Notes under the pieces: generated by a model
What the model was told of the DNA's origin: nothing
What the model saw: the letters and a program-made list of their open reading frames with translations, nothing else
Databases searched by the model: none
In this document: one piece after another, positions 1-64,000 of the stretch
How the letters are laid out: each line of letters starts with the position of its first letter
How positions within the stretch are numbered: the first letter of the stretch is position 1
Origin: Robiginitalea sp.
Lineage (GTDB): Bacteria; Bacteroidota; Bacteroidia; Flavobacteriales; Flavobacteriaceae
DNA length: 64,000 bases
Assembly: GCA_024642005.1 (NCBI GenBank)
Contig: JAHECA010000001.1
Coordinates: 1 to 64,000 of the forward strand
Reading direction: 5' to 3'
Position numbers and translations under genes: made by a program

Positions 1-2112
1 GTGTCCCCCAATGAACTGGCCAGCCAGGAGGTTTCGGTCCACCGAAAGATGATGATGCTCAGGAATGGGGTCCTAATCGCTTTGACCTTTCTCCTTGGGT
101 TGTCCATTTTCATGACTGTAAGGGCAAGGAAGCAGACCAGAATCGCCATCGAAGAACGGGATAAGGCCCAGGCGAATTATTTGATCTCGGAAGCTAATAG
201 AGAGGTTGAGAAGGATCCTACCATTGCCGTAAGGCTTGCCGAGGCAGCAATCCGCTACCAACCTAAAGATCCTGAGATACTACTTGATGCATCGACTATT
301 TATAATGAGAATAATTTTTATGATATAATTGTTGATGATTCATTGATAAATACTGTGGCTTTTTCGAGGGAAGGAAACTTCGTGCTCACAGGAACAGCAG
401 ATTCTCTTGTTCGTCTATGGGATTCTCAAGGCAAAAAGATACAAGAATTTGAAGGCCATAAAGACGGAATTAATTCAATTTCCTTTTCACCGAATGACCA
501 ACAAATACTAACCGGATCTAGCGATAACACTGCACGATTATGGGATCTGAAAGGCAACACGATCACAGAATATGTTGGCCATACGGGCCGAGTAACTTCG
601 GTTGTATTTTCACCAGATGGGCAGCAAGTATTGACCGGATCAAGTGACAATATGGCTAGAACATGGGACTTGCATGGCAATATGATCCAAGAATTTAGTG
701 GTCATACAGGTGGTATCTACTCTGTTAACTTCTCTCCCGATGGGCAATTTGTGCTAACGGGATCTGGGGATAAAACCGCACGCTTGTGGGATCTGAAGGG
801 CAATACGATTCAAGAATTTGAAGGTCACAATCTGATTGTCACATCTGTTGCCTTTTCCCCAGATGGGAAACAGGTATTGACCGGCTCATGGGATAGTACT
901 GCACGCTTATGGGATTTGCAAGGCAATACCATTCAAGAATTGAAGGGTCATTCTGAAATAATCACGTGTATCGCTTTTTCCCCGGATGGCACACAGATAT
1001 TGACAGGCTCATTGGACACCACAGCCCGTTTATGGGATTTGCAGGGTAATACGATTCAAGAATTTAAATGCAGCACCGAAAAGGTCAATAGTGTCACATT
1101 TACAAATGACGGAAAGCAAGTCATGACCGGCTCATGGGATGCTGTTCGTTTATGGGATTTGAAAAGCAAACTTTTTCTGGTAGTTCGGAGCTATACAGAA
1201 ACTTTCAATTCCGTAGCCTTTTCCCCGGATGGATCGCGCTTATTAACGGGATCTGGGGATAAAATTGCCCGTTTGTGGGATCTGAAGGGCAATGCGACTC
1301 AAGAATATATTGGCCATACAGACCATGTAAACGCCGTTTGTTTTTCACAGGACGGGAATTATGTCCTTACAGGTTCAAGAGATAGAACTGCCCGGCTATG
1401 GGGCCTCCGGGGTACTATGATTCAAGAATTTAATGGCCACAAAGGTGGGATATTGTCTGTTGACTTTTCCCCAAATGGTAAGCAGGTTTTTACTGGTTCA
1501 AGCGATAAAACAGGCCGATTATGGGACCTGCAGGGCAATACGATCCAAGAATATAAGGGCCATGGGGACATGATTTACTCTGTTGCCTTTTCTCCCGACG
1601 GGAACTCTGTCTTGACCGGATCGGGGGACACTACCGCTCGTTTATGGGATCTGCAAGGCAATATGATTCAAGAATTCAAGGGCCATACTAATATGATCAA
1701 ATCCGTTGCTTTTTCCCCCGATGGAAATTATGTATTGACCGGATCATTGGATGCTTCAGTCCGCTTATGGGATCTGCAGGGCAATACGATTCAAGAATTC
1801 AAGGATCTTACGTTTGAACTAACTTCTATGGTTACTTCTGTTGCCTTTTCGCCGGATGGGAAGCATATTTTGAGTGGTGCTTTTGAAGATGCAAGATTAT
1901 GGGATCTTAAGGGCAATACCATTCAAATGCTTAAAGGCCATACACGCACTATCAATTCAGTTGCCTTTTCACCGGATGGGCAACAAGTGTTGACTGGCTC
2001 AAGCGACAACACATTACGTATATGGGATAACCGCGATCTTTTGGAAAGAATTAATGAAAGCAGGATAGAACCATTGTCACATATACAAAAGAAACGCTAT
2101 GGCATCGACTAA
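1..2112 (+). CDS. WD40-repeat propeller protein, 5' end cut by window (likely C-terminal part of a STAND-type NTPase)
   Basis: The visible 703 residues open with a short basic stretch and one transmembrane helix (about residues 22-40), then a helical Ala/Glu/Arg-rich linker (about 40-105), then 14 WD repeats of about 41 residues with the pattern SVAFSPDGxxVLTGSxDxTARLWDLxGNxIQEFxGH. Fourteen repeats would make two seven-bladed propellers. The reading frame is open at base 1 and the TM-linker-WD40 layout is the one seen downstream of nSTAND NTPase modules in bacterial signalling proteins, so the GTG at base 1 is probably internal. Such propellers act as protein-binding or sensing platforms. 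Repeat 7 is one residue short and repeat 12 carries a small insertion; repeats 9 and 13 also depart from consensus. The 3' end overlaps the convergent SLATT gene by four bases. Composition is AT-richer than the bulk of the window. The WD40 assignment is secure; the STAND NTPase upstream is inference. Confidence 0.9.
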   Translation: MSPNELASQEVSVHRKMMMLRNGVLIALTFLLGLSIFMTVRARKQTRIAIEERDKAQANYLISEANREVEKDPTIAVRLAEAAIRYQPKDPEILLDASTIYNENNFYDIIVDDSLINTVAFSREGNFVLTGTADSLVRLWDSQGKKIQEFEGHKDGINSISFSPNDQQILTGSSDNTARLWDLKGNTITEYVGHTGRVTSVVFSPDGQQVLTGSSDNMARTWDLHGNMIQEFSGHTGGIYSVNFSPDGQFVLTGSGDKTARLWDLKGNTIQEFEGHNLIVTSVAFSPDGKQVLTGSWDSTARLWDLQGNTIQELKGHSEIITCIAFSPDGTQILTGSLDTTARLWDLQGNTIQEFKCSTEKVNSVTFTNDGKQVMTGSWDAVRLWDLKSKLFLVVRSYTETFNSVAFSPDGSRLLTGSGDKIARLWDLKGNATQEYIGHTDHVNAVCFSQDGNYVLTGSRDRTARLWGLRGTMIQEFNGHKGGILSVDFSPNGKQVFTGSSDKTGRLWDLQGNTIQEYKGHGDMIYSVAFSPDGNSVLTGSGDTTARLWDLQGNMIQEFKGHTNMIKSVAFSPDGNYVLTGSLDASVRLWDLQGNTIQEFKDLTFELTSMVTSVAFSPDGKHILSGAFEDARLWDLKGNTIQMLKGHTRTINSVAFSPDGQQVLTGSSDNTLRIWDNRDLLERINESRIEPLSHIQKKRYGID

Positions 2113-2558
2113 GCCCCTGGATCTTCTGCCCCTTTGTCCAGGCCAATATACCCCCCCCAATCGCCATGCTCAGCGTGGATGATTGCCTCCACCCGGCTCA
2201 CCAACACATGGTAGGCATCCGAACGATTATAGGGCGCCGTCTTGGAGGACCAGAGGTATTTTTCGCTTTTCAGTTGTTCCGAGGCCGTGCGGTAATGAAT
2301 CCATTTGTCCTTGAATTTAAGCAGGCCCGAAACGGATGATAAAATGGCTACCAGGGCTCCTAATGCCCCCGTAATAAGATTTGCAGGGAGTGTGATTGCT
2401 GTCAGCTCTTCCATGCCGGATATCAGGGGAATCAGTACCGCCAGAATGATCGTACTGATTTTAAAGCGGTAATAATTCTTTTTGTTGATCACACTTTTAA
2501 GGCTATACCATTGTTGCTGTTCATCCAGTCGTTGTCGAATGTAATCTGTAGCTTCCAT
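2109..2558 (-). CDS. SLATT-domain / DUF4231 small membrane protein
   Basis: A 149-residue protein with a basic amphipathic N-terminus containing RQRLDEQQQWY, two hydrophobic helices (about residues 33-50 and 56-80) and a C-terminal helical segment with FKDKWIHYRTASEQLKSEK. This arrangement matches the DUF4231/SLATT family. SLATT proteins were predicted from comparative genomics to be pore-forming effectors in bacterial conflict systems, coupled to nucleotide-signalling or STAND modules. The neighbouring WD40 gene is convergent and overlaps by four bases, so the two are not co-transcribed, but they share the same AT-rich island. The 297 bases upstream (2559-2855) separate it from the divergent operon starting at 2856, are AT-rich and show no clear box or hairpin. 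Family call moderately sure; effector role is inference. Confidence 0.7.
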   Translation of the reverse strand: MEATDYIRQRLDEQQQWYSLKSVINKKNYYRFKISTIILAVLIPLISGMEELTAITLPANLITGALGALVAILSSVSGLLKFKDKWIHYRTASEQLKSEKYLWSSKTAPYNRSDAYHVLVSRVEAIIHAEHGDWGGYIGLDKGAEDPGA

Positions 2559-2855
2559 ATGTTCGATGTTGATGCCTCCTAATTAAAAGTAGTCGTATTT
2601 ACATTTAGTTCATTGGGTATTTTTCTTTCCCGTTAATTGCTCCAAACTAAAATTTTACTCACTCTATTCAAAAAGCTTCCCGAAATGTTAAAATTATCCC
2701 TACTTATTCCTATATTGAAATGGTATCGAAGTGGCTCCGGAATCAAGTTATGCGTTTTTCATACTGGAAAATAGCCCCTGGGATTTTCGATAACCAAAAT
2801 TAGGATACCAACCCCTTGACCAGCTAACCAACTAATTAACAAAACGTATCGTGTC

Positions 2856-4247
2856 ATGACCCATCAACATCCTTTTATCACCATGTCTGAGATACAAGAA
2901 GACAAGCTGGTTCTTTTAAGATCCAGGCTGGAGGCCATTCGGAAGGATCTTTTGGAGAAACAGCTGTCTAATGTACCTACCGTATTTGACAAAGTCAATA
3001 CGCTGCATTATGGGAGGTGGGTAATCCTGAGCCGCGATTCGTTCCGGGATGAACCCCGGGAACCCGTCGGGCTCCGGTTGGTTTTATCGACGAATTACGA
3101 CGGAATTGGCGAGGATCATGTAGAACATCACCTGACAGATCTGGTCACTCATCTCACCCCCTACATAGACCAGTTGTATGAATGTTGTGTTGGCTACCCG
3201 GAAGAAGGGGCGCGAACAGAGGAAAGCCGAAAAAACTTTCTCAGAAAAGGCATAACCAAAACATCCGCCTTTTTTAACGGCGCCCCCGGCCGCTCTGTTG
3301 TCCAAATACGCCAGGAGGATGCCCTTCATCAGCATATTTGGAAATTCGTCAATAGCAGGACCTGGGATGAAGGCACCCCAGCCACTGCGATTCACAGGGC
3401 TATTCAGCAGGAAATCGATGCGAATCCCGAGTTTGCCTGGAGTAGGGAAAAAGCCGGGGTACAGGGTATTAAATGGGGGTCGTTCCTGAGCTGGGGCTTT
3501 TTGTTGGTTTTATTGTTTTTAACGGGATTGGCCGTTTTTTGGATCCTTTTCATTTTCCTCTTCTATGAACTCTGGGATAAGAAACAGACGCTGACGCAGA
3601 GCGACCTGGACGATAAAAAGATTGATAAACTGAAATTAGTTGAAGACTTCTTTCCGCAAAACCAGTTTACCCAGGTGGCCGTTTTAAAACCCGGATTGGC
3701 CCGCAAGTTCAACTTCTGGATTTGGATGCTGCGTACCCGGGTGCTGGCAAATGATGTCTTTGTCAAAGGCAAACTGCTCAATATACCGACCATACATTTC
3801 GCCCGATGGGTACAGTTTGACAAGGGCAAGCATGTGCTGTTCTTCAGCAATTTTGATGGCAACTGGGAGCAATATCTCGGCGATTTTATCGATCAGTCGG
3901 GATGGGGGTTGTCCGCTATTTTCAGCAATACGGTGAATTTTCCAAAAACCCACTTCATGGGGCTACTGGGAGTGATCCCTGTAATTTTGGGCAAGATTCC
4001 CGGCATGCGCAAAATTCCGCCAATGCCCGTGACCTTTCCCGGTACTAAATTTGTTTTGACCGGCGGCGCCTATGATCAGGAACATTTTCTGGCCTGGAGC
4101 CGAAGTACACAGATCCCAACCCAGGTCTGGTACTGCCCGTACCGCCATCTTTCGATTAAGAATGTGAATAACAATACTATGATTCACAACGAGTTACATG
4201 AGCCATTAACTGAAGAGCAAGCACAAATTTTCCTGAAAAGAATTTAA
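2856..4247 (+). CDS. Membrane protein with an internally duplicated unknown domain, partner of the DyP peroxidase
   Basis: I do not recognise a named family. The 463-residue protein contains two related halves: NTLHYGRWVIL followed by LRLVLSTNYDG (about residues 48-85), and IPTIHFARWVQF followed by HVLFFSNFDG (about 309-335). Each half continues into a D/E-rich helix (EDHVEHHLTDLV; WEQYLGDFID). Between them lies a strong hydrophobic hairpin (about residues 207-241), so the two halves may sit on the same face of a membrane. The beta-alpha pattern suggests a ferredoxin-like or dimeric alpha/beta-barrel fold, the fold class that also contains DyP peroxidases, but this is inference. The peroxidase gene follows after 10 bases, so the two are surely one operon. 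An alternative start lies at 2883 (MSEIQEDK). Possible roles are substrate delivery or membrane docking for the peroxidase. Confidence 0.85.
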   Translation: MTHQHPFITMSEIQEDKLVLLRSRLEAIRKDLLEKQLSNVPTVFDKVNTLHYGRWVILSRDSFRDEPREPVGLRLVLSTNYDGIGEDHVEHHLTDLVTHLTPYIDQLYECCVGYPEEGARTEESRKNFLRKGITKTSAFFNGAPGRSVVQIRQEDALHQHIWKFVNSRTWDEGTPATAIHRAIQQEIDANPEFAWSREKAGVQGIKWGSFLSWGFLLVLLFLTGLAVFWILFIFLFYELWDKKQTLTQSDLDDKKIDKLKLVEDFFPQNQFTQVAVLKPGLARKFNFWIWMLRTRVLANDVFVKGKLLNIPTIHFARWVQFDKGKHVLFFSNFDGNWEQYLGDFIDQSGWGLSAIFSNTVNFPKTHFMGLLGVIPVILGKIPGMRKIPPMPVTFPGTKFVLTGGAYDQEHFLAWSRSTQIPTQVWYCPYRHLSIKNVNNNTMIHNELHEPLTEEQAQIFLKRI

Positions 4248-4257
4248 AGATTTCAAT

Positions 4258-5685
4258 ATGACAGCATTAGAACTTTCGGAAATTCAGTCGTACCTGTTCA
4301 ATGAGTATAAGGAGATGGGTTTTTCCAAATACTACTTGATGCAAATTCAAAATACGGCAGCCGCTAAAAATTTTCTGGCAGAAGTGGCCGGGGAGGTCAC
4401 CCATGCCAATGCAGCTTTGAAAGACAGCTGTCTCAATATTGGTTTTACCAGGGATGGCTTGAAAGAATTGGGCTATCATGAAGAGAATATGCATTCCTTT
4501 TCCCGGGAGTTCAGGGAGGGCATGGTAACAGACCATCGGCAGCGTTTACTCGGCGATTTTGAAGGTAGTGATCCGAAGCTGTGGAAGTGGGGCGGACCCG
4601 AAAACGAAAGGATTGATCTCATACTGATAGTCTTCGGCAAGGATGAAGACGCTGCAGAAGCATATTACCGCACGCTCAGGCCGAAAATGGAAACGGCTTT
4701 GTCTGAAGTCAAAACTTTGGATGGGAAATCCCTGCCTAACGATCGCGAGCATTTTGGATTCAGGGACGGCATTTCGCAACCCGTGATAAAAGGCAGTGGC
4801 TCCAAGGCATCCGGCAACAACAACGATATCAATCCCGGTGAGTTTGTACTGGGGTATAAGAACGAATACAACGTATATCCCGATACGGCTTTACTGCGCG
4901 TAAAACAAGGCCAAAGCGATATGCTGGCCGATAATTCCGAAGGTCTTGCCGATAAAAAGACCAAAATAAAATTCAAGGACTTCGGCCACAATGGCACCTA
5001 TTTCGTATTGCGGCAGCTGGAACAGGACGTAGATGGGTTTTGGACTTTTTTGAAAAATCAATCCAAGGAAACCGAGGAGGAAAAACGCAATGGGGAAGCG
5101 ACGTACCTCGCTGCAAAAATGATGGGCCGATGGCCCGGAGGGGCACCTTTGGTGAAGTACGACCAGGACCCCGGCATCGATATGGAGGACAATAATTTCA
5201 ATTATACAAAAGAGGATACCTCCGGAAACAAATGTCCCTTTGGGGCACATATTCGGCGTATGAACCCACGGGATGTCTTTGAAGAATCGCCCCCAAACAT
5301 CTCACTGATGCTCACCAGGCGTCACCGCATCATGCGGCGGATTCGGTCGTATGGTGAAGATTTCATCGGCTCTGCCGAAAATCACAAACCCACTGGCAAG
5401 GTGGGCCTGTTGTTTGGATGCTTCAACGCCAATATCTCCAAACAATTTGAATTCATCCAGTACACATGGGCGAATTCTCCCAAGTTCAAAAGGCTTTACG
5501 CCGACCCCGATCCGTTTATCGGGGTGCGTGAAGACCCCAAACATACACTGGAACAGAATTTCACAATTCCGACAGAGACATGCAACCGTGTTATAACGGA
5601 TATGCAACGATTCGTGCACGTACGGGGCGGTGCTTATTTCTTTTTCCCATCCGTTACTTCTATTAAATTCCTGTCTACGCTATAG
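4258..5685 (+). CDS. DyP-type haem peroxidase
   Basis: A 475-residue dye-decolorizing-type peroxidase. The distal GxxDG signature appears as FGFRDGISQPV (about residues 166-176) and carries the catalytic Asp. The proximal haem ligand region reads CPFGAHIRRMNPR, with the ligand His at about residue 331 and the conserved Arg nearby. The C-terminal part has GLLFGCFNANISKQFEFIQ, characteristic of the longer DyP classes. No signal peptide is visible, so it should be cytosolic or held at the membrane by the upstream gene product. Family members use hydrogen peroxide to oxidise bulky substrates. It is the second gene of a two-gene operon with the duplicated-domain membrane protein (10-base gap). It is convergent with the patatin/NDT-like operon, with 66 bases between the gene ends. 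Function in this setting is unknown; a lipid-derived substrate is a guess based on the neighbouring phospholipase. Confidence 0.92.
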   Translation: MTALELSEIQSYLFNEYKEMGFSKYYLMQIQNTAAAKNFLAEVAGEVTHANAALKDSCLNIGFTRDGLKELGYHEENMHSFSREFREGMVTDHRQRLLGDFEGSDPKLWKWGGPENERIDLILIVFGKDEDAAEAYYRTLRPKMETALSEVKTLDGKSLPNDREHFGFRDGISQPVIKGSGSKASGNNNDINPGEFVLGYKNEYNVYPDTALLRVKQGQSDMLADNSEGLADKKTKIKFKDFGHNGTYFVLRQLEQDVDGFWTFLKNQSKETEEEKRNGEATYLAAKMMGRWPGGAPLVKYDQDPGIDMEDNNFNYTKEDTSGNKCPFGAHIRRMNPRDVFEESPPNISLMLTRRHRIMRRIRSYGEDFIGSAENHKPTGKVGLLFGCFNANISKQFEFIQYTWANSPKFKRLYADPDPFIGVREDPKHTLEQNFTIPTETCNRVITDMQRFVHVRGGAYFFFPSVTSIKFLSTL

Positions 5686-5751
5686 GAACAGGGGTGGGTA
5701 AATTGCAGGAAAGGGGCAGCAAGCTCCCGTCCAGGTAGCGGAAGGGCCCAA

Positions 5752-7815
5752 TCAATTCGCCTTCAAATCCCGGGGATTGATAATGATGCTCTTCGCCCCC
5801 AATTTTTCAATTTCCTCGATCATATGATCGGTGCCGCCCGGCCCATCTCCCGCCTTGCCGTCCCACAGGGCCAGGAGGGAGATGTTCCTGCCCCCGGCCG
5901 CCATGGCCGTATACATGGTCCACAGATTATTCCGTTGCCAAAACGTATAACTTTTATCCTGAGTCCCCAGCCATTTTGGCATTTCCTCGGTTTCCGACAA
6001 GATGTGAATATCAACCTCAGGATCATTATAGAGCGCATTGAACCGGCCTATCCAATCATTGCCCCCCCGACTTACCGATTTGGCAATAAATTCCTGTTGG
6101 GGCAGCGCCAGAAGTATTTTTGAAGGAATGCCCAATTCTTTGCACACTTCATGAAAAATGATATCCCCGCCACAAGCCCCTCCTGCGACACCCAGGAAGT
6201 TGATCGGTTTCTCGTCCGAAGCTCTCTTCTGTTCCTCCGAAACGATGAACTGAACCTTACTTCTGATCTCTTTCTTCGCAGCATCAGCCAGTTCATTCGG
6301 GAATCGGGGTTCATTCCGCCCTGCTTCATCAATCATATGGCCCGAAAAAAGAATCACCTGCTGCTTGTCAGGCCTTGTATCAAATTCCTTTTCCTGGTAC
6401 TGATTGAACACGGCCGCCACATTATCTGGCATGATGCCTAATTTCTCATATATCCGGACCTGCCTCAGGGAAGAGTAGATGTAAAACTCCTTGTTGTCTT
6501 GTTTCGCTATTTCGATCGCATCCTGGTACCTGCGAACGACACGATCAGGGTTGCGGCTTGTCAACAGGGTGAATTCAGCATAGGTGAGTTCGTGCCAAAG
6601 ATCTTTTTTTCCGAGTAGCTTCAGCTTACTCTGGTTGGTCTCCAGGGTTTTGCGCATAACCACCGTTAAAACCTCAAATTCCTTTTTGTAGCCCTCCAAC
6701 GCCTGGGAGGCTTCGTCATCCTCATCGTAATTATTAGTCCAGGAATCCGGTTCGCGCTCAGCCAAATCCACGATTATTTTTAGCAACCCCAGCGCATTGA
6801 TTCCGGCATAGCATTCATTCAGGTCTTCTTCATAGCCCGTTAAATAGCTATTGAACGCATTGGTTAAAAACACCGAGCTTATGGCTTTTTTGGCTACTTC
6901 CTCCTTTGGCTCATCAATCCAGCTGGCAATCCACCGGCCCTTCTCGTTCCTTCCTTTCAGGGCGCAGGCCTCGGCTATATCCTTCGAATTCAGCGTTTCC
7001 TTCTGGTTGATCAAAAATTCAATGGCATTATCCGATTTGGCATAGATTTCCTTGGCCAGGGTCGGATTTCTCTTCATTTCAGACTCGGCCAATCGTTGGT
7101 AAATCGTCGCCAGCCGGCTGTACGCCTGTATGTCTCCTCGTTTCAACGTCAGCAGCGTATTCCATGTTTCCACCCCTTGACTTTCAAGGCCTTTTTGAAA
7201 CTGTGTTTCACCAATCAGGCGCAAGGCCGGCAAGGACCAGGAAAAATTAAAGCGACGGATCTCGAAAGACAGAAGATTCAACAGCCCCCCATCGCCATTC
7301 CTGGCTTTCTCCAGATCCCCCACAAAGGTTGCCGGAATGGCCAGGAAAGTTTCCGGTTCCTGTTTAATCAGCCCGGGCAGCATGCGAAAAACGGGGCTAT
7401 CCGGTTTTTCATTTGCCAGCGTTTCTTCAATGGATTTGCGCAAACTTTCTATTCCCGATTCCAAATCTGCCAGATCATAGGCTATGTACCGGTCCGTTTT
7501 GAGATCAAACGGCACCTCGTCCTTTCGGCAACGAATCAAAATGGTATGCGCATCGCGCAAGGCATGCCTAATGCCCAGTTCATAGAATACGTTCGCATTG
7601 TGTATGGAAATGTCAGCAATGACAAGGTCACTGGTCAAAAGCAACTCAAACATATCTTGCCTGATATTGCCGGCCTCGAAGATGCTTTCAGTTGTATTTC
7701 CCGCGATACCGGCCTTGGCCAGCGCAGGGGAAATCAGTTTGGCGTGAACACCATCAAAGTCGATATCGTCCTTTACGCCAAAGGGTCGAACGATAAAAGC
7801 TGTTGGTTTTGCCAT
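5752..7815 (-). CDS. NDT/TIR-like domain + TPR-like TRAFs-binding (DUF4071) + C-terminal Rossmann-like protein
   Basis: A 687-residue multidomain protein. Residues 1 to about 135 form a Rossmann-like domain beginning KPTAFIVRPFG and containing MFELLLTSDLVIADIS and NVFYELGIRHALR; this is the nucleoside 2-deoxyribosyltransferase/TIR-like pattern, with the Glu of the YELG motif in place. Residues about 150-460 are helical and TPR-like and match the TRAFs-binding (DUF4071) region found in bacterial proteins of this type and in eukaryotic ASK-type MAP3 kinases. Residues about 480-687 form another alpha/beta unit with LFSGHMIDEAGR, FLGVAGGACGGDI and LLALPQQEFIAKSV, which looks like a nucleotide-binding SLOG-like fold. 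The gene lies four bases downstream of the patatin gene, so the two should be co-translated. The likely role is a regulator or nucleotide-processing sensor for the phospholipase. Domain limits are approximate and the C-terminal fold is inference. Confidence 0.8.
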   Translation of the reverse strand: MAKPTAFIVRPFGVKDDIDFDGVHAKLISPALAKAGIAGNTTESIFEAGNIRQDMFELLLTSDLVIADISIHNANVFYELGIRHALRDAHTILIRCRKDEVPFDLKTDRYIAYDLADLESGIESLRKSIEETLANEKPDSPVFRMLPGLIKQEPETFLAIPATFVGDLEKARNGDGGLLNLLSFEIRRFNFSWSLPALRLIGETQFQKGLESQGVETWNTLLTLKRGDIQAYSRLATIYQRLAESEMKRNPTLAKEIYAKSDNAIEFLINQKETLNSKDIAEACALKGRNEKGRWIASWIDEPKEEVAKKAISSVFLTNAFNSYLTGYEEDLNECYAGINALGLLKIIVDLAEREPDSWTNNYDEDDEASQALEGYKKEFEVLTVVMRKTLETNQSKLKLLGKKDLWHELTYAEFTLLTSRNPDRVVRRYQDAIEIAKQDNKEFYIYSSLRQVRIYEKLGIMPDNVAAVFNQYQEKEFDTRPDKQQVILFSGHMIDEAGRNEPRFPNELADAAKKEIRSKVQFIVSEEQKRASDEKPINFLGVAGGACGGDIIFHEVCKELGIPSKILLALPQQEFIAKSVSRGGNDWIGRFNALYNDPEVDIHILSETEEMPKWLGTQDKSYTFWQRNNLWTMYTAMAAGGRNISLLALWDGKAGDGPGGTDHMIEEIEKLGAKSIIINPRDLKAN

Positions 7816-7819
7816 TTTT

Positions 7820-8974
7820 TTACACGAAGGAACCGAAATGATCCATACTCACTTGTTGATTTGCCGCTGCCGTTCCAATGTCCAGTAAATCCTGAATATT
7901 TGCAGGCTCATCCATTTCCCGGATCTTTTTGGGGTCCAAATGACCAAATCCCAAATCCTTCAACCCTTTATCACTCAAATCGGCGTTATACCTGACGTAA
8001 AGGAAATCCTTTTCCCTTTTTGCATCATAGACCATGTCATGGACTTCCCTGTCGATCTGATCTCCGTACATACAACGGCCAACCGCACGGCAATTGATAT
8101 CCTGGTCGACCTGCATGGCATACATCAGGTTATTCGGGATATTCTTAATGATACTTCCCAGGTTGCGATAGGCACCTGTTGTCGTCGCTGCTCCCGTACC
8201 CACGGAAACCACCAACAGGTTCTTTTCTCCTGTCTGCCAGTTCAGATTATAAGCAGGCAACGTAGACATTTTATAGAGCAAAAAGGCCGGGTTATTGTAG
8301 GGGGTCACCCCCCCGTCGACAAACACAAAAGTTTTGGACGGATCATTTTTATCCCATTGGATCGTTTCGGACGCAAAATAACTGGGTGCTGCCGTACTGG
8401 CCCTGACCAGTTGAAAAAGTCTTATTTTTTGATTGTTGTCTGCTCTGCTCTTGTCGTTGTATTTGGCAAAAGGATTGTTGCTGATAGGCCAGGGAGAATC
8501 TGTGCTCCGGTTCATGGTCACGACCGTCAACAGCGATTTAAAGGTGCCATTTGCAATATCCATATTGGTCTCGGCCCCGTACACCTCCTTGAGCTTTGTG
8601 GTTAGGGGGCCCGACTTGAACTTAAAACCTGAAAAAAGCCAGCCCAAAATGGTATACCGGGCTTTGGCAAACATGGCCTTCCCGAATTTTTTGTAAAAAT
8701 CCATCAACTCATCAGCAGACATCCCGATGGCAAGCCCGGCAGCAATTATAGCTCCCGTACTGGTGCCCCCAAAATGGTCAAAATAGTCACATAACCTGAA
8801 ATCGTCGCCCCGGTTCAATTTTTGTTTGAGATCCTTTTCCAGTTTGGATAAAATCCCGAGCGTGAGCACTCCGCGTATACCTCCCCCATCCAGGGCCAGT
8901 ATTTTACGGGGTTGCTGGGATTCATATCGGGGGGCGAGATCGCCCCAGGGTGATGATTGGTCTTGATCGGTCAT
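7820..8974 (-). CDS. Patatin-like phospholipase (CapV-like effector type)
   Basis: A 384-residue patatin family lipid acyl hydrolase. The oxyanion-hole motif is DGGGIRG (residues 29-35), the nucleophile elbow is GTSTG (70-74, Ser72), and the catalytic Asp lies in FVDGGVTPYNNP (Asp about residue 219). These three elements form the Ser-Asp dyad of patatins. GTSTG rather than GxSxG with variable flanks is also the form used by CapV-type effectors that degrade membranes in CBASS antiphage systems, although no CD-NTase is present here. No signal peptide is seen, so it acts in the cytosol. It is the first gene of an operon with the NDT-like/TRAFs-binding gene four bases downstream. It may be held in check or activated by that partner. 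Bacterial patatins also serve in lipid turnover, so a defence role is not proven. Confidence 0.92.
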   Translation of the reverse strand: MTDQDQSSPWGDLAPRYESQQPRKILALDGGGIRGVLTLGILSKLEKDLKQKLNRGDDFRLCDYFDHFGGTSTGAIIAAGLAIGMSADELMDFYKKFGKAMFAKARYTILGWLFSGFKFKSGPLTTKLKEVYGAETNMDIANGTFKSLLTVVTMNRSTDSPWPISNNPFAKYNDKSRADNNQKIRLFQLVRASTAAPSYFASETIQWDKNDPSKTFVFVDGGVTPYNNPAFLLYKMSTLPAYNLNWQTGEKNLLVVSVGTGAATTTGAYRNLGSIIKNIPNNLMYAMQVDQDINCRAVGRCMYGDQIDREVHDMVYDAKREKDFLYVRYNADLSDKGLKDLGFGHLDPKKIREMDEPANIQDLLDIGTAAANQQVSMDHFGSFV

Positions 8975-9181
8975 GGTTGTATTTGTTGGTTATTACCTGT
9001 TTTATTCTCCGAGACGGAAGTGGGTGTCGTTACCGCATGAATGATGTTCTTCATAAATAGTTCGTGACGACCTGTTTAAAATACGAAATATTGCTAAACC
9101 TATGGCTTCAACCAATCAACGCTTCAGTAAAATTAATGGTGTCCTAACATTACGTTTTAAGGAATCCGGTATTTTCACCCC

Positions 9182-9421
9182 ATGAGAATTTTATCCTATA
9201 CCCGAAACGGATTGTTTATTTCCCTGGCTGCCGTTTGTTCGAAGGATCCGAAGTATGATACCTGCGATTGCGCGGTGCAGTACTTTGCGGATAACCCGGA
9301 TAGCCCCGGCACCTTTTTTTTAGAGAAAGAAGTACGCGAGGAAGCAATATGCGCCGGAGAGGCAGGTGATACACTTTATCTTTCCCCCAATTCCAAAACC
9401 TATACCTACGATTGCCGGTAA
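9182..9421 (+). CDS. Small cysteine-containing protein of unknown function
   Basis: A 79-residue open frame with a short hydrophobic N-terminus (NGLFISLAAVCS) and four further cysteines after the one that follows the hydrophobic stretch. It resembles a small exported or lipid-anchored protein, but the residues before the first Cys (AAV) do not make a good lipobox. It lies at the edge of the AT-rich island between the patatin gene and the TerB-like gene. The following 227 bases (9422-9648) hold no gene I can support. It could equally be a decaying remnant of a lipoprotein gene. I do not recognise the family. Confidence 0.35.
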   Translation: MRILSYTRNGLFISLAAVCSKDPKYDTCDCAVQYFADNPDSPGTFFLEKEVREEAICAGEAGDTLYLSPNSKTYTYDCR

Positions 9422-9648
9422 ATCGTACAGGCCATATGGCAAGAATCAGGTAAATATGATGCGGGCCTGAAGTACCTGTTCATGCATTTCAGGGCATACA
9501 AAAATTGAGAACCCCGGGGGCCTGAGCATATAAAAGTTTTACCTATATTTAATCCCCCCGAAGTCAACCCTGCCACCCTTCGCGCGATTGGCCCCAAATG
9601 CTTCCCAAAAGCCACTTATGAAAGTATAATTCAAGCTCGGAAACTCGC

Positions 9649-10080
9649 ATGGGATTACTAGAACTCTTCAACAGCTACGACAAAAAGAAACGCCGGAGCC
9701 ACTTCAAAAACCTCTTTGCCGTGGCACGGGCCGACGAGGTGGTGTGCCGGGAAGAAATGGACTTGGTGGCCAGCCTGGCGCAAAAATTCCAGATGAGCAC
9801 CCCAGAGGTGACGCATATCCTCAGAAATCCGGACGATGGGGACCTGGTAATGCCCAAAACACCCCTGGAACGAATGGAGCACCTCTACGACCTGGTAGGC
9901 GTAATGCTCGCAGACGGCCGTATCGACGAACGGGAAGTGTTCCTCTGCCAGAGCCTGGCTGCTAAAATGGGCTTCAGGGAAGGCATCACCGGCCCGATGA
10001 TCGGAGAAATGATGGAGTACGCCAAAAGTGGCATTGCCCCCGAAATAGCCATCGAAAGGCTGCTTAAAAAATATACCTGA
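9649..10080 (+). CDS. TerB-like domain protein
   Basis: A 143-residue all-helical cytosolic protein. It shows the TerB/DjlA-type pattern of two helical repeats: FKNLFAVARADEVVCREEMDLV (first 45 residues, with an acidic pair) and LVGVMLADGRIDEREVFLCQ (about residues 82-101). The D-G-x-I-D-E-x-E motif matches the metal-binding or acidic signature of the TerB family. TerB domains are named for tellurite resistance but occur widely as stress or membrane-associated scaffold modules. It is followed by an inverted repeat (10083-10115) that may end its transcript, then by the LemA gene on the same strand. Its exact role cannot be read from the sequence. Confidence 0.75.
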   Translation: MGLLELFNSYDKKKRRSHFKNLFAVARADEVVCREEMDLVASLAQKFQMSTPEVTHILRNPDDGDLVMPKTPLERMEHLYDLVGVMLADGRIDEREVFLCQSLAAKMGFREGITGPMIGEMMEYAKSGIAPEIAIERLLKKYT

Positions 10081-10082
10081 AC

Positions 10083-10115
10083 CCTGCCGGGCCCCGTTCC
10101 CCTCCAACCGGCAGG
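10083..10115. other. Inverted repeat after the TerB-like gene
   Basis: CCTGCCGG at 10083-10090 is the exact reverse complement of CCGGCAGG at 10108-10115, giving an eight-base-pair GC-rich stem with a 17-base loop two bases after the stop codon. There is no T-run, so it is not a textbook intrinsic terminator, but its position suggests 3'-end protection or weak termination. Confidence 0.4.
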
Positions 10116-10219
10116 AACCCCCTCATTTAAAACCGGCTACGCCCCATTTTCTGCAAAAAAGATGGTATCTTAATACGTCGAAATCTGTCGTGTTGTAATC
10201 CAATAATACCCGCCCTGTT

Positions 10220-10780
10220 ATGTCCTTTTATATTGTTTTGCTCGTTCTCGCCCTCCTCGTCGTTTTAACCATTGCCATCTTCAACCGCTTCGTAAAGAAC
10301 CGAAACCTGGTAAAAGATGCCTGGAGCAATATTGACGTAGCCCTGAAAAGGCGGTACGACCTCATCCCCAACCTGGTAGAAACCGTGAAAGGGTACGCCG
10401 CCCACGAAAAGGGCACCTTTGAAAAAGTGATACAGGCCCGCAACCAGGCCATGGCCGTTCCAGCTGGAAATATCAATGACCAGATCAAGGCCGAGAACCA
10501 GCTGCAGCAAACCCTGAGAAGCCTTTTTGCCCTGGGCGAAGCCTATCCCGACCTGAAGGCCAATACCAATTTCCTGCAATTGCAGGACAAGCTGAACGAA
10601 ATAGAGGAAAACCTGGAGCGCAGCCGGCGGTATTACAACGGCACGGTGCGGGAAAACAACACTTATGGTGAAAGCTTTCCGGGGGTTTTGTTTGCAGGCC
10701 TTTTCAAGTACACCCATTTTGATTACTTCGAATCGACCGAGGCCGAGCGCGCCAATGTAAAGGTCGATTTTTCCAATTAG
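10220..10780 (+). CDS. LemA family protein
   Basis: A 186-residue LemA family protein. It has one N-terminal transmembrane helix (residues 2-20, IVLLVLALLVVLTIAI) followed by the family signature NRFVKNRNLVKDAWSNIDV and LKRRYDLIPNLVETVKGY, then long amphipathic helices ending in the conserved YNGTVRENNTYGESFPGVLFA segment. The length is normal for the family. LemA proteins are membrane-anchored cytoplasmic or periplasmic helical bundles of uncertain function, commonly encoded beside a DUF2207 membrane protein. That is the case here, with the next gene starting 16 bases downstream on the same strand, so an operon is likely. Confidence 0.93.
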   Translation: MSFYIVLLVLALLVVLTIAIFNRFVKNRNLVKDAWSNIDVALKRRYDLIPNLVETVKGYAAHEKGTFEKVIQARNQAMAVPAGNINDQIKAENQLQQTLRSLFALGEAYPDLKANTNFLQLQDKLNEIEENLERSRRYYNGTVRENNTYGESFPGVLFAGLFKYTHFDYFESTEAERANVKVDFSN

Positions 10781-10796
10781 CCCGGGGGCCGTGCGC

Positions 10797-12485
10797 ATGA
10801 AACCGATTCGACGGATAAACTGTTTCCTGATGCTCTGGGCAGGACTGGCGGTGGCCACGGCACAAGACTTCAGCGTGGAGCGTTATGCGGTAACTGTCGA
10901 TCTGACCGAGGCAGGGTATTTCGAAGTGGTGGAATCTTACGACGTCAACTTTTTGTACCCGAAACACGGCATTTACCGAGATATTCTCACTTCCTATACC
11001 CTGCAAACCAGGCAGGGGACCACCGAAAAAAGGCAGATTGAAATCAGCGACATCTCCGTTCCGGGCCACCGGTTTGAGGCATCAGGAAAATTTGCCCAAA
11101 AAATCAACGGGCAGGTGCAGATCAAGATCGGCGACGCCGACCGGACGGTATCTGGGCCTGTGCATTATGAAATACGCTACCGGGTTGATAACGCCCTTTT
11201 GTTTGAGGAAGAAGCCACCCGCTTTTACTGGAATTTAAAGCCCTCCGACTGGCAGGCCCCCTTCAATCAAATCAATTTCAGCCTGGCCCTCCCGCCGGGT
11301 ACCCGTGCAGACCCCGGGCAGGTATTCCTGTACACCGGCCCTGTTGGAACCACAAAACCCTCATCGGCTTTTGACCTGCAGCTAGACGCAGACCGAATTT
11401 CGGGCCGGTCCAAACCCGGGTTTGTCTCCTTTCAGGGCGAAGCCGTAACCTTGCTGGTAAACCTGCCCAGCGGCAGCATTGCCGAACAAAAGCCCCTCTG
11501 GCCCTTCTGGACGGACTACGGTTGGACGCTGCTATTGGGCATGATCGCAGGGCTTTTCTATTGGTTGTTCGTCACTTTTGGCAAAGACGACCCGGCCCCT
11601 GCGGTGATCAGTTATTTTCCGCCCGACAAGATGGACCCGGCCATGGTGGGCTTCCTTATCGACGACAAGGAAGACACCTCCGACCTGGTCGCTTTGCTGC
11701 CCTACTGGGGCAACCAGGGCCTGGTCGAAATGGAAGAAATCGACAAGAAGGGCTGGTTTGCCCAGGACGACACTTTGATACGGAAGCTGGCCGACCTGCC
11801 GGCCGATGCCCCAGATTACCAGCAAACGGTCTTCAACGGCCTATTTTCGGACGGCAAATCGGAGGTACTGGTCAGCAGCCTGAAAAACAAGTTCTACACC
11901 ACCATGGGCAGTGCCCGGTCGGAACTCAAGAAAGGCGCCCAGCAATACTACGACCCCAGGGCCCGACGCGCGTACTGGTTTACCGCAGGGGGACTGGTTT
12001 TGGCAGCATTCATTCTTGCGCCCACCCTCTTTTATTTCTGGGGCATCTTTGCGGCAGCGGCAGGCCTGGTTCTCTGCATCGTGCTGCTGATCCTGAACCG
12101 CTACATGGTTAAGAAAAACCCGAAGGGCATCAAGCTGTTCTCGGAGTTAAAGGGTTTCAAGGCTTTTATCAAAACGGCCGAGGAAAACCGGCTGAGGATG
12201 CTGCTGGCCGAAAGCCCGAATTATTTCGAATCGACCATGGCCTATGCCCTGGCCTTCGGGTACCTCGAAAAGTGGGCCGATAAATTCGACAAGCTCGATG
12301 TGCCACCCCCAACCTGGTACCACACGGCCGGGGGCTATCACTCCATGCACCATTTTTCAAGGTCCTTTTCCAGCACCATTCAATCTACCAGCAGCACCCT
12401 GGTAAGCTCTCCATCAAGCAGCTCCTCAGGGGGAGGCGGATCTGCCGGGGGCGGCTTCGGAGGGGGCGGAGGCGGGAGCTGGTAA
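10797..12485 (+). CDS. DUF2207 domain membrane protein
   Basis: A 562-residue protein. A signal peptide (RINCFLMLWAGLAVATAQ) precedes an extracytoplasmic beta-rich DUF2207 domain (about residues 20-225, with VESYDVNFLYPKHGIYRDI). Then come a transmembrane segment (LLGMIAGLFYWLFVTFG), a cytoplasmic region resembling a winged-helix-like insert (LLPYWGNQGLVEMEEIDKKGW), two more membrane helices (about residues 400-445), and a Ser/Gly-rich tail ending in a run of glycines. This is the usual DUF2207 layout, including the Gly-rich tail. I chose ATG 10797 over the in-frame GTG at 10791 because ATG is preferred and the signal peptide reads directly from it. It is probably co-transcribed with the LemA gene. 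Function is unknown in the family. Confidence 0.9.
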   Translation: MKPIRRINCFLMLWAGLAVATAQDFSVERYAVTVDLTEAGYFEVVESYDVNFLYPKHGIYRDILTSYTLQTRQGTTEKRQIEISDISVPGHRFEASGKFAQKINGQVQIKIGDADRTVSGPVHYEIRYRVDNALLFEEEATRFYWNLKPSDWQAPFNQINFSLALPPGTRADPGQVFLYTGPVGTTKPSSAFDLQLDADRISGRSKPGFVSFQGEAVTLLVNLPSGSIAEQKPLWPFWTDYGWTLLLGMIAGLFYWLFVTFGKDDPAPAVISYFPPDKMDPAMVGFLIDDKEDTSDLVALLPYWGNQGLVEMEEIDKKGWFAQDDTLIRKLADLPADAPDYQQTVFNGLFSDGKSEVLVSSLKNKFYTTMGSARSELKKGAQQYYDPRARRAYWFTAGGLVLAAFILAPTLFYFWGIFAAAAGLVLCIVLLILNRYMVKKNPKGIKLFSELKGFKAFIKTAEENRLRMLLAESPNYFESTMAYALAFGYLEKWADKFDKLDVPPPTWYHTAGGYHSMHHFSRSFSSTIQSTSSTLVSSPSSSSSGGGGSAGGGFGGGGGGSW

Positions 12486-12489
12486 TCCA

Positions 12490-12545
12490 GCAAATTCCAA
12501 ATCCCAAATCCCAAATTCCAAATTCAACCCCGATTGATATCGGGG
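12490..12545. repeat. AAATTCC-type short repeats with CCCCGAT/ATCGGGG hairpin
   Basis: Bases 12490-12526 are built from near-repeats of CAAATTCCAAATCCC. They run into a seven-base-pair stem, CCCCGAT (12528-12534), loop TGAT, ATCGGGG (12539-12545), followed by a modest AT-rich tract. It lies just after the DUF2207 stop, so it may act as a terminator. A related element with the same CCCCGA...TCGGGG core and TTGGAATTT flanks occurs at 17837-17885. Confidence 0.55.
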
Positions 12546-12602
12546 CTAAATTTTTATAGCATCCAAAAAACCATTACTTTAAAACTCAAAACCAACCGAA
12601 TT

Positions 12603-12791
12603 ATGGACATCAAGAAAACACTTATCAACCTGGCCATCTGCCTGCTGGCCTCCCCCATCATTGTCTACATCGTATTGTTTGCGGCCGGGGCAGCCGGGTC
12701 TACCTACGAGATGACCCATGGGGAAACTTTCATTATCTGGCTGCTGATGGCCATTGTGATCAACCTGTCGCTGGTCAAAAAGGGGTCGTAG
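12603..12791 (+). CDS. Small two-helix membrane protein
   Basis: A 62-residue protein beginning MDIKKTLINLA with two hydrophobic segments (about residues 7-28, LAICLLASPIIVYIVLFAAG, and about 42-58, IIWLLMAIVINLSLV). I chose the ATG at 12603 because it gives a compact membrane protein with a basic N-terminus; an earlier in-frame ATG at 12534 would run through the hairpin repeat. It follows the LemA/DUF2207 operon on the same strand. I do not recognise a named family, but small double-spanning proteins of this sort are common beside such operons in Bacteroidota. Confidence 0.6.
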   Translation: MDIKKTLINLAICLLASPIIVYIVLFAAGAAGSTYEMTHGETFIIWLLMAIVINLSLVKKGS

Positions 12792-12979
12792 CTTCCGGTA
12801 TCGGCAGGCAGCCCAATAGCTCCCTAAACACTACTGCAATTCGGCTTTCAGCAGAAAGGCCTGCCCGTGGCATGCCTTTGCCAGCCCTGACGGATTGGCA
12901 ACTTCGGTTGTATACATCGGGGATTCGCAGCACTTCTTTTATTTCCGTAAATTGACGCAACCAACCACCGACCCAAGCC

Positions 12980-13777
12980 ATGTTCCGCTTCTTCCGCCAA
13001 CTCCGCCAAAGCTTCCTATCTGAAAACCGGGTGGGCCGATACCTGTTGTATGCGGTTGGGGAGATATTGCTGGTTGTGATTGGGATTGTTATTGCCCTTC
13101 AAATAGATAATTGGAACGAAGAACGAAAAGTCAGAATCGAAGAACAGGTGCTGCTCAGGCAGCTCAAGGAGGATTACACTACCAATCTGGAGCAGCTCGA
13201 CAGCAAAATTGCCACCCGAACCCTGCTGATTGGATCCTCCAGGGAATTGCTGACCTATTTTGACGCACCGGACTCGTCCAATAAAGACTCGGTGGTTTCC
13301 AAACTGGCCAACCTGGGCCTTACGGTCACCTATGACCCCATTGAAAGTGACCTGGTGGCCACGGGTAAAATCAATATCATCCAAAACCGGGAACTGAAAA
13401 CCCTGCTTACCAAGTGGTCGACCGATGTTATCCAGGTTCAGGAGGTGGAGGCTATTTATCTGAACCGGCATCAGTATGTGTATATGCCCGTTTTGAATAA
13501 GCTGGGCCTTGGTCGTGCCATGGACAAGACCTTGCTTGAGAAGGTAAAAGACCTGCCCACTTTCTTGCTCACCCAAGACGAATTTGTCGCCTATGATTTC
13601 GGGAAATCGCGCATGGAACCAGACCTAATGGCCATTCTCAACAATCCGGAGCTGGAGGGAATCGTCTCCAGCTCTATTTTTGTAAATGAACTCATTAATT
13701 CCGAATCGTTTACCCTTCGCAAGCAAATCGTGGCCATCCTTGATTTGCTGGAGAAACAGATCAAATCAGAAGGCTAA
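12980..13777 (+). CDS. DUF6090 family membrane protein (copy 1)
   Basis: A 265-residue protein with the DUF6090 start MFRFFRQLRQSFLSENRV, then YLLYAVGEILLVVIGIVIAL (one transmembrane helix, about residues 22-45) and the junction motif QIDNWNEER. The remaining 210 residues are helical with coiled-coil-like charge patterns and presumably lie outside the cytoplasm. The family is known to me only from Bacteroidota and has no assigned function. It heads a tandem array: copy 2 starts 9 bases downstream, copy 3 follows after 1 base, and a decayed copy and a more distant copy 4 lie further on. The N-terminal block is strongly conserved between copies, whereas the C-terminal parts differ widely. Confidence 0.88.
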   Translation: MFRFFRQLRQSFLSENRVGRYLLYAVGEILLVVIGIVIALQIDNWNEERKVRIEEQVLLRQLKEDYTTNLEQLDSKIATRTLLIGSSRELLTYFDAPDSSNKDSVVSKLANLGLTVTYDPIESDLVATGKINIIQNRELKTLLTKWSTDVIQVQEVEAIYLNRHQYVYMPVLNKLGLGRAMDKTLLEKVKDLPTFLLTQDEFVAYDFGKSRMEPDLMAILNNPELEGIVSSSIFVNELINSESFTLRKQIVAILDLLEKQIKSEG

Positions 13778-13786
13778 CCCACAATA

Positions 13787-14524
13787 ATGTTCCGCTTCTA
13801 CCGCACCTTACGCCAACGCCTGCTCGCCGAAAACCGGGGTAGCAAATACCTGCTTTATGCCCTGGGGGAGATCGCATTGGTAATAATCGGGATATTGATT
13901 GCGCTGCAGGTAAACAACTGGAACGCGGAGCGCCTGGAACAAATAAAGAGCCGGAATTACCTGGAAAAACTCCACGGGGAAATGCAGTCTATGATTTCGG
14001 TGTATAACCATCAGAAATTGGACGCCCAAAAGAGGCTTGAAGAGGCCCTGGAGGCGCTGAAATTCGTTGAATCCTGCGGTGAAGCGAAAGAATATGAAGC
14101 CTCGTTCAGCGAGACGCTCCTATCGCATCAGACCCTTATGAAATTTAGAGAAATACGAAATACCTATGACGAAATGATCGCGGCAGGAGCTTTTTCATCA
14201 GTTTCTGATGACGATGTGAAAGGCACCATCTTCATGGCGTTCAATGTGCTTACTGCCGGCCAGAGCCAAATAGATTACTTCCGGGATGAGGTGGGCAGGG
14301 CTAGTGCCATTATTAATGCCCACGTTTCGTTCTCGTATGACGCAAACAGAGCGCTGACGGTGGCTTACGATGTGCCGCGTATCTGCTCAAATGCCACCTT
14401 CAGGAATGCCCTGGTGGAAATAATCGATGCCCGCGAGGATTGGATTGTGGGGCTGGGTTTTATTACTACCTCCATGGAGGAGGCGCGAGATGCGATTGAA
14501 GCTATGGACCAACCCGCGAAATAA
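13787..14524 (+). CDS. DUF6090 family membrane protein (copy 2)
   Basis: A 245-residue paralogue starting MFRFYRTLRQRLLAENRG, with the transmembrane block YLLYALGEIALVIIGILIAL and NNWNAERLEQ. The C-terminal domain is helical and dissimilar in sequence to copy 1 (for example LEALKFVESCGEAKEYEAS). It begins 9 bases after copy 1 and ends one base before the start of copy 3, so the three are probably translated from one message. No function is known; the shared anchor with variable outer domains suggests different binding partners, which is inference. Confidence 0.87.
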   Translation: MFRFYRTLRQRLLAENRGSKYLLYALGEIALVIIGILIALQVNNWNAERLEQIKSRNYLEKLHGEMQSMISVYNHQKLDAQKRLEEALEALKFVESCGEAKEYEASFSETLLSHQTLMKFREIRNTYDEMIAAGAFSSVSDDDVKGTIFMAFNVLTAGQSQIDYFRDEVGRASAIINAHVSFSYDANRALTVAYDVPRICSNATFRNALVEIIDAREDWIVGLGFITTSMEEARDAIEAMDQPAK

Positions 14525-14525
14525 T

Positions 14526-15290
14526 ATGTTCCGTTTCTTCCGCACCCTGCGCCAAAGCCTCCTTCCCGAAAACCGGGTAAGTAAATACCTGCCGTATGCC
14601 ATTGGGGAAATAGCCCTGGTAGTGATCGGGATCTTGATTGCCTTGCAGGTAAACACCTGGAATCAGGAGCGGCTCGACAGCAAGGCAGAAACCGCTTATC
14701 TCAGGCGCTTACTTAGAGAAATAGAAGGCGACCTGGAAAACATTTCAAGTGCTGTAAAGAGTTACGAGGGGCGGAAAAAGCGGGCTGAGTTTCTGATGGC
14801 TACCAAAACCAATCCCGGCTTGGCCGAGGCAGACCCCACCTATTTTATTGAAAGCATCGAATACGCAGGCTATACCAATTCTCCCGTCGTAGCAGATCAT
14901 ACCTATGAAGAGATAAAATCGAGCGGCAGGCTCTCCATCATCACTAATGAACAACTGCGCACGAGCCTGTCGGGCTACTATACCGGCGTCAAAAACAGAG
15001 AACAGTACAATTTTATCGTCCAGGATATTCAGCTGAGGTATCTGGAATACCGGGCCGGCATCCTTTCGGATGAGCAGCAGATTGCCATGGGAAGCATGGG
15101 CAACGAAATGCAGTACGATGCCGAGGCGGCCGCGGCTGTGTATAAGCGCATGATGGCTAAAACAGCTTTTATCGATCATTTGCCTTTTGTCATTCAATCC
15201 AAGGTAAGAGCCATTGAGGTGCTGAAGGCCCGGCACGATTCTGTATTGCAGTTGCGAAGGCTAATCCTGGAAGAATTGCAGCCAAGGTAA
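14526..15290 (+). CDS. DUF6090 family membrane protein (copy 3)
   Basis: A 254-residue paralogue starting MFRFFRTLRQSLLPENRV, followed by the helix YLPYAIGEIALVVIGILIAL and VNTWNQERLDS. I set the start at the ATG at 14526, one base after the stop of copy 2, because this is where homology to the other copies begins, although the frame is open upstream. The outer region contains a long helix (about residues 50-85) and ends with LILEELQPR. A fragmentary copy of the same N-terminal block lies 9 bases downstream. Function unknown. Confidence 0.87.
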   Translation: MFRFFRTLRQSLLPENRVSKYLPYAIGEIALVVIGILIALQVNTWNQERLDSKAETAYLRRLLREIEGDLENISSAVKSYEGRKKRAEFLMATKTNPGLAEADPTYFIESIEYAGYTNSPVVADHTYEEIKSSGRLSIITNEQLRTSLSGYYTGVKNREQYNFIVQDIQLRYLEYRAGILSDEQQIAMGSMGNEMQYDAEAAAAVYKRMMAKTAFIDHLPFVIQSKVRAIEVLKARHDSVLQLRRLILEELQPR

Positions 15291-15298
15291 GAGAAGCC

Positions 15299-15406
15299 TT
15301 TTCGCTTCTTCAGCACCTTTCGCCAACGCCTCCTTTTAGTAAATACCTGCTGAAAGCCATTGGGGAAATAGCCCTGGTGTTGGAGCAGTTAAATTCGACC
15401 GATTGA
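15299..15406 (+). pseudogene. Decayed DUF6090 N-terminal remnant
   Basis: Starting at 15299 the sequence reads FRFFSTFRQRLLL, matching the start of the four intact DUF6090 genes but lacking the ATG. A short deletion removes the ENRV region and shifts the frame; from 15338 the next frame gives SKYLLKAIGEIALVL, the expected transmembrane block, and ends at a TGA at 15404-15406. The rest of the gene is gone. It lies between copy 3 and the YiiX-like gene, showing that the array once had at least five members. Confidence 0.75.
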
Positions 15407-15428
15407 TACCTTACTATAAAGCACCGAC

Positions 15429-16889
15429 ATGAAGAAAATCTTAAAAGCAGTACTCATCGCCTTAGGGCTGTATTGCCTGTTGCTCATACCTATCCCTGAA
15501 AAGGATGGGGAATTGCAAAAAGCTTCCCAGGCCCCTTTTGTTTGGGATCGGGATGCGCTGTGGAACCAGCTGGAAACGGAGTTTATCAAAGCCAGGGCCA
15601 TGCCCCCGGAGCAGCTGGATTCGCTGGTTGGGCACATGAGCCTGGAAATAGACAGCGTTTTGAACGCCAGTGAAAGCGTGACCCTAACCCCGGAAAATGC
15701 ATTTTACCCGATGCTTGAAAGCAGCTTTTTCCAAATCGCGCCGCTGATTGCGGCACAACGGAACAAATCGGACTGGTATATCCAATTTTACAACCGCGTA
15801 AGAAGGAAATTGAAAGACGATGCCCATCATTGGGATATGAACAGTGCGGCTGCACGTCAGCTTTCCTACCGTATTTTATACGGTATCAGGGCAGCGGTGG
15901 AAGAAATTTTATTGCAGTCTGCCGATGAGCAGTTTGTCTCTACCCTGTTTGTTTCGGACGAAGCCTCTGTCACCCCTTCTGCATCCATTATGGGTATAGG
16001 GGTGCACAGTGGCGATTTGCTGGTTAGCCGTGGCGGGGCCGAAGTGTCTGCCTTCATTTCAAGGGGAAACGATTTCCCGGGTAATTTCTCACATGTAGCC
16101 CTTGTATACATACCTGAGGAAACGAACGAACCCCTACTGGTGGAAGCCCATATTGAAAAGGGAGTGGCCGTGGCCTCCCTGGCGGAATACATTCGGGACA
16201 AAAAACTGCGTTTTATGGTCATGCGGCCCAGGGCAGATCTGGAAGCCCTGCAGGCAAACCCGTTGCTTCCCCACCAGGCAGCCCTTTATATGTACAATGA
16301 ATCCCGTTCCAGGCATATTCCTTATGATTTTAAAATGGACTATTTCGATCCATCCGCCATGTTTTGTTCCGAAGTTGGCTCGTATGCCTATAAACAATTC
16401 GGCGTTCAATTATGGGAATTCACTTCCACCATTTCCTCAGACGGGATTATGGCCTGGCTCCATGATTTTGGGGTGGAGCATTTTGTGACCCAGATGCCTT
16501 CAGACCTGGAATATGACCCCATGCTGAGCGTGGTCGCCGAATGGCGCGACAGGGAAACCCTTTTTGAAGACCATCTGGACAATGCGGTGATGGATGCGCT
16601 GATCGGCCGGGCCAATGCCGGTGAAAAACTCGGCTACAACCTGTGGTTGTTGCCTTTGGCAAGGGTGCTCAAAGGATACTCTTTCCTGCTTACCACCTTT
16701 GGAAAGGAAGGCATCGTTCCCGAAGGGATGTCGGCAGTAACCGCTTTAAAAAACAATGACTTTGTCGCCCGTTTTCAGCGCCTGAAATCCCTGACTAAAG
16801 CCAAAGTTGAGGCCTTTGAGCATGATCATGACTATGTGCCGCCATACTGGCAACTGGTGCGGTTTGCGGAGACGAGCATAGCGAATTAG
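15429..16889 (+). CDS. YiiX/YaeF-like permuted papain-fold (NlpC/P60-type) cysteine hydrolase
   Basis: A 486-residue protein with an N-terminal hydrophobic segment (KILKAVLIALGLYCLLLIPI), a helical region (about residues 30-170), and a permuted papain-like domain (about 180-350). Within it GDLLVSRGGAEVSAFIS is followed by FSHVALVY (catalytic His about residue 222) and AMFCSEVGSYAY (catalytic Cys about residue 313). The His-before-Cys order is the permuted arrangement of the YiiX/YebB group. These enzymes cleave amide or acyl bonds in peptidoglycan or lipid substrates. The N-terminal anchor places it in the membrane or periplasm. It lies inside the DUF6090 array, after the decayed copy and before copy 4, on the same strand, which hints at a shared role at the envelope. 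Substrate unknown. Confidence 0.8.
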   Translation: MKKILKAVLIALGLYCLLLIPIPEKDGELQKASQAPFVWDRDALWNQLETEFIKARAMPPEQLDSLVGHMSLEIDSVLNASESVTLTPENAFYPMLESSFFQIAPLIAAQRNKSDWYIQFYNRVRRKLKDDAHHWDMNSAAARQLSYRILYGIRAAVEEILLQSADEQFVSTLFVSDEASVTPSASIMGIGVHSGDLLVSRGGAEVSAFISRGNDFPGNFSHVALVYIPEETNEPLLVEAHIEKGVAVASLAEYIRDKKLRFMVMRPRADLEALQANPLLPHQAALYMYNESRSRHIPYDFKMDYFDPSAMFCSEVGSYAYKQFGVQLWEFTSTISSDGIMAWLHDFGVEHFVTQMPSDLEYDPMLSVVAEWRDRETLFEDHLDNAVMDALIGRANAGEKLGYNLWLLPLARVLKGYSFLLTTFGKEGIVPEGMSAVTALKNNDFVARFQRLKSLTKAKVEAFEHDHDYVPPYWQLVRFAETSIAN

Positions 16890-17000
16890 GTGGCATTTGC
16901 TCAGCCTGCATGCTTCCGGCCTGAAGGTTCCTGGTGCCCCAGCGGTAGGCACTTCAGATATTTCCTTACCTTGAATGAATCAACACGTAACCCCTAACGG

Positions 17001-17804
17001 ATGTTCCGCTTCTTCCGCACCTATCGCCAACGCCTGCTCACCGAAAACCGGATCAGCAACTACCTGCTTTACGCCGTAGGGGAGATCGTACTGGTGGTAA
17101 TCGGGATATTGATCGCCCTGCAGATCAACAACTGGAATGAAGGTGTTAAGAATCGGGAAATGGAGCGGGGGTTTTACCAGGATATTCTCAGTGATTTAAA
17201 GAAAGACAGCCTTAAACTGGAAGGCCTGACACGGTTATATAGTAACAGGATTGAACATGCCGGCTGGCTTCTCAAGGCATTGAGAAATCCGAACAGTTTC
17301 AGGGATGCCCAGGAAATTGACAAGCAGATACAGCCGTTGTACATTGGGCCCTTGTCTGTTACCTATAATTCGACTTACGAAGCGGCCAAAAACTCGGATG
17401 CCTTTGCCAATTTCGGGAATAAGGAAATATTGAAAGACCTGAATCAATTTTATGCCAGCTTCGAGGAACTCAATGGAATCCTGGAATCCACGTTAAGGTG
17501 GTTGGAAACTGCCCTGGAGCCTTTGATGGCCACCATACCGAAAAATTATATTACGTCCGATAGTGGAGCCTATATGATAACTTCTGAATTACACGATCTT
17601 AGGGAGTACTATGAATTTACAGCCGCCATCGAAGACAAACGCAACCTTCCGGTCACGCTCCCGGAAATTCTGGAAGATCCCCGGTTTGAATATTATCTGA
17701 CGGGGGATCTGGGCAGGTCTTTCAATGCCCTGGAGAGCCTCAAACGACGCAAGGTGCGAATTGCCGAATTGAAAGTCGCTATTAATAGCTACCTCAATCC
17801 TTAG
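17001..17804 (+). CDS. DUF6090 family membrane protein (copy 4)
   Basis: A 267-residue paralogue starting MFRFFRTYRQRLLTENRI, followed by YLLYAVGEIVLVVIGILIAL and NNWNEGVKNREME. The outer domain is helical, with a coiled-coil-like stretch (DILSDLKKDSLKLEGLTRLYSN). It is separated from copy 3 by the decayed copy and the YiiX-like gene, and begins 111 bases after the latter. It faces the DUF885 gene, and the two share the hairpin at 17884-17919 near their ends. No function is known for the family. Confidence 0.87.
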   Translation: MFRFFRTYRQRLLTENRISNYLLYAVGEIVLVVIGILIALQINNWNEGVKNREMERGFYQDILSDLKKDSLKLEGLTRLYSNRIEHAGWLLKALRNPNSFRDAQEIDKQIQPLYIGPLSVTYNSTYEAAKNSDAFANFGNKEILKDLNQFYASFEELNGILESTLRWLETALEPLMATIPKNYITSDSGAYMITSELHDLREYYEFTAAIEDKRNLPVTLPEILEDPRFEYYLTGDLGRSFNALESLKRRKVRIAELKVAINSYLNP

Positions 17805-17836
17805 AAAATTGCCGGGCGATTGATCCGGCACCTGAT

Positions 17837-17885
17837 TCCCTGGAATTTGGCCCCGACAGCTATCGGGGTGGTGCTTGGAATTTCC
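17837..17885. repeat. Second copy of the CCCCGA hairpin repeat
   Basis: CCCCGA at 17851-17856 pairs with TCGGGG at 17863-17868 around CAGCTA. Flanks CTGGAATTTGG and CTTGGAATTTCC resemble the reverse complement of the AAATTCC repeats at 12490-12526. Both copies sit just after the 3' end of a + strand gene, consistent with a small dispersed intergenic repeat that may also end transcripts. Confidence 0.5.
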
Positions 17886-17919
17886 CCGCTAAAAAAGGGC
17901 TACCCTTCTTTAAGCGGGG
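17884..17919. terminator. Bidirectional hairpin between convergent genes
   Basis: CCCCGCT at 17884-17890 pairs with AGCGGGG at 17913-17919. Inside this an AAAAAAGGG/CCCTTCTTT arm closes around CTA with a single mismatch. The stem is about 16 base pairs long, lies between the ends of DUF6090 copy 4 and the DUF885 gene, and includes the last bases of the DUF885 coding region. Position and strength suggest a bidirectional terminator, although the U-tract lies within the stem. Confidence 0.5.
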
Positions 17920-19756
17920 GTGTTTCAGCCTTGGTGCGGGCGATCCACTCATTCACGCGCCGCTCGAGCAGTTCCAGCGGCATGGCTCCCCCGCCCAAGA
18001 CAGCGTCGTGAAAGCCCCTGATGTCGAACTGGTCTCCCAGTTCGAGCTCGGCATGTTTGCGGAGCTCCTGTATTTTGAGCATGCCAATTTTATAGGAGGT
18101 CGCCTGCCCGGGCATAACCATATAACGCTCAACTTCTGCTTTGATGGCGCCCTGCGAAATGGATGAATTCTCCGTAAAGTAACGTATGCCGTCTTCTTCG
18201 GTCCAACCTTTGGCGTGCAGGCCTGTATCTACTACCAGGCGTATGGCGCGCCATATTTCATTCACCAGCCGCCCAAAATCGTAGTACGGGTTTTCGTATC
18301 CGCCCATCTCTTTGGCCAGGGTTTCCGAGTAAAGCCCCCAGCCCTCGCTGTAGGCGGTGAAGCCTGCCTGGGTGCGGAAGGTGGGAACCGACTCCAGCTC
18401 CTGGGCGATGGAGATCTGCATGTGGTGGCCCGGGATGCCTTCGTGGTAGGCCACACCTTCCATGGTCGATTTGGGCATGGCATTCATATCAGACAAATGG
18501 GCGTAATAGGTGCCTGACCTGGAGCCGTCGGGGGTGCCCGGATAATAATGCTGGGGCGCACCGTCCTGTTCCCGGAATGATTCTACCCGTTTTACTTCCA
18601 GCCCTGCCTTGGGGAGGATGCCGAAATACCCGGGCAGCTTTGCGGTCATCGCGTCGAGGTATGCCTTTGATTCGTCAATGTAGGCCTGCCGGCCCTCGTC
18701 GGTATTCGGGAAAAAGAATTGCTTATCGGTATTGACGAACTGGAAGAATTCCTTCAGGTCGCCGGTAAACCCGACTTTTTCCTTGATGGCCATCATCTCC
18801 TGCTGGATGCGGGCCACCTCGGCCAGGCCGATTTCGTGGATTTGATCGGCCGTGAGGTCGGTGGTAGTGGAAGCCTTGAGGCGGTAATTGTAATAGGCCT
18901 CCCCGTTCGGGTGGCGACTGACCCCGGTAGGGGCTTCTTCGGCATTTGGCATCTCGGCCACCAGCCAGTCTTCCAAATGGCGCCAGGCCGGCTCAAATTT
19001 CGTCTTCAGGGCCTCGGCCGAAGCTTCGCGGAGTGCGGTGGCCTGGGCCTCGTCTATTTCTCCGGCATCGACCAGCCCCTGTATCTTGCGGTTCATGTCG
19101 TCGTACAAAGGAGCCCCGGTTTCCGTTTCGGTAAAGGGCCTGCCCTGCAAAAGGGCGCGGGTCTGTTTGAGTACCGTTTCAAAGGCGAACTTCGGCGGGA
19201 GGATGCCCTTTTCAGCCTGGGCCCTTGCCCTGACCAGCAGTTGTTCCATGGCCCGCCCTGTTTCCCCGATGCGCGTTATATAGGCATCCATGTCGGGCAG
19301 GCTGTCGACCCGGTGGAAATTGATCAGGAAATTCGGGAGCATGGTATGAATTCCCTGCATTTGGTTAAAAACATAATCCATCTCCCAAAACGGTTTGCCT
19401 TCTAATTCCTGTTCGTACTGGTACACCCACAGGTCGTAGGAGGTCTTGTCGGATTCGTCCAGGTTGCCGTAATCGAATTTATCCCGCAATTCCTGCACGC
19501 TCGCCTCCTTCCAGGCCAGGTGCTTTTCCTCGGCTTCCAGGCTCAGATCGTCTAATTGGTCGTACAGGTCCTTACGGCCCATAACGGTGAGCCGCAGCGG
19601 GCTCATATGAAGTTCTTCCTCAAATTTTGCTTCAAACCAATCATTGAGGGCCTGTTTCTGGTCGGCCACAGGTTCGGGGGCTTCCCGGCAGGCCATCAGT
19701 AAAAGTAAGGCGAGGCTTAACATGGCCCCATTCCGAAGGGGGAATTTCAGATTCAT
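17900..19756 (-). CDS. DUF885 family zinc metallopeptidase, lipoprotein
   Basis: A 618-residue protein starting with a lipoprotein signal (ALLLLMAC, Cys about residue 23), so it should be anchored outside the inner membrane. The DUF885 catalytic region contains YHEGIPGHH (about residues 436-445), the HExxPGHH form of the HExxH zinc site, preceded by GSRSGTYYAHLSDM and followed by YSEGWGLYSE, which supplies the third ligand region. The helical N-terminal two thirds are typical. Family members are thought to be peptidases or carboxypeptidase-like enzymes of the cell envelope. The gene is single, divergent from the 91-residue protein at 19933 with an operator-like palindrome between them, and convergent with DUF6090 copy 4. 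Confidence 0.9.
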   Translation of the reverse strand: MNLKFPLRNGAMLSLALLLLMACREAPEPVADQKQALNDWFEAKFEEELHMSPLRLTVMGRKDLYDQLDDLSLEAEEKHLAWKEASVQELRDKFDYGNLDESDKTSYDLWVYQYEQELEGKPFWEMDYVFNQMQGIHTMLPNFLINFHRVDSLPDMDAYITRIGETGRAMEQLLVRARAQAEKGILPPKFAFETVLKQTRALLQGRPFTETETGAPLYDDMNRKIQGLVDAGEIDEAQATALREASAEALKTKFEPAWRHLEDWLVAEMPNAEEAPTGVSRHPNGEAYYNYRLKASTTTDLTADQIHEIGLAEVARIQQEMMAIKEKVGFTGDLKEFFQFVNTDKQFFFPNTDEGRQAYIDESKAYLDAMTAKLPGYFGILPKAGLEVKRVESFREQDGAPQHYYPGTPDGSRSGTYYAHLSDMNAMPKSTMEGVAYHEGIPGHHMQISIAQELESVPTFRTQAGFTAYSEGWGLYSETLAKEMGGYENPYYDFGRLVNEIWRAIRLVVDTGLHAKGWTEEDGIRYFTENSSISQGAIKAEVERYMVMPGQATSYKIGMLKIQELRKHAELELGDQFDIRGFHDAVLGGGAMPLELLERRVNEWIARTKAETPPLKEG

Positions 19757-19870
19757 AGTGGTGTTCGTTTTTGATTTGCCAGAGGTAATTTATCCCGAAA
19801 AGATCATAGAAACAAGAATGTGCCCGCATAAATCACGGGGTCCGGTATCAACTTTGAATTGATTTTCTAT

Positions 19871-19898
19871 CTCATTAAATATTAATGAGTTATATTTA
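19871..19898. promoter_or_regulatory. 19-bp palindrome (operator candidate) and -7-like box
   Basis: CTCATTAAATATTAATGAG at 19871-19889 is a perfect dyad with eight-base arms and a three-base centre. TATATTTA at 19891-19898 directly follows and differs from the Bacteroidota -7 consensus TAnnTTTG at one base. The dyad lies between divergent genes (19756 - and 19933 +), overlapping where a -33 element would be, so a repressor bound here could control the + strand gene. Confidence 0.45.
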
Positions 19899-19932
19899 AG
19901 AGATCACCTATCAACAACCAAAACTACCCGTC

Positions 19933-20208
19933 ATGAAAATACTTGCCGTATTCAACACCCCGGGCATGACTTCAGCCCAGTACGATCTCTGCATTTCAGA
20001 ATTAGAAAAAGCCGGCCTTAGCAGCCCCGACGGGCGCCTGTCGCACGTGTGCGGCATAGACCAGAACCGCTGCTTTGTAACCGATGTCTGGGCCTCGGAA
20101 GCGCAATTTGCCGCCTTCGGGGAAACCCTGATGCCCATCCTGCAGCAAATCGGGGTACAGGTTTCCGAACCCATGGTCATCCCTTTTTACAAGGAAATCG
20201 GAGGGTAA
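19933..20208 (+). CDS. Small cytosolic protein, probable ferredoxin-like/dimeric alpha-beta fold
   Basis: A 91-residue protein starting MKILAVFNTPGMTSAQYDLCI. The order beta (KILAVFNTPG), helix (SAQYDLCISELEKAGL), beta (RLSHVCGIDQN), beta (RCFVTDVWASE), helix (AQFAAFGETLMPILQQIG), beta (EPMVIPFYKEIG) matches small antibiotic-monooxygenase-like or ABM-type dimeric barrels. No catalytic signature can be assigned. It is a single gene behind the palindrome at 19871, followed by an intergenic stretch with a stable hairpin (20263-20320) before a convergent peptidase gene. Fold is inferred from the pattern only. Confidence 0.7.
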   Translation: MKILAVFNTPGMTSAQYDLCISELEKAGLSSPDGRLSHVCGIDQNRCFVTDVWASEAQFAAFGETLMPILQQIGVQVSEPMVIPFYKEIGG

Positions 20209-20262
20209 GCGATCGGGGATTTCACCTGAATTCGACCTGACCATCGTCATTCCCATGAGGGC

Positions 20263-20320
20263 AGAGGGGCTGCTCCTGCCGCAAGACGGACTTGTTAAAG
20301 GCGCCTTGCGGGAGGCCTCT
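20263..20320. other. Imperfect long inverted repeat in convergent intergenic region
   Basis: CCTGCCGCAAG (20275-20285) pairs with CTTGCGGGAGG (20305-20315) at 10 of 11 positions. AGAGG (20263-20267) can pair with CCTCT (20316-20320) outside a small bulge. The structure lies between two converging genes and lacks a T-run; it may be a terminator-like hairpin or a relic of a repeat element. Confidence 0.35.
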
Positions 20321-20384
20321 AACCTGCTTCATTGAAGCCCGGTATCCTAAACACCGGTTGACTGCCACCTTTTTCTGCCGATAA

Positions 20385-21143
20385 TCAGGGAACTGTATAG
20401 CCGGCCAGGGCCAGAATGGCTTCAGGGGTCATTCCGCTGAGTTCCAGGATCGTTTTCTCCGAACTGCTGAGCGCCTTCCGGATCAGGTAATTGCCAGCCC
20501 GGTAGCCGATAAAGGTGCGCCCGTCGGGATGCACCCCGGAGACCCATTTCATATAATCGGCGTCTTTTGGAAGGGTAAGGATTTCACAGACCCAGGAATC
20601 GGCCTCGGGCGGGTAGCTGTTGCCCTCCTGGCTAACCCCTGTGTAAATCTCTGCAAATACAACCGCCAGACCTTCATTTACCGCCGCTGTGGCAATGCCC
20701 GGCCCATACCGGTTCCCGGTAAGGGTCCAGCCCCGGGCCAGGTGGTGCATCTCATGGTATACAGCCGATGCCAGGCCAGCCCGGGCGGCACCGGTCACCC
20801 CTCCGGGATAGGCGTTAGACAGTTGAATGCGTATCTCGCCTTCCGGGCTATGGGCCTGTGACCAACCGGTAACCCCGCCTACGATGTCTATATTGCGATC
20901 GATAATTTCTACGGTAAAGTCAATTATCCCGGGCAAGGAAGGCAGCAGGCGACGAATGTCGCGTGCCGAAGTCTCGATTACCTCAGTAACCACCCTTTTC
21001 TCTTCCGGCGTGAAGGAATAGGTACTATCCTGAAAGCTGATAATAAGATTCGGCGATGATTCGGGTTGTGCAAGGGTGGCCTGTGATACAGCCAGCAAGG
21101 CCAGAAAACAAAGTCGAAGGGTTACATGCGTAAAGATTTTCAT
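20385..21143 (-). CDS. Exported DUF2268-like zinc metallopeptidase
   Basis: A 252-residue protein with a cleavable signal peptide (LRLCFLALLAVSQATLAQ). The zinc motif is VYHEMHHLARG (HExxH, about residue 130), and a downstream Glu lies in AVNEGLAVVFAE, as in DUF2268-type predicted Zn-dependent proteases. The substrate is unknown; the signal peptide places it in the periplasm or outside the cell. It is a single gene, convergent with the 91-residue protein. ATTACA...TGTAAT (21163-21182) forms an inverted repeat 20 bases upstream of its start, which could be an operator. Family call moderately sure. Confidence 0.75.
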   Translation of the reverse strand: MKIFTHVTLRLCFLALLAVSQATLAQPESSPNLIISFQDSTYSFTPEEKRVVTEVIETSARDIRRLLPSLPGIIDFTVEIIDRNIDIVGGVTGWSQAHSPEGEIRIQLSNAYPGGVTGAARAGLASAVYHEMHHLARGWTLTGNRYGPGIATAAVNEGLAVVFAEIYTGVSQEGNSYPPEADSWVCEILTLPKDADYMKWVSGVHPDGRTFIGYRAGNYLIRKALSSSEKTILELSGMTPEAILALAGYTVP

Positions 21144-21162
21144 GGTAATACTTTTCCTGGGG

Positions 21163-21182
21163 ATTACAGGACCCTTTGTAAT
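21163..21182. promoter_or_regulatory. ATTACA-N8-TGTAAT inverted repeat upstream of the DUF2268-like gene
   Basis: ATTACA (21163-21168) and TGTAAT (21177-21182) are exact reverse complements separated by eight bases, centred about 30 bases upstream of the start codon at 21143. Size and position fit a dimeric regulator site. No regulator is identified. Confidence 0.3.
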
Positions 21183-21330
21183 TCACGGGGGCGGTTTCGA
21201 CGGGCCTACTTTGCAGACGACCCAAATCCCGAAAGGTTACATTTACGGGGAACATTTCACAAGGGGGCACCCCCCTCCCACCCGCATTCAACATACGCCC
21301 TATCCCTGCAAAAACACAGCGCCCCACTAC

Positions 21331-21358
21331 TTGCCGCCCCTTTTTCTTCGTACCTTTT
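21331..21358 (+). promoter_or_regulatory. Bacteroidota-type promoter of the VIT transporter gene
   Basis: TTG at 21331-21333, a 17-base spacer, then TACCTTTT at 21351-21358 (one mismatch to TAnnTTTG). The ATG follows eight bases after the box, so the message would have a very short leader. Confidence 0.45.
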
Positions 21359-21365
21359 CATAGCC

Positions 21366-22085
21366 ATGCAAACTGAAAACACCCCCTATACCGGAATTAA
21401 GGTCGAAAGCCACTTCGGCGGCCGCAGCGGCTGGATCAGGGCCTCTGTTCTGGGAGCCAACGACGGCATCCTTTCTACGGCCAGCCTGGTGATCGGCGTG
21501 GCTGCAGCCAGTGCCGCCCGCGAGCCGATTGTCCTGGCCGGGCTAGCCGGGCTGGTGGCCGGGGCATTCTCGATGGCCGCCGGCGAATACGTATCGGTGA
21601 GCTCGCAATCAGATATCGAAACCGGCGACCTCGACCGCGAACGTACCGAACTGGCCCAATTCCCCGAACAGGAACTAACCGAACTGGCACAGGTGTACGA
21701 GAAGCGCGGCCTCGATGCCGCCCTGGCCCGTCAGGTAGCCGAACAACTTACCCGGCACAACGCCCTGGAGGCCCATGCCCGCGACGAACTCAGCATCAAT
21801 GAGATTACCAGGGCCAGACCCCTGCAGGCAGCCCTTTCTTCGGGAGCCTCCTTCACGGCGGGGGGATTGTTGCCCCTGGCAGTGGCCTGGCTGGCCCCGC
21901 TGGCCTGGATGGAGTACCTCCAGTATGGTTTTGCCCTGCTCTTTCTGATCGCCCTGGGCACTATCGCGGCCCGGGCAGGCGGCTCATCAGTAAAAAAAGC
22001 CAACCTGCGCATTGTAGTGTGGGGCACCATTGCCATGGTGATGTCGGCTGCCATTGGCTATCTTTTTGGGACGGCAATCATGTAA
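21366..22085 (+). CDS. VIT1/CCC1 family iron/manganese transporter
   Basis: A 239-residue VIT/CCC1-type membrane transporter. GWIRASVLGANDGILSTASLVIGVAAAS (shown here only as its span, about residues 20-48) holds the first helix with the conserved GANDGI motif. Further helices lie at about 55-75, 150-170, 178-200 and 215-237, and a charged cytoplasmic hairpin (ERTELAQFPEQELTELAQVY) lies between helices 2 and 3, as in family structures. The family moves Fe2+ or Mn2+ out of the cytosol in exchange for protons. I set the start at ATG 21366 because homology begins there and a promoter-like element sits just before it, although the frame is open upstream. It is a single gene. Confidence 0.9.
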   Translation: MQTENTPYTGIKVESHFGGRSGWIRASVLGANDGILSTASLVIGVAAASAAREPIVLAGLAGLVAGAFSMAAGEYVSVSSQSDIETGDLDRERTELAQFPEQELTELAQVYEKRGLDAALARQVAEQLTRHNALEAHARDELSINEITRARPLQAALSSGASFTAGGLLPLAVAWLAPLAWMEYLQYGFALLFLIALGTIAARAGGSSVKKANLRIVVWGTIAMVMSAAIGYLFGTAIM

Positions 22086-22204
22086 GTCAGTCTTTTTATC
22101 GATCGAAACAGCCTTTCAATCTGGTTTGCCAGCCTGCCTTTTATGATTTTTAGTATATTCCATACGTTTTGTTAAGCTATTTTTTGCCAATCCAACCTTT
22201 GAAA

Positions 22205-23443
22205 ATGAAAAAAACCATTCGTATTGCCAGTGGGTGCGCCCTCGCACTGCTCCTGGCCTCCTGTGATAATACCGGCGGTGATGCCGTATTTGAAAACCTG
22301 GAGCAGCAAAATGCCCTGCTGGTTGAAAACAGTTTCCAGGCCATTCCCGGCCAGTACGTGGTAACCTTCCACCGCGGTACCCTGGAAGCGTCAAAGGCCG
22401 CCAAGGGAGCCACAGCCTATAAGGAAGCAACGGCTGCCGGCAAAACCCAGATCCTTTCGACCTTCGGCAAGCTGGCCCTGAGCGCCGATGCGATAGACAA
22501 GGTGTACATTGCGTCTGTCGAAGGCTTTTCTGCCAAACTCAGTGAATCGCAACTGGCCCAACTGGGCAGCGACCCCCGTGTGAAGTCGATCGAGCAGGAT
22601 TACCTGATTATCCTGGGCCCGCCCCCCGGAAAAGGACCCGGTGGTGGCGGCGGCGGAGGCGGCGGCTCTGCCAGCCAGGATACCCCTTACGGCATTGCCC
22701 GGGTGGGCGGTGGCGGCACTTATTCGGGCAGCAAAGCGGCTTGGATCCTGGACACCGGGATAGACCTGGACCACGAAGACCTGAATGTGGATGCTACCCG
22801 CGGGTATAATGCCTTTACAAGCGGCAAGGACGGCCAGACCCTGGACGACGGCAACGGGCACGGCACCCACGTATCGGGTACCGTGGCAGCCATCGACAAC
22901 GAAGTAGGGGTAGTAGGCGTAGCCGCCGGGGCGACCGTGATACCGGTTAAGGTACTGGGCGCCCGCGGTAGCGGGTCCTATTCGGGGGTCATCTCCGGGG
23001 TTGACTACGTCGGGGGCAATGCCAATAACGGCGATGTGGCCAATATGAGCCTGGGCGGGCCTGTTTCAACGGCCCTGGACAATGCAGTGGTGGCTGCTGC
23101 TGCCAATGGGGTGAAATTCGCCCTGGCCGCCGGGAACGAGAGCGACGACGCCAACAACCACTCCCCGGCCCGCGCCAACCACACTAACATCTATACGGTG
23201 TCTGCCATGGATGCGAACGACAAGTTCGCCTACTTTTCCAACTATGGCAACCCTCCTATCGATTATTGCGCCCCGGGCGTTTCCATAAAATCGACCTGGA
23301 AGGATGGCGGTTACAATACCATCAGCGGCACTTCGATGGCCTCACCCCACGTATGCGGGCTGCTGCTTTGGGGCAATATCAGCACCAGCGGCACCGTAAA
23401 TGGCGATCCCGACGGGAATGCCGACCCCATTGCACACCGGTAA
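22205..23443 (+). CDS. S8 family subtilisin-like serine protease, lipoprotein
   Basis: A 412-residue secreted protease. Residues 1-20 form a lipoprotein signal ending LLLASC, with the lipidated Cys about residue 20. An inhibitor I9-like propeptide follows (about 40-140, GQYVVTFHRG to VKSIEQDY), then a glycine-rich linker, and the subtilisin domain with the catalytic triad: Asp in DTGIDLDHED (about residue 183), His in GNGHGTHVSGT (about 219) and Ser in SGTSMASPHV (about 377). The start at ATG 22205 gives a proper signal peptide; an upstream in-frame ATG at 22169 does not. The gene ends at a strong terminator. It probably degrades extracellular protein from a membrane-anchored position. Confidence 0.95.
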   Translation: MKKTIRIASGCALALLLASCDNTGGDAVFENLEQQNALLVENSFQAIPGQYVVTFHRGTLEASKAAKGATAYKEATAAGKTQILSTFGKLALSADAIDKVYIASVEGFSAKLSESQLAQLGSDPRVKSIEQDYLIILGPPPGKGPGGGGGGGGGSASQDTPYGIARVGGGGTYSGSKAAWILDTGIDLDHEDLNVDATRGYNAFTSGKDGQTLDDGNGHGTHVSGTVAAIDNEVGVVGVAAGATVIPVKVLGARGSGSYSGVISGVDYVGGNANNGDVANMSLGGPVSTALDNAVVAAAANGVKFALAAGNESDDANNHSPARANHTNIYTVSAMDANDKFAYFSNYGNPPIDYCAPGVSIKSTWKDGGYNTISGTSMASPHVCGLLLWGNISTSGTVNGDPDGNADPIAHR

Positions 23444-23465
23444 GATGCCATTCAAGATTTGCGAG

Positions 23466-23494
23466 ACGGGGCCCAGGGCCCCGTTTTTTTTTTT
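23466..23494 (+). terminator. Intrinsic terminator of the S8 protease gene
   Basis: ACGGGGCC (23466-23473), loop CAG, GGCCCCGT (23477-23484) form a perfect GC-rich stem, followed by an uninterrupted T-run to 23494, 22 bases after the stop codon. Confidence 0.9.
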
Positions 23495-23588
23495 CGACCC
23501 TGCCGGGCAGTTTTAAAGATAGCGGCCTGTTCGCATCAGCACAGGGGCCATTCTTGCGCTTATATCTGAGAATACGCCCCATTAATGC

Positions 23589-23682
23589 AACTCGGGCTAC
23601 ACCTAGGATTTTTATCATAAACCCCCTATTGTTTTCATGGGTAACTTGCAGGCAACAATCAACTTAGGTCTGTTTCCGGGCC
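23589..23682 (+). repeat. Direct repeat, copy 1 (~94 bp)
   Basis: This copy begins AACTCGGGCTACACCTAGG and ends in TAGGTCTGTTTCCGGGCC. It aligns to 24027-24120 with only a few substitutions and single-base indels. The core CATGGGTAACTTGCAGGC is identical in both. Confidence 0.85.
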
Positions 23683-24026
23683 GTTCCTAACTTGACTCCT
23701 GGTATGTGGACAGTTGCCTTGGTTTAACCTTCCAACCGACAATTCCTTTTAGATCGATCCTGCGGTGAATCCCTTGGAATCTCACAGCGGTAAAAGGAGT
23801 CATTGTATCTAAAAATTGGAACTCCATGTTCTTTTTATTTGTATACTTGTCCTATAGACTTAGTTATTTGATTAAAGGATTTGATATGGGCGGTGACGAC
23901 ACGAGCTTGCAGGCCCTTCATGTACCTGCACGGCGAATAGGGGGAGCGCCACCCAAAAAATGGACTTTACCCCACTTTTTAACCGGGGTGCTAGTCTTCA
24001 ATACCATGCCATGCAGCCCTTTAGGT

Positions 24027-24120
24027 AACTTGGGCTACACCTATGATTTTTATCATAAACCCCCTATCGTTTCATGGGTAACTTGCAGGCAACAATCAAC
24101 TTAGGTCTGTTTCCCGGCCC
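24027..24120 (+). repeat. Direct repeat, copy 2 (~94 bp), ahead of the FadL-type gene
   Basis: This copy begins AACTTGGGCTACACCTATG. It contains the small dyad ATGATTTTTATCAT, which is broken in copy 1, and the shared TTGCAGGCAA. It ends 48 bases before the FadL-type start codon, so it could contain that gene's promoter or leader; copy 1 would then be a duplication. Confidence 0.85.
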
Positions 24121-24168
24121 GCCTAACCAGCGGGAATTTAACGTGTAACCCTATAAAAGCACCATACG

Positions 24169-25476
24169 ATGAACAAGCTCAGTACCTATTTGTTGATTTT
24201 TTGCTGCGCGCCCTGGGCCTTTTCCCAGGCCGGGCACATCATGCAGGGAGCCGGGGCCGTAAACATGTCAATGGGAGGCGCTGCTACTGCACAACCTCTG
24301 GATATTTCAGGGACCCTACACTGGAACCCCGCCGCCATAACCGCCTTTGACCGCGACCAGCTCCGCTTGGATATCGGCCTGTTCTTCTCTGCTCCCGAAT
24401 TGAGTTCGACCGTGCCCGAAATGGATGGCAACGGGCAGCCCACCGGCAATTTCTTCAGCGGCGTAACCCAAGACGAACGGGGCGTTTCTCCGCTGCCAGC
24501 GTTGAGCTTCGTAACCAATTCGGAAGACGGCAAGCACCACTTCGGGGTTTCGGCTATCGGCATCAGCGGCTTCGGGGTTACCTTCCCGGAAAGCACCACC
24601 AACCCGATAAACATGCCTCAGAGCATGGGGGGCTTTGGCCGGGTGGAGTCAGATTACAGCCTGCTGCAGTTCGGCCTGGCCTATGCCTATAAGCTGAGCG
24701 ATCAGTTCTCCATCGGCATTCAGCCAACCTTTGATTTCGCCACCCTCGAATTGTGGCCCAACCCGACCGCCAGCCCAATCCCGGGGGTCGGCTACCCGCG
24801 CACCGACAAGGCAACCGCTTTTGGTTTCGGAGGCCAGGTAGGCCTGTTTTTTGACAGCGGCTCCGGGTTCAAGGTCGGTACCTCCTATAAGACTGTACAG
24901 CGCTTCGGTGATTTCGAGTTCAACAACACGTACCTCGACAACAGCGAAAGCACCAGCACGTTTAACATGGACTATCCGGCCATCTGGTCGCTGGGTTTGG
25001 GCTATTCCAAAGGATACTTAGATCTGGCGCTCGACTACCGCCTGGTAGATTACGCGAATACCGATGGTTTTAAGACCAAGGGCTGGACCCCCACCGCAAC
25101 GGTTGCCGGGTTTGGCTGGAAGAATATTTCGATTATCTCTGCCGGGCTGCAGTACAAGTACTTCCGCGGCGTGCCCATCCGCCTGGGATACACCTACAGC
25201 TCCAACCCGATTTCATCTGATATGGCCTTTTTCAACATCCCCGCCACGGCCATCATCAAAAATGCGTTCCAGCTGGGGGTTGGCCTGGAAGCCGGGGAGC
25301 ATTTCCAGCTCGACGGCGTATTCCACATGGGCTTCAGCGGGGGCGACACCTCAGGACCCATCTACAACCCGATGCTGATCGGCACCTACCCGCCTTACGG
25401 AGGCGTACCCGGCAGCGAGGTATCGTACAAAATGACTACGTCAATGGTAATGATCGGAGCCCAATACAAATGGTAG
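24169..25476 (+). CDS. FadL/OmpP1-type outer-membrane channel
   Basis: A 435-residue outer-membrane protein. The signal peptide (LLIFCCAPWAFSQAG) is followed by the FadL family N-terminus, HIMQGAGAVNMSMGGAATAQPLD and LHWNPAA (residues about 22-60), which forms the luminal hatch. Alternating hydrophobic strands make up the rest, ending in the aromatic C-terminal strand MVMIGAQYKW. Family members carry long-chain fatty acids and other hydrophobic molecules across the outer membrane. Length fits. It is preceded by the direct repeat and followed by a strong intrinsic terminator, so it is a single-gene unit. The actual substrate is not evident. Confidence 0.92.
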   Translation: MNKLSTYLLIFCCAPWAFSQAGHIMQGAGAVNMSMGGAATAQPLDISGTLHWNPAAITAFDRDQLRLDIGLFFSAPELSSTVPEMDGNGQPTGNFFSGVTQDERGVSPLPALSFVTNSEDGKHHFGVSAIGISGFGVTFPESTTNPINMPQSMGGFGRVESDYSLLQFGLAYAYKLSDQFSIGIQPTFDFATLELWPNPTASPIPGVGYPRTDKATAFGFGGQVGLFFDSGSGFKVGTSYKTVQRFGDFEFNNTYLDNSESTSTFNMDYPAIWSLGLGYSKGYLDLALDYRLVDYANTDGFKTKGWTPTATVAGFGWKNISIISAGLQYKYFRGVPIRLGYTYSSNPISSDMAFFNIPATAIIKNAFQLGVGLEAGEHFQLDGVFHMGFSGGDTSGPIYNPMLIGTYPPYGGVPGSEVSYKMTTSMVMIGAQYKW

Positions 25477-25502
25477 CCAGTTCTTGTTTTTGTTGATTGA
25501 TG

Positions 25503-25533
25503 AGCCCCCTGACCACAAGTCAGGGGGCTTTTT
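25503..25533 (+). terminator. Intrinsic terminator of the FadL-type gene
   Basis: AGCCCCCTGAC (25503-25513), loop CACAA, GTCAGGGGGCT (25519-25529) form an 11-base-pair perfect stem followed by TTTT, 26 bases after the stop codon. Confidence 0.92.
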
Positions 25534-25590
25534 CGTCGATCAAAAGAGCCGGTCGTCTTCCCTGTTAAGAATAATACCGCAGGCATTGCG

Positions 25591-25598
25591 TACCTTTA
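25591..25598 (+). promoter_or_regulatory. -7-like box of the SanA-like gene
   Basis: TACCTTTA differs from TAnnTTTG at one position and lies 19 bases before the ATG at 25617. No good -33 TTG is seen at the expected distance. Confidence 0.35.
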
Positions 25599-25616
25599 AC
25601 CTACCGAACCAAGCAC

Positions 25617-26252
25617 ATGAAACGAAAATGGCTCCTGCGCCTGGCGGCCCTGGTGATGCTCGGGCTTGCAGGCATAGCGGTTTGCGACGCCATAATTGAA
25701 TGGTCGACCCGGGGGCGTTTGTACGACGACAAGGCCACCATTCCCTACAACAAGGTGGGGCTTGTGCTGGGCACGGCCCGCCACCGGCCCCAAGGGGGCA
25801 TTAATCCGTATTACCAGTACCGCATCGACGCCGCCCTGGCCCTGTACAGGGCCGGAAAGATTTCCTTTGTGCTGGTAAGCGGCGACAACGGCAGCATTTA
25901 CTACAACGAGCCAAACACCATCAAGAAAGACCTGATGGCCGGGGGCATTCCCGAAGAGAAGATCTTCCTGGACTACGCGGGCTTCCGCACCCTCGACTCC
26001 GTAATGCGGGCCAGGGTCATTTTCGGGCTCGATTCGGTAACGGTGATTTCCCAGGAGTTCCACAACGAGCGTGCGGTGTACCTGGCCGAAAAAAAAGACC
26101 TGTATGCCATTGGCTTCAACGCCCGCGATATCGGGGGGTCTGAGGGCATGAAGGTACACCTGCGCGAATATCCTGCCCGGGTAAAGGTATTCCTGGATTT
26201 GCTTTTCAATACCCAGCCCCGTTTTTACGGCAACCCCATCGAGATCAAGTAA
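25617..26252 (+). CDS. SanA/YdcF-like DUF218 membrane protein
   Basis: A 211-residue protein with one N-terminal membrane helix (LLRLAALVMLGLAGIAVCDAII) and a DUF218 Rossmann-like domain. VGLVLGTARHRPQGGINPYY opens the domain; RIDAALALYRAGKISFVLVSGDNG and FHNERAVYLAEKKDL follow, as in SanA (the vancomycin high-temperature exclusion protein). SanA-type proteins affect the envelope barrier; the biochemical activity is unknown. The Nramp-like gene starts 44 bases downstream on the same strand. An inverted repeat (CCTGCC...GGCAGG, 26253-26277) lies between them, so co-transcription is possible but not certain. Confidence 0.88.
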   Translation: MKRKWLLRLAALVMLGLAGIAVCDAIIEWSTRGRLYDDKATIPYNKVGLVLGTARHRPQGGINPYYQYRIDAALALYRAGKISFVLVSGDNGSIYYNEPNTIKKDLMAGGIPEEKIFLDYAGFRTLDSVMRARVIFGLDSVTVISQEFHNERAVYLAEKKDLYAIGFNARDIGGSEGMKVHLREYPARVKVFLDLLFNTQPRFYGNPIEIK

Positions 26253-26295
26253 CCTGCCGTTTTTGTATCTTGGCAGGAACGACCAACCTCACCCA

Positions 26296-27549
26296 ATGGA
26301 CCGCCTGAAAACCCTCCTGAAAAACCTGGGGCCCGGCCTGCTCTTTGCCAGCATGGCCATCGGCACTTCCCACCTTGTGCTATCGACCAAAGCCGGGGCC
26401 ACCTACGGCTGGCTCATGATAATCCCCATATTGCTGGCCAACCTCTTGAAATACCCCTTCTTTGAATTTGGCATCCGCTATACGAACATTACGGGCCGCA
26501 GCCTGGTGGAAGGGTATTCCAGACTCGGTAAATCGTATCTGTGGCTCTATGCGGGCATTACCCTGGTAACCACCTTTACCATTTTGGCTGCCCTCTATGT
26601 GGTTACAGCAGGCCTGCTGGCCAATATGTTCGGCATTACCGGGGTGGCCATCCACTGGATTGCCCTGGGGCTTTTCGGGTTCATCAGCCTGGCGCTCATT
26701 ATCGGGCGCTACAGCCTGCTCGAAACCACCCTGAAATTCGTGGTCACCATCCTTTTCGCCGCCTTGCTGGTTACCACCGTGCTGGTGCTCTATAAACCCG
26801 CAGTGCCCAGGGTGGAAGGCTTCCAGATGCCTGCCCTGTTCGACCAGGTGGGGGTCTTGTTTCTGATCAGCCTGATCGGCTGGATGCCCACGGCCGTGGA
26901 GGCGAGCAGCTGGATTAGCCTTTGGAGCCTCGAAAAGTACAAAAACATGGGGGCCAAGCCGAGCCTGAAGGAAGCCCTGCAGGAGTTTAACAGCGGGTAT
27001 ATCGCCACAGCCCTGCTTGCCGTGTTTTTCCTGATCATAGGCGTGCGCACGCTCTACGGCACCGGTACCGAGCTGAGCGGGAATTCGGTGGTTTTTGCCC
27101 AGCAGCTCACCCAGCTGTTCACCACCCACATTGGGGAGTGGGCCTATATCTTCATTGCGATTTCGGCTTTTGCGACCATGTTCAGCACCTGTATGACGGC
27201 CCACGACGCCATTGCCCGGGTGAGCATTGACGTGCTGGAATACCTGCAGCCCAAGCGCAAGCGGTATGTGAAAAAGTGGCACTACGGAGCGGCCGTGCTG
27301 GTGTTAACCGGGGTAAATTACCTGGTGCTGACGGCACTGAGCGCCAATATGGGGCAACTGGTGGCCCTTGCCACCTTCATCTCGTTTGTGCTGGCCCCGC
27401 TGGTGGGGTATATGAACCTGAAATGCGTGATGGGCCCCGACATGGAAGGCCCCCACAAACCGGGAATGGGCCTGCGCTGGCTCACTTATGCGGGCATCTT
27501 CTTTCTGTCGCTTTTCGCAGCCTATTATGTCTGGCTGCTGCTTGCCTGA
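26296..27549 (+). CDS. Nramp-family-like transporter with altered metal-site motifs
   Basis: A 417-residue integral membrane protein with about 11 helices and the Nramp (LeuT-fold) layout. The TM1 region reads GPGLLFASMAIGTSHLVLS, where canonical Nramp has DPGN for metal binding; here the aligned residues are GTSH. The TM6 motif MPH is replaced by MPT (GWMPTAVEASSW). The conserved KAGATYGW after TM1 supports the family assignment. I set the start at ATG 26296; an in-frame ATG lies further upstream at 26263, before the natural N-terminus. Without the Asp and Asn ligands it may not carry classical divalent transition metals; Mg2+ or another substrate is possible. Confidence 0.85.
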   Translation: MDRLKTLLKNLGPGLLFASMAIGTSHLVLSTKAGATYGWLMIIPILLANLLKYPFFEFGIRYTNITGRSLVEGYSRLGKSYLWLYAGITLVTTFTILAALYVVTAGLLANMFGITGVAIHWIALGLFGFISLALIIGRYSLLETTLKFVVTILFAALLVTTVLVLYKPAVPRVEGFQMPALFDQVGVLFLISLIGWMPTAVEASSWISLWSLEKYKNMGAKPSLKEALQEFNSGYIATALLAVFFLIIGVRTLYGTGTELSGNSVVFAQQLTQLFTTHIGEWAYIFIAISAFATMFSTCMTAHDAIARVSIDVLEYLQPKRKRYVKKWHYGAAVLVLTGVNYLVLTALSANMGQLVALATFISFVLAPLVGYMNLKCVMGPDMEGPHKPGMGLRWLTYAGIFFLSLFAAYYVWLLLA

Positions 27550-27604
27550 GCCGGCCTTTCAACCGACCGGAATCGCCCCTGGATGGCACGGCAAAATGGG
27601 CCGA

Positions 27605-27636
27605 TTTGTCTCGCGGGCATTATTTTCGGACCTTTG
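27605..27636 (+). promoter_or_regulatory. Promoter candidate of the 63-residue protein
   Basis: TTTG at 27605-27608, a 20-base spacer, and GACCTTTG at 27629-27636 (one mismatch to TAnnTTTG). The ATG at 27655 lies 18 bases after the box. Confidence 0.4.
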
Positions 27637-27654
27637 CAACAGAAAACAAAAATC

Positions 27655-27846
27655 ATGAAATTCTTCAGCGTTGCCAGAAAGACACGCACCGAACAACGAT
27701 TTACGCCAAAAATGGGCCGCCTCGATACCCGGGTAACCTACATCCGAAAAGTAGTGTTGGGAATCCCTTACCGAACGCTCCACAAATACCGCGAAACCTA
27801 TTACGGGGAAGTTAAGTGCTGCACCGACTGCCGCCTGGAATACTAA
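27655..27846 (+). CDS. Small basic protein with C-terminal CCxxC, flavobacterial type
   Basis: A 63-residue basic protein. KMGRLDTRVTYIRKVVLGIPYRT is its centre and VKCCTDCRLEY its end; the CCxxC cluster could bind a metal. Similar short proteins with MGxLDTRVTYIRK and KYRETYYGEVK recur, as far as I recall, in flavobacterial genomes, but no function is assigned. I chose the ATG at 27655 because it follows a promoter-like element and gives a compact product. It converges with the type IX secretion operon, whose last gene ends 7 bases away. Confidence 0.7.
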   Translation: MKFFSVARKTRTEQRFTPKMGRLDTRVTYIRKVVLGIPYRTLHKYRETYYGEVKCCTDCRLEY

Positions 27847-27853
27847 ATCAGGG

Positions 27854-29782
27854 CTACTCGTAATTCAAGACCACCAGTGGGTAGCGCTCGTTCTGCTTGT
27901 GCAGCACCTCAAGGCAGTACACCCCGTCGGTACAGTGGTTGATGATCTCACTTTCGCCCAGGCCCACCGCCTCGGGTATACTCTCAGGGGAAACCCCTTT
28001 TGAAAGCAGGTAATCCCGAATGACATCGGCCCGCTGCTGGGACAGGGTGGCATTGGTTGCCGTGCTTCCCCGGCTGTCGGTATGGGCCTCTATGCGAATC
28101 CGCAGCCATGGGAATTGGATCAGGTACCTGGCGGCTTCGTCCAGGACGGCTGTTGCCTCGGGAGCAAGTCGGGTGCTGCCTTTATCGAAATAATACTTTT
28201 CACCCTTCAGCACGGTGCGCCCGCGCAGCTGCTGCACTACGTCTTCTACCGGGGTCAGGTCAATGCGGAGGGGCTCCCCGGCCAGCAGGGACTCCTGTGC
28301 CTCAGCACCGGTAAGCGTAGCGCTGGTAAAGCGCTCTTTGTCAATGTAAAGTTGTACCCCTTCATGCCAGGGTATTTCCATGCGAAAACTCCCGTCTTCA
28401 CGACTATAGGTCTCTTTTAGGAGGCTGTCGCGCGCGTCTGTGAGCCGCACCCGGGCCTTTTCAATGCCATAGGCCGTGGTGTTGAGCACATAGCCGCGCA
28501 CTACCAAAGTTTTCAGGCCCGGCAGGCCGTTGACCGTAAAGTGGTAGAGGTCGTCGCCCCCGGATCCGCCAGAACGGTTCGAGGCCAGGTACCCTTCAAA
28601 CCCTTCCTCCCCGGCAGGGCGAATGACCAACCCAAAATCGTCGGCCTCAGAATTGAGACCAGGCCCCAGGTTGGCGGGGATGCTGAAGGTGCCGTCTTCG
28701 TAGCTCTGCGACTTGTAGGTATCCATGCCGCCCAGGCCGTAAAAGACATCTGAGGCAAAATAGAGGCTGCCGTCGAGGATAAATGGCGCGATCTCATTGC
28801 CCGGGGTATTGATGCGCGGGCCGAGGTTGGTGGGGGCCGACATGATCTGCCCCTGGTTGGTAATCACATAATAAATATCGGTGCCCCCGTACCCCTGCTG
28901 GAAATCGGCGGCGAAATAGAGCCGTTCAGACTTCGGGTCGTAGTAGGGGTAGTAGAACGAGGTGCTGGGGTCGCGCAGCAGCAGGCGGTAGGTGCCGTCG
29001 GCCGCGGCCTGGGCGAGAGCCAGGGTATTCTTCCCCGTCTCGTCGAAGGTGAGCAGGCCTTCCTCGGCGTTGGAGCTCACAAAAAAGAGCGACTTGAGCG
29101 CCTCGCTGTAAAAGGGGGTGGCTTCGTGGAACTTGGTCTCGGGCAGCCAGGGCAGGGTGGCGGCCTGGGACACACTGCCGTCGCCCCCGATGCGCCCGAC
29201 ATAGAGATCGGTATACGACTGCCCGGTGGGCAGGTAGGTTTCCTTACCGGCCTGCGGGCGGGTCGAGCTGAACAGCAGGCGGTCGGTTTCGTAAAAGGCC
29301 GGGGCGTAGTCGTCCTGGGCCGAGTTGATGCCGAGTGCGGAAACCCGGTAGGCAAGGGTTGGCGCCAGGTTCTCTTCCAGCAATTCGTAGTTGAAGGAGG
29401 CGTTCTCCATCAATTCGTCGGTGAGGGCATCGCTGCGGGTGCTTAGGAAAGCCCGCGCCCGGTCGGGGCCCGAGGTACGCGAGAGGGCCTGGAGCATGAT
29501 GTTGAAGTGCCGGTTGGAAAGCGTGCTGTCGAGTTTGAAAATGGCCAGGTACTGGTCGGCCGCCTTCTGGTAGTTGCGCGTCTTAAAATAGGCCTCAGAG
29601 AGGTTTAACCCCTGCTGATAGGTAAGGGGTGCCTTGTTGCGTTCCAGTTCGTACTGCTGGATGGCCCCCTTGTAGTCGTATTCAAAAAAGCGCTGATCGC
29701 CTTTGGAGCCTTTCTGTCCGTAACCCGACAGGGCAGCTGCCATGCAAATCAAGCCAATAAACCTGCTCCACTTCATACCCAA
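27854..29782 (-). CDS. TPR / PD40 / OmpA-family envelope protein (type IX secretion-associated)
   Basis: A 642-residue exported protein. It has a signal peptide (FIGLICMAAALSGYG), TPR-like helices (about residues 25-130), WD40-like PD40 beta repeats (about 150-415, with LYFAADFQQGYGGTDIYYV), a carboxypeptidase-regulatory-like beta-sandwich (about 427-510), and a C-terminal OmpA peptidoglycan-binding domain (about 525-625, with IRIEAHTDSRGS and LSQQRADVIRDYLLSKGV). This is the PorE-like architecture that tethers type IX secretion components to the cell wall. It ends the operon adhesin - PorP/SprF - OmpA, starting three bases after the PorP/SprF gene. It extends slightly past the OmpA core with a cysteine-containing tail. 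Confidence 0.9.
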   Translation of the reverse strand: MGMKWSRFIGLICMAAALSGYGQKGSKGDQRFFEYDYKGAIQQYELERNKAPLTYQQGLNLSEAYFKTRNYQKAADQYLAIFKLDSTLSNRHFNIMLQALSRTSGPDRARAFLSTRSDALTDELMENASFNYELLEENLAPTLAYRVSALGINSAQDDYAPAFYETDRLLFSSTRPQAGKETYLPTGQSYTDLYVGRIGGDGSVSQAATLPWLPETKFHEATPFYSEALKSLFFVSSNAEEGLLTFDETGKNTLALAQAAADGTYRLLLRDPSTSFYYPYYDPKSERLYFAADFQQGYGGTDIYYVITNQGQIMSAPTNLGPRINTPGNEIAPFILDGSLYFASDVFYGLGGMDTYKSQSYEDGTFSIPANLGPGLNSEADDFGLVIRPAGEEGFEGYLASNRSGGSGGDDLYHFTVNGLPGLKTLVVRGYVLNTTAYGIEKARVRLTDARDSLLKETYSREDGSFRMEIPWHEGVQLYIDKERFTSATLTGAEAQESLLAGEPLRIDLTPVEDVVQQLRGRTVLKGEKYYFDKGSTRLAPEATAVLDEAARYLIQFPWLRIRIEAHTDSRGSTATNATLSQQRADVIRDYLLSKGVSPESIPEAVGLGESEIINHCTDGVYCLEVLHKQNERYPLVVLNYE

Positions 29783-29785
29783 TAC

Positions 29786-30781
29786 TTAGAAAAATCGCGG
29801 ACTGTCGATTTGTTTGCCTTTTTTCTTCCCGTCTCCGGGTTCGCGGCCGGGTCGCGACGGCCCGGTCCGGCCCAGGTAATACTTCAGGATGATCTCGTGC
29901 GAACCGCTGTTGTAACCGCCCAGCCCGTTGGTGTTGTAGTCGTAGGAATAGCCCACGAAGAGTGTGTTCGTTACCTGGAACCCGGCCAGTGCGCTCACGG
30001 CATTGTCGAAGCGGTAGGCAGCCCCCAGGGTGAATTTGTCGGCCATCATGAAATTGGTCGAGAGGTTGGCCGTAACCGGCGACCCCTGCATGAAATTCAG
30101 GAGGAAGGCCGGCTTGAATTTCAGGTTGTCATTCAGCTGAAAGACGTAGCCCCCAATAAAATTGAACTGCATCTGGTCTTCCACGATCTGGGCCACTTCG
30201 TTGCTGTACAGCCCGTCGGTTAGGAAGTTGGGCACCGAGACCCCCAGGTACCACACCGGGTGGTACAAAAACAGCCCTGCCCCAATGGTGGGGTACACCT
30301 CATTGATGTTTTGCATCCCCAGAATGGGTTCGCCCGGGTTCTCGAAAGACCCTTTGGAAAAATCGGTGTTCAAAAAGGTCCCTCCCGCATCGATTCCAAA
30401 GGACAGGCGCACGTCGTGGTTGAATTGAACCTGGAAGGAATAGGAGACATCTACAAAGGTCTGGCTGGTGGGGCCAAGCTGGTCGCTTGCGGCATTGAAG
30501 CCCAGGCCGTGCTTGCGGTTGGCAAAGGGCACGTTGGCCCCGAACCGGAAGGTGCGGGGCGCTCCGGGGATGTCGACCCACTGGGCCCGGTACAACAGGG
30601 AGAAATCGGTGTATTCCACACTGCCCACATAGGCCGGGTTAAAGCTCCCGATATTATACATGTACTGGGTATACATGGGTTCGCGCTGCCCGTGCACGGC
30701 AGTGGCCGCCACCAGCAGCAGCGCCAACAGCCCCAAACGCCGACAGGTACCCGAATGCGTATCCCTTAAAAAATGCTTCAT
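29786..30781 (-). CDS. PorP/SprF family type IX secretion outer-membrane protein
   Basis: A 331-residue outer-membrane barrel. The signal peptide (LLALLLVAATAVHGQ) is followed directly by the family hallmark REPMYTQYMYNIGSFNPAYVG. The beta-barrel carries FSLLYRAQWVDIPGAPRTF and later VGYSYDYNTNGLGGYNSGSHEIIL, also typical. PorP/SprF proteins are partners for proteins with type B C-terminal sorting domains and hold them at the surface. The gene begins one base after the stop of the giant adhesin gene and is followed by the OmpA gene, so all three are one transcriptional unit. Confidence 0.94.
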   Translation of the reverse strand: MKHFLRDTHSGTCRRLGLLALLLVAATAVHGQREPMYTQYMYNIGSFNPAYVGSVEYTDFSLLYRAQWVDIPGAPRTFRFGANVPFANRKHGLGFNAASDQLGPTSQTFVDVSYSFQVQFNHDVRLSFGIDAGGTFLNTDFSKGSFENPGEPILGMQNINEVYPTIGAGLFLYHPVWYLGVSVPNFLTDGLYSNEVAQIVEDQMQFNFIGGYVFQLNDNLKFKPAFLLNFMQGSPVTANLSTNFMMADKFTLGAAYRFDNAVSALAGFQVTNTLFVGYSYDYNTNGLGGYNSGSHEIILKYYLGRTGPSRPGREPGDGKKKGKQIDSPRFF

Positions 30782-30782
30782 A

Positions 30783-33700
30783 CTATCGTATCAGTTGTAT
30801 CCAGCCTTTCGCCGTGCTTTCGGCCCCTGCCTCGTCTGTGTATTGCAGCACGTAGAAATAGGTGCCCGACGGGGCGTCTGAGCCATTGTGCTGGCCGTCC
30901 CAGATCACTTCGCTGCTCAGGTTCGCCCCTTTAAGGACCGACTGCCCGTAGCGGTTGAAGATCTGGATGTCGTAGGAAGTGATGACCACCTCTTCCAGGC
31001 CTGATTCCGAATTGAAACGGCCGAGCCGGATTTTCAGCACATCGTTGATGCCGTCGCCGTTGGGCGAGAACTGGTTGAAAATAAAGCCAGGGTCGGCGGG
31101 GGTGCGCGCATTCACCTCGACCAGCACGCTTGCGGTGTTGTTCGACGGATCGGCATCGGCCGGGGTCAGAATGCGGGCCGTGTTGGTAAAGTCGCCTTCG
31201 CGCCGCACGTAGGCTACAATGCTGAGCTGAACGGTTTGGTTGGGGGCCAGGCTGGCAATGTTCCAGATGCCTGTTTCGGGGTTGTAGGCCCCTGCCGGGA
31301 AAGTGCCTTCGAGATACGTGTGCTGCACGTATTCGAAGCCCGTATCGCTTTCGGGGTTCAGCATGTCTTCGACCTGTATCCCGGTTACCGTGGCGTCGGC
31401 CGAAACATTCGTAACGGCCACAATAAAGCGGATGCGGTCGTTTACCAGGGGCGAAATGCTCACATCGCTGAAGGCCCCGCCCGGGGTAATCTGAACAAAT
31501 TTAGTGATAGAAAGGTCGGCCCCGGTAGGCAGTACAATCTCAATGGTAACGGTACTCTGGTCGTTGTCGGGGTTCCCGTCGAGCGGCAGGGAATCGAGCA
31601 GCTCGGCCGTATTGGTGTATTCCCCGTCGGCCAATACGCTCACCGTGATGTCTAGGGTGGCCGAGCCCTGGGCTGCCAGGGAGGCAACCGTCCAGGCCCC
31701 GGCAAGGGGATCGTAGGCGCCGGACGAGGCCGTGTGCGACACATAGGCGAAGCCGGTCTGCAGCAAGTCGCCCACCTCGATGTCGAGCACCTCGATGTCG
31801 CTCAGGTTGTTCAGGGTTACGGTAAAGGTAATTTGCTGCCCCACCGAGGCCTGTGGGCTGTCTACGGTCTTGACCACCTCCAGGTCGACCGAGCAGAGGC
31901 CACTGGTGGCATTCGGGATGCAGGGGTTGTCATTGGCCGGGTCTTGCTGGTCGTTTACCAAATCGAGATCGGCATCCAAAATGTTGGAGTCGAGGGCATC
32001 GATAAATTCATCCCCGTCTTCGTTAAGCGGGTTGGCCGTGTCGGGCCCTACCTCAACCCCGTCGTCAATGCCGTCGCCGTCGGTATCGACCAGGTTCGGG
32101 TTGGTGCCCAGGGTGGCTTCAATACCATCGAGCAGGCCGTCGCCGTCGGTGTCGACGTCGCAGTCGTTTACGGTGATGTTTACGATTGCAAATTCATCCA
32201 CGCAGGGCGCCTGGGCCGTGTTGGTTGTATACCGGAACGAATAGGTGCCATCAGGCTGATTTTCAAAGTTCACCAGGTTGCCGGGGTCTATGGTCACTGT
32301 TGCACCAACAGGTATGGATTCTATGGTCCAGACGCCCGGGGTCTCACCCAGCAGGCGGTCGTCCAGGTCGCGAAGGGAGGGGCCATTGGCCGCCACCGAA
32401 CAGGCCGAGCCGTCTGAGGGGGTGCCAGCAGTTACCGTGGGGGATACGGTGGCGATCACCTCCTGGCGGGGCGAGCTGCAGCCGTTGGCAAAGGCTTCCA
32501 CCCAATACGAAGTAGTTGCCGAAAGGGTGGTTACAAAATTTTCACCTGTAAACACCAGGTTGCCAGCGGTGGCAGCATCGTACCAGTTCATGTCGGGATT
32601 GGTCACCGAATTGGGAATCTCGCCTGTGGCCGTCAAAGTCAGTTGCCCCGGGCCGCAAATGGCATCGCCCTGAAAGCTGAGCAGCACCGGGGTTTCGTTG
32701 CGCACAATAGTAAGGGTAAGGGCCGGGCTGGCGCAGTTGCTGGCCGCATCCAGGTAAAAGGCATAGTAGGTGCCTGCAGTGGGAGCGGCAATTTCGCCGG
32801 CGGTCAGATACCCGGTATTGTCAAGCAAATCCGGGTTACGCGTAAAGGTCAGCTGGGTAGTGGCAGGCGGGGTGCTGATTACAAAATCGAGCAGAGAAGG
32901 AATGATATCCTCCGTGCAGAAATTCGTTGGCTGTGTGAGGACCTGGCCCGGCGCCTGGTCGCCCGCATTGCACTGGTCGTCGTTCTGGATCGTGCCCAGG
33001 GCCGAGCCATCGCTTATGGTGGCGCCACTGGGGTTGGAAAGGGTAACCGTAAAGGTTTCATTCCCTTCGAGAACCACATCTCCATTCACGGTAACTGGCA
33101 CGGTGGTACTGGCCTGACCGGCGGTAATGGTACCGCTCCCATTTGTAACGGATACGTAGTCAGAACCGGCAGTCGCGGTTCCAGCTGTGGTGCTGTAATT
33201 GAAATCAATATCTTGCAGGGCCGTAAAACCACCGTTTACATTCACCGTGAAGTTAAACGTGGTAGTTCCCGAATTACCTTCATTTTGGGTAAGGTCGGCA
33301 ATGCTAATGCTGGTTACATCGTCATTTAAAATGGTACCGGTACCGGTACCCTGAGCGATAGTGGCGTTTACCGGGTTGGCCAGGACAACTGAAAAAGTTT
33401 CGTTGGCTTCCGGTTTGGTATCGCCCGCGACAACGATCGACAGGGTTGCCGAGGGCTGCCCGGCAGTGATGGAAGCGGCTATATTGGTGGCCTGTGTGTA
33501 ATCCCCGTCGGCCAGGGTGGCCGTGCCGTTTTGCGTGCTGTAGTTGAAGTTGATGGTTTGTACCGCATTGCCGCCCCCCTGCAGGCTTACCGTGAACTGG
33601 AAGATACTGGTGCCGCTGTTGCCCTCGTTCTGGCTCACGTTATTGATGACCAGGGCCTGAAGGTCGTCGTTGGTAATCGTACCCGTTCCTACATCGGTGC

Positions 33701-35141
33701 CCAGGTCGGCCCCCGAACTGGGATTGCTGATCTCGACTGTAAAAGTTTCATTCGGCTCGGGCGTGCCGTCAGCCACCACTAAAACCGGTACCTGTACGCT
33801 GTTCTGCCCGGCAGGAATTGTAAACAAATCGTTGTTTAATCGCGTATAATCTCCTGGCTGGGTTGCAGATCCATTAGCCGTGTTCACCCGGAAATCAATG
33901 TCCTGCACCGCATTGCCACCCCCGTTGATAGATACCGTAAAATTAAATGGGGTGGTGCCCCCGCCGGAGCCTTCGGCCTGGGTTATGTTGTTGATGCTGA
34001 TGGTTTGGCTGTCGTCATTCTCAATAGTCCCGACACCGGTATTATCCGAGATGGTGGCATTTACCGGGTTACTAAGTACCACGTTAAATGTCTCGTCGTT
34101 TTCGGGATTGGTATCCCCGTTGACCTGAACCGTAACAGTCGTACTCGGGCTGCCCGTATTAATCTGCCCGCTGCCGCCGCTAATGGGCACATAGTCATTG
34201 TTGGCTACAGTAGCTGAGCCGTTGGAAGTGTTGGCCGTAAAAGTAATATTGCTTAGCGCATTGCCCCCCCCAACTACGCTTACAGTGAAGGTGAAGGCTG
34301 TCTGACCCGAATTCCCTTCTGCAAGACTTATATCGTTTATGCTGATTGCCTGGCTGTCGTCGTTGGTGATGTTACCGATCCCCGAACCGTCGGAAATGGT
34401 TGCTCCCGTGACATTGCTCAACAAAACATTGAAGGTCTCGTCTGTTTCGGGCGTGGTGTCTCCATTGACAACTACCGTTACCGTAGTGCTGGGAGTGCCG
34501 GCAGAAATACTACCAGAGGTATTCAGCGCAACGTAATCGACTCCGGAAGTGGCATTGCCTCCCGAGGTCGAGGCATCAAAATTGATCGGCTGAACCGCAT
34601 TTCCACCCCCCAAAATACTCACCGTAAAAACAAAGTTGGTAGTACCTGAGTTCCCTTCGGCCTGGGTAACATTATCAATTATAATTGCCTGACTGTCGTC
34701 GTTTGTGATTGAGCCCGACCCAGACCCATCATTTACAGTGGCATTAACCGCATTACTGATATTTACAGTAAATTCTTCTGTAGGCTCCGGTGTAGTATCG
34801 CCCACAACCTGCACAGTAACCGTGGTACTGGTTTGACCTGCTGTAATAGTACCTGTTGTTCCGCTGGGGATAGCGGCAAAGTCTCCAGGAGCAATCGCTG
34901 TACCGTTGACTGTATTGACATCAAAGGTAATATCACTTAGAATGGGAACTCCTCCATCAATACTAACAATAAAATCAAAGGAGGTCGATCCGGAATTGCC
35001 TTCTGCCAGTGTCACATCGTTTATACTTATTGTCTGCCCAAATCCAGACAAGGCAACCATCAAAAACACCCCCACCCACAAACCCTTGCGGGGGAGCGAA
35101 CGGAAAAGACTAAAAAACAGGGAAAGCAGACTCAATTTCAT
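30783..35141 (-). CDS. Giant Calx-beta / DUF11 adhesin with gliding-motility type B sorting domain
   Basis: A 1452-residue secreted protein. It has a signal peptide (about residues 1-35, GLWVGVFLMVALSGFGQ), then six Calx-beta domains of about 115 residues (about 35-715), each opening with a pattern like ISINDVTLAEGNSG and closing with VNATISDGSG and NDD. A cysteine-containing Ig-like region follows (about 720-990). Next is a calcium-binding thrombospondin-type-3-like stretch (about 1000-1080, DTDGDGLLDGIE), two DUF11 domains (about 1083-1200 and 1207-1330), and the C-terminal domain FNQFSPNGDGINDVLKI (about 1349 on) that marks type IX cargo of the gliding class. It is the first gene of the operon. 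The repeats are strongly alike at the DNA level, so recombination could change their number. Ligand unknown. Confidence 0.93.
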   Translation of the reverse strand: MKLSLLSLFFSLFRSLPRKGLWVGVFLMVALSGFGQTISINDVTLAEGNSGSTSFDFIVSIDGGVPILSDITFDVNTVNGTAIAPGDFAAIPSGTTGTITAGQTSTTVTVQVVGDTTPEPTEEFTVNISNAVNATVNDGSGSGSITNDDSQAIIIDNVTQAEGNSGTTNFVFTVSILGGGNAVQPINFDASTSGGNATSGVDYVALNTSGSISAGTPSTTVTVVVNGDTTPETDETFNVLLSNVTGATISDGSGIGNITNDDSQAISINDISLAEGNSGQTAFTFTVSVVGGGNALSNITFTANTSNGSATVANNDYVPISGGSGQINTGSPSTTVTVQVNGDTNPENDETFNVVLSNPVNATISDNTGVGTIENDDSQTISINNITQAEGSGGGTTPFNFTVSINGGGNAVQDIDFRVNTANGSATQPGDYTRLNNDLFTIPAGQNSVQVPVLVVADGTPEPNETFTVEISNPSSGADLGTDVGTGTITNDDLQALVINNVSQNEGNSGTSIFQFTVSLQGGGNAVQTINFNYSTQNGTATLADGDYTQATNIAASITAGQPSATLSIVVAGDTKPEANETFSVVLANPVNATIAQGTGTGTILNDDVTSISIADLTQNEGNSGTTTFNFTVNVNGGFTALQDIDFNYSTTAGTATAGSDYVSVTNGSGTITAGQASTTVPVTVNGDVVLEGNETFTVTLSNPSGATISDGSALGTIQNDDQCNAGDQAPGQVLTQPTNFCTEDIIPSLLDFVISTPPATTQLTFTRNPDLLDNTGYLTAGEIAAPTAGTYYAFYLDAASNCASPALTLTIVRNETPVLLSFQGDAICGPGQLTLTATGEIPNSVTNPDMNWYDAATAGNLVFTGENFVTTLSATTSYWVEAFANGCSSPRQEVIATVSPTVTAGTPSDGSACSVAANGPSLRDLDDRLLGETPGVWTIESIPVGATVTIDPGNLVNFENQPDGTYSFRYTTNTAQAPCVDEFAIVNITVNDCDVDTDGDGLLDGIEATLGTNPNLVDTDGDGIDDGVEVGPDTANPLNEDGDEFIDALDSNILDADLDLVNDQQDPANDNPCIPNATSGLCSVDLEVVKTVDSPQASVGQQITFTVTLNNLSDIEVLDIEVGDLLQTGFAYVSHTASSGAYDPLAGAWTVASLAAQGSATLDITVSVLADGEYTNTAELLDSLPLDGNPDNDQSTVTIEIVLPTGADLSITKFVQITPGGAFSDVSISPLVNDRIRFIVAVTNVSADATVTGIQVEDMLNPESDTGFEYVQHTYLEGTFPAGAYNPETGIWNIASLAPNQTVQLSIVAYVRREGDFTNTARILTPADADPSNNTASVLVEVNARTPADPGFIFNQFSPNGDGINDVLKIRLGRFNSESGLEEVVITSYDIQIFNRYGQSVLKGANLSSEVIWDGQHNGSDAPSGTYFYVLQYTDEAGAESTAKGWIQLIR

Positions 35142-35251
35142 AGCAAGCGCTTTTGATAGCGTCCTGTGTTTAGATGTAGGTTAGGCGCTCGGTAAACAAG
35201 CGATCAATGTTACGAAAATTAGCGATTTTCCCCCAATTTTGCGGTCAAAAT

Positions 35252-35267
35252 AACCCATTTACGGGTT
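35252..35267 (-). terminator. Weak terminator-like hairpin after fabD
   Basis: On the - strand, AACCC-GTAAAT-GGGTT is followed by ATTTTG, nine bases after the fabD stop. The stem has only five pairs, so termination would be inefficient. Confidence 0.35.
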
Positions 35268-35275
35268 GAAATTTC

Positions 35276-36163
35276 CTATGCGCCCAGTTGGGCCGAAGAC
35301 ACCCCGGCGCCGGGCACGATTTTGGCTACCAGCCCCTGGAGCACCTTGCCGGGCCCCACTTCGATAAAGGAGGTGGCCCCGTCGGCCGCCATGTGCTGCA
35401 CGCTCTGGGTCCATTTTACCGGGGCGGTAAGCTGGGCGATCAGGTTTTTCTTGATTGCCCCGGTGTCGGTCACCGCCGTGGTGGTCACGTTCTGGTAGAT
35501 GGGGCAAGCCGGTTTGGAAAAGGGCGTGGCCTCGATGGCGGCCGCCAGCTCTTCGCGGGCCGGTTCCATAAGGGGGGAGTGGAAGGCGCCCCCCACGGGG
35601 AGCACCAGGGCGCGGCGTGCGCCGGCCTCCTTCATTTTTTCGCAGGCCAGGTTCACGGCCTCCACTTCGCCCGAAATCACCAGTTGCCCGGGGCAGTTGT
35701 AGTTGGCAGGCACCACAATGCCGGGGGTTGCGGCGCACAGGGCCTCTACCACGCTATCTTCCAGGGCCAGGACGGCCGCCATGGTGCTGGGCGTGAGTTC
35801 GCAGGCCTTCTGCATGGCCTGGGCCCGCTGGGAAACCAGCCTGAGCCCGTCGGCGAAAGAAAGGGTGCCGTTGGCCACCAAAGCCGAAAATTCCCCCAGG
35901 GAATGCCCGGCCACCATATCGGGACGAAAGGCCTTGCCCAGCACCTTGCTGAGCACTACCGAGTGCAGGAAAATGGCCGGCTGGGTAACCCGGGTCTGCT
36001 TCAGGTCGTCGGCCGAACCTTCGAACATGACGTCTGTAATGGAAAAACCGAGAATGGCATTGGCTTCTTCAAAAAGTTCCTGGGCCTCGGCTGAGGCTTC
36101 GTACAGGTCTTTTCCCATGCCGCTGAACTGGGCGCCCTGCCCGGGGAAGATGTAGGCTTTCAT
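35276..36163 (-). CDS. fabD: Malonyl-CoA:ACP transacylase
   Basis: A 295-residue FabD. It starts MKAYIFPGQGAQFSGMGKDL, has the nucleophile elbow VAGHSLGEFSAL (Ser about residue 90), and the catalytic His in PVGGAFHSPLM. It transfers malonyl groups from CoA to acyl carrier protein, the entry step of fatty acid synthesis, in the cytosol. I chose ATG 36163 because FabD proteins begin MKAYIFPGQGAQ; an ATG three codons upstream (36172) is possible. It is a single gene, divergent from the FAD oxidoreductase and separated from it by 299 bases holding the dyads at 36287-36323. A perfect TACCTTTG box lies on its own strand. Confidence 0.96.
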   Translation of the reverse strand: MKAYIFPGQGAQFSGMGKDLYEASAEAQELFEEANAILGFSITDVMFEGSADDLKQTRVTQPAIFLHSVVLSKVLGKAFRPDMVAGHSLGEFSALVANGTLSFADGLRLVSQRAQAMQKACELTPSTMAAVLALEDSVVEALCAATPGIVVPANYNCPGQLVISGEVEAVNLACEKMKEAGARRALVLPVGGAFHSPLMEPAREELAAAIEATPFSKPACPIYQNVTTTAVTDTGAIKKNLIAQLTAPVKWTQSVQHMAADGATSFIEVGPGKVLQGLVAKIVPGAGVSSAQLGA

Positions 36164-36185
36164 CCGTTTCATTTTAAGGTTGGGC

Positions 36186-36193
36186 CAAAGGTA
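36186..36193 (-). promoter_or_regulatory. fabD -7 box
   Basis: On the - strand this reads TACCTTTG, a perfect TAnnTTTG match. It lies 23 bases upstream of the fabD ATG; only a weak TTC is seen where -33 should be. Confidence 0.5.
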
Positions 36194-36286
36194 CGGAAAA
36201 CTTGGATTTGGGAAGCAGGCAGCCCACCCTGAGCCACAGCCGTTGCGCATTGACAGGGGTAGGGCCGGCTGCCTTTCCGATCATTC

Positions 36287-36354
36287 AGCTGACCCGGGTC
36301 AGCTAAAAAGGTGACAGATGTCATTTAATAGGGAAAACCGAGCAGGTACCTTTA
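36287..36354 (+). promoter_or_regulatory. Two TGAC-N4-GTCA dyads plus -7 box (FNR/CRP-type activator geometry)
   Basis: The first dyad is the perfect 18-base palindrome AGCTGACCCGGGTCAGCT (36287-36304). The second is TGACAGATGTCA (36312-36323). Both share TGAC-N4-GTCA, with centres 22 bases apart, two helical turns. TACCTTTA (36347-36354) resembles the -7 consensus. If transcription starts about five bases after it, the dyads centre near -42 and -64, the positions used by FNR/CRP-family activators, and the -33 element is poor as expected for an activated promoter. The TGAC-N4-GTCA spacing equals that of FNR-type sites. The regulator is not identified. Confidence 0.5.
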
Positions 36355-36462
36355 AGAATAAAACCTGGATTCTTTTAAGCGAGGTGCCGTATGACAAACC
36401 ACCTTAAATGAAATAACATAGCTTTTTCAGACCTGTCTGGGTTTGACTTAAGAACGACCCTC

Positions 36463-37818
36463 ATGAATTCCCTGGCTACTTCCGGTATAGAATTGGTTGA
36501 CGGGTCGCGTATTGCCGTAATCGGAGGGGGGCCTGCCGGGAGTTTTTTCAGCTACTACACCCTGGAATATGCACGACGGCTCGGCCTGGAGTTCGAACTG
36601 GATATTTATGAAGCAAAGGACTTCACCAAAATAGGTGCTGCCGGGTGCAACCACTGCGGCGGCATCGTCTCCGAATCCCTTGTTCAGGAACTGGCAACCG
36701 ACGGGATTGTGATTCCGGCCGATATCATTCAGCGGGGCATCTCCACTTATACCATGCATACCGAAAAGGGCAGCCAGGTCATTCATGCCCCGAGCGATGA
36801 GAAACGCATTGCCGCGGTATTCAGAGGATGCGGCCCGAAGGGGTGCCTGGACAAGAATGTGAAAGGATTCGACAATTTCCTGCTCGGGCTTTGCCGCGAA
36901 AAGGGGGTACGGGTTATTCCGGAGAAAGTGACCCGCCTGGAGCGGACCGAGGAGGGCATCCTTGTAGGAAGCTCCAAATCGGAGCCGAGCAGGTACGACC
37001 TGGTGGTCGGTGCCGCCGGCCTGAACAAGGCCACCCTGGATCTTTTCAGGGAGGTATGCCCCTCCTTTGGCCTGCCTACGGAAACCAGGGCCTATATCAG
37101 CGAATTTTTCATGAAACCGGCCGACATCGAAAAAAGCCTGGGAAACTCCATGCATGTTTTTCTGCTGGACCTGCCTCAGATTACTTTCGGAGCCCTGATC
37201 CCCAAGGAAAATTATGTGACCCTGGTGCTTTTGGGAACCGATATCGGCAAGGAAGTGGTCCAGCGATTTATCACCTCCGACCGGGTAAGCGCCTGTTTCC
37301 CGTCAGATTTCCCGGTGGAGCGCACCGCGGCCTGCCAGTGCTATCCGTACGTAAACATTAAGCAGGGACAGCACCCGTATGCCGACCGGGTGGTGCTCAT
37401 CGGCGATTCTGCCTCCTCCAAGCTTTACAAAAACGGCATCGGGGCGGCCTTCATCACCGGAAAAGCCGCTGCCAGCACGGCCGTCCTGGAAGGCATTGGG
37501 GAGGAGCACTTCAAAAAGTATTACGCCCCCGTTTGCCGCGACCTGGACCAGGACAACCAGGTCGGAAAACTGATCTTCCTGGTGACCAGACTCATCCAGA
37601 AATCGCCTGTTCTGAAAAAAGGGCTCCTCGATCTGGTCGGAAGGGAACAATCGAACCCCGGGAGCGCCTTCCGGATGAGTTCAGCCCTTTGGGACACTTT
37701 TACGGGAAGCGCCGGATACCGCAACATCCTCAGGCGATTCCTCCACCCGAAACTCCTGATGGGTCTTACCCGAAGCACGGTCGTATCAAACCTACCCACT
37801 TTACACCACAAGTCATGA
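36463..37818 (+). CDS. FAD-dependent oxidoreductase, geranylgeranyl-reductase-like
   Basis: A 451-residue flavoprotein. The dinucleotide-binding motif is IAVIGGGPAGSFFSYY (about residues 19-34). A second FAD motif reads DRVVLIGDSASSKLYKNGIGAAFITG (described here by its span, about 306-331). The cysteine-rich segment AAGCNHCGGIVSE (about 62-74) is characteristic of the geranylgeranyl reductase/menaquinone-maturation group. The C-terminal helical region is typical of this class. Family members reduce isoprenoid chains or act as flavin-dependent dehydrogenases; the substrate cannot be deduced. Its stop codon overlaps the start of the next gene (ATGA), so the two are translationally coupled. The leader of about 100 bases carries the FNR-like dyads. 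Confidence 0.85.
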   Translation: MNSLATSGIELVDGSRIAVIGGGPAGSFFSYYTLEYARRLGLEFELDIYEAKDFTKIGAAGCNHCGGIVSESLVQELATDGIVIPADIIQRGISTYTMHTEKGSQVIHAPSDEKRIAAVFRGCGPKGCLDKNVKGFDNFLLGLCREKGVRVIPEKVTRLERTEEGILVGSSKSEPSRYDLVVGAAGLNKATLDLFREVCPSFGLPTETRAYISEFFMKPADIEKSLGNSMHVFLLDLPQITFGALIPKENYVTLVLLGTDIGKEVVQRFITSDRVSACFPSDFPVERTAACQCYPYVNIKQGQHPYADRVVLIGDSASSKLYKNGIGAAFITGKAAASTAVLEGIGEEHFKKYYAPVCRDLDQDNQVGKLIFLVTRLIQKSPVLKKGLLDLVGREQSNPGSAFRMSSALWDTFTGSAGYRNILRRFLHPKLLMGLTRSTVVSNLPTLHHKS

Positions 37819-38195
37819 CAGACAAGAAACTCGGCAAGCTCTATAAAGACGGGGAGGTCATTATAAAACAGGGAGAAAAAGGCAATTGCCTCTATGTGAT
37901 CCAGGAAGGCCTGGTCGAGGTAATTCTGGAAACCCCTGAGGGGAACATCAAGGTGGCACAACTGGGCGAAACGGAATTCTTCGGCGAGATGGGCCTGTTT
38001 GAAGAGGATGTGAGATCGTGTACCGTCCGGGCTGCCGGGGAGGCCAAGATACTGACCATCGACAAGCGGAACTTCATGAAGTCCATCCACCGTGATTCCT
38101 CCCTGGCCTACCGGCTGCTGGAAAAAATGGCGCACCGCCTCAGGGATGCCAACAAGAAGATCGGTATTGCGAATCCTGAGGGGAAAGATCCTTAG
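37815..38195 (+). CDS. Stand-alone cyclic-nucleotide-binding domain protein
   Basis: A 126-residue protein made of a single Crp-type cNMP-binding domain. KDGEVIIKQGEKGNCLYVI opens the beta-roll and AQLGETEFFGEMGLFEEDVRSCTVRAA spans the phosphate-binding cassette (about residues 56-82, with the FGEMGLF signature and an Arg at about 75). There is no DNA-binding helix-turn-helix after it, so it is not itself a Crp transcription factor. It overlaps the oxidoreductase gene by four bases and may act as that enzyme's regulatory subunit. I set the start at the ATG in the overlapping ATGA. Ligand unknown. Confidence 0.85.
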   Translation: MTDKKLGKLYKDGEVIIKQGEKGNCLYVIQEGLVEVILETPEGNIKVAQLGETEFFGEMGLFEEDVRSCTVRAAGEAKILTIDKRNFMKSIHRDSSLAYRLLEKMAHRLRDANKKIGIANPEGKDP

Positions 38196-38290
38196 TAGAC
38201 CTTTATGGGGTTATGAGGTGAGGGCATTTTCAGGGTGCCCCCCACCCTCAAGATAAGCCGGGCTACCGCAAAAACCGGGCAGCACCCCCC

Positions 38291-41023
38291 CTATTGCTGC
38301 TGCAGCAACTGCTTGAACTTCCCTTTCGACTTCCTGATCTTTACCGCCACGACCTTGTACTCGGGGCACATCGCCTCGGTGTCGTGAACGTCGCTGGTAA
38401 TGTTGTTTACCATGATCTCGGGGAAGTGGAAGGTGGTACTCAGAACACCCGGCCGCACCTCGTCGGTAATGCGGGCCTTAACATCTACCTTGCCCCGGGC
38501 AGATTCCAGGCAAACGAAGTCGCCTTCCGAAATGCGATTGGCCGCGGCGTCGTCGGGGTGGATCATCAGGTAATCGCTGCCCAGCAGCTGCTCATTGGCG
38601 GTTCGGCGCGTCATGGCCCCGCAGTTGTAGTGTTCCAGCTCGCGGTTTGTGGTCAGTATATAGGGGTATTCCGCAGCGTGGGAGGTTATCTCGGGGCTCT
38701 CTTCCCAGGGGTGGAACTCGAAATACCCCAGGCCGCGTTTGAACGAATCCTGGTGCAATATCTTCGTGTCGGTGCCATCGGGGGCCACCGGCCATTGCAG
38801 GCCGTTTTTGCCCAGGCGTTCCCAGCGGATGCCGGCAAAGAAAGGGACGATCTGCGCAATTTCCTCCAGCATGCCCTCTGGGGTGTAGGCCGGCTGGTCA
38901 TAGCCCATCCGGTTCATGAGTTCCACGATGATCTGCCCGTCGGGCTTGGTGCCCGGGCGGGGTTCCACCGTCTGCCTTACCGCCTGTACACGGCGCTCCC
39001 CATTGGTAAAGGTGCCGCTTTTCTCCAGAAAGGAGGCCCCCGGCAGAATCACGTCGGCGTATTTGGCGGTCTCGGTCATAAAGAGTTCCTGCACCACCAC
39101 CAGTTCGGTCGCCTGCAGGGCGCGGATCACCTTCTGGGTATTCGGGTCGGTCTGCACCACGTCTTCCCCGATAATCCACAGGGCCTTGAGCTTGCCCTCG
39201 AGGGCTGCGGCAAACATTTCCGGAATCTTGTAGCCGATATGCGAAGGCACCTCGGCCCCGTAGAATTCGTTGTAGCGCTTGTTGATCTCCGGTTTGGTCA
39301 CGTCGAGGTATCCGGCTCCCTGGTGGGGCTGCACACCCATGTCGGCGCTGCCCTGCACGTTGTTCTGCCCGCGCAGCGGGTTTACTCCAACCCCCGGGCG
39401 GCCGATGTTCCCGGTCAGCAGGGCCAGGTCGGCAATCTGCATAACGGTGAAGGTACCCTGGGAATGCTCGGTAACCCCCAGCCCGTGGAACGACATGGCG
39501 TTTCGTGCGCCGGCGTAGGCCAGGGCAGCGGCCCGCACTTTTTCCCGAGGCACGCCGCACACTTCTTCAATATGGTCGAGGTCCAGGGCCAGCAATTCCT
39601 GAACAAAATCGTCGTATCCCTCGGTGCGGCTTTCCACAAATGCCTTATCGATAAGGCCGGCCTCCACAATGTAGTACATCATCATGTTCAGCAGGGCCAC
39701 GTTGGTACCCGGGCGCAGGGCCAGGTGGTGGGTGGCGTAGCGGGCCAGCTCGGTTCGCCTCGGGTCGATCACGATGGTTACCTTGTCTGACTTCATGGCG
39801 AACTGCTTGAACTTGGCACCCGTTACCGGGTGGGCGTCGGTGGGGTTGGCCCCGATCACCAGTATGCAGTCGGCGAATTTGAGGTCGGCAATCGAATTGG
39901 TGGCCGCCCCGGTGCCGAAGGTGCGCTGCATGCCCAGGGCTGTGGGCGAATGGCAGACCCGGGCGCAGCCGTCAATGTTGTTGGTCTGAATCACCGCCCG
40001 GAAGAATTTCTGCATCAGGTAGTTCTCCTCGTTGGTGCAGCGGGAAGACGAGATGCCGGCCAGGCTGTCGGGCCCGAAGGTTTCCTTGTAATGGGTGAAT
40101 TTGGACGCCATAAAATCATAGACCTCTTCCCAGCTCACCTTCTGAAACTGCCCGTCGCGCTTAATCATCGGGCTGTCGAGCCGTTCGGGGTGGTTGTAGA
40201 ATTTGAAGGCAAAGCGTCCTTTCAGGCAGGTATGGCCCTGGTTCACCTCGGCATCGTAGGGAGCTTTTATGCTCAAAATCTCGCCGCTGCGGGTGGCCAC
40301 CTCCAGGTTGCAGCCCACCCCGCAATAGGTGCAAACGGTGCGCGTGGTTTCGGTGGCCTGCACCGATTTCGACTGGAAGACATCTGAAATGGCCGAGGTG
40401 GGGCAGGCCTGGGAGCAGGCCCCGCAACTCACGCAGTCGGAAGCCATGAAGCTCTGGTCAATGCCTTTAACGATATGGGCGTCAAAGCCCCGGCCCGCCA
40501 TGCTCAGCACGAATTCGCCCTGCACCTCGTCGCAGGCGCGCACACAGCGGTAACAGTTGATGCACTTGCTCAGGTCTGACCGCATATAGGGGTGGGAAGC
40601 ATCTTTGGCACGGCCCAGGTGGTCGGCCCCGGCCGGGTACCTGACTTTTCGAATGCCGACCTGAGCAGCCACATCCTGCAATTCGCAGTTCCCGTTCACC
40701 TCGCAGGTGAGGCAATCGAGGGGGTGGTCGGTAAGGACCAGCTCCAGTATGTTCTGCCGCAGTTTCTGGATTTCGGCCGTACTGGTGTAGATGTGCTGCC
40801 CTTCCGAAACCGGGGTGTGGCAGGAAGCCACCGTCCGGGATGGAGCGCCGGGCTCGGAGCGCACCTCCACGCTGCACACCCGGCAGGCCCCGAAAGGCTC
40901 CAGGTTGGGCGCGTCGCAAAGGGTGGGCACCAGGCTGTCGCCCACCTGCCTGCGGATGAAGGCGAGCAGGGTCTCCCCAGGCTCAAAGGGATAAGGCGTG
41001 TTGTTGATATAGGCGGTTTTCAT
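38291..41023 (-). CDS. fdhF: Formate dehydrogenase, molybdenum/tungsten catalytic alpha subunit
   Basis: A 910-residue FdsA/FdhF-like subunit. An N-terminal 2Fe-2S domain (EPFGACRVCSVEV), a His/Cys cluster motif (CLTCEVNGNCELQDVA), two 4Fe-4S ferredoxin motifs (CINCYRCVRACDEVQGEF; DCVSCGACSQACP) and the molybdopterin domain 4Fe-4S (CTYCGVGCNLEV) occur in order. The active site is Cys (CARVCHSPT, about residue 357), encoded by TGC, not selenocysteine, so no TGA readthrough is needed. It oxidises formate to CO2 and passes electrons to the NuoEF-like partner, which reduces NAD+. Its ATG overlaps the stop of that partner's gene by four bases. A molybdenum cofactor with FdhD-mediated sulfuration is expected. 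Confidence 0.95.
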   Translation of the reverse strand: MKTAYINNTPYPFEPGETLLAFIRRQVGDSLVPTLCDAPNLEPFGACRVCSVEVRSEPGAPSRTVASCHTPVSEGQHIYTSTAEIQKLRQNILELVLTDHPLDCLTCEVNGNCELQDVAAQVGIRKVRYPAGADHLGRAKDASHPYMRSDLSKCINCYRCVRACDEVQGEFVLSMAGRGFDAHIVKGIDQSFMASDCVSCGACSQACPTSAISDVFQSKSVQATETTRTVCTYCGVGCNLEVATRSGEILSIKAPYDAEVNQGHTCLKGRFAFKFYNHPERLDSPMIKRDGQFQKVSWEEVYDFMASKFTHYKETFGPDSLAGISSSRCTNEENYLMQKFFRAVIQTNNIDGCARVCHSPTALGMQRTFGTGAATNSIADLKFADCILVIGANPTDAHPVTGAKFKQFAMKSDKVTIVIDPRRTELARYATHHLALRPGTNVALLNMMMYYIVEAGLIDKAFVESRTEGYDDFVQELLALDLDHIEEVCGVPREKVRAAALAYAGARNAMSFHGLGVTEHSQGTFTVMQIADLALLTGNIGRPGVGVNPLRGQNNVQGSADMGVQPHQGAGYLDVTKPEINKRYNEFYGAEVPSHIGYKIPEMFAAALEGKLKALWIIGEDVVQTDPNTQKVIRALQATELVVVQELFMTETAKYADVILPGASFLEKSGTFTNGERRVQAVRQTVEPRPGTKPDGQIIVELMNRMGYDQPAYTPEGMLEEIAQIVPFFAGIRWERLGKNGLQWPVAPDGTDTKILHQDSFKRGLGYFEFHPWEESPEITSHAAEYPYILTTNRELEHYNCGAMTRRTANEQLLGSDYLMIHPDDAAANRISEGDFVCLESARGKVDVKARITDEVRPGVLSTTFHFPEIMVNNITSDVHDTEAMCPEYKVVAVKIRKSKGKFKQLLQQQ

Positions 41024-42684
41024 GGTGTCGGTTGCTTGAAATAGCCTTTCAATTCAGGCTCAAAATAATGGAGGATGTTCCGGATGGGCAGCGGGATCCC
41101 ACCCCCATGCGCACAGAGGGAGCCTTTTTCCAGGGTCGTGAGCAGGTCGTCGAACAGCTCGCTGTCAATGGGCTTTTCTTCCGATGCGGCCCCCTTTGCC
41201 AGCTCTTGCCCCCGCTTGGTGCCCAGGCGGCAGGGAAAGCACTTCCCGCAACTCTCGTAGGCGGCAAATTCAAACAGGTGTTCGATATAGCGAATCATCG
41301 GGAAATCGGCCGGGATGCAGACCACCGAAGCGTGCCCCAGCAGAAAGCCCGCCCGGGCAAATGACTCGAAGTCGAGGGTGAGCTCCCCGATTTTGCCCAA
41401 CGGCACCACCCCGCCCAGGGGCCCGCCGATCTGCAGGGCTTTCACCGGTGCCCTGAACCCTCCCCCCAGGTCTTCGATCACGGTTTTGAGCGGGGTTCCC
41501 ATTACCACCTCGTATATGCCAGGCCGGTTGAAAAAACTGTCGAGGCTCACCAGCTTGGTGCCCGAGGAGCGTTCGGTTCCCATCGCCTTCCAGGCTGCAC
41601 TCCCCTGGCTGAGGATAGGCTGCAGGGCGGCGAGGGTCTCCACGTTGTTGACCACAGTGGGCTTATTGAAAAGCCCCCGCTGGGCCGGGTAGGGCGGGCG
41701 GGTGCGCACTTCGGGGCGCTGCCCTTCAATGGAATTGATCAGGGCGGTTTCTTCCCCGCAGATATAGGAACCCTGCGCCTGGATTACCTTGAAGGCAAAG
41801 TCAAAACCGCTGCCCTGAATATTTTGTCCTGCCAGGCCTGCCTCCGTGATTTCCTGAATGGCCTGATTTACAATTGCCAGGGCCTCCGGGTACTCAGCCC
41901 TGATGTACAGGATGCCGTGGTGGGCGCCGGTCACGTAGCCGCTTACCAGCATGCCAAAGAGAACCGAATGGGGCCGCTCTTCCAGCAAATAGCGGTCTGA
42001 ATAGGCTCCCGGGTCACCCTCGTCTGCATTACAGATAATGAATTTTACCTCCCCGGGCGCCTGCCGGCAAAAGGCGAGCTTGGAACCCATGGGGAAGCCG
42101 GCCCCACCCCTGCCCCTGAGGCCCGAAGCCAGGATTTCGTTTAGCACGGCCTCGGGCCCTTTGCCCAGGGCGTCTTTCCAGGCCTGATAATAGGAGTCTA
42201 TGCCTGGGAAAGGGCGGGTGAGAACCGGTTCGTTGCTGGCCCCCACGGCATAGGTATCGCGGCCGGGCCCCGCCGATGTTTTCAGGAGGCCCTTCAGCTC
42301 GTCTATAGCCTGGCCCGAATAATTGCGCCCCCTGTAGTGGAAAGCGCTGTTTTCATGGCAGCGCCCCAGGCAGGTCATGTGCCCGATCTGTTCTGTCTTG
42401 AAATGCTGGCTGAGTTTTTCCTGCAGGCCGGGCTGGGTCCCCGCGCAAAGGCAGGCCGTGCCGTTGCACACATACACCTCCTTGCCCCGGTTTTCGGGCT
42501 TCATAAAGTCGTAAAAGGAAGCCGCTCCAAAGGTATTGGCCTTCCCGACCAGGAACTCCTCGGCTAGCCGGGCGAGGTCGGCCTCGTCGGGGCTGCCCGC
42601 GGGTCGGGCTAGTTTGCCCAGTTGGTCGAAAAGGTTTTCATCAAGGCCCCTGCGCCCCAGCAGTTCGCTCAGGTTGTAAGACAT
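41020..42684 (-). CDS. NAD-linked formate dehydrogenase gamma-beta fusion (NuoE-NuoF-like)
   Basis: A 554-residue flavoprotein. The N-terminal part (about residues 1-145) is a NuoE-like thioredoxin fold with 2Fe-2S ligands in VCNGTACLCAGTQ and CLGRCHENS. The C-terminal part is NuoF-like, with FMN/NADH-binding GLRGRGGAGFPMGSKLAF, GEETALINSIEGQRP and the 4Fe-4S motif ESCGKCFPCRLGT. In many soluble NAD-linked formate dehydrogenases these are separate FdsG and FdsB chains; here they are fused. It accepts electrons from the alpha subunit and reduces NAD+. It starts one base after the fdhD stop on the - strand and overlaps the alpha gene, so the three form a tight operon. Confidence 0.94.
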   Translation of the reverse strand: MSYNLSELLGRRGLDENLFDQLGKLARPAGSPDEADLARLAEEFLVGKANTFGAASFYDFMKPENRGKEVYVCNGTACLCAGTQPGLQEKLSQHFKTEQIGHMTCLGRCHENSAFHYRGRNYSGQAIDELKGLLKTSAGPGRDTYAVGASNEPVLTRPFPGIDSYYQAWKDALGKGPEAVLNEILASGLRGRGGAGFPMGSKLAFCRQAPGEVKFIICNADEGDPGAYSDRYLLEERPHSVLFGMLVSGYVTGAHHGILYIRAEYPEALAIVNQAIQEITEAGLAGQNIQGSGFDFAFKVIQAQGSYICGEETALINSIEGQRPEVRTRPPYPAQRGLFNKPTVVNNVETLAALQPILSQGSAAWKAMGTERSSGTKLVSLDSFFNRPGIYEVVMGTPLKTVIEDLGGGFRAPVKALQIGGPLGGVVPLGKIGELTLDFESFARAGFLLGHASVVCIPADFPMIRYIEHLFEFAAYESCGKCFPCRLGTKRGQELAKGAASEEKPIDSELFDDLLTTLEKGSLCAHGGGIPLPIRNILHYFEPELKGYFKQPTP

Positions 42685-42685
42685 A

Positions 42686-43519
42686 TCAGCTTGCTTTTGG
42701 CCGGGCCGCCGGGGCCCGAAAATTGTTGATCCGTTCGGGGTGGGCGTAACAGGTGGCCCGACCCTCCCGGCAGAACCCGAGCAGGGTAATCCCCAGCTCC
42801 TTGGCGTAGTCGACAGCCAGGGAAGAAGGGGCCGAAACCGCCGCCAGGAAAGGGATTCCCGCCTTAAAGGCCTTTATGGTTATCTCGTAAGAAATGCGCC
42901 CGCTCACCGTCATGGCCCTGGCCCTGTCGAGCGTGCCGTCGAGCAGGAGCCGCCCCACCGCCTTATCGACCGCATTGTGCCGGCCGATGTCTTCGCGCGC
43001 CACCAACAGCCTGCCGTCTGCATCGAAGAGGGCCGCCGCATGGGTGCCTCCCGACTGTTTGAAGTCGGCCTGGCGCCGGTTCATCTGGGCGAAAAGTTCC
43101 GAAAATTGAGTTGCCGGAAAATGGGTGGTTGCTTGCAGGGGCGGGCCTTCAAAACCCAGGTCTGTGAGCTCGGTCTTGCCGCAAATGCCGCAGGATGAGA
43201 CCGACAACAAACTGCGGGAGTTCGCATATCCGCTGCCCAGGCTGCCTTCAGGGATTTCCAGGTTCACTTCGGTAACAATGCCCTTGTCATCTTCCTTTCT
43301 GACGGCGACAACCGGGTGGAAATGCGGGTCGGTCAGAATGGCCTCGCAGTGCAGCATGCCCCTGATGAGTTCGGCATCGGCCCCCGGGGTGCGCATGGTC
43401 AGGGTAAAGGGTTTGCCATTGATACAGACCTGCAGGGCTTCTTCCACGGTAAGCGGGTCGGCCACCGGGCAGGCTCCCTTAGCGTCAAACTTCATTCCCT
43501 CATAGGTTCGGGTGGCCAT
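42686..43519 (-). CDS. fdhD: Formate dehydrogenase accessory sulfurtransferase
   Basis: A 277-residue FdhD. The cysteine motif SVSSCGICGKTEL (about residues 107-119) matches the CxxC pair that carries sulfur to the molybdenum cofactor. GGTHAAALFDADGRLLVAREDIGRHNAVDK (span about 157-186) and SGRISYEITIKAFKAGIPFL are family signatures. FdhD takes sulfur from a cysteine desulfurase and inserts it as the sulfido ligand of formate dehydrogenase. It is the first gene of the fdhD - NuoEF-like - fdhF operon. A TATCTTTA box lies upstream (- strand, 43572-43579) but without a good -33 element. Confidence 0.95.
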   Translation of the reverse strand: MATRTYEGMKFDAKGACPVADPLTVEEALQVCINGKPFTLTMRTPGADAELIRGMLHCEAILTDPHFHPVVAVRKEDDKGIVTEVNLEIPEGSLGSGYANSRSLLSVSSCGICGKTELTDLGFEGPPLQATTHFPATQFSELFAQMNRRQADFKQSGGTHAAALFDADGRLLVAREDIGRHNAVDKAVGRLLLDGTLDRARAMTVSGRISYEITIKAFKAGIPFLAAVSAPSSLAVDYAKELGITLLGFCREGRATCYAHPERINNFRAPAARPKAS

Positions 43520-43625
43520 AGAAAAGTGGCTTTTCTGCTACGCGCCGTTGGGCCCGCAGCCGATCTTATTTTAAAGATACCTATTTTCCTGAAACTGGCA
43601 CGCGTTTGCCTTCCCGGCCATAGGG

Positions 43626-44144
43626 TCAGGGCTCCCGGTACCAACCAGCGTACTTTACATAGGCGTCGGCGATGCGGCGGATTTCCCCTTCGCGCAATTC
43701 GGGGCTAACCTCGCCAATCTTCCTTGCCGGTACCCCGGCGTAAATGGAACCCTCGGGCACGACGGTGCCCTGTGGGAGCACTGCCCCGGCAGCAATAATG
43801 CTTCCCGAACCTACAATGCAGTGGTCCATCACAATGCTGCCCATGCCTATCAGCACATTGTCGTGCAGCGTACAGCCGTGCACGATGGCATTGTGGCCAA
43901 TAGACACGTTGTCGCCAATCTCGGTAGCCGCTTTCTGAAAGGTGCCATGGATCATCACCCCGTCCTGCACATTCACCTTGTTGCCCATACGGATGTAGTG
44001 CACATCGCCGCGAATGACGGCATTGTACCACACGCTGCACTGGTCGCCCATGGCAACTTCCCCAATAAGCACGGCGGTTTCGGCAATAAAGCAATCGGCG
44101 CCCATTTGGGGGGTATGCCCGCGCAAACTCTTGATTAAACCCAT
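43626..44144 (-). CDS. Gamma-class carbonic anhydrase family protein
   Basis: A 172-residue left-handed beta-helix protein. Hexapeptide repeats run through most of the chain. The family's metal-binding histidines appear in MIHGTFQKAATEIGDNVSIGHNAIVHGCTLHD (span about residues 68-99). Such proteins either interconvert CO2 and bicarbonate or have lost this activity. Its location just after the formate dehydrogenase operon is suggestive, since formate oxidation releases CO2, but it sits 106 bases from fdhD and may have its own promoter. The response-regulator gene upstream is on the same strand. Catalytic activity not proven. Confidence 0.9.
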   Translation of the reverse strand: MGLIKSLRGHTPQMGADCFIAETAVLIGEVAMGDQCSVWYNAVIRGDVHYIRMGNKVNVQDGVMIHGTFQKAATEIGDNVSIGHNAIVHGCTLHDNVLIGMGSIVMDHCIVGSGSIIAAGAVLPQGTVVPEGSIYAGVPARKIGEVSPELREGEIRRIADAYVKYAGWYREP

Positions 44145-44169
44145 ATTCCTGATTTTGAAGTAATCTTGG

Positions 44170-44186
44170 CTGCCGTCCTTCGGCAG
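44170..44186. other. Short hairpin after the response-regulator gene
   Basis: CTGCCG-TCCTT-CGGCAG forms a six-base-pair stem in the 72-base gap downstream of the response-regulator gene. There is no T-run; it may be a weak transcript end. Confidence 0.35.
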
Positions 44187-44216
44187 GATTGAAATTTAGG
44201 AAATTTGCCGGGGCTC

Positions 44217-44945
44217 TTACTCAAAATAACTGAGGAGTTGCTTTTTGCGAGAGGGGGCCACCTGAATTTCCACCCCTGAGGCAAGCACCACGCTGCCTCC
44301 TTTTCCCCTTCGGTAGCGCACAATCTCCCCCACATTGACCAGGTACGATTTATGCACCCGGGCAAAGGGGAATTCCTGCAGCGCCTCCTCAAAATAGCGC
44401 AGCGTTTTGCTCACCAGTAGCTTCCTTCCATTCAGGTAGATTTCCGTGTAGTTGTCATCGGCCTTGCAATACAGTATCTGGGAGATGTCCAGCACCTCAA
44501 ACCCATCCATCTGGGGAATGGTGATCTTCCCCTCTACCCGGTTTACGGCCTTCAGCACCCGGTCGTGCAGGCGCGCCTCCTGGGCTTTAATTTCCCTGAC
44601 GTGGTTTACGGCGGCGATCAGGTCGTCTATGGCGATGGGCTTCATCAGGTAATAGGCGGCATGGCTGTTCAGGGCATCGATGGCGTACTGCTGGTAGGCG
44701 GTTACAAAGACGGTTTCAAAATTCCGGTCGGGCAGTTGGTCGAGCAGGTCAAAAGCATTGCCGAAGGGCATTTCCACATCGAGGAAGATCAGGTCGGGGT
44801 CGGCCTGGCGAATGGCCTCCAGTCCCTCCTGCACGTTGGCGCCTTCGCCAGCGATGGTCACATTTTCGCAGTATTTCCCCAGGTAATTGCGCAGTATTTC
44901 GCGGCTTTGGGCCTCGTCGTCAATAAGTACGGCTTTTAATTCCAT
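44217..44945 (-). CDS. LytTR-family response regulator
   Basis: A 242-residue response regulator. The receiver domain begins MELKAVLIDDEAQSREILRNYL with the acidic DDE, and the phosphoacceptor Asp lies in LIFLDVEMPFG (about residue 57). The C-terminal LytTR DNA-binding domain is marked by ILYCKADDNYTEIYLNGRK and ARVHKSYLVNVGEIVRYRRG. I set the start at ATG 44945, where receiver homology begins, two bases after the stop of the sensor gene; the frame is open further upstream. LytTR regulators bind direct repeats in target promoters and here form an obvious pair with the upstream TPR sensor kinase. Targets are not evident. Confidence 0.94.
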   Translation of the reverse strand: MELKAVLIDDEAQSREILRNYLGKYCENVTIAGEGANVQEGLEAIRQADPDLIFLDVEMPFGNAFDLLDQLPDRNFETVFVTAYQQYAIDALNSHAAYYLMKPIAIDDLIAAVNHVREIKAQEARLHDRVLKAVNRVEGKITIPQMDGFEVLDISQILYCKADDNYTEIYLNGRKLLVSKTLRYFEEALQEFPFARVHKSYLVNVGEIVRYRRGKGGSVVLASGVEIQVAPSRKKQLLSYFE

Positions 44946-44947
44946 GT

Positions 44948-47146
44948 TCAGTCGTTTCTGAGGTTCAACACTACTTTGGTCCCGCTGCCGTCGGGGTTCA
45001 GGTCGTATACCGACACGGTTATGCGGTCTCCGTACATGCGGTTTAAAATGTCGACGCGCCGGCGGATGTTGCCCATGCCCCTGGATTGCTGCTTCTGCTG
45101 GTTTCGGGTTTTCATGGCTGCCGACTTTTTGCGGCCAATGCCGTTGTCGGTTACCGTAATGGTCACGGCCCGCGGGGCCAGTGGTTTGACAGCTACAAGC
45201 AGGGTCCCCTTTTCCTCCTTGTAGCGCAAACCGTGCCAAACTGCATTTTCCAGGTAGGGCTGCAGCAGCATGGGCGGAATCTGGAAGGCCTCCAGGTCTA
45301 CCCCGGGGTCGGTGCTTATTTCATATTCGAATTTGTCGGGGAAACGGGCGTGTTCCAGCTTCAGGTAGAGCTCCAGCAATTCCAGCTCCTCGCTCAGGGG
45401 GATAAAATCCTTCTCGGAATTCTCCAGCACGGTGCGCATGAGCTGGGAAAAATCGCTCAGGTAGCGGTTGGCGCTCCGCTCGTCGTTTCGGGCAATGTAG
45501 TTGTTCACCGAGTTCAGGGCATTGAAGATAAAATGCGGGTTCATCTGGGAGCGCAGGCCCTTGAGCGCCAGCAGGTAGTTGGCCAGTTCTTTCTGCCGGT
45601 TGCTGCGGTAATAGAAAAAGGCGGCCAGCCCGGTAAGCAGCAGCCCCAGAATCAGGGAGTAGATAATATAGCGCTGCCGCTTGTTGATTTCCTGGGTGAG
45701 GCGCTGTTCGGCCAGGGCCAGGTTGTATTTGCTCCGCGAGAGCTCGCGCTCCTGCTCCAGGGTCATGATCCGGCTCTGGCTGCTGGCCATTTCCTGGGAA
45801 AAGCGGGCCGCCCGGGCCAGTTCCTGTTCTTTGCGGACGTATAGGGTATCTACCAGTGCCACATACTGTTGGTACAGGCCGAGGGCCTTCTCGAAATCGC
45901 CCCGGTCGCGGTATACCTCAGAGAGCTTGCGGGTGGCATCTTTCTGCACCACCAGGTCGCCCTGGCTGCCCGCCTCCCTGATGCTCCGGTCGAGGAAGGG
46001 AATGGCTTCGTCGTAGCGCGACTGGGCGATATAGGCCCGCCCGATCTTGTAATTCACCCCCTGCCTGGTAATGGAATCGGCAACCGGGCCTTCCGGGGCG
46101 TTCCCCGCTGGGACCTCCAGGCTTTCAAGGGTCTGCAGGCTTTGCTTGCGCAGGGCGATCTCTTCCGGATACCGGTTCTGCCGGCTGTAATAATCGGCCA
46201 CCTTTTCGTTTTCCTGTACTGCCCTTGCCGGGTTCTGGGCGGCAGCCTGCCTCAGCGAATTGCCGTAATAGGCCTCCGCTTCGATTTTGCGGTCCGAAAC
46301 GGCATAGGCATCGGCGATCTTCGAATTCAGGTCGGGTACCTTGGAGCCAATCTGGCTTTTCTCTGCCAGGGTGAGTGCGCGCTGGTAATAGGCCACCGCT
46401 GTGCTGATTTCCTCGAGCCCCCGGTAGGCGTCGCCCAGGGTCTCGAACAGTTCTACGCTCTGGATGGGTTGCAGGCCCTTGCGGCTCACTTCCGGCTCCA
46501 GTACTTCTATGGCCTCCCGGTGCGCCCCTGCAAGCACGCGCACCCGACCCAGCAACAGGAGGGTTTGGGGTGTCCAGAAGGTATCCAGCGCCTCCCGGAA
46601 ATTGGCAGAGGCCAGGTCGTACTGCCCATGGAATTGGTAGATTTCCCCTAAGGTGGTGAGTGACAGGGCCAATTCGCGCCGGCTGCTGCGGTCGTCGAGC
46701 ATCTCGATGGATCGGGTGATAAAATCCAGGCTCCTGGCAATGTCGGTCTCTTTGTAAAAGTTGGCCGAATCGAGCATGCGGCGGTGACGCCCCTGCAGCG
46801 ATTCGGTGACTTCGGCCTGGGGACGGGCTTTGTTCCCGTCCAGGCCCTGCACCACCACCCTGAGGTCTTCGTCGTTGCGGATGTGGTACCGCACCGTTAC
46901 CAGATCGGAGCCCGAAACGGTTAGCTGGTCGCCGGCTGCGGCCCGTATGGTGAAGGCCCCCTGGCTGTCGGTGCGCGTATAGGCGCCCTGGTCGGTGCGC
47001 ACTTCGATGCCCTCAAGCGGTCGCTGCGAGCCTTCGGCCACCACCTTGCCCTGCAGTACGAATTCCTGCCGCAGAGACGGTTGCTGCCCATAGGCCAGAA
47101 CGGCCAGCAGGAAACAGCACAGCAGGTATGGAAGGTCTTTTTTCAT
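44948..47146 (-). CDS. LytS-type sensor histidine kinase with regulatory-like and TPR ectodomain
   Basis: A 732-residue membrane kinase. A signal peptide (PYLLCCFLLAVLAYGQ) is followed by a carboxypeptidase-regulatory-like beta domain (about residues 28-100), TPR repeats (about 130-440), a coiled coil (about 450-495), one transmembrane helix (YIIYSLILGLLLTGLAAFFYY), the His_kinase motif LRSQMNPHFIFNALNS (His about residue 537), and a HATPase with VTDNGIGRKKS. The motif and domain order match the LytS/YpdA class that pairs with LytTR regulators. The ligand sensed by the periplasmic TPR region is unknown. The response-regulator gene follows after two bases. Confidence 0.93.
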   Translation of the reverse strand: MKKDLPYLLCCFLLAVLAYGQQPSLRQEFVLQGKVVAEGSQRPLEGIEVRTDQGAYTRTDSQGAFTIRAAAGDQLTVSGSDLVTVRYHIRNDEDLRVVVQGLDGNKARPQAEVTESLQGRHRRMLDSANFYKETDIARSLDFITRSIEMLDDRSSRRELALSLTTLGEIYQFHGQYDLASANFREALDTFWTPQTLLLLGRVRVLAGAHREAIEVLEPEVSRKGLQPIQSVELFETLGDAYRGLEEISTAVAYYQRALTLAEKSQIGSKVPDLNSKIADAYAVSDRKIEAEAYYGNSLRQAAAQNPARAVQENEKVADYYSRQNRYPEEIALRKQSLQTLESLEVPAGNAPEGPVADSITRQGVNYKIGRAYIAQSRYDEAIPFLDRSIREAGSQGDLVVQKDATRKLSEVYRDRGDFEKALGLYQQYVALVDTLYVRKEQELARAARFSQEMASSQSRIMTLEQERELSRSKYNLALAEQRLTQEINKRQRYIIYSLILGLLLTGLAAFFYYRSNRQKELANYLLALKGLRSQMNPHFIFNALNSVNNYIARNDERSANRYLSDFSQLMRTVLENSEKDFIPLSEELELLELYLKLEHARFPDKFEYEISTDPGVDLEAFQIPPMLLQPYLENAVWHGLRYKEEKGTLLVAVKPLAPRAVTITVTDNGIGRKKSAAMKTRNQQKQQSRGMGNIRRRVDILNRMYGDRITVSVYDLNPDGSGTKVVLNLRND

Positions 47147-47185
47147 AGGTCTGTGGAGATAAACTTAGTCCATTTCGGCCACATG

Positions 47186-47213
47186 AAAAAACCGCCCAAG
47201 CCCCAATTGGCGG
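47186..47213 (-). terminator. Hairpin with U-run in the sensor-kinase leader (- strand)
   Basis: On the - strand CCGCC (47213-47209) pairs with GGCGG (47096+ region, 47196-47192) and is followed by six T residues (47191-47186), 40 bases upstream of the kinase ATG. It could stop incoming antisense transcription or attenuate the kinase message if transcription starts further upstream. A TAAGTTTA box (- strand, 47167-47160) lies between it and the gene and could be the kinase promoter, in which case the hairpin would be an insulator. Confidence 0.45.
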
Positions 47214-47348
47214 GCTGGCACTGCCTGAAACAGGGATTGCCTAAGGGAAGGTGGCACCAGCCTCACCCGTCCGGGCCGATAACTCATTCCTGGTTTTTTT
47301 CGGATTTCTTTCGGATTAGCTTGGCTCATGAATCAAAAATTAAACCCC

Positions 47349-48485
47349 ATGAAAACGAAAATCACTTTCAGCCTGATGCTTTTCGGCCTGACGGGCCTGT
47401 TTGCTCTTGCTACCGACGGCCCGGGGCACCCGCCCGGCAAAAAAGGTCAGAGCAAGGTGCAGATCGCCCTGCTGCTCGACACCAGCAACAGCATGGACGG
47501 CCTTATACAACAGGCCAAGGCCACCTTGTGGAACCTGGTCAACGAATTCTCGGAGGTGCGCTGCCGGGAATCGCGCAGTCCTCAGCTCGAAATCGCCCTG
47601 TACGAATACGGCAACGACGGGCTAAACTCCCGGGAAGGGTTTATCCGCCAGGTACTGCCCTTCAGCAGCGACCTCGACGAAATTTCGCAACGCCTGTTCT
47701 CCCTGACCACAAACGGTGGGGAAGAATACTGCGGACAGGTCATACAGACCGCCATGCGGCAACTCAGTTGGAGCAACCTCCCCACCGACCTGAAGTTTAT
47801 CTTCATCGCCGGGAACGAACCCTTTAACCAGGGGCAGGTGGCCTATGAAGGGGTACTCGATAATTCAGCCGAAAAAGACCTGATCGTAAATACCATTTTT
47901 TGCGGGGACTATGAGCTGGGCAGGCGCACCCTCTGGGCAGACGGCGCCAGGCGGGGCCGGGGTGAATACTCGGCCATCGACCACAACCGGGCCGTGGTCC
48001 ACCGCACTACCCCTTATGACGAAATTATCATCAGGCTCAACCGCGACCTGAATACCACCTATATCGGCTACGGTCGCAGGGGGGTCGAAAAGAAAGAGAG
48101 ACAGGTCGCCCAGGATGCCAACGCCCTGGAAATGGAAGCCCCCGTTCTGGTAGAACGGGCCGTAAGTAAAAGCTCCGCCTATTACAAAAACTCGGGCTGG
48201 GACCTGGTTGATGCCTATGAAGACCAGTCGCTTAAGCTTTCAGAGCTCAACCGGGAAGGATTGCCTCAGGAACTGCAGAAGCTCAGCGAAAGTGAGCTCA
48301 AAGCACATCTGGAGCAGCAGGCCAAACGACGTCAGCAGATCCAGGAAGAGATCAGGGAACAAAACGCCATGCGAGAAGAGTTCCTGTCTCAGCAAGAAGG
48401 CGGGGAAGGCTCAGAATTGCAGCGTGCCCTGCTCGAGGCTGTTAAAAAACAAGCCGGCCAGAAAGATTTCCGGTGGGATAACTAA
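47349..48485 (+). CDS. Exported von Willebrand factor A domain protein
   Basis: A 378-residue protein. It has a signal peptide (ITFSLMLFGLTGLFALA), a linker, and a VWA domain whose metal-ion-dependent adhesion site begins IALLLDTSNSMDGLI (Asp-x-Ser-x-Ser). The VWA region spans about residues 30-230 and ends with YIGYGRRGVEKKERQ. The last 130 residues are charged and helical, with coiled-coil-like Glu/Gln/Lys patterns. I chose ATG 47349 because it gives a clean signal peptide; the ATG at 47328 adds seven residues. No partner gene is apparent; VWA domains mediate metal-dependent protein binding. The gene is divergent from the sensor kinase. Confidence 0.88.
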   Translation: MKTKITFSLMLFGLTGLFALATDGPGHPPGKKGQSKVQIALLLDTSNSMDGLIQQAKATLWNLVNEFSEVRCRESRSPQLEIALYEYGNDGLNSREGFIRQVLPFSSDLDEISQRLFSLTTNGGEEYCGQVIQTAMRQLSWSNLPTDLKFIFIAGNEPFNQGQVAYEGVLDNSAEKDLIVNTIFCGDYELGRRTLWADGARRGRGEYSAIDHNRAVVHRTTPYDEIIIRLNRDLNTTYIGYGRRGVEKKERQVAQDANALEMEAPVLVERAVSKSSAYYKNSGWDLVDAYEDQSLKLSELNREGLPQELQKLSESELKAHLEQQAKRRQQIQEEIREQNAMREEFLSQQEGGEGSELQRALLEAVKKQAGQKDFRWDN

Positions 48486-48557
48486 ACCGGGCAATGTTGA
48501 AGAGTGGTGTGGTTGGCAGGCGCCTGGCAGGTCGGTTTCGGCAGGCCGGGCGTTTTG

Positions 48558-49586
48558 CTAGTAGTCAGCGGCAGGGCAGAAGCAGTCGTAACGGTCTGAC
48601 CGCTCGGGGCCGAAGTCGTACCCGAGGGTAATCTGGTGAAAGCCGCCATTGTCGAGGCGGATATCGCCCATCTGGTAGGAGTAGTTGTAAGAGAACATGA
48701 AGCGGTTCACGTTCAGGCCCACGATGGGCGTGAAGAGCTGCAGGCGCTGCTCTCCGAAACCGTTGGGGGTCACATACTGGGCCCCGTCGAAGCTGCGGCG
48801 GTACGAAAGGCCGCCCCACAAGGTGCCGAAGGCCATTTCTTTATAAACCTTGGCATTGAGGTCAACCGTTTTTTCCCGGGTAAAATCGGTCATCTGGAGC
48901 ATTACGGAAGGCTCTACCTTCCATTCCTTTTTCCCGAAGATGTAGCCAGCAGACAAGAGGTAGCGCCTCAGGTTGTCGATTACAGGAACGTTATTGGGGT
49001 CGGCCCGGCCAATGCGGTACAGTTTGCGCTCCGTATCGAGCAAATTCAAAATAGTGGCATGGAGGTAAAATTCCATGTAGGAATACGACATACCCAGGTC
49101 TACGTTGAAATAGGTGGCGCTTAGTTTGGAACCCGTTACGATGGGGTCGGGTATCACCGAACGGAATTCGGTTTCGTCCAGGCTGCTCTGCAACAGGGTG
49201 GGGCTGATCCCAAAGGAAAGCTGGTTGAGCACCCGGACGTCACCCCCGAAATTCAGATGGTGGGCGTAGGTAAGTTTAAAGCCCGTTTGGGCGTGGTAGC
49301 CGTTGGCGTCGTTAAAGAGGATAGCCCCTACCCCGCTCCGGGTTTCCGGGATCCGGTAATGGACGCTCAGGGTCTGCATATTGGGGGCCTCGTCGACGCT
49401 GAACCACTGCTTGCGGGCGGTAAGGCGAATCTTTCCCCCTTCGCCGATGCCCGCCATGGAGGGGTGCACCAGGTAATAGTTATCGGAGAGGTAATCGAAA
49501 TATACCGGGATTCCTTCCTGGGCCCGGGCGGCAGGTATAGCCAGGGAGAGGACGGTTGCAAGGCAGAACAGGAATCGTTTCATCAA
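48558..49586 (-). CDS. Second PorP/SprF-type outer-membrane protein
   Basis: A 342-residue beta-barrel protein of the PorP/SprF family. The signal peptide (FLFCLATVLSLAIPAARAQ) is followed by GIPVYFDYLSDNYYLVHPSMAG, the family's N-terminal consensus with an insertion. ATILNLLDTERKLYR and GHxSYRRSF-like strands follow. The C-terminus has an unusual cysteine pair (DCFCPAADY). Unlike the protein at 29786 it stands alone, with no adhesin gene next to it. It may be a partner for a type IX cargo encoded elsewhere. The gene is divergent from the Nfu gene, with a -7-like box for each in the 116-base gap. Confidence 0.88.
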   Translation of the reverse strand: MMKRFLFCLATVLSLAIPAARAQEGIPVYFDYLSDNYYLVHPSMAGIGEGGKIRLTARKQWFSVDEAPNMQTLSVHYRIPETRSGVGAILFNDANGYHAQTGFKLTYAHHLNFGGDVRVLNQLSFGISPTLLQSSLDETEFRSVIPDPIVTGSKLSATYFNVDLGMSYSYMEFYLHATILNLLDTERKLYRIGRADPNNVPVIDNLRRYLLSAGYIFGKKEWKVEPSVMLQMTDFTREKTVDLNAKVYKEMAFGTLWGGLSYRRSFDGAQYVTPNGFGEQRLQLFTPIVGLNVNRFMFSYNYSYQMGDIRLDNGGFHQITLGYDFGPERSDRYDCFCPAADY

Positions 49587-49678
49587 TCAGGACCGGGCAG
49601 GGTTTGTTCTGCCGCTAAATATAAGGTATAACGGAAGATTCCGGGTAATATTATATGCTGCAATCGTCCTAAATCCCG

Positions 49679-49686
49679 TATTTTTG
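49679..49686 (+). promoter_or_regulatory. Perfect -7 box of the Nfu gene
   Basis: TATTTTTG matches TAnnTTTG exactly, 16 bases before the ATG. CTG at 49658-49660, 18 bases upstream, may serve as -33. Confidence 0.5.
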
Positions 49687-49702
49687 CCCAAAATCCAGGA
49701 AC

Positions 49703-50602
49703 ATGGAAGAGTACGTGATTACCCTGCGTGAGACCAACAATCCGGCCGTGCTGAAGTTCGAGGCCAACCAACCTCTTGTGGAGCAGGGCAACTATGAATA
49801 CCGCAACATAGACGAGGCGACCAACTCGCCCCTGGCCCGGCAGCTGTTTTACCTGCCTTTTATCAAAACCGTCTACATCTCCGGGAATTTCGTGGCCCTG
49901 GAACGCTTCGATATTGTCGACTGGGCCGAGGTGAAAGATTCGGTGGCCCAGCAACTGGTCGAATACCTGAACGCCGGGCAACCCGTGGTAGTGGAAGAAG
50001 CGCAGAAAGCCCGGGTGGCCGTTACCGTCTACGCCGAGATAACCCCCAACCCGGCTGTCATGAAATTCGTCGCCAACAAAAAGTTGGTAAGCGAGGTATT
50101 CGAGTTCAAGAATATCGACGAGGCCCGGCCCTCGCCCCTGGCGCGCAAACTGTTCGAATTTCCCTTTGTCAGGGAGGTTTTCATGGACCTCAACTACGTT
50201 TCGGTAACCAAATTCGAAGTCGTCGAGTGGGAGGAGGTTAATATGCAACTGCGCGAATTCATCAGGGAATACCTGGCCGGTGGCGGCAAGGTGGTGAGCC
50301 CGGAGGCCGAACACCAGGCCAGGGCAAACGGGCAAACAGGCCCGGCGCATAAAGACCTCGACCCTACCTCGCGCCAGATATCCGATATCCTGGAGGAATA
50401 TGTGAAACCTGCCGTGGCCAGCGACGGAGGCAATATCGTCTTTCAGTCTTACGAGCCCGAAAGCCGCACCGTCCATGTGGTGTTGCAGGGAGCGTGCAGT
50501 GGCTGCCCCTCCTCTACCTATACCCTGAAGAACGGCATACAGACCATGCTGCAGAACATGCTGGGCGACAAGGTGTCGGAAGTGGTTGCCGTAAACGGGT
50601 AA
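49703..50602 (+). CDS. Nfu-type iron-sulfur scaffold with two N-terminal Nfu_N domains
   Basis: A 299-residue protein. Two tandem Nfu N-terminal domains (residues 3-90, NNPAVLKFEANQPLVEQG; about 108-195, PNPAVMKFVANKKLVSEV) precede a NifU C-terminal domain with CSGCPSSTYTLKNGIQTML (about residues 267-285), whose CxxC ligates an Fe-S cluster. A flexible linker lies between. Most Nfu proteins have one such N-terminal domain; here the domain is duplicated. The protein would deliver 4Fe-4S clusters to targets, possibly including the formate dehydrogenase. The promoter box is perfect and the gene stands alone. Confidence 0.93.
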   Translation: MEEYVITLRETNNPAVLKFEANQPLVEQGNYEYRNIDEATNSPLARQLFYLPFIKTVYISGNFVALERFDIVDWAEVKDSVAQQLVEYLNAGQPVVVEEAQKARVAVTVYAEITPNPAVMKFVANKKLVSEVFEFKNIDEARPSPLARKLFEFPFVREVFMDLNYVSVTKFEVVEWEEVNMQLREFIREYLAGGGKVVSPEAEHQARANGQTGPAHKDLDPTSRQISDILEEYVKPAVASDGGNIVFQSYEPESRTVHVVLQGACSGCPSSTYTLKNGIQTMLQNMLGDKVSEVVAVNG

Positions 50603-50672
50603 GCCCGCCAAATATTCAGAGTAAGCAGATTTCTCCTAAGCCCCTGCGTTCAAAATAGCGGGCACGGGAGCG

Positions 50673-50700
50673 TTGTTTTCATACATTCCCTGTACCTTTG
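50673..50700 (+). promoter_or_regulatory. Promoter of the DUF255 gene
   Basis: TTG at 50673-50675 and the perfect -7 box TACCTTTG at 50693-50700, with a 17-base spacer, lie 28 bases before the ATG. Confidence 0.55.
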
Positions 50701-50728
50701 AAGGGCCGGCCGGCAAGTCCATGCGCGT

Positions 50729-52816
50729 ATGAACGAAAAAAGCCCAAACGCCCTTATCGGGGAAACCAGCCCCTACCTGCTGCAGCACGCTTACAATCCG
50801 GTGCGCTGGGAAGCCTGGAATGACCAGGCCCTGGCCCGGGCCCGCAATGAGAACAAGCCCCTGCTGATCAGCATCGGTTATGCCGCCTGCCACTGGTGCC
50901 ACGTAATGGAGCACGAATGCTTCGAAGACCCTGAAGTGGCCGAAGTCATGAACACCCTTTTTGTGCCGGTAAAGGTTGACCGGGAAGAACGGCCCGATGT
51001 AGACCAGGTTTACATGGATGCCCTGCAGATCATGACCGGCTCTGGCGGCTGGCCGCTGAACGTGGTGGCCCTGCCCGACGGGAAGCCTTTCTGGGGGGCT
51101 ACCTACCTGCCCAAAGACAAATGGATGCAGGCCCTGCAACAACTGGCTGACCTGTACCGCGAAGACCCGCAGCGCGTTAGCCAGTACGCCGGCGACCTCA
51201 CCACGGCCCTGGAGCGCATCAATACCCCGCAGGGAGCAGCCACCGGGCTGAGCGCAGCCCAGGTTGGGACGCTTATCGAAGCCTGGAAACCCCGGTTCGA
51301 CCCTGAATACGGAGGGATGCGCGGTGCTCCCAAATTCATGATGCCCGTAACCCTGCAGCTTCTCATGCACTGGGGTGAAGCCCGGCAGGAAAGCGCCGTG
51401 CGGGAACACGTGGCCCGGAGCCTCAGGGCCATGGCTTTCGGGGGGTTGTACGACCAGCTGGGAGGCGGCTTCGCCCGGTATTCGGTAGATGCCCGCTGGC
51501 ACGTGCCTCACTTTGAGAAAATGCTCTACGACAACGCCCAGCTGCTGGGCCTGTACGCCCAGGGGTATGCCTGCTACGGCGACCCCCTGTTCCGTGAAAC
51601 CGTGGAGGGATGCCTCGGCTTTATTCAGGCCGGGCTCGCCGCCGAAGACGGGGGCTACCACGCCTCCCTCGATGCCGACAGCCTGGAAGAAGGCCGGCTG
51701 GTGGAAGGAGCTTATTACGCCTGGAACAAGACGGAGCTCCGCAAACACCTCGGGGCCGATTTTGATTTGTTCAGCGAAGCCTATAACATCAATGCCCATG
51801 GCCGGTGGGAGGAAGGCAAATACGTGTTGCTGAGACGGGAGGACGAGGCAGCCCTGGCCGGGCGACTCGGGCTCGACCCTAAATGGGTGGGGAAACGACT
51901 GGAAGCCTGCCGCAGCCGCCTGCTGAAGGTTAGGCAAACCCGACCACGCCCCAGGCTCGACAACAAGATTATCGCATCCTGGAACGGCCTGCTCCTTTCG
52001 GGCCTGGCCGATGCTTACCGGTATTGCGGACTGGAAGAAGCGCGTCAGGCCGCCCTGGCATTGGGGCAGTGGGCCGCTACACGCCTGGTGCAGCCCGACG
52101 GCAGCCTGTCCCACACCTTCAGGCCTGGCAGGTCGCAGCAACCCGGCTTCCTGGAAGATTACGCCGCCCTGATCGAAGGGTATATCAAACTCTACGGCAT
52201 ATGCTGGGATGCCCGGTGGATGCAAAAGGCGCGGGAGCTATGCGCACGGGTACTGCAGGATTTTTCGGAACCCGGCCAGCCCCTGCTCTACTTCAAGTCG
52301 GGGTCGGACCGACCCTTAATCCGCCGGACCCTGGAAACAGCAGACAACGTGATTCCCGCCTCCAATTCCATCATGGCAAAGAACCTGTTCCAACTGGGGC
52401 TGTTCTTCGCCGATATGGCCTGGGTTGATCGCTCCCGCAGCATGCTCGGGGCGGTGGCCGAATCGGCCTCGAAGTACAGCGGGCAGTACGCCAACTGGCT
52501 GCAACTGGCCCTGTGGCACGACCGCCCATTCCTGGAAGTGGCCCTGTGCGGGCCGGGGGCAGAAGCCCTGGGCGGGCAGCTCGGAAGGGCTTACCTGCCG
52601 CACTGCCTGCTGGCGGCCAGCGACCTGGAATCGCCGCTGCCCCTGTTCGAGAACCGACATTTACCTCAGTCGGCCCGGATTTTTATCTGCTCGCTCGGAC
52701 AGTGCCAGCAACCCCTTGACGACCCCGACGCAGCCCTGTCTGAATTGCGCGAACGCCTTAAATTACCTGAAGAGCAGGGTTCTGGAAGCCATGGCCCTGC
52801 CCGAAATAAAGTCTAA
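50729..52816 (+). CDS. DUF255 thioredoxin-domain protein (YyaL / SPATA20 family)
   Basis: A 695-residue cytosolic protein. The N-terminal thioredoxin-like domain has [20 protein letters not shown] and the conserved [16 protein letters not shown] (CxxC at about residues 54-57). An alpha/alpha barrel region follows, with [29 protein letters not shown] (span about residues 235-265), which resembles glycan-handling or N-acyl-glucosamine epimerase folds. The family is widely conserved from bacteria to animals but its activity is not settled. Length fits the family. The gene is single, with a good promoter, 30 bases ahead of the MscS gene on the same strand, so co-transcription is possible. Confidence 0.94.
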
Positions 52817-52846
52817 CCCCTATACAGCAACAAAGTACTATTAAAA

Positions 52847-53671
52847 ATGGATCAACTCGGAAACTACAAACGCCACATTGAAGAAGCCCTTACCTGGTTC
52901 TACGACTTTTTGCCCAACCTGATAACCGCCGTCCTGCTGCTGGTATTCGGGCTCTGGATTATCCGAATCATCAACCGCCTGGTCCGCCGGTTCTTTGAAC
53001 GCAAAGACTATGACGAGGCCCTGGAGAGCTTCCTGCAGAGCTTCATCAAAATGGGGCTCAAATTCCTGCTCTTCGTGCTGGTGGTTACCCAACTCGGGGT
53101 AAAATCGTCGTCCCTGGTCGCTATGGTGGGTGCCGCCGGCCTTGCCGTGGGCCTCGCCCTGCAGGGTTCCCTGTCGAATTTTGCTGGCGGGGTGCTTATC
53201 TTGCTTTTCAAGCCCTTCCGGGTCGGCGATTTTATCGCAGCCCAGGGGGTGGAAGGCACCGTCAAGGAAATCAATATTTTCACGACCAAGATCAATACCT
53301 TCGGCAATCAGGTGGCCATTGTTCCCAATGGCAAACTCTCCAACGAGAACATCGTCAACTTCAACGGGGAAGAAACGCGGCGCGACAAAATCCAGGTGGG
53401 TATCGGTTACGGGTCCGACATCCGCAAGGCAAAAGAGATCTTGCTGGAGATCTGCCAGGAAGACATCCGAATCTTGCCTACCCCAGCTCCTGAGGTCTTT
53501 GTGGCTGAACTCGCAGACAGCTCGGTAAACCTGAGCCTGCGCTTCTGGGCCAAAAACGAGAACTTCTGGCCAGCCCATTTCCACGTGATGGAAACCCTGA
53601 AGGCGCGGTTCGACGCCGCAGGTATCGAAATCCCCTTCCCACAGCGCGATGTGCACCTGGTAGGGAAGTAG
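52847..53671 (+). CDS. MscS-family mechanosensitive channel
   Basis: A 274-residue protein. Three transmembrane helices are visible (about residues 20-45, LPNLITAVLLLVFGLWIIR; 62-85, FIKMGLKFLLFVLVVTQLG; and 92-130), with TM3 carrying the pore signature AAGLAVGLALQGSLSNFAGG. The cytoplasmic beta domain follows (RVGDFIAAQGVEGTVKEINIF; IPNGKLSNENIVNFN). The order and length match minimal MscS channels, which open on membrane tension and release osmolytes. It lies 30 bases after the DUF255 gene on the same strand. No regulatory site is seen in the gap. Confidence 0.95.
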   Translation: MDQLGNYKRHIEEALTWFYDFLPNLITAVLLLVFGLWIIRIINRLVRRFFERKDYDEALESFLQSFIKMGLKFLLFVLVVTQLGVKSSSLVAMVGAAGLAVGLALQGSLSNFAGGVLILLFKPFRVGDFIAAQGVEGTVKEINIFTTKINTFGNQVAIVPNGKLSNENIVNFNGEETRRDKIQVGIGYGSDIRKAKEILLEICQEDIRILPTPAPEVFVAELADSSVNLSLRFWAKNENFWPAHFHVMETLKARFDAAGIEIPFPQRDVHLVGK

Positions 53672-53677
53672 GTAAAC

Positions 53678-53708
53678 TTGCTTATACGGCTCTTTTTTAG
53701 TAACTTAG
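53678..53708 (+). promoter_or_regulatory. Promoter of the 227-residue exported protein gene
   Basis: TTG at 53678-53680, a 20-base spacer and TAACTTAG at 53701-53708 (one mismatch to TAnnTTTG) lie 25 bases before the ATG. Confidence 0.45.
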
Positions 53709-53733
53709 AGGTTGAATCTAAAATCGATGAAGT

Positions 53734-54417
53734 ATGAAAAATGGAATGATGATGGCGGTTTTGCTGATGAGTACGGCGGCTGTCGCCCAGTACAACGGGA
53801 ACAAAGAAATGCGGAGCCACGGCCAGCTGCTGATTCTGGAATACGAATTGCCGGTGAATGGCACCCCCTACGTGAATGAGATCTACAAAAAAGGGACCAT
53901 TACCATCCAAAATGCAGACAGGACCCTCGAGGAAGATCGCCTGATGCGCTTTAACGCCTTTACGGGCGACATGGAATACGAAAACCCGGGAGGCAAAACG
54001 CAGACCCTGCTCAAAAGGGAGAATATTGAAGTAGTGCTCGACGGGCTTACCTACCAGGTACACCCTTACCGGGTGAACGGGGAAATCCGCCGGAGCTATT
54101 TCATCCCGATGAATAGCAGCGACAGGGTGGTGCTTTATAAAAAACCGGTGAAGCACTACCGCAAGCCGGCCATGCCCGAACACGGGTACGAAGAGGCCCG
54201 CATGCCCGAATATTTCGAGGCCTCGGAGTATTACCTGAGCATTGACGGCTCCCCCATGGTGCCGGTTAAACTCTCCAAAAAAGGATTGCTCAGTTCCCTG
54301 GACGACCGGGAACCGGCCCTGAAGGCCTACATTAACGACAACCGCCTGAACCTGCGCGACCCCAAGGACGTCCTGAACCTGATCAACTATTACAACGGCC
54401 TGGCTGCAATCAACTAG
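53734..54417 (+). CDS. Exported protein of unknown function
   Basis: A 227-residue protein with a signal peptide (MMMAVLLMSTAAVAQ). The mature part is mostly beta with charged loops, for example LLILEYELPVNGTPYVNEIY, then two YK/HY-rich segments and a helical C-terminus (LKAYINDNRLNLRDPKDVLNLINYYNGL). I do not recognise a family; the beta-rich first two thirds followed by a helical tail resemble proteins that many Bacteroidota encode without known roles. It has its own promoter candidate and overlaps the convergent tsaB gene by eight bases. Exported location is a firm inference from the signal; function is unknown. Confidence 0.7.
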   Translation: MKNGMMMAVLLMSTAAVAQYNGNKEMRSHGQLLILEYELPVNGTPYVNEIYKKGTITIQNADRTLEEDRLMRFNAFTGDMEYENPGGKTQTLLKRENIEVVLDGLTYQVHPYRVNGEIRRSYFIPMNSSDRVVLYKKPVKHYRKPAMPEHGYEEARMPEYFEASEYYLSIDGSPMVPVKLSKKGLLSSLDDREPALKAYINDNRLNLRDPKDVLNLINYYNGLAAIN

Positions 54418-55087
54418 CGGGCTTTTTTCCCGAGCCGATGAAGTCTTTCAGGTAGAAGGGTTCGAAATAAGCCAGATCTTCAAAACGGCCCTCACGGAAT
54501 GCCTCGAAGGCCAGTTTCCCCATTTCCAGGGATGAGGGAAGCACCTCCGGGTAAAAATGAAACGCCGGGTCAGTGAGCAATTCCCTGCATTTTGCTGCCC
54601 CGCTGCCGAGCAAATGAACCGGCTGGCCGGTCAGGAATTCCGCAAAAGAGTCTTTGGTCAGTATTTCGGCACGGGTTTCCCGAAGGGGTTGATGGCGGGC
54701 GTCGAACACGGCCGAATACACTTCCATGCGCCGGGCGTCGAGCATGGGGATGAGCACCCCTTCCTTTACCGGGGCTGCCTCGGCCATGATGCGCAGGGTT
54801 GGCAGGGCAATCAATGGCAGGTCGAGGGCGTAACAGAGCCCTTTGGCCGCCGCCACCCCGATGCGAAGGCCGGTATAGGAACCCGGTCCCTTGCTCACGG
54901 CCACAGCCTGCAGTTCAGCAGCCGACAGGCCAGCTTCTTTCAGCACCTCTTCGATAAAAACGTGCAGGCGCTCTGCATGGGTATACTCGGAAGAACGGTC
55001 TTCGCGGCAGGCGCGCAACACCTCACCTTCAAACAGGCTTACCGAGCAATTGACCGAGGCGGTCTCAAGGTTCAGGATCCAGGCCAT
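54410..55087 (-). CDS. tsaB: tRNA threonylcarbamoyladenosine biosynthesis protein
   Basis: A 225-residue TsaB of the ASKHA fold. AWILNLETASVNCSVSLF opens the nucleotide-binding lobe; VSKGPGSYTGLRIGVAAAKGL (about residues 63-83) is the conserved family motif; PMLDARRMEVYSAVF is also typical. TsaB forms a complex with TsaD and TsaE to make N6-threonylcarbamoyladenosine on ANN-reading tRNAs. It is cytosolic. The gene is single on the - strand with a perfect TATCTTTG box just before the start, and its 3' end overlaps the convergent exported-protein gene. Confidence 0.93.
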   Translation of the reverse strand: MAWILNLETASVNCSVSLFEGEVLRACREDRSSEYTHAERLHVFIEEVLKEAGLSAAELQAVAVSKGPGSYTGLRIGVAAAKGLCYALDLPLIALPTLRIMAEAAPVKEGVLIPMLDARRMEVYSAVFDARHQPLRETRAEILTKDSFAEFLTGQPVHLLGSGAAKCRELLTDPAFHFYPEVLPSSLEMGKLAFEAFREGRFEDLAYFEPFYLKDFIGSGKKPAS

Positions 55088-55093
55088 AGGCTA

Positions 55094-55101
55094 CAAAGAT
55101 A
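55094..55101 (-). promoter_or_regulatory. Perfect -7 box of tsaB
   Basis: On the - strand this reads TATCTTTG, ending six bases before the tsaB start codon, so the message may be nearly leaderless. TTTC about 19 bases upstream could serve as -33. Confidence 0.5.
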
Positions 55102-55165
55102 AGGACCCGCCCTTCCATTTGAAAGACAGGTCCCTATATTCGTCACCTACTCCGGCAGGGCGCTA

Positions 55166-56524
55166 TCAGCGGTTGAGGCTGATGGGCAGTCCGAAATAGA
55201 ATTCCAGTACCTTGATGCGGAAGATGTAGTTGTACTTGGTGCGGATTACCTCCGCGGCCGCGTTGTCTACGCGCGCCTGGGCCTGACTGAAGTCGAAGGC
55301 ATTCATCAGCCCTTCCTCGTAACGCGCCTTGGCGTAGTCGTAGGCCAACTGGCGGGCATCCAGGGTGCGCTGTGCCGCTTCGTAAGCCTTGGCGAAGTTT
55401 TCCACGTCGGCATAGGCCGTATTGATATTCGACTCCAGGGATAGTTTGTCCTGTTCCAGTTGCAGTTCAGCCCTTTTCACATCAATCGCAGACCGCTTGA
55501 TGCTGTTTCGTGTACTGAATCCGTTGAACAACGGTATATCGATGCGGGCGCCGTACGAAATCCCGTCCAGAATCCAAAGCTGATCTACGAAAATAGGCGT
55601 GTAGAAGTCTCCCGGATTGTTCGGGTCGGGCAGTTGCAGGTTGCTGGAATAGCGGGTGTTGTAATTAAAGAAGGCTCCCAGGGTCGGATAATTCGCACCC
55701 TTGGCGATCTGCAGGTCCTTTTTTGCCAGTTCGACATTAGTCCTTGAAAAGGCGATATCATTTCTGAAGGAAAGCGCTTTGTCAAAAATAACTTTGGGCG
55801 AATTATTCAGGATATCGGATGGTGGCACCTCATAGGCCACATAGGCAATATCGAAGTTTTCGTAATCGGTGATTTGCAGCAGTTGGGCCAAGGAAATCCG
55901 CGAAAGCAGTACCTGGTTCTGGCCGTTGACGATCTGCTGCTCCTGGTTGGCTGCCGTCGCCTCTACCTCGAGCAGGTCGCCCCGGGGCAAGACCCCGGCC
56001 TCTACCTGTTCGCGGGTGCGCAACAGGTCCTGGCGCGTAACGGCATACTGAGCTTCAAAAACCTTGAGCGACTCCTTGTTGGAAAGCACCTGTAAATAAG
56101 CATTGGCCACATTCAGTCGAATGTCATCCTTGAGGTTGGCCAGCCGGTACTGGTTGGCCAGGGCATTCATTTCTGACCGTCGCAGCCGATGAACATTTCG
56201 AAGCCCGTCGAACAAACTCATTGAGGAGGTTACGCTCCCGTTGGCGGTGGTAATTTGTTCTGTTGTGGGTCGGTTTGACGAGGGGTCAATGGTAAAACCC
56301 TTATTGCCCCCTCCACTTAGCTGTCCGTTCAATCCGGGCAGAAAGTTCCCAATCGCGTCAGATTTATCGATATAGGCATTTTCGAGGTCCAGTTCAAACT
56401 GCTGAATGTTCAGGTTGTTTTCCACGGCATAGGTCACGCACTCCTCCAGGGTCCATTGGCGCAGCTGCGCACTGAGGGAGCCCACAGCCAGGAAAAAGAA
56501 AACGGTAAGTAAGCGGTATTTCAT
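55166..56524 (-). CDS. TolC-family outer-membrane efflux channel
   Basis: A 452-residue TolC-type protein. The signal peptide (LTVFFFLAVGSLSAQ) is followed by LRQWTLEECVTYAVENNLNI, the conserved N-terminal segment of the family. Two halves of long coiled-coil helices follow (about residues 40-210 and 240-440), with the beta-barrel strands in between, including NTRYSSNLQLPDP. It is the distal gene of the efflux operon on the - strand, starting 58 bases after the downstream-most adaptor. It would connect the inner-membrane transporter and adaptors to the outside. Substrate unknown. Confidence 0.93.
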   Translation of the reverse strand: MKYRLLTVFFFLAVGSLSAQLRQWTLEECVTYAVENNLNIQQFELDLENAYIDKSDAIGNFLPGLNGQLSGGGNKGFTIDPSSNRPTTEQITTANGSVTSSMSLFDGLRNVHRLRRSEMNALANQYRLANLKDDIRLNVANAYLQVLSNKESLKVFEAQYAVTRQDLLRTREQVEAGVLPRGDLLEVEATAANQEQQIVNGQNQVLLSRISLAQLLQITDYENFDIAYVAYEVPPSDILNNSPKVIFDKALSFRNDIAFSRTNVELAKKDLQIAKGANYPTLGAFFNYNTRYSSNLQLPDPNNPGDFYTPIFVDQLWILDGISYGARIDIPLFNGFSTRNSIKRSAIDVKRAELQLEQDKLSLESNINTAYADVENFAKAYEAAQRTLDARQLAYDYAKARYEEGLMNAFDFSQAQARVDNAAAEVIRTKYNYIFRIKVLEFYFGLPISLNR

Positions 56525-56582
56525 GATTCGTTTTTTGATTATGGATGATTGCCGGTTGGCGAAAAAGGAAACAGGTTACGGC

Positions 56583-57710
56583 TTATCCGCCGGCCTCTTC
56601 ATCCTCGCCTTTTTTGATTGGTTCGGTTTTGTTCCAGACTTTTACCTTGTCTTCCTTGGTCAATCCGGATACGATTTCCACATTCACCCCGTCTGAGATG
56701 CCAATCTCAATATCGCGGCGTTCAAATTGCTGTTCGCCTGTAGACACCTCCACGTAGGGCTTGTCTGTTTCCCGGTCGAACTGCAGCAGGGCCTCGGGGA
56801 TTACCATGATGCTGTCTTTCTTCTCCAGGGTCAGGGAGGCGTTGGCGCTGTATCCGGCCCGTATCAAAATGCTGTCGTTTACCTCGACTTCTCCCTCGAT
56901 TTTAAACTGTACGGCCCCGGCCTCTTCCACGCCCTTGGGGGCGATAAAGCGGAGCTTGGCCCCAAACTTCTGGTCTTCCATCGCGCCCAGGCTAATTTCC
57001 AGCGGCATGCCGATCTGGAGTTTTCCAACCTCTCCTTCATCTACCTGGCCTTCGAAAATCATCTTGCCCAGGTCGGCGATTGTGGCGATGGTGGTCCCGT
57101 CGTTGAAATTGTTGCTCTGGATAACCTGGTCGCCTTCCTCTACAGGGATTTCCAGGATGGTGCCATTAACGGTTGCCCGAATGTTGGTGTTGGCACTTGT
57201 TGAACCTCCGGCAGAGCCGAGGCGGATGATCCGGTAATCGGCCCGGGCGTTGTCGAGTTCCTGTATGGCCTGCTCATACTGCCGTTGCTGGTTGTTGAAC
57301 TCCTGATCGGAGATCACCCCCTTGTCGTGGAGTACCTTGTTGCGGTCAAACTCCAGCTTGATGGTGTTCAGGGCAATTTCGGCCGATTTTACGCGACCCT
57401 GCGACTGGTTGAGGGCCTGCTCGTTGGGCACTACCCTGATCACGGCAATCAGGTCGCCGGCCTTGACCGGGTCGCCCTCCACCATGAAAATCTTATCGAT
57501 GATCCCGGAGATCTGCGGCTTGATTTCAATCTCGTCTTCCGGAACGACCTTCCCGGTAGCCACCGTTTTGCGTTCGATGTTCCCGGTAAACGGGTTCTGG
57601 GTTTCATAGGTGATGGCCGACTTGCTATTCGTTTTGATAAAATAGGCTGCCGCCCACATGGCTCCAAGGGCTAAGACTGCTATCAGGCCGTATTTCACAT
57701 ATTTATTCAT
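56583..57710 (-). CDS. MacA-type periplasmic adaptor (copy 2 of the operon)
   Basis: A 375-residue membrane-fusion protein. One N-terminal helix (YGLIAVLALGAMWAAAYFI) anchors it. KVVPEDEIEIKPQISGIIDKIF starts the barrel-sandwich (lipoyl-like) domain and a long helical hairpin follows (about residues 95-165), then GTILEIPVEEGDQVIQ and the beta-barrel and membrane-proximal parts. It ends with an acidic tail, EPIKKGEDEEAGG. It closely resembles the adaptor at 61029 in length and order of motifs, pointing to a duplication. It should bridge the MacB-type permeases to TolC. It is followed by the TolC gene. Confidence 0.92.
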   Translation of the reverse strand: MNKYVKYGLIAVLALGAMWAAAYFIKTNSKSAITYETQNPFTGNIERKTVATGKVVPEDEIEIKPQISGIIDKIFMVEGDPVKAGDLIAVIRVVPNEQALNQSQGRVKSAEIALNTIKLEFDRNKVLHDKGVISDQEFNNQQRQYEQAIQELDNARADYRIIRLGSAGGSTSANTNIRATVNGTILEIPVEEGDQVIQSNNFNDGTTIATIADLGKMIFEGQVDEGEVGKLQIGMPLEISLGAMEDQKFGAKLRFIAPKGVEEAGAVQFKIEGEVEVNDSILIRAGYSANASLTLEKKDSIMVIPEALLQFDRETDKPYVEVSTGEQQFERRDIEIGISDGVNVEIVSGLTKEDKVKVWNKTEPIKKGEDEEAGG

Positions 57711-57743
57711 GACAATTGGTAGTATTTAGTTTTTCTTTCTGGG

Positions 57744-59009
57744 TTATTCTTCGCGCAGGGCGTCAATGGGTTTTATGCTAACCGCCCGTTGGGCAGGGAT
57801 AAGGCCGATAAGGGTGCCGAGGATGACCATGATCAGCAAAGCGCCAATTACCAGCGGGATGGGCACGGTTGGGTTCGTATAGGGGAAATCGGTGGTGTCG
57901 GCCGTCATGTTGTTGATCAGGTTCAGCACCCCTGCACCCAGCACAATGCCGATAACGCCGGCCAGCATGGTCAGGAACACCGATTCCAGGATAATGAGGG
58001 TGCGCACCTCTCCGGGGGTGGCCCCCAGGGCCCGCCTAATGCCGAGCTCTTTGGTGCGTTCCTTCACGGAAATCAACAGGATGTTCCCAATGCCGATTAC
58101 CCCGGCCAAAATGGTGGCCAGGCCCACAATCAACGACAAGAAAGTGATGCCCTGGGCAAAGCCCATGATGCGGCCGAAGATTTCCCCCAGGTTGAACGAG
58201 CCGATGGCCCGCTCGTCGTCGGGGTGCACCCTGTGGATGCTTTTAAGCACCCGCTTTACATCTTTTTCGACCTGTACCACATCGGCATCGTCATAGGCCG
58301 AGATGGTAAAGAACTGGGCCGAGTCCCCCGTATTGTACAGTTTCTTGAAGGTGTTGAAGGGAATAAAAATATCCCCGTCTGACCCAAAGGGTGTGGTTTG
58401 GGTGAATTTGTTTACCCCGATTACCTCGAAATACACCTTTTCGACCCGGATATAGGCGCCGATGGGGTTTTCGTTCTTTTCGAAGAGCTCCTGCTGCACG
58501 CGCTCGCCGATCACACAGACCTTGCGTGCGCTGGCCATGTCTTCCTCGTTGATAAAGCGCCCCCCGTCGTAGATTTTCTGGGTGGCCATTTTCGCAATGT
58601 CGGGAAAGTACCCGTATACCGGGTATGAATTGGATTTCAAGCCCCTCACGGTAAGGGCCGCGTCACCCCCGAAGACCCCCTTGGTGTTTACCGGGGCGAT
58701 ATACTCAATGTCTGGGATCCGGTTGCGAAGCACATCGGCATCGCCGACCCGCAGGGGTACGGCCCGGCCTATTTTATAACCGCCATAGGGCATGCTGGTG
58801 CGGTTGGTCCAGGCCCAGAGGCTGTTTTTGGCAACCGTCTCGAAATTGCGCTCAAAGCCGTTGTCGAGCCCCTTCGCGGCGCCGGCCAGGGCGATGTAGA
58901 TGAATATCCCCCAGAGTACACCAACCACTGTAATAATGGTTCGCGTTTTGTTCTTTCCGATGGAACCGAAAATCTCCTGCCAGGTATTTTTATCAAATAA
59001 CAACCGCAT
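57744..59009 (-). CDS. MacB-type ABC transporter permease (D)
   Basis: A 421-residue permease of the MacB/FtsX family without its own ATPase domain. It starts MRLLFDKNTWQEIFGSIG, has the first transmembrane helix (TRTIITVVGVLWGIFIYIAL), a periplasmic MacB_PCD domain (about residues 45-265), and three C-terminal helices (about 285-310, 335-365 and 385-405). TKELGIRRALGATPGEVRTL, in the cytoplasmic loop, is the family's coupling segment that contacts the ATPase. The C-terminal KPIDALREE is shared with the other permeases in this operon. It begins one base after the stop of permease C. It probably forms a heterodimer with permease C. Confidence 0.93.
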   Translation of the reverse strand: MRLLFDKNTWQEIFGSIGKNKTRTIITVVGVLWGIFIYIALAGAAKGLDNGFERNFETVAKNSLWAWTNRTSMPYGGYKIGRAVPLRVGDADVLRNRIPDIEYIAPVNTKGVFGGDAALTVRGLKSNSYPVYGYFPDIAKMATQKIYDGGRFINEEDMASARKVCVIGERVQQELFEKNENPIGAYIRVEKVYFEVIGVNKFTQTTPFGSDGDIFIPFNTFKKLYNTGDSAQFFTISAYDDADVVQVEKDVKRVLKSIHRVHPDDERAIGSFNLGEIFGRIMGFAQGITFLSLIVGLATILAGVIGIGNILLISVKERTKELGIRRALGATPGEVRTLIILESVFLTMLAGVIGIVLGAGVLNLINNMTADTTDFPYTNPTVPIPLVIGALLIMVILGTLIGLIPAQRAVSIKPIDALREE

Positions 59010-59010
59010 C

Positions 59011-60243
59011 TTATTCGTCTCTTAGGGCTACAATGGGTTTAATACGGGCTGCACGCCGCGCGGGCACATACCCGGCGACCGCCCCGAAAACGATCAACAG
59101 AACGGTGGCGAATACAGCCACTCCTATGCTGATGTACGGATTGGTAATGAAATAATCGTCGGCCAGGTTATCGCCCAGGGAACGCAACAGGCCAATGCCG
59201 ATGAGCATTCCAATAAAACCTGAGATGGTGGTGATGAAGACAGATTCCAGCAATATAGTGCTGATCACTGTTTTCGGGGTGGCCCCAATGGCCTTGCGTA
59301 TGCCTATTTCCTTGGTCCGCTCTTTTACCACATAGACCATAATGTTGCTAATACCGATAATGCCTGCAATGATGGTGCCGAAGGCCACAACGGTAACGAT
59401 GAGCTGCAGAGCCCCGGCAAATTCCTGGTTTTGCTTCAGGTTGTCGGTTACGTTGCGGATAAAAAAGGCGTTGCGGTCGTCGGGATGGATGTATTTTTTG
59501 TCTTTCAAAAACCGGCGCAGGTTGCTCTCCAGGGCCATGGCCCCGGTGTAGCCGAGCTCCGGCTTGAACTGCACTACGAGCTGGTCTACCTCATCCGTAT
59601 TCTTTTCGATAAGCTGTCGGGTCGTATAGGGGATGAAGATCTGCCGTTCTTCGTTATCGCCACCCTCATCCTGAAAAACGCCGATAACCTTGAATACAGA
59701 CCCGCCCAGGTCAATGTATTTGCCCAAAGCGTTTTCGGCCCCGAACAAATCAATTTCGACGAGTCTGCCGATAACGGCATTCCGCGTCTTCTCCTCAATA
59801 TCGCGGTGGTTCAGGTATCGCCCCTTCATGATGACGGTCTTCTCGGCGAACTGTTGCCCCCAGTCTACCCCGAAGGTGGTATACGTATTGGATTCCTGCT
59901 TGTATTTGGCCAGGGCGCTGCGCCGGATGATGGGCGAGATATGCTCCAGGAACATGGGAAAGTTCGTCTTGATATCGGCCAGGTCGGTATTGTCGAACTC
60001 GATGGTCCGGTTTGACTTGTACCCCTTGTACGGCAGGGAAGTGCGGCCGGGAAACACATAGATGACGTTGGTGGCATCCTGGGAAAAGAACTGGTCAAAG
60101 GTGTTGATAAGTCCATTGCCCATCCCGTAGAGGGTAATAAAAATGAGGATCCCCAAAGCCACGGTAAAGCCCGAGAGGAAGGTCCGGAGCTTGTTCTTGC
60201 CGATGGTGGCGAATATCTCGCGCCATGTGTCCCTATTGAACAT
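59011..60243 (-). CDS. MacB-type ABC transporter permease (C)
   Basis: A 410-residue permease of the same class. It starts MFNRDTWREIFATIGKNK, has a first helix (FTVALGILIFITLYGMGNG), a periplasmic domain and three C-terminal helices. TKEIGIRKAIGATPKTV is the coupling loop, and KPIVALRDE ends the protein. Its start codon lies within the last bases of the ATPase gene (11-base overlap), so translation is probably coupled. It is followed after one base by permease D. The pair C/D is likely the membrane part served by the ATPase at 60233. Confidence 0.93.
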   Translation of the reverse strand: MFNRDTWREIFATIGKNKLRTFLSGFTVALGILIFITLYGMGNGLINTFDQFFSQDATNVIYVFPGRTSLPYKGYKSNRTIEFDNTDLADIKTNFPMFLEHISPIIRRSALAKYKQESNTYTTFGVDWGQQFAEKTVIMKGRYLNHRDIEEKTRNAVIGRLVEIDLFGAENALGKYIDLGGSVFKVIGVFQDEGGDNEERQIFIPYTTRQLIEKNTDEVDQLVVQFKPELGYTGAMALESNLRRFLKDKKYIHPDDRNAFFIRNVTDNLKQNQEFAGALQLIVTVVAFGTIIAGIIGISNIMVYVVKERTKEIGIRKAIGATPKTVISTILLESVFITTISGFIGMLIGIGLLRSLGDNLADDYFITNPYISIGVAVFATVLLIVFGAVAGYVPARRAARIKPIVALRDE

Positions 60244-60937
60244 ACTCGGAAGCCCTCTTCTGCTTGATCTTCTTGTCTTCGACGATTACCCCGTCGCGCA
60301 GGTGAATGATGCGCTTGCACATGTGGGCGATGTCTTCTTCGTGGGTTACCACCAGAATGGTATTGCCCTGGTCATTGATCTGCTGGATGAGTTCCATGAC
60401 CTCGTAGGAGGTTGTACTGTCGAGGGCACCTGTGGGCTCGTCGGCCAGCAGCACCTTGGGTTCTGAAGCCATGGCCCTGGCGATGGCCACCCGCTGTTTC
60501 TGCCCCCCGGAAAGCTCACTGGGCAGGTGGTTGGCCCATTCGCGCAGGCCTACCTGTTCGAGGTATCTCATGGCCTTGGCTTCGCGTTCCTTGCGCCCCA
60601 CCTTCTGATAGTAAAGCGGCAGGGCCACGTTTTCGAGGGCCGTTTTGTAATTGATCAGGTTAAAAGACTGAAAGACAAACCCGAGAAATTTATTGCGGTA
60701 TTGAGCGGCCTTGGTTTCGTTCAGGTTCTTGATCGGCACCCCGTCGAGGATGTAATCGCCCGAATTGGCCTCGTCCAGCATGCCCAAAATGTTGAGCAGG
60801 GTAGACTTTCCGGATCCGGAAGACCCCATGATTGCTACCAATTCGCCTGCTTCAGCCTTAAAATTGATTCCTTTGAGTACGTGCAGGGAATTGCTTCCCA
60901 TTTGATAGGACTTATGTAAATCTTTGATTTCGATCAT
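60233..60937 (-). CDS. MacB/LolD-type ABC transporter ATPase
   Basis: A 234-residue ATPase. Walker A is MGSSGSGKSTLLN (about residues 38-50), the signature is LSGGQKQRVAIARAM, and Walker B is VLLADEPTGALDS. IEIKDLHKSYQMGSNSLHVLK begins the domain, and an H-loop (VVTHEEDIA) closes it. This class powers MacB/LolCDE-like permeases that perform mechanotransmission across the periplasm. I chose ATG 60937, where homology begins; an ATG at 60946 is possible. Within the visible part of the operon it is the only ATPase for four permeases; another may lie beyond the window's right end. Confidence 0.95.
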   Translation of the reverse strand: MIEIKDLHKSYQMGSNSLHVLKGINFKAEAGELVAIMGSSGSGKSTLLNILGMLDEANSGDYILDGVPIKNLNETKAAQYRNKFLGFVFQSFNLINYKTALENVALPLYYQKVGRKEREAKAMRYLEQVGLREWANHLPSELSGGQKQRVAIARAMASEPKVLLADEPTGALDSTTSYEVMELIQQINDQGNTILVVTHEEDIAHMCKRIIHLRDGVIVEDKKIKQKRASEYVQ

Positions 60938-61028
60938 GGTTGGCATAAAAGTTTGTACCGGTCCGCTGGTTAGACCGCGAAGATGTGAATTTGTTACAAG
61001 GAGGATTCCAAATTTTATGTTAAAAGGC

Positions 61029-62141
61029 TCAGGCGCCTGCCTCGGGCTCGACCAGGGCGTTCCAAACCTTGATGGCATCCTGTTCCTGCAGGCCCGATTT
61101 CACCTCCACAAAAATCCCGTCGCTGATGCCCAGCTCCAGGTCGCGGCGTTCAAATTGCTGGGGGGCTACCTCCACCTCCACATAGGGCTTCCGGGTGTCT
61201 CCGTCAAATTGCACCAGGGCTTCCTTCACGGCCAGCACGCCGTCTGCCTTGCCCAAAATAATGGAGGCGTTTGCGCTAAGGCCTGCCCTGATAAAGACAC
61301 TGTCCTGCTTTTTCAGTGAGCCTTTGATTTCGAACTGTATGGCTCCGTTCTCTTCCTTTCCTTTGGGTGCAATGTAGTCGAGTACTGCATCGAACACCTG
61401 GTCTTCGATGGCTCCCACGGTTATTTCCAGGGGCAGCTCTTCGTGGATTTTCCCGACCTCCGATTCGTCTACCTTCCCTTCGAAGATCATTTTCCCGATA
61501 TCGGCTATGGCTGCAATGGTGGTGCCTTCGTTAAAGGTGTTGGCTTCGATCACCTGGTTGCCCACCTCTACGGGCACTTCCAGTACCATGCCGCTCACGG
61601 TCGCCCGAATAAGGGTATTGGCGGCATTGCTCAGGCCCTGGGTGGTCCCGGTACGCACAATGTCGTAGCGCTTGTTGGCAGCCGAATAGGCCTGCTTGGC
61701 CTGGTCGTAGCTCACCTGGGCCCGGTCCATGTCGGCCTGGGAAATTACACCCCGTGAAAACAACGCCTGCTGACGCTCGTAGTTGCGCCTCTGGTCGTTC
61801 AGGGTAATCTTGGCGTCCTCGATGGCATTCTTGGCGTCGTTCAGGGCGCTCAGGTTGGGTACCACCTTCAGTTTGGCCAGCAGGTCGCCCGATTTCACAA
61901 AGTCGCCCCCCTCTACATAAATCTCTTCGATTACCCCCGAAATATTGGGTTTGATAAGCACTTCCTCCAGGGGCAGGATGCTGCCGGTGGCCACCGTCTT
62001 TTTCACGATGTTCTGGCGGGTAGGCTTTTCGGTCTTATAGACCACCGGGTCTTCCGCATTTTTCTGGTAGAGGTAATACATCGAACCTCCGAAGGTGAGC
62101 ACGATAAGTGCGAGAATGAGAATGGTCAGTGACTTTTTCAT
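61029..62141 (-). CDS. MacA-type periplasmic adaptor (copy 1 of the operon)
   Basis: A 370-residue membrane-fusion protein with an N-terminal helix (LTILILALIVLTFGGSMYYL), barrel-sandwich start (SILPLEEVLIKPNISGVIEEI), a long helical hairpin (about residues 95-165, with SQADMDRAQVSYDQAKQAYSA), then GMVLEVPVEVGNQVIEANTF and the beta-barrel. It parallels the adaptor at 56583 almost segment for segment. It lies between the two permease pairs, with the ATPase downstream. It should couple permeases A/B to the TolC channel. Confidence 0.92.
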   Translation of the reverse strand: MKKSLTILILALIVLTFGGSMYYLYQKNAEDPVVYKTEKPTRQNIVKKTVATGSILPLEEVLIKPNISGVIEEIYVEGGDFVKSGDLLAKLKVVPNLSALNDAKNAIEDAKITLNDQRRNYERQQALFSRGVISQADMDRAQVSYDQAKQAYSAANKRYDIVRTGTTQGLSNAANTLIRATVSGMVLEVPVEVGNQVIEANTFNEGTTIAAIADIGKMIFEGKVDESEVGKIHEELPLEITVGAIEDQVFDAVLDYIAPKGKEENGAIQFEIKGSLKKQDSVFIRAGLSANASIILGKADGVLAVKEALVQFDGDTRKPYVEVEVAPQQFERRDLELGISDGIFVEVKSGLQEQDAIKVWNALVEPEAGA

Positions 62142-62165
62142 GGCTGTATATTGAATCTTTGTCTT

Positions 62166-63425
62166 TTATTCGTTTCTAAGGGCGTCGATGGGTTTTACGC
62201 GAAGGGCACTCTGGGCCGGGATAAAGCCGGCAAGCAGGCCCGAAAAGGTCAGAATGGCCAGGGCTGCCATCACCACTCCCAGGCTCACGCTGGGGTTGGC
62301 AAACATGTCGACCGGACCGCTGGCGTCGAGCAGGGAATTCACCCCGAAAATGAACAGGGCCCCGAAGGCGATACCGGCCATGCCCGACAAGATGGTGAGC
62401 ACCAGCGATTCCATGAGCACCTGCAGGCGAATGCTCCAGGGCTGCTCGCCCAGGGCCCGGCGGATGCCGATTTCCTTGGTGCGCTCCTTTACCACGATAA
62501 GCATGATGTTGCTCACTCCGATTATGCCGGAAAGCAGCACGAGTATACCTACGAAATAGGCGATAAACCGCATGGCGCCAAAGAGGCTTTGCACCCGGTT
62601 AAACTGCTCGTAGAGATCAAAATAACCTATGGCCCTGGTGTCTTCGGGGTGCACCTTGTGCTTTTCCTTCAGGGCACTGACAATGGCTTCCTTCAATCCC
62701 GTAATGGAAGTGCCGTCGTTGGCGGTAATGGCCATCCAGCCCACATTGTCGGACCGGTTAAAGGCTTGCGAGAAGGTCGTGAAAGGCACGTAGATCTGTT
62801 TCTGCCCTTCCTCCCCGTCTCCGTCGTTCGATTTTTTCTTGTAGGTGCCCACCACCATGAAATTCACCCCGTTTACCTTGAGGTACGAGCCGAGCACTTC
62901 CTCCCCTGCCTCGTAGAGTTCGCTGACCACCCCTTCTCCGATCACTGCTACTTTGCGCCTTTCGCGAATGTCGTTCTGGTTGACAAAGCGGCCGGCGGTA
63001 ATGCCCATGGGGTCCTGGTTAATAATCTCGGGGTAGTCGCCATAAATGTCGTAAGCCCCCGTTTTGATGCCGCGAATCACGTTGCTGCCGCCCCGGAAAC
63101 CGCCGAGCTGGTTGCGGGCCGAAACGTACCGGAGCTCGGGGAAGCGCTCGCGCAGCATGGGCACGTCTTCGAGCCTGAAATCGAAGGAACGGTCTTTTGG
63201 GAGGCCCTTGTAGGCCTTGGTAGTGCGCCGCGTCCAGATAAACATGGTGTTGGTGGCGATATCGCCGAAATCGGCCGTGATGCCGTTTTCGAGCCCGCGA
63301 CCTGCGGCCAGCAGGATAATCAGGATCAGGATCCCCCAGAACACACCGAAAGCCGTGAGCACGGTGCGGAACCAGTTGCTGCTGAGTACTTCCAGGATTT
63401 CTTTCCAGCGGTCTTTGCTAAACAT
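62166..63425 (-). CDS. MacB-type ABC transporter permease (B)
   Basis: A 419-residue permease starting MFSKDRWKEILEVLSSNW. It has a first helix (VLTAFGVFWGILILIILL), a periplasmic domain (about residues 45-260) and three C-terminal helices. The coupling loop is TKEIGIRRALGEQPWSIRL and the end reads KPIDALRNE. It starts 31 bases downstream of the partial permease A and ends 24 bases before the adaptor. It probably pairs with permease A. The ATPase that powers this pair may be shared with pair C/D or lie outside the window. Confidence 0.93.
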   Translation of the reverse strand: MFSKDRWKEILEVLSSNWFRTVLTAFGVFWGILILIILLAAGRGLENGITADFGDIATNTMFIWTRRTTKAYKGLPKDRSFDFRLEDVPMLRERFPELRYVSARNQLGGFRGGSNVIRGIKTGAYDIYGDYPEIINQDPMGITAGRFVNQNDIRERRKVAVIGEGVVSELYEAGEEVLGSYLKVNGVNFMVVGTYKKKSNDGDGEEGQKQIYVPFTTFSQAFNRSDNVGWMAITANDGTSITGLKEAIVSALKEKHKVHPEDTRAIGYFDLYEQFNRVQSLFGAMRFIAYFVGILVLLSGIIGVSNIMLIVVKERTKEIGIRRALGEQPWSIRLQVLMESLVLTILSGMAGIAFGALFIFGVNSLLDASGPVDMFANPSVSLGVVMAALAILTFSGLLAGFIPAQSALRVKPIDALRNE

Positions 63426-63456
63426 GGCTTACCGGGTTTGTTGTTTAAGATCAGTC

Positions 63457-64000
63457 CTATTCATCGCGCAGGGCATTGATAACCTGTATGTTGGCAGCCC
63501 TCCAGGCAGGAAAAAAGCCCGCAATGGTGCCGGCCGCGATCAGCACAAACACTGTAGAAAGGGCCACATTCAGGTTTACCGAGGGGTTCATGATATAGTC
63601 TACTTCGATGTGGGGGCCCAGTAATTCCAGCAGGCCCATGCTGAAGATAAGCCCCAGAAAGCCCGAAATGGAGGTCACGAAGATGGCCTCGTGGAGGATC
63701 ATCCCCACAATAGACCAGGGCTTGGCCCCCAAGGCCTTGCGGATGCCGATCTCGCGGGTGCGCTCCTTCACCACGATGAGCATGATGTTGCTCACCCCCA
63801 CCACCCCGGCAATGATGGTACAGATGCCAACGAACCAGAAGAATAGCTTGATGTTCCCGGTTAGGCTGTAATAGCGCCGGGCCTCTTCCAGGGCGCTCCA
63901 GACCTGGATTGCGCTGGTGTCGTCTGGGGCTACCGTATGCACCTGCTGCAGGTAGGTGCGCAGTTCGTCCTTGAAGGCCACGGCCTCGGCCACAGCCTGG
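63457..64000 (-). CDS. MacB-type ABC transporter permease (A), N-terminus beyond window
   Basis: The visible 181 residues are the C-terminal part of a permease: the end of the periplasmic domain (FKDELRTYLQQVH), then LFFWFVGICTIIAGVVGVSNI (helix 2), the coupling loop TREIGIRKALGAKPWSIVG, two more helices and the shared ending VINALRDE. The frame is open to base 64000, so about 230 residues with the first helix and most of the periplasmic domain lie outside. It begins the visible part of the operon, upstream of permease B. Confidence 0.93.
   Translation of the reverse strand, partial: QAVAEAVAFKDELRTYLQQVHTVAPDDTSAIQVWSALEEARRYYSLTGNIKLFFWFVGICTIIAGVVGVSNIMLIVVKERTREIGIRKALGAKPWSIVGMILHEAIFVTSISGFLGLIFSMGLLELLGPHIEVDYIMNPSVNLNVALSTVFVLIAAGTIAGFFPAWRAANIQVINALRDE

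Follow-up and report, generated by a model that had tools for sequence, protein, structure and literature searches.

DyP-type peroxidases are widely studied for their dye and lignin chemistry, and their natural substrates are mostly unclear. Proteins with the ABM fold include WhiE-ORFI (9lmn), Abx(+)O (9ltx), SnoaB, and ActVA-Orf6; one study proposes that another, ForS, is a helper without catalysis in polyketide synthesis (PMC6689052). Lipid hydroperoxides are converted both by P450s of plants (CYP74) and by catalase-related enzymes of corals, and the coral catalase-related allene oxide synthase/hydroperoxide lyase, which does the job of the plant CYP74 P450s, is fused to a lipoxygenase (PMC5617202). 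In the linoleate diol, allene oxide, and epoxyalcohol synthases of fungi, one polypeptide combines a haem dioxygenase with a P450 (PMC13049297). The accessible portion of an octadecanoid review contains no DyP or catalase-related term (PMC11719350). We describe a protein with two ferredoxin-like repeats around a hydrophobic segment (hereafter the module, or the tandem module) that is encoded beside a DyP-type peroxidase and, in part of its loci, near P450, catalase-like, or lipid genes. Judging by searches of an open-access library without preprints, neither the family nor its tandem membrane form nor the DyP-centred cassette seems to have been described; the fold class is known.

The window, that is, the whole stretch of DNA that was analysed, comprises 64,000 nucleotides from Robiginitalea sp. 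The gene lies at 2856..4247 on the forward strand, starts with ATG, and encodes 463 aa. The protein has no Pfam family over cut-off and no NCBIfam match, and returned no match to Pfam ABM at E up to 1; weak partial matches to Pfam Cad, DUF2199, and SDF lay under the cut-offs and were rejected. A profile of 61 sequences found no relative among solved structures, and its best match, TRIM25 (E = 0.2), was rejected as chance. The gene for the DyP-type peroxidase (4258..5685, forward strand; Pfam DyP_N and Dyp_perox_C over cut-off) starts 10 bases past the stop codon of the 463-aa ORF. A two-helix membrane protein, SLATT_1 (2109-2558, reverse strand; NCBIfam E = 6e-35), is encoded divergently from the 463-aa gene. 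At 5752-8974 on the reverse strand, running towards the DyP gene in convergent orientation, a CBASS-type patatin is encoded beside a TPR-S protein (Pfam PF20308); the N-terminus of the TPR-S protein matches a PADLOC TIR effector (E = 4.7e-8) and the patatin (7820-8974) a PADLOC phospholipase effector (E = 8e-44), and the two form a probable two-gene conflict cassette.

On profile comparison, the two halves of the protein are true repeats, far beyond chance: aligning the N-half with the C-half by hhalign gave a probability of 99.5 and E = 1.9e-22 over 129 columns, with E = 0.13 for a reversed-sequence control, in agreement with the original prediction of two internal repeats. The N-terminal repeat covers residues 1-150 (2856..3305), and the C-terminal repeat residues 268-446 (3657..4193). 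We counted conservation in 61 sequences, the window protein and 60 homologues. Sixty-one module sequences had been kept from 80 loci (identity under 75% and a length of 330 aa or more, for which L020 and L072 were too short), and 60 of these, with L048 left out, were aligned with the window protein. The N-terminal repeat carries HYGRW at residues 51-55 (3006..3020; H51 in 59/61, R54 in 54/61) and NYDG at residues 80-83 (3093..3104; STNYDG at 78-83; D82 in 61/61, G83 in 55/61). The C-terminal repeat carries HFARW at residues 314-318 (3795..3809; H314 in 61/61, R317 in 53/61 with Lys in six more, W318 in 61/61) and SNFDG at residues 331-335 (3846..3860; FSNFDG at 330-335; N332 in 61/61, D334 in 57/61, G335 in 61/61). 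The prediction had called His-x-x-Arg-Trp and Asp-Gly invariant; His, Arg, and Asp-Gly are indeed widely kept, but Trp is invariant in the C-half only, its N-half position being W in 32/61, F in 18/61, and L in 8/61, so the core common to both halves is H-x-x-R ... D-G. Retrieval of the loci relied on two peptide patterns from the C-half; the first spans FFSNFDGNW, which contains the SNFDG motif, and the second a ..FP stretch, so that conservation within those two patches is partly selected; H-x-x-R-W and the entire N-half lie outside both patterns. The C-terminal repeat also holds a lineage-specific insert of 32 residues (369-400; 3960..4055), whose residues are present in at most 7/61 sequences and whose model confidence is low (pLDDT blocks of 60, 58, and 49).

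The AlphaFold2 model of the 463-aa protein (pLDDT 91.8, pTM 0.90) has a ferredoxin-like beta-alpha-beta-beta-alpha-beta arrangement in both halves. Helices follow the motifs at 88-99 and 101-108 in the N-half and at 337-356 in the C-half, as had been expected, and the hydrophobic hairpin foreseen between the halves (residues ~207-238; 3474..3569) is modelled as helices 207-222 and 225-238. A hydrophobic stretch at this place occurs in 61/61 sequences (median 35 residues), and a strongly hydrophobic 19-residue window is also found inside the C-half of 22/61 and the N-half of 2/61 sequences. The best solved fold match was WhiE-ORFI (VIA-align: Z = 14.3, rmsd 4.2, 223 aligned residues), with residues 1-429 of the model aligned to residues 157-395 of WhiE-ORFI in one pass through both halves; Foldseek gave E = 6e-4 for this pair with a low TM-score (0.35-0.45). 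Both halves were also aligned in the next VIA-align matches, a polyketide decarboxylase (Z = 10.8) and two putative monooxygenases (Z = 9.8 and 9.5). Folded alone, the C-half (pLDDT 81.9, pTM 0.71, last strand unassigned) had mostly ABM-type neighbours, among those listed SnoaB, ActVA-Orf6, YgiN, and LsrG, with values that by themselves are only suggestive (Z = 5.4-7.5, Foldseek E at least 0.009).

The single alignment through both halves points to a pairing like that of the two ABM units of WhiE-ORFI, and the model suggests that the two repeats together make up a single pseudo-dimeric alpha+beta barrel, with the membrane hairpin inserted between its halves. If the barrel needs both of its halves on the same membrane side, the insert would have to enter and leave there, as a hairpin does. 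The earlier tentative assignment of the halves to an alpha/beta-barrel class thus stands as far as the ferredoxin-like/dimeric alpha+beta-barrel class is concerned, but in the model the halves build one joint barrel rather than two independent domains. The suggested relation to DyP itself was not borne out: hhalign of either half against 79 DyPs of these loci gave no match (E = 0.077-0.52), and the best structural neighbours are of the ABM type. The 50 fold matches listed include no DyP, chlorite dismutase, or EfeB fold, although such folds may lie beyond those rows. The protein is like the ABM proteins in its ferredoxin-like halves, both of which align to WhiE-ORFI; unlike them, it has a membrane hairpin between its repeats and a DyP rather than a polyketide synthase as partner, and it has no detectable sequence similarity to them.

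A scan of a genome collection of 84,980 species returned at least 596 stretches with at least 320 relatives, of which the best 80 were fetched. Judged by record title, the 80 loci span nine phyla (Bacteroidota, Pseudomonadota, Myxococcota, Planctomycetota, Gemmatimonadota, Chloroflexota, Cyanobacteriota, Armatimonadota, and Acidobacteriota). Of these best 80 relatives, 73 have a DyP gene immediately downstream and 4 carry DyP as a fusion, and in the remaining 3 (L010, L048, and L065) the DNA ends before the DyP position; the profile match to DyP begins -9 to 215 bases past the module ORF (<20 in 51/73). DyP is thus the nearly obligate genomic partner of the tandem module, and its proposed role as operon partner is upheld. 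The DyPs of these loci keep Asp170 in 77/79, His331 in 79/79, and Arg360 in 79/79, which we take to be the GxxDG aspartate, the proximal His, and the distal Arg, respectively. In alphaproteobacteria, P450, module, and DyP occur as single polypeptides (L002, L004, L068, L082, and L085), and L058 encodes a module-DyP fusion. The linkage to DyP, together with the fusions, indicates that the module protein and DyP act together. A DyP-P450 fusion of 957 aa directly follows a separate module gene at L084:7511-10384. The P450-module-DyP and DyP-P450 fusions resemble the fungal dioxygenase-P450 fusions; DyP belongs to a different superfamily from the fungal haem dioxygenases, and we know of no counterpart of the module in the fungal proteins.

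The fetched flanks contain a P450 in 23/80 loci and a catalase-like gene in 26/80, partners like those of the oxylipin haem cascades, with both in 0/80 and neither in 31/80, some flanks being short. Under independence of loci the chance of no co-occurrence is 1.6e-5, the loci not in fact being independent. Exclusivity is not absolute, since a P450 and a catalase-like gene occur together in Methylorubrum L105, along with ferredoxin and reductase genes. Relative to the module, 21/23 P450s lie on the same strand and 24/26 catalase-like genes on the opposite strand, so that the link of the latter is one of proximity, not of an operon. Read by eye, the acid-alcohol pair of the P450 I-helix is complete in 14/26 P450s and partly missing in 12/26. 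P450s of 697-716 aa occur in eight loci (L021, at 4067-6178, L022, L023, L033, L037, L045, L047, and L058); the one scanned, that of L021, has a GST-like N-terminal part just under the Pfam cut-off, and in L008 a GST gene follows the DyP gene. The catalase-like ORFs are mostly of 518-536 aa, with a Polyketide_cyc2/START domain in the one scanned, and their proteins keep His40, Arg307, and Tyr311 in 25/25; the putative distal Asn position, a site with no anchor to a solved catalase and to which we therefore attach no importance, is Ser or Thr in 20/25. The best solved match of two of these proteins is 3e4w; a third has none.

Neighbour clusters were counted in 78 loci (7 of 85 were dropped where the gene picker had lost the module ORF), and ten members from eight clusters were scanned, so that each cluster is named after only one or two of its members. 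A Pfam set for operon neighbours covered 39 of 44 neighbours, five long ones being left out, and 25 of its 43 families were listed. No redox-partner family was among those 25, and neither there nor among the few neighbours scanned did we find a COX-like dioxygenase or lipoxygenase family. The coral system is comparable in that a catalase-like protein partners a lipid-oxidising enzyme (here, of putative lipid oxidation), and differs in that no lipoxygenase is among the neighbour families listed here. START/SnoaL domains, SDR genes, and ABA4-like genes are also found among the neighbours. Six loci (including L033:11168-11602) share a cluster of small proteins, of which the one scanned is ABA4-like and two belong to the operon-neighbour set; a carotenoid-type substrate is thus conceivable. 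A BLAST-linked cluster of large proteins lies near the module in 37/78 loci (e.g., L012:959-6022, reverse strand, and L028:10782-14504, forward strand); both members that were scanned are regulators of the protein kinase-AAA_16 kind, and one of them also has GAF and guanylate cyclase domains.

A patatin gene is found directly upstream of the module on the same strand in 14/80 loci and elsewhere in 2; in 12 of the 14 the two genes are within 20 bases of each other or overlap, and the other two, both from Archangium, were placed by their coordinates. GxSxG and DGG are present in 16/16 patatins found, and the fetched flanks of 64/80 loci contain no patatin of the operon type. Relatives with one repeat (~200 aa) match both the N-half (E = 2.3e-23) and the C-half (E = 3.5e-21), and do not match the DyP profile (E = 0.55). 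A tblastn search with one one-repeat protein returned 51 plasmid records, some of them tandem, from which 13 loci were chosen for inspection. DyP is directly downstream in 13/13 of these, and a catalase-like gene is nearby in 12/13 (weakly matched in L106, E = 1e-4). By the annotation of these 13 selected loci, counted with no background control, oleate hydratase lies beside the one-repeat gene in three (L098, L100, and L101), 3-hydroxyacyl-CoA dehydrogenase in five (L095, L096, L098, L100, and L101), thioesterase in three (L097, L100, and L101), and patatin in one (L097); none of the four is annotated in L006, L099, and L102-L106. The phospholipase, oleate hydratase, and thioesterase genes point to a fatty-acid-type substrate in part of the loci. 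In Bradyrhizobium sp. CB82 two adjacent one-repeat genes precede DyP (L104:3763-5100), which a barrel built from two repeats would lead one to expect, and this pair is a possible picture of the forerunner of the tandem protein.

The module was found in 1/60 related genomes and 1/395 genomes of the phylum, in both cases the window's own genome, and its partner DyP in 7/395 phylum genomes, again with the own genome included; one of these seven, L094, carries an ORF that weakly resembles the module (E at most 1e-3). A viral collection contained no relative of the 463-aa protein; 25 plasmid records matched it, and the 20 listed match the C-half only. The own genome has one DyP_N match and no P450 match, and its catalase-like/START relative, 52% identical to the Mariniradius protein (L028), is on another contig, downstream of a putative cyclase-TPR gene (named by eye). 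The patatin in the window itself (7820-8974), which is encoded on the other strand, has its best scores with CBASS-type lipases and shares only 22-27% identity with the operon patatins. In lacking a P450 and having its catalase-like gene unlinked, the own genome departs from the resemblance to oxylipin cascades, which means that the cassette is split there or its function is partial.

The reading that we prefer, in which we place about even confidence, is that the protein is a membrane-tethered, lipid-presenting accessory subunit with an ABM fold in a DyP-based cassette for fatty-acid oxidation. The two repeats would build one intramolecular ABM-like alpha+beta barrel, and the hairpin would hold it on the membrane with both halves on what is presumably the DyP side. 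Where the operon has one, the patatin phospholipase would release a substrate, putatively of fatty-acid type, which the barrel would take up through its conserved His-x-x-Arg and Asp-Gly residues and, as presenter rather than catalyst, would present to the haem of a docked DyP for oxidation; the P450 or catalase-like haem protein would then, if the steps run in this order, convert the peroxide or the oxidised product. We prefer a membrane-held, lipid-presenting barrel in view of the linkage and fusions to DyP, of the lipid genes in part of the loci, and of the fact that P450 (CYP74) and catalase-related enzymes both convert lipid hydroperoxides elsewhere and seem to replace each other here. 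The substrate channel or helper that had been envisaged for the DyP partner is still the best kind of reading.

The conserved polar residues could equally mean catalysis. The barrel might itself be a cofactor-independent oxygenase, like SnoaB and ActVA-Orf6, adding O2 to an unsaturated lipid through its conserved His, Arg, Trp, Asn, and Asp, with DyP and a P450 or catalase-like protein consuming the hydroperoxide. The presence of those two enzymes among the fold neighbours, the polar residues conserved in both halves, and the lack of a redox-partner family among the 25 of 43 neighbour families listed are consistent with this, as are the 12/26 P450s without the full I-helix pair, since an incomplete pair would suit peroxide-driven P450s. 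However, the same ABM-like fold serves cyclases, lyases, mutarotases, and helpers, the protein has no sequence match to the ABM family, 14/26 P450s keep the pair, and L105 has its ferredoxin and reductase genes, and we consider an oxygenase unlikely. A cassette that clears lipid peroxides, in which the patatin would excise damaged chains and the barrel would hand hydroperoxides to DyP and the catalase-like protein for antioxidant defence or membrane repair rather than synthesis, likewise seems to us unlikely. DyP and catalase-like proteins do handle peroxides, and Deinococcus radiodurans (L095) has a one-repeat gene, a DyP gene, and a catalase-like gene in a row, which, going by gene order, presumably include DR_A0145/0146. 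DR_A0145 (putative peroxidase) and DR_A0146 (catalase-type) are reported to be raised after UVC/vacuum (PMC5731708), which we count for peroxide clearing; against it, DR_A0146 is described as a lesser H2O2 scavenger than KatE1 (PMC7143949). Occurrence in one of 395 phylum genomes would be unusual for a general defence, and P450s, START/SnoaL domains, SDR, and ABA4-like genes fit synthesis better. Between the two, the P450s and START domains favour synthesis and the Deinococcus induction favours clearing.

The position of the pair in the window, among the SLATT gene, a WD40 repeat gene, and the convergent TPR-S and CBASS-type patatin genes, raises the question whether it belongs to an immune or conflict system whose output would be membrane damage or oxidised lipids, and the large-protein cluster near 37/78 loci (kinase-ATPase in the two scanned, one with a cyclase) would fit such a system. 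However, no PADLOC model was hit at E = 0.01 by the protein or by its DyP, none of the eight sampled neighbour clusters is SLATT or TPR-S, and several partners elsewhere are metabolic, which makes this improbable. The original prediction had also entertained a membrane-anchored, haem-binding pseudo-peroxidase related to DyP. DyP-type peroxidases and the studied protein share a broad fold class, and the haem degrader MhuD (Z = 5.6, C-half) and a haem-bound IsdI mutant (Foldseek E = 0.65, whole model) are among the neighbours; yet weak Z values of this kind are common, sequence comparison gives neither profile similarity to DyP nor a solved relative, and the best folds are ABM-type, so that we regard it as very improbable.

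Returning to the lipid-presenting barrel, it is conceivable, although we think it rather unlikely, that these loci encode a bacterial eicosanoid-like pathway that arose independently of lipoxygenases and cyclooxygenases, in which patatin would free a fatty acid, barrel and DyP would oxygenate it, and a P450 or catalase-like protein, interchangeable as in plants and corals, would finish the product, sometimes with P450, barrel, and DyP in one polypeptide. The protein probably assists in a pathway of bacterial lipid oxidation that has been little studied. A partner that nearly always lies beside one group of DyPs, and at some loci has lipid, P450, or catalase-like genes around it, is a concrete and testable pointer to a lipid substrate for these peroxidases. 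If true, the cassette would be another independent case of a haem oxidase coupled to an enzyme that converts hydroperoxides, next to the fungal dioxygenase-P450 and the coral lipoxygenase-catalase fusions.
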